Notes under the pieces: model-generated
What the model was told of the DNA's origin: nothing
The model's input: the letters and a program-made list of their open reading frames with translations, nothing else
Databases searched by the model: none
Source: Candidatus Thorarchaeota archaeon
Lineage (GTDB): Archaea > Asgardarchaeota > Thorarchaeia > Thorarchaeales > Thorarchaeaceae
NCBI GenBank assembly: GCA_011365025.1
Contig: RDOF01000036.1
Coordinates: 19,632-27,695, forward strand
DNA: 8,064 nt
Direction of reading: 5' to 3'
Shown here: positions 1 to 8,064 of the stretch, piece after piece
Layout of the letters: each line of letters begins with the position of its first letter
How positions within the stretch are numbered: position 1 is the stretch's first letter
Program-made: the position numbers and the translations under genes

Positions 1-168
1 TGTACCATGCCCGGCAACTGGTAGAGCATATGATGCAATTCCATTTTCTTCTAGAAATGTGACCAGTGTGCCCATCTCATCAGGAGCGGCGGCAAATCCA
101 TGGATAAGAAGGAAGGCTGAAGTGGCTCTTTTTGGCCGCCGGACTATTCCCGCAGCGTAGGAAGCCAC
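1..168 (-). CDS. alpha/beta hydrolase (esterase/lipase-like), N-terminal part only
   Basis: The first 56 codons of a gene that runs off the left edge. After a short N-terminus comes a hydrophobic strand ending in LLIHGF (residues 20-25), the oxyanion-hole HG motif of alpha/beta hydrolases. It is followed by a P-x-E-M helix start, LxxFLEENGI, and a second strand ending in LPVAGHGT (49-56). This order, HGF then about 30 residues then GHG, is typical of carboxylesterase/monoacylglycerol-lipase-like enzymes that hydrolyse ester bonds in the cytoplasm. The catalytic Ser, Asp and His lie outside the window, so activity and substrate cannot be judged. The start is GTG at 168: an in-frame TAG lies two codons upstream, and an AGGTGA ribosome binding site (181 to 176) sits 7 bases before it. 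It begins 27 bases after the stop of the large membrane protein on the same strand, so the two are probably co-transcribed. Confidence 0.85.
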   Translation of the reverse strand, partial: MASYAAGIVRRPKRATSAFLLIHGFAAAPDEMGTLVTFLEENGIASYALPVAGHGT

Positions 169-195
169 GTTCTATTCACCTGAACGAATAATGGT

Positions 196-2226
196 CTAAA
201 TTCGTGTGAGGCCAAATCCTTCTTTCATCATCCCCAATCTTATGCCTGCCAAAAACCAGGTTAAGAGCGAAAGAACTTCAAGTCCAGTAATTAGAGTCAC
301 TAAGATCGTTATTACGAGCGATACTTCAACTGGGCTTGGAAATCCTGAGAATACTCCGAGGACGAGAATTGCCACCACTGCACCAAAAACTAGACCCGCA
401 ATGCTAGACACGCGGATCAGCTGCCCCTCGAAAGCATGGCCTGTCTCTTCTACATCTGAGGCTAAGTTGAGGTTGAGGGACAAAACCAAGACAAACGATA
501 TGGCATACAGGGCCATAAGCAAGGCTGCACCAGTACTGGCAATATGAATAATCCCAACGTTACCTGCAATCAAAGGCACAATTAGGGCAAATAGAACACT
601 CATTCCCATGAGGAGTTCTCCTCCTGTGTAGCCCCTGCCATGTGCGTAGCCTGCAAGTGCAACATTTCTGATCAGCAACATCATCATTGGCAGCGCTACT
701 ACAGTGTAAGCTTGTATTGTCCAATCGATGTCGCCAAAGAGGGTGATGGGAAACCATCTGTTAGTAGGCCACATTGCTGCAGGGCCAGTGCCGAAGAATC
801 CTAGTATGAATAGCAGGAATACAATAGATGCTGCCATGCTCACAATGACGGTCAAAAAGCCTTGTGAGAAACTTGTTAGTCCCCGGGTGGATGATTCAAT
901 CATCAGAAATGTCTGAGTCACAAGGACAGCAATCCATGGTAAGATGACCAACCAAGATATGACAAAGGGATGGATTAGCATAGCGATTGAAGCGACGACG
1001 AGAGGCATCCCGGTGACAATGTCTGATGTTGATGCATAGACTGCACCCATCATGAACATGACACCGATTGGAGCCACAGAAATCAAGAATGACCATGATT
1101 CGGGGTCAAGCACCAATGTACCACCAAAAGCTGTTGCAATCACACCAACAGCGGCCAGAAGAAGCATGCCCCCCTTGGAACCACCTTTGATAATATCATC
1201 CCCAATGTGCGCCGCCTTTAGTTCCTTTGCTCCCAAGCGTGGTGCCAACATAACCCAATAGAGCTGGATTGCACAGAAGGCAAAGACAAGCCAAGCGTTA
1301 GCACCGCCAGATGGAACGCCAAAAGGATGCCACACTTCCGCTCCTCCAACCAAGCCAATTGGACCGATGAGGACAGCTGCAGATCCAATTATGAAGCTTA
1401 GAAGGCCCGTAATTCCAAAAGCCCTCTTGGCCCATTCAGAGCTTCGTGCAAATTCACGGATGGAACTTAGCGGGGACCACCAGAAGAGCAATGCGAAGAG
1501 CTGTCCAATGAGCAGAACCAGATAAGCAAGCGTGACAATCGATGGACCCAGTACAAAGCCCACTGCTAAAAGCGGAATAAACAGAGCGTTGAAAATTCCT
1601 GCAAAACTGCCTATCCAGCTCTTTGACGCATCAGTGTAGAGCACAGGAATCAGCTGAAAGACAATCGTGAAAAGCGCTAAGTATAGAGTTAAGCCAGTGA
1701 TGAAATCCCGAATTTGCTGTGGATATACCGGAAATTCAACGTTAAGCGCAAAGAAGAGAAGCAGAACTGCTGCAAAAGCGGTCGCAAGGTGGAGGACATA
1801 GCCCATTTGTCCACCCAATCTGACTCTCAGTTCCTTTGAACCATACATTTGGAGGAATAATCCTAGGGTTAGCAAGCCCATAAAGACAGTTACTGATAAC
1901 ACGTAGCTGGTATCTTGCAGACTGGCAATGCTCACTCCTGGGAAAGGCAAGAGCACCATGCCGCTTGTCATCCCGAAGATCGCGGCAAATATGCCGACGA
2001 TAGCACCAATTCCACTAATTCTCCCAACCTGATCGAAACGTTCACCCTCTGGGGTTGTTTGGGTTAGAATTGACTTGACGCTGACGCCACCTTCATAAAC
2101 TCCTCCGGAACTGGTGATTCCGGATGCGCCACCTTTCCGACTTCTTCTCCAGCAAATGATAAACGAAGCTAGAACAATTGCTGCCATGAATAGGAAATTT
2201 AAGCTTGGGTCTGAAAATGCCTGCAT
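196..2226 (-). CDS. large polytopic membrane protein, function unknown
   Basis: A 676-residue protein I do not recognise as any named family. It has one N-terminal membrane segment (about 11-26), then a basic, Gly-rich stretch with WRRSRKGG (26-33) that by the positive-inside rule should be cytoplasmic. About 17-18 further hydrophobic helices follow between residues 70 and 667, joined mostly by short loops. The helices carry few charged residues, so no transport or catalytic site stands out. Three stretches of about 200 residues begin similarly (RISGIG at 69, RAFGITG at 268, a weaker match near 455) and carry a KEL-like motif further in (SKELR 130, AKELK 333, GGELL 535), hinting at internal repeats. 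The start ATG at 2226 has a TGAGG ribosome binding site (2240 to 2236) 9 bases upstream. It leads a likely two-gene unit with the downstream alpha/beta hydrolase and is divergent from the small gene and oxidoreductase. A role in transport or envelope lipid metabolism is a guess from the neighbour only. Confidence 0.85.
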   Translation of the reverse strand: MQAFSDPSLNFLFMAAIVLASFIICWRRSRKGGASGITSSGGVYEGGVSVKSILTQTTPEGERFDQVGRISGIGAIVGIFAAIFGMTSGMVLLPFPGVSIASLQDTSYVLSVTVFMGLLTLGLFLQMYGSKELRVRLGGQMGYVLHLATAFAAVLLLFFALNVEFPVYPQQIRDFITGLTLYLALFTIVFQLIPVLYTDASKSWIGSFAGIFNALFIPLLAVGFVLGPSIVTLAYLVLLIGQLFALLFWWSPLSSIREFARSSEWAKRAFGITGLLSFIIGSAAVLIGPIGLVGGAEVWHPFGVPSGGANAWLVFAFCAIQLYWVMLAPRLGAKELKAAHIGDDIIKGGSKGGMLLLAAVGVIATAFGGTLVLDPESWSFLISVAPIGVMFMMGAVYASTSDIVTGMPLVVASIAMLIHPFVISWLVILPWIAVLVTQTFLMIESSTRGLTSFSQGFLTVIVSMAASIVFLLFILGFFGTGPAAMWPTNRWFPITLFGDIDWTIQAYTVVALPMMMLLIRNVALAGYAHGRGYTGGELLMGMSVLFALIVPLIAGNVGIIHIASTGAALLMALYAISFVLVLSLNLNLASDVEETGHAFEGQLIRVSSIAGLVFGAVVAILVLGVFSGFPSPVEVSLVITILVTLITGLEVLSLLTWFLAGIRLGMMKEGFGLTRI

Positions 2227-2283
2227 TATCTATTTCCTCACTGGGTAGTGGTTAACCAACTGGCTCCGTAGCAATCTTGTGGG

Positions 2284-2291
2284 GTATAAAT
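2284..2291. promoter_or_regulatory. TATA-like box in the divergent intergenic region
   Basis: GTATAAAT on the plus strand reads ATTTATAC on the minus strand, so the element resembles an archaeal TATA box in both directions. For the plus strand, initiation about 25 bases downstream would fall near 2313, just before the GTG at 2321. For the minus strand it would give a leader of roughly 35 bases ahead of the ATG at 2226. There is no clear purine-rich BRE next to it. The whole divergent gap (2227-2320) holds nothing else that I can identify apart from a short inverted repeat, GGGGT (2281-2285) and ACCCC (2301-2305). Confidence 0.45.
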
Positions 2292-2320
2292 GCGTATCGG
2301 ACCCCGTAGAAATTTAGCAG

Positions 2321-2536
2321 GTGAAGATTCAGAAAAAAGTGCTGTGCCGAACCATTAAAAAGAATGAGCACGAGTATCGGCCTCTCGAGGTCTTAGATAT
2401 GGAATTGTATGTGAAGGGCGAACGAATCCCCATGAATGAATTTGTTAACAATGTTCTTAGGGACATAGTAATGGCAGTTCTCACTAATCTGCGTGATATT
2501 GATATTGATACAATAGAGCGAATAGAAATCAACTAG
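2321..2536 (+). CDS. small protein of unknown function upstream of the aldehyde oxidoreductase
   Basis: A 71-codon frame beginning with GTG. The C-terminal 45 residues are the part that looks conserved: a short beta hairpin (MELYVKGERIPM, 27-38), an amphipathic helix (NEFVNNVLRDIVMAVLTNL, 39-57), an acidic turn (DIDIDTIE) and a last strand (ERIEIN). It resembles small archaeal hypothetical proteins I remember as having a strand-helix-strand core and no assigned role. It is not MoaD, although MoaD-like proteins occur beside tungsten enzymes, because it lacks the C-terminal Gly-Gly. The start is uncertain. GTG 2321 has no upstream ribosome binding site (AGGTGA overlaps it), whereas ATG 2399 has GAGGT (2387-2391) 7 bases before it and would give a 45-residue protein that is exactly the ordered core. 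The stop is 35 bases before the oxidoreductase start, which suggests co-transcription and possibly a shared function. Confidence 0.65.
   Translation: MKIQKKVLCRTIKKNEHEYRPLEVLDMELYVKGERIPMNEFVNNVLRDIVMAVLTNLRDIDIDTIERIEIN
2353..2362 (+). promoter_or_regulatory. possible alternative TATA-like element for the short form of the small gene
   Basis: CATTAAAAAG lies about 25 bases upstream of the GAGGT site at 2387-2391. That spacing is close to the 27-28 bases between promoter element and Shine-Dalgarno sequence at the two regulator genes on the other strand. If used, it would give a short leader of about 15 bases before ATG 2399. It lies inside the longer reading frame and its composition could be chance. 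Confidence 0.25.
2387..2391 (+). promoter_or_regulatory. ribosome binding site supporting an ATG 2399 start
   Basis: GAGGT followed by 7 bases and then ATG (2399-2401), the best-spaced Shine-Dalgarno match in this gene. The upstream GTG at 2321 has none. It argues that the small protein may be 45 residues long, not 71. Confidence 0.4.
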
Positions 2537-2571
2537 GCATTATTGTGTTCGAAATTCTGGATGAATGACAA

Positions 2572-4392
2572 ATGGATGGTTGGCAAGGCAAGGTTCTCTG
2601 GGTAGATCTATCGAAGAAGGAAACTCGGATTGAGGAACTGGATGAAGAAGTAAGCAAGATGTTCATTGGAGGAAAGGGCTTGGGCGCCTATTTGCTCTAC
2701 CGTGAGCTGAGTGCTGGTATCGACCCACTCGGTCCCGATAATATTCTGCTTTTCTTGAATGGCCCTTTGCAAGGATTACCAGCACCAAGTGTGGGTAGGT
2801 GGACTCTTGTAACAAAATCCCCACTCACAGGGCTGTTTCTTGATGCTCATTGTGGTCATGCATTGGGAAGGGAAATCAAGAACGCCGGGTTTGACGCCAT
2901 TGGGGTTAGAGGCCAGGCCACTTCAATGACTACCTTAGTAATTGAAGATGACAATGTACGCTTCGAATCCGCCGAAGACCTTCGCGGTCGCGGGGTTCAA
3001 GAGACAACAGATGCAGTTCATTCTCGTGCCCCAAAGGGCTCAATAGTATATGCAATTGGGCCTGCAGGCGAGAATCTGGTGAAATTCGCGTCGGGCGCGT
3101 GTGAACTGGCTCACTGGACTGGCAGGGGCGGAGCTGGTTCAGTGATGGGTTCGAAGAATCTAAAGGCCCTTGCTGTGAAAGGGACCGGTGCTGTCTCTGC
3201 GGCTGACAAAGATGTTCTGAAGGAAGTGAATAGAGAAGTTGCAGAAACATGGCGCAACAAAGACTTTCTTGTTGAATTCAAGGACTATGGCACTCCTTTC
3301 TTGGTTGAGCTAGCAAATCAACGGGGGCAATTTCCAACCCGGAATTGGGAGAGTGGATATTTTGAGGAATACGAGGCCCTGCAGCCTGATAACCTGCAGC
3401 ACTTGGACGCAGGGAATAGACATTCTTGTCCTCACTGCATAATGAGGTGCACCTACGCTTTTTGGACCACTGACCCAAGAGATGAGGAACGAAAAGTGGA
3501 GTCTGCAATTGAATACGAAACCTTCGGTCTTCTTGGCGGCAATCTAGGAATTGGCGACCCGGAGAGTGTGCTCAAGCTGGCATATCTAGCTGATGACCTA
3601 GGACTCGATACGATCAGCACGGGCGGCGTGATTGGATTTGCCATGGAGGCCTTCCAGAAGGGAATCTTGTCGGAAGAGGACATTGCCTTTCCGCTCCAAT
3701 TCGGTGATGGGGCGGCCGCTATACGACTCATGCAGATGATTGCGCAACGCGAAGGAATTGGGGACATATTAGCTGATGGAGTACGTGCCGCTGCAGAGAG
3801 AATTGGGAAGGGCTCCGCTGAATTTGCTGTTCACACAAAAGGGATGGAGTATCCTGCGTGGGATCCAAGAGGTAAGAAGGGTCTCGGAATGTCTTTTGCC
3901 ACTGCTGAGGTGGGAGCTAGCCACCTAAGGGGGTGGCCTGCAACAAATGACTTGCCCGATGGGCCTGCTTTTGATTTGATCGAGTCTATGGTGAACGCCA
4001 GGAATGAAAAACATCTGGTAGACTCAATGGTTGTCTGTCACTTCACATATCATCTCCCGCTGACCCTCTCGCAGAAAATCAGATTGCTTAACGGAGCGAC
4101 AGGGCTGAATTACGATGAGGATTCAATTACACTCTTCGGAAACAGAGTGGAAGCGCTCACCAGACTCTTCAACATCCGCGAAGGCGTCACACGCAGTTCG
4201 GATGTTCTCCCACCACGATTCTGGGAGGCGTCAAAGGCTGGTCCTGCAAAGGGAATGTCTGCCTTCATCAGCAAAGAGGACTTCCAAGCAAGCTTAGACA
4301 GATTCTATGAACTGAGAGGATGGGATCACTTGGGCGTACCAACATCCAAAACACTAAAGGCGACTGGTCTAGACTTACTCATTGATTCGTAG
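2572..4392 (+). CDS. aor: aldehyde ferredoxin oxidoreductase (tungsten/molybdopterin type)
   Basis: A complete 606-residue member of the AOR family, close to the usual length of about 605. In this family a bis-pterin tungsten (or molybdenum) site oxidises aldehydes to carboxylic acids and passes electrons through one 4Fe-4S cluster to ferredoxin in the cytoplasm. Visible landmarks are FIGGKGLGAYLLY near the N-terminus (31-43), GRGGAGSVMGSKNLKAL (184-200), and the cluster ligands Cys286-x2-Cys289-x3-Cys293 with the fourth at Cys489. The first pterin motif DxxGLD is intact at 341-346 (DDLGLD). The second, which should read DxxGLC, is DSMVVC at 484-489, so the Asp and Cys are kept but Gly-Leu is replaced by Val-Val. 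Glu314 in EYET and His451 in SHLRG are candidates for the active-site acid and base of the family. The start ATG has GGATGA (2559-2564) 7 bases upstream, a modest site. It is flanked by two small genes in the same direction. Substrate class within the family cannot be decided from sequence alone. Confidence 0.95.
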   Translation: MDGWQGKVLWVDLSKKETRIEELDEEVSKMFIGGKGLGAYLLYRELSAGIDPLGPDNILLFLNGPLQGLPAPSVGRWTLVTKSPLTGLFLDAHCGHALGREIKNAGFDAIGVRGQATSMTTLVIEDDNVRFESAEDLRGRGVQETTDAVHSRAPKGSIVYAIGPAGENLVKFASGACELAHWTGRGGAGSVMGSKNLKALAVKGTGAVSAADKDVLKEVNREVAETWRNKDFLVEFKDYGTPFLVELANQRGQFPTRNWESGYFEEYEALQPDNLQHLDAGNRHSCPHCIMRCTYAFWTTDPRDEERKVESAIEYETFGLLGGNLGIGDPESVLKLAYLADDLGLDTISTGGVIGFAMEAFQKGILSEEDIAFPLQFGDGAAAIRLMQMIAQREGIGDILADGVRAAAERIGKGSAEFAVHTKGMEYPAWDPRGKKGLGMSFATAEVGASHLRGWPATNDLPDGPAFDLIESMVNARNEKHLVDSMVVCHFTYHLPLTLSQKIRLLNGATGLNYDEDSITLFGNRVEALTRLFNIREGVTRSSDVLPPRFWEASKAGPAKGMSAFISKEDFQASLDRFYELRGWDHLGVPTSKTLKATGLDLLIDS

Positions 4393-4406
4393 GTCATCAG
4401 ATTCAT

Positions 4407-4568
4407 ATGGGTTGCGGAGAAGACCAAAGCATAATGACAGAATCGGCATATGAAACACCGACACAACCGCAAGAGACCTCAAGTCTTCTGCTAATCATCC
4501 TAGCTACCTGCTTTCTCTTACTCATTCTCACCCTAGCTCTGATTTATATCCCTGCAGCATTCAGGTAG
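4407..4568 (+). CDS. small single-pass membrane protein, tail-anchored-like
   Basis: A 53-codon frame, ATG to TAG, starting 14 bases after the oxidoreductase stop. The first 26 residues are polar (MGCGEDQSIMTESAYETPTQ, then PQETSS). Residues about 27-48 form one unbroken hydrophobic helix rich in Leu and Ile, followed by a five-residue tail ending in Phe-Arg. This is the layout of a tail-anchored protein or a small membrane subunit with a cytoplasmic N-terminus. A second ATG at 4434 would give 44 residues with the same helix. The ribosome binding site is weak for both (TAGGT at 4390-4394, 12 bases before ATG 4407; GGAG at 4416-4419, 14 bases before ATG 4434). The tight spacing puts it in the oxidoreductase operon, where it might hold the enzyme or an electron-transfer partner at the membrane; this is inference. 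No family recognised. Confidence 0.6.
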   Translation: MGCGEDQSIMTESAYETPTQPQETSSLLLIILATCFLLLILTLALIYIPAAFR

Positions 4569-4579
4569 AGCATTTTGCC

Positions 4580-5332
4580 TTATTTCATGGCATCATAAAT
4601 GTCGTTGATGCATTTTGTGAATTCGCTTTCCGGATGACGCATAGTAACCAGGTACCTGCTTCCTACCTCAATAAGAAGAGGTAGGAGGGGTATTATCGTG
4701 CAGACCTTTGTCTTGAATTTTTGTTCCACTTCTCTTGTAATTGCCTTATCCTCGTACTTCTTTGGCTTCTTGTTGATAACAATTTGAGTGTCCGGGACCT
4801 GCAGCTTTTTCGCGACACTAAGCGTGGCGGCGGTGCCTAGGAGGTCCTGTTCATCAATCCTTGCCACAACAAAAAGATTGTCTGCCGTAGCCATGCTCAG
4901 GAGTGTTTCTCGATCTAGGCCTGGATGCGTGTCGATTATGAGATAGTCTAATGCTTTTGATTTAATTACTTCACTAAAGCCATTCCGTAAATCACTGACC
5001 TCATATCCTTCTCTGAGAATTCGAGTGATATCACTGGCGGACATGGAGCTTGGAATAAGGAATAGCTTTCCCCTCTTTATGCCCTGTTCTTCTGTTAGAT
5101 CAATACAGGTATCTGTGATGTTGCATGAGCCTCGCAAATAGTCGTTTAGGGTATATTTCAGCTTTCGCCTACCAAGGCCAAAGATGACGTGAATTCCTGG
5201 AGATTGGACATCTGTGTCCATAACGGCGACCCTCTTGCCATCGAGTGCTGCCATTGCGGCAAGGTTGGCTGCTATATTCGACTTGCCGGTGCCGCCCCTG
5301 AAACTGTGGATGCTAACGATTTTGGATGTCAT
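4580..5332 (-). CDS. MinD/ParA-family P-loop ATPase
   Basis: A 250-residue SIMIBI-class ATPase of the MinD/ParA group, the usual size. The deviant Walker A motif is FRGGTGKSN (residues 11-19), with Arg12 where the family signature Lys (KGGxGKT) normally contacts the partner subunit's nucleotide. Next come the switch I region VMDTDVQSPG (near 37-46) and Walker B LDYLIIDTHPGL (near 128-139). Such proteins dimerise on ATP and cycle on and off a surface (membrane, DNA or a partner protein), and are controlled by an activator. The C-terminus (INDIYDAMK) shows no obvious MinD-type membrane-targeting helix. The start chosen is the second ATG, 5332: AGGTG (5344 to 5340) lies exactly 7 bases before it but only 1 base before the first ATG at 5338. 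With the first ATG, the gene would overlap the stop of regulator B as ATGA. Either way the two genes abut and are likely translated together, so B is a good candidate partner. Confidence 0.92.
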   Translation of the reverse strand: MTSKIVSIHSFRGGTGKSNIAANLAAMAALDGKRVAVMDTDVQSPGIHVIFGLGRRKLKYTLNDYLRGSCNITDTCIDLTEEQGIKRGKLFLIPSSMSASDITRILREGYEVSDLRNGFSEVIKSKALDYLIIDTHPGLDRETLLSMATADNLFVVARIDEQDLLGTAATLSVAKKLQVPDTQIVINKKPKKYEDKAITREVEQKFKTKVCTIIPLLPLLIEVGSRYLVTMRHPESEFTKCINDIYDAMK

Positions 5333-5334
5333 TA

Positions 5335-6618
5335 TCATGCACCTGCCTTTTTGTTGAAAGTCACTTGAGCACCCAATTCCCTGAGCACATCAAGTATTTT
5401 CGACACTGATATCCCTGTTATTCTTGATATCTCCTTAATGGACAGTTCGCCAGTGCAGTGACTCCAAATGATGTCAAGGACCTTATAATCCCTTGTGGAA
5501 ATCCCAACGACCTCAAGAAAGGCCGCAAATCTCTTGTCTTTTTCTCCAAGCTTTGGATATAGCCTCATTACTTTTACTGCACCTTTTGCGATTAGGTGGG
5601 CAATAGTCTCATCAACTTGAGCTCTGCTAAATCCCGTTATCTCATGAATCTCAGATATGGTAGTTTCACCCCCAATTTTTCCCAACACCTGTTTCAGTCT
5701 CGCAAGCAGTGCTTCTTCCACTTCGGGATAGAGCGCCAGAAGGTCATTCAGAATCTCAGATATAGGTCTCAAAGGAACGGGCACATCATAGTCGTAGAAC
5801 GCCATCGGCGCTTCGGTCTTACTTGGCGTTACTTTCTTCAATCCTTCAAAACTGAGCCTCCGAATTCTATCAACAAGGCCTTTCGCAGTATTAGCAAGAT
5901 CTGCATCGGTTTCATCAGATTTGACAACGAAAGCACATATAGCTCGTCCAGGGACTCCTACCACAAAGAATGAGGTTCCCTTCTCCAAACCGGGATGACT
6001 TAGAATTGACCCTGTTTCTGCTTCAGGTTTCTCTCTTGACTGACTTTCCAAGAAATCAAAGACATCTTCCAACTCATACGCGCGAAGGTTTGAGAGAAGA
6101 ATATATTCATCATCTGTAATGACAGCTCCCCTCAAGATGCCAGGGTCTTCCTCGATCCTGTCTAGGCAGTCCTTAATCGATGAGAGCTCTGCCACTGGCA
6201 GGAGCGCGGTTTTGTAACGTCGGGCAAGTCCAGGTATGCCGCTGAATTTCTGCAAAGTCGTTTCGACCGTGGCTGAAAATGATGAGAACTTCTTCAGGTC
6301 TGGATATTCCTGTCTTAGCTCCGAGTAGTAGGTACTTACAAAATTCCCTGCTAGGTCCTGTAGAATAACACGATAGATCTCAGCACTATCATGCTGTGAA
6401 ACCAGGGCAATGAAGTATAGGTCTCCTTTCTTGACCCAAACAAACTTGTTTGCAGCAAAGGAAATGACGGTGATTTGTTCATTTCCAACCTCTAAAGCCA
6501 TTGCACCAAGTGCAGACAAGAATGCAGACACAAGCTCATCCAGCTTTCTTTTTCCACTGACATGATAGTGAAACAATGGTATTCCTGTTTCTTTAAGGAT
6601 GATAATCTCCTTGACCAG
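5335..6618 (-). CDS. regulator B: longin/roadblock-like N-terminus, second roadblock-like segment, tandem winged helices
   Basis: A protein of about 427 residues, paralogous to its upstream neighbour A. The N-terminal domain (1 to about 105) starts with a strand (VKEIIILKETGIPLFHY) and continues with a KLDEL helix and alternating strands and helices, like longin/roadblock-type domains. Residues about 150-255 (RGAVITDDEYILLSN, later GTSFFVVGVPGRAICAFVV) look like a second roadblock/LC7-type domain and have no counterpart in A. A Pro-rich linker (YDYDVPVPLRP) leads to two winged-helix-like units (about 305-351 and 377-421) that align well with A. The start is placed at CTG 6618 because GGAGG lies 8 bases upstream, the first strand is otherwise lost, and it aligns residue for residue with A. 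A gene caller would use TTG 6576 (413 aa; AGGA 6 bases upstream). Its stop abuts the ATPase start. A role as a sensor or switch partner of the ATPase or of small GTPases is inference; DNA binding by the winged helices is possible but unproven. Confidence 0.85.
   Translation of the reverse strand: MVKEIIILKETGIPLFHYHVSGKRKLDELVSAFLSALGAMALEVGNEQITVISFAANKFVWVKKGDLYFIALVSQHDSAEIYRVILQDLAGNFVSTYYSELRQEYPDLKKFSSFSATVETTLQKFSGIPGLARRYKTALLPVAELSSIKDCLDRIEEDPGILRGAVITDDEYILLSNLRAYELEDVFDFLESQSREKPEAETGSILSHPGLEKGTSFFVVGVPGRAICAFVVKSDETDADLANTAKGLVDRIRRLSFEGLKKVTPSKTEAPMAFYDYDVPVPLRPISEILNDLLALYPEVEEALLARLKQVLGKIGGETTISEIHEITGFSRAQVDETIAHLIAKGAVKVMRLYPKLGEKDKRFAAFLEVVGISTRDYKVLDIIWSHCTGELSIKEISRITGISVSKILDVLRELGAQVTFNKKAGA
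5340..5344 (-). promoter_or_regulatory. ribosome binding site deciding the ATPase start
   Basis: AGGTG at the very end of regulator B, 7 bases before ATG 5332 and 1 base before ATG 5338. The spacing favours ATG 5332. Because the site lies within the last codons of B, ribosomes finishing B would be placed to start the ATPase. Confidence 0.65.
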
Positions 6619-6626
6619 TGGGGGCG

Positions 6627-6631
6627 CCTCC
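6627..6631 (-). promoter_or_regulatory. strong ribosome binding site before a CTG start (regulator B)
   Basis: GGAGG (6631 to 6627; AGGAGG with the preceding base) is the best Shine-Dalgarno match in the window and lies 8 bases before CTG 6618. No ATG, GTG or TTG lies at a suitable distance from it in the reading frame. It is 51 bases or more from the TTG at 6576, too far to serve that codon. Confidence 0.6.
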
Positions 6632-6658
6632 TGTTGACAGAATCAAGTCACCCTATGC

Positions 6659-6668
6659 TTAAAATATC
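6659..6668 (-). promoter_or_regulatory. promoter element GATATTTTAA of regulator B
   Basis: GATATTTTAA on the minus strand ends 27 bases before the GGAGG site and 40 bases before CTG 6618. It matches the element upstream of the paralog A in 9 of 10 positions (GATATYTTAA) at nearly the same distance from the gene. A TATA box here would start transcription close to 6635, giving a short leader that includes the ribosome binding site. It sits in the 75-base gap after the stop of A, so B and the ATPase may be transcribed separately from A. Confidence 0.55.
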
Positions 6669-6693
6669 TGCCTTGAATCGCATGAGATGTTTT

Positions 6694-7593
6694 TTAGCTA
6701 GTGGCGAGCCCTCTCACCTCAACAAACTCCCACTCCACCTCATCTCCAAGTTTCCGCAAAACCTCATAGAGCCGCTCCGATGTAACTCCGAGTTTCTCGC
6801 TAATCTCTGCCATTGCACGGCTTCCTGTGCAAAGGGATACTGCTCTGGTTAGAAGCTGGTAGTCCTTTCTGGGCAATCCAATTAAATCAAGAAAGGCATC
6901 AAATCTGGCGTCCGCCTTGCCAATTCTGGGACACATCTTTGATATCTTCATTATTCCCCAAATTGCCAAATATTCAACTACATCTAGAACCTCTTCTTCC
7001 TCGATGCCAAGCTGCTCACTTATCTCGTAAATAGGCGTTCTTCCATCTATTGCAGCAAGCACCCTTGTACCATTATTCCCAAAGTCGCGATGAAACTCAT
7101 CAATGAGCCCTCCCGAGTCACTGGCCAGCCTAAATGCACCCTCTTTAATCGTTGGAACTACGAAGGCGCTGAGACTGGAGGTAATTACCAATATCCCCTC
7201 GTAGAATGAGAAAGCTCTCTCAACCTCTTCCCGGAATTCCGCATATGCTTCCTCCGTGGGCAGTTCCAGTTCCATGTGTTGCTGGTATTCTGCATGAAAC
7301 TTGCGGCTGAGATCTCGTAGTACTGCACGTAGCACATTAGAGGGCGCCTCAGTATCTACGAGAAGAATAAGCAGGGCTCCAGTTTCTCCCTGTTCATACA
7401 ACAACTCCGAGCCTTCAAAGGAGAGGCTTTGTACTGTCTTCTCCCCAAATTCCGATGCAAAGGATGTTATTGCGGCCAGAAATCCAGACAGGAGTTCATC
7501 TAATTTTCGAGAGTCATCTTGTGAGTAGTGGAATATCGGAACACCGCCTGGGAGAAGCACCATAAACTCGTGCACCTTTAATTGTCCAGCCAT
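6694..7593 (-). CDS. regulator A: longin/roadblock-like domain with tandem winged helices
   Basis: A 299-residue paralog of regulator B. The N-terminal domain (about 6-130) opens with VHEFMVLLPGGVPIFHY and an RKLDELLSGFLAAI helix, then a strand pair and a helix (APSNVLRAVLRDLSRKFHAEY begins near 83), in the pattern of longin/roadblock-type domains seen in many archaeal proteins of unknown role. A connecting region (about 131-172) follows. Then come two winged-helix-like units: RVLAAIDGRTPIYEISEQLG and onward (about 177-218), and DYQLLTRAVSLCTGSRAMAE and onward (244-290). Between them, CPRIGKADARFDAFLDLIGL matches YPKLGEKDKRFAAFLEVVGI in B. It lacks B's second roadblock-like segment. The ATG at 7593 has AGGTGA (7607 to 7602) 8 bases upstream. 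It is the first of three genes running towards the ATPase and diverges from a membrane protein gene. Function unknown; a sensory or GTPase/ATPase-linked regulator is likely from the architecture. Confidence 0.88.
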   Translation of the reverse strand: MAGQLKVHEFMVLLPGGVPIFHYSQDDSRKLDELLSGFLAAITSFASEFGEKTVQSLSFEGSELLYEQGETGALLILLVDTEAPSNVLRAVLRDLSRKFHAEYQQHMELELPTEEAYAEFREEVERAFSFYEGILVITSSLSAFVVPTIKEGAFRLASDSGGLIDEFHRDFGNNGTRVLAAIDGRTPIYEISEQLGIEEEEVLDVVEYLAIWGIMKISKMCPRIGKADARFDAFLDLIGLPRKDYQLLTRAVSLCTGSRAMAEISEKLGVTSERLYEVLRKLGDEVEWEFVEVRGLATS

Positions 7594-7601
7594 TCCTCAA
7601 C

Positions 7602-7607
7602 TCACCT
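7602..7607 (-). promoter_or_regulatory. ribosome binding site of regulator A
   Basis: AGGTGA (7607 to 7602) lies 8 bases before ATG 7593, the same spacing as GGAGG before CTG 6618 in the paralog B. This makes it a useful reference for placing the start of B. Confidence 0.65.
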
Positions 7608-7635
7608 TCAAAAGGATGCACTTTTCATTGTCACT

Positions 7636-7645
7636 TTAAGATATC
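7636..7645 (-). promoter_or_regulatory. promoter element GATATCTTAA of regulator A, possibly bidirectional
   Basis: GATATCTTAA on the minus strand ends 28 bases before the AGGTGA site and 42 bases before ATG 7593, matching the layout upstream of B. On the plus strand the same bases read TTTAAGATATC, which also resembles a TATA box and could serve the divergent membrane protein gene at 7701 with a leader of about 35 bases. The rest of the 107-base intergenic stretch has no clear feature. Confidence 0.5.
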
Positions 7646-7700
7646 GTGTCTAGCCACTTCTTTTTTCAGAACATTTGGAGTACAGTGGCGAAACTGTCTT

Positions 7701-8064
7701 ATGAGGACGCGATTCGCAATTGGGCGTCTGTTTACAGATGGTGAGGAGATGCTAGAATACAGAGAATTTCCGAAACGGACAGCAGCCAATTACCTGGTTT
7801 ATTCACCATTCATGGCGTACTGCATCTATGTAATCAGCAGTCTTTCGAAAGGCACCTTCGCCTCAACAATTACAGTCGACAACGCTCTTTATCTTGGCCT
7901 CGGATTTGGACTCGCGTCAATCACGCTTCTGATAATAGGGCAGATTATAGATAGAACACGCCTTGTGCCATACCTGTTGATTGCAGGAGCCTTGTTACCA
8001 ACACTCATGGGTTTCTACCGGTATTTTGCAGTCGCCATGGGTACTATCACACCTGATATCGAAT
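7701..8064 (+). CDS. multi-pass membrane protein, MFS-transporter-like, N-terminal part only
   Basis: The first 121 codons of a gene that leaves the window at the right edge. After a polar N-terminus there are three hydrophobic segments: about 30-49 (NYLVYSPFMAYCIYVISSLS), 62-84 and 88-113. The loop GQIIDRTRLVP (80-90) after the second segment resembles motif A of the major facilitator superfamily (GxxxDRxGR), which lies between helices 2 and 3 in that family. The match is partial and only the first helices are visible, so the family call is tentative. ATG 7701 is the first start after an upstream region without another start in frame, and lacks a clear ribosome binding site. ATG 7749 (residue 17) has GGTGAGG (7740-7746) very close upstream and is an alternative. 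It is divergent from regulator A and may share its promoter region, which suggests possible control by A. Confidence 0.7.
   Translation, partial: MRTRFAIGRLFTDGEEMLEYREFPKRTAANYLVYSPFMAYCIYVISSLSKGTFASTITVDNALYLGLGFGLASITLLIIGQIIDRTRLVPYLLIAGALLPTLMGFYRYFAVAMGTITPDIE

What the first reader, a model, noticed from the sequence alone, without database searches (positions are those of the whole stretch)
4580..7645. Candidate undescribed module: two longin/roadblock-winged-helix paralogs with a MinD-like ATPase
Three same-strand genes encode two paralogs with a longin/roadblock-like N-terminus and tandem winged helices, plus a MinD/ParA-type ATPase whose start abuts the stop of the second paralog. 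Roadblock-type proteins are known regulators of small Ras-like GTPases (for example MglB with MglA), and MinD/ParA proteins need a partner that triggers hydrolysis. The coupling suggests that B (and perhaps A) is that partner, and the winged helices would connect the switch to DNA or serve as protein-binding modules. I know of no named system with this composition.
Basis: inference. Interest (0 to 1): 0.75.

Follow-up and report, generated by a model that had tools for sequence, protein, structure and literature searches.

The report
Asgard longin–MinD four-gene membrane module
In two groups of Asgard archaea a MinD-like molecular switch is kept beside one or two proteins built like parts of eukaryotic membrane-traffic regulators, and near a divergent membrane protein with a possible DNA-binding tail; the cluster seems undescribed and its function is untested.

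Summary
Three same-strand genes of a Thorarchaeota-like (Asgard) sequence encode A (longin + tandem winged helices), B (longin + roadblock + tandem winged helices) and a MinD-like ATPase whose ATG overlaps B's stop. Adjacency: 45 of 227 Asgard genomes hold both B and the ATPase, all on one contig and strand, 43 of 45 within 105 nt, in two lineages that share no other flanking ORF that I compared except a fourth gene. Folds: models match longin and roadblock structures; the best multi-domain matches are chains of Mon1-Ccz1, Fuzzy-Inturned, BLOC-3 and GATOR1. The ATPase has Arg for the signature Lys (49 of 49 distinct sequences). In a second Asgard ATPase group a smaller longin gene directly follows in 16 of 35 loci. 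Best reading: a longin platform coupled to a MinD-like ATPase at a membrane. Co-function is well supported; the biochemistry is untested.

The parts
4580..5338 (-). MinD/ParA-like ATPase, 252 aa, start overlaps stop of B (ATGA)
5279..5305 (-). deviant Walker A motif SFRGGTGKS; Arg replaces the signature Lys of MinD/ParA (signature recalled)
   Evidence: RGGTGKS in 49 of 49 distinct orthologue sequences; invariant in 17 aligned rows
5335..6618 (-). gene B, 427 aa, probable CTG start: longin + roadblock + tandem winged helices
6238..6618 (-). B longin domain (residues 1-127)
5842..6207 (-). B roadblock domain (residues 138-259)
5344..5721 (-). B tandem winged helices (residues 300-425)
   Evidence: Pfam TrmB 35.9 bits, cut-off 25.6; model
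6694..7593 (-). gene A, 299 aa: longin + tandem winged helices
7177..7578 (-). A longin domain (residues 6-139)
6718..7107 (-). A tandem winged helices (residues 163-292)
   Evidence: Pfam TrmB 31.4 bits, cut-off 25.6; model
7634..7640 (-). TATA-like CTTAAAG about 40 nt before A; similar elements before A in most of the 17 Thor loci printed
   Evidence: judged by eye, not scored
7749..8064 (+). fourth gene M, partial (runs off the window): MFS-like membrane protein; complete relatives end in an HHH_5 helix-hairpin-helix domain
   Evidence: window piece matches 5 of 10 relatives searched, the five Thor ones, at 34-42%; family

Best explanation
A conserved Asgard module of four proteins. A and B pair through their longin domains into a platform like those of Mon1-Ccz1 or Nprl2-Nprl3. 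The platform engages not a Ras-like GTPase but the MinD-like ATPase encoded next to it, and controls its ATP cycle or its recruitment. The divergent MFS-like protein M anchors the assembly at the membrane, and its C-terminal helix-hairpin-helix tail could hold DNA or a partner. The likely purpose is spatial: positioning a membrane- or nucleoid-bound complex, as MinD/ParA ATPases do in bacteria (recalled). Shown here: gene content, linkage, predicted folds, conservation, the Arg-for-Lys change. Inferred: the A-B dimer, its contact with the ATPase, the role of M, and the purpose.
For: Linkage: B and ATPase lie on one contig and strand in 45 of 45 genomes that hold both; 35 of 37 Thor-like pairs within 40 nt, 8 of 8 of the second lineage within 105 nt between matched ends. 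Control: of 76 ORFs >=120 aa around the eight second-lineage loci, 23 match the 33 Thor loci (blastp 1e-10): 8 ATPase, 8 B, 7 M and nothing else. M is in 49 of 227 Asgard genomes, 46 of them with B, and lies divergent from A (or from B in the second lineage) in 47 of 47 genomes with both on one contig, 45 within 104-221 nt between matched ends. Recurrence with another ATPase group: a longin gene of about 200 aa directly follows in 16 of 35 loci, and another winged-helix gene adjoins in 11 more (9 of the 16 built the profile). In G214 and G215 B is absent and A adjoins the ATPase, so a longin-winged-helix gene stays next to it. Longin helix alpha1 is among the most conserved segments of both A and B. 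Folds.
Against: No complex was predicted or tested. Thor and the second lineage may share a common ancestor that had the module, so shared linkage need not be independent. ATPase orthologues in G090, G091 and G093 have no B-level match in the genome; there the ATPase adjoins other small proteins (L072-L074). B can be lost (G214, G215). A is linked less tightly than B: 2-4 kb away in L007 and L030, about 13 kb away on the other strand in G191. The roadblock domain is the least conserved of the segments of B that I scored. Eight of 35 second-group ATPases show neither kind of neighbour at my threshold, and Pfam sees a longin in only 3 of 5 of the small neighbours scanned (L080, L081, L095; not L094, L100). 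HHH_5 domains need not bind DNA. Profiles of A and B find no significant match among solved sequences, so the eukaryotic likeness rests on fold comparison with low whole-chain TM scores and on Pfam hits that for A and B of the window are below cut-off.
Confidence: 0.42

Rival explanations
1. A-B is a conventional longin/roadblock GEF or GAP for a Ras-like GTPase encoded elsewhere; the MinD-like ATPase only localises the complex, as ParA-type ATPases carry cargo.
For: The best multi-domain fold matches are chains of Rab GEFs and of the Rag GAP GATOR1. [quoted passage not shown]
Against: None of the six window proteins scanned against Pfam is a Ras-like GTPase. The pairing of longin-winged-helix genes with MinD-like ATPases recurs in a second ATPase group, which suggests that the ATPase is the direct partner.
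Confidence: 0.27
2. A and B are DNA-binding regulators: A controls the divergent transporter-like gene M (a classic divergent regulator and transporter layout) and the ATPase is a ParA-like partition or accessory ATPase.
For: TrmB-type winged helices above the Pfam cut-off in A and B; divergent arrangement with 104-221 nt between matched ends in 45 of 47 genomes; M keeps a GRK motif as MFS transporters do (recalled); B's second recognition helix is mildly basic.
Against: First recognition helix of A negatively charged in 24 of 24 sequences; only three weak inverted repeats in the window's intergenic region; the conserved intergenic elements look like promoter elements (by eye).
Confidence: 0.18
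3. The clustering is only inherited gene order with no functional link.
For: Unrelated neighbours (AFOR, a 71-aa ORF, a membrane protein) are also kept beside the ATPase across many Thor loci.
Against: Those neighbours are not found in the second-lineage loci, while ATPase, B and M remain together; similar pairs occur with another ATPase group.
Confidence: 0.07

Closest known systems
GATOR1 subunits Nprl2/Nprl3 (Rag GTPase GAP)
   Same: N-terminal longin and C-terminal winged helices (PMC3521125, passages). The top eight Foldseek matches of A are chains of GATOR1 or SEA complexes, E 2.6e-7 to 1.4e-6; that these chains are Nprl2/Nprl3 is inferred, the output names only the complexes. HTH_NPRL3 is hit by 9 of 28 B and 3 of 24 A members at E<=0.1, best 1.8e-4 and 3.4e-4.
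   Different: A is smaller, B has a roadblock domain in between, the linked switch is an ATPase; no significant sequence-profile match (NPRL2 E 0.74).
Mon1-Ccz1, Fuzzy-Inturned and HPS1-HPS4 (Rab GEFs with longin subunits)
   Same: Longin subunits that work in pairs (recalled); B's best Foldseek match is 8c7g_C at 3.5e-9, and VIA aligns both longin and second domain of B to Fuzzy and Mon1-complex chains. Their first-longin Pfam model is hit by 26 of 28 B and 20 of 24 A members at E<=0.1.
   Different: Low whole-chain TM (0.2-0.3), no third longin, winged helices instead, ATPase partner.
MinD/ParA positioning ATPases with their partner proteins
   Same: Fold, Walker A Lys, operon partner.
   Different: Arg instead of the signature Lys; the partner is a longin protein, not MinE or ParB.
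MglA/MglB
   Same: Roadblock protein beside a nucleotide switch.
   Different: The switch is a P-loop ATPase of the MinD class, not a Ras-like GTPase.

Membership tests
MinD/ParA ATPase | MinD/ParA-type P-loop domain | tested here: met
   Pfam AAA_31 65.7 bits (cut-off 27), CbiA 54.3 (25.4)
MinD/ParA ATPase | signature Lys in KGGxGK[ST] (definition recalled) | tested here: not met
   Arg in 49 of 49 distinct orthologues; the second Asgard ATPase group has Lys in 31 and Arg in 2 (L099, L141) of the 33 loci whose motif was read, 2 of 35 unread
MinD (NCBIfam minD_arch) | score above the curated cut-off | tested here: not met
   79.5 bits against 201.75
MinD | C-terminal membrane-targeting helix | not tested
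   not computed
GATOR1 Nprl2/Nprl3 | N-terminal longin domain | tested here: met
   models and fold searches of A and B
GATOR1 Nprl2/Nprl3 | C-terminal winged helices | tested here: met
   Pfam TrmB above cut-off, models
GATOR1 Nprl2/Nprl3 | significant sequence-profile match to the family | tested here: not met
   best NPRL2 E 0.74 with the A profile, none with the B profile
GATOR1 Nprl2/Nprl3 | GAP activity on Rag GTPase | not testable with these tools
   biochemistry
Mon1/Ccz1 type Rab GEF | three longin-type domains (recalled) | tested here: not met
   B has two in the model (longin, roadblock), A one
Mon1/Ccz1 type Rab GEF | heterodimer of two longin subunits | not testable with these tools
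   paralogy of A and B shown; dimer not tested
MglB roadblock | roadblock fold | tested here: met
MglA/MglB system | adjacent Ras-like GTPase | tested here: not met
   the P-loop neighbour is MinD/ParA-like
TrmB regulators | TrmB winged helix above cut-off | tested here: met
   A 31.4, B 35.9 bits, cut-off 25.6
TrmB regulators | DNA-binding surface | tested here: inconclusive
   A's first recognition helix acidic; B's second mildly basic, mean +1.0

The most novel reading that the evidence does not exclude
Asgard archaea run a membrane-based switch in which a longin/winged-helix heterodimer, the architectural forerunner of eukaryotic Nprl2-Nprl3 and Mon1-Ccz1-type regulators, governs a MinD-class ATPase with an arginine in the signature position and ties it to a membrane protein with a DNA-holding tail: a chromosome-to-membrane or complex-positioning machine, and evidence that longin platforms served ATPases as well as GTPases before eukaryotes.
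Probability: 0.22. Interest if true: 0.9.

Novelty: new variant of a known kind. Interest (0 to 1): 0.7.

Why it matters
Longin and roadblock platforms are known mainly as regulators of Ras-like GTPases. A conserved genomic marriage to a MinD-type ATPase would widen that rule and give Asgard archaea a candidate positioning system. A 2012 paper proposed, if Npr2/Npr3 go back to the last eukaryotic common ancestor, that a longin domain was fused to winged helices in the eukaryotic stem (PMC3521125, passages); A and B show this combination already in Asgard archaea, next to a testable partner.

Tried and rejected
Considered and dropped: a truncated ATPase in G215 as a sign of decay (it is a run of N, an assembly gap); plain transcription factors (kept as a rival); an operator palindrome between A and M (one search gave three weak inverted repeats). 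Profile searches of solved sequences found nothing significant for A or B. The VIA lists mostly test residues 4-168 of A and 1-259 of B, so the winged helices are barely tested there. A first, cruder count of divergent M genes over 58 partly redundant loci gave 40; the per-genome count replaces it. Source labels of the second lineage disagree (Hermodarchaeota, Hodarchaeota, Thorarchaeota, Promethearchaeota), so I call it 'second lineage'. Weaker longin or winged-helix matches to the B profile exist in 215 of 227 Asgard genomes (E<=1e-3); 16 such loci were fetched and none of the 16 showed the MinD-like ATPase in the fetched stretch with my profile, so the pairing belongs to certain subfamilies only. 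Ten paper searches found no description of this module; the library holds only open-licence papers, and two wanted papers were not held. No multimer prediction was possible with the tools.
Full report
What is there. The window holds three same-strand genes A (6694-7593), B (5335-6618) and a MinD-like ATPase (4580-5338). B and the ATPase overlap by ATGA, and 75 nt lie between A and B. B probably starts at CTG 6618, eight bases after GGAGG; its homologues start MVKEI or LVKEI. Relatives of B that carry a source's organism name are Candidatus Thorarchaeota with one Lokiarchaeota label among the 120 listed. The scan of named genome contigs gave 33 loci: 29 labelled Thorarchaeota, 2 Lokiarchaeota, 2 only 'archaeon'. 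The window's own genome is not held.

Linkage. In the 33 named loci A lies upstream of B on the same strand in 33 (2-4 kb away in L007 and L030), and the ATPase follows B in 30; in the other three B runs into the contig end. Over 227 unnamed Asgard genomes the ATPase orthologue (E<1e-48) is in 50 and B (E<1e-80) in 47; 45 have both. All 45 are on one contig and strand (B is split over two contigs in G197 and G222); 35 of 37 Thor-like pairs have at most 40 nt between matched ends, the exceptions being G196 (1220) and G191 (3351), and 8 of 8 second-lineage pairs have 37-105 nt. B without ATPase: G216 and G223, where B reaches a contig end. ATPase without B: G090, G091, G093, G214 and G215. In G214 and G215 A adjoins the ATPase with no B between, and the best B-profile match in these genomes is A itself. 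In G090, G091 and G093 the ATPase adjoins other small proteins; two of them (L073, L074) look by eye like coiled coil plus winged helix. In the second lineage there is one B-like gene and no A at the locus. The tree places A, Thor B and second-lineage B each as one clade (midpoint root, for drawing only).

Control. Thor loci also keep an AFOR gene, a 71-aa ORF and a membrane protein near the ATPase, so linkage within Thor alone proves little. In the second-lineage loci (5-14 kb each) those genes are not found. Of 76 ORFs of 120 aa or more there, which include spurious overlapping frames, 23 match the 33 Thor loci at 1e-10: 8 ATPase, 8 B and 7 copies of one divergent gene.

The fourth gene. That divergent gene (M) encodes a multi-pass protein, about 470-570 aa in the complete ORFs inspected, with weak MFS similarity (2 of 18 members) and a C-terminal HHH_5 domain (18 of 18 at E<=0.01; above the cut-off in the four members; membrane segments by a hydropathy script). 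It is in 49 of 227 Asgard genomes at E<=1e-20, 46 of them with B (G192 has B only; G203, G214 and G215 have M without B). It lies divergent from A, or from B in the second lineage, in 47 of 47 genomes with both on one contig, 45 within 104-221 nt; exceptions are G193 (1332) and G196 (2455), and in G202 the two are on different contigs. In G191, where A lies about 13 kb from B, M stays beside A. The window holds the first part of M, 7749-8064; it matches 5 of the 10 relatives searched, the five Thor ones, at 34-42%.

The ATPase. It has RGGTGKS in 49 of 49 distinct orthologues, where MinD/ParA proteins have a signature Lys (recalled). A second Asgard group, 26-35% identical (matches between 1e-33 and 1e-20), has Lys in 31 and Arg in 2 of the 33 loci whose motif was read. 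All 35 of its loci were fetched. In 16 of 35 a longin gene of about 200 aa follows the ATPase directly; in L093 it is cut by the contig end, so its winged helix is unseen, and in L148 the winged-helix match is weak. Nine of the 16 built the profile, the other 7 are further hits. Eleven more adjoin another winged-helix gene; eight show neither at my threshold, though L144's neighbour matches the B profile at 6e-4. The small longin proteins match A and B by profile comparison (E 3.3e-10 and 2.3e-10); Pfam sees a longin in 3 of 5 scanned.

Mechanism. The most conserved segments of A and B include longin helix alpha1 and a helix between the winged helices; in Thor B a linker after the longin scores highest. 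In known longin platforms that first helix lies in the GTPase-binding face (recalled). The first recognition helix of A is acidic, which speaks against DNA reading by that helix. I therefore favour an A-B platform that binds and controls the ATPase, with M as membrane anchor. The A-B dimer, its contact with the ATPase and the task of M are inferences.

Literature. Passages seen: PMC10933270 (Asgard roadblock and longin proteins; MK-D1 GTPase genes generally not in operons with them), PMC3521125 (Npr2/Npr3 carry a longin and tandem winged helices; fusion proposed in the eukaryotic stem), PMC9834061 (a legend naming an 'NPRL2-like longin domain' among signature proteins of a Lokiarchaeon), PMC11188069, PMC9481161. 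PMC10307638 holds none of five terms sought. So longins of NPRL2 type in Asgard were noted before; the module with a MinD-like ATPase and M was not found in the searches listed under Tried and rejected.

Noticed in passing
window 2572-4392 and 2321-2536: Aldehyde ferredoxin oxidoreductase gene with a 71-aa ORF before it; both recur next to the module in many Thor loci but were not found in the second-lineage loci.
   Followed up: partly
window 196-2226: 676-aa membrane-like protein without a Pfam or NCBIfam match, kept beside the AFOR gene in many Thor loci.
   Followed up: no
L125:5237-6355: 372-aa Asgard protein above the Pfam cut-off for the first longin of FUZ, MON1 and HPS1 (40.8 against 26.1 bits).
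   Followed up: partly
L127:5800-6831: 343-aa A-like protein above the Pfam cut-off for the NPRL3 C-terminal HTH (29.5 against 27.2 bits).
   Followed up: partly
L122:2891-3775, with similar genes in L119-L121 and L123: Longin-like N-terminus with a C-terminal V4R domain (34.4 bits, cut-off 31; only L122 was scanned), in a repeated cluster with two small ORFs in L120-L123.
   Followed up: partly
L087:7390-9882, L089:4407-6899, L136: Second-group ATPases followed directly by a protein of about 830 aa of unknown kind.
   Followed up: no
G210:C333:70800-72059; G001:C1:1542082-1543656; G214:C38:2012-3619; G080:C80:2562-3998: One in-frame stop reported in the B match of G210 and in the M matches of G001, G214 and G080; sequencing error or decay, not resolved.
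   Followed up: no
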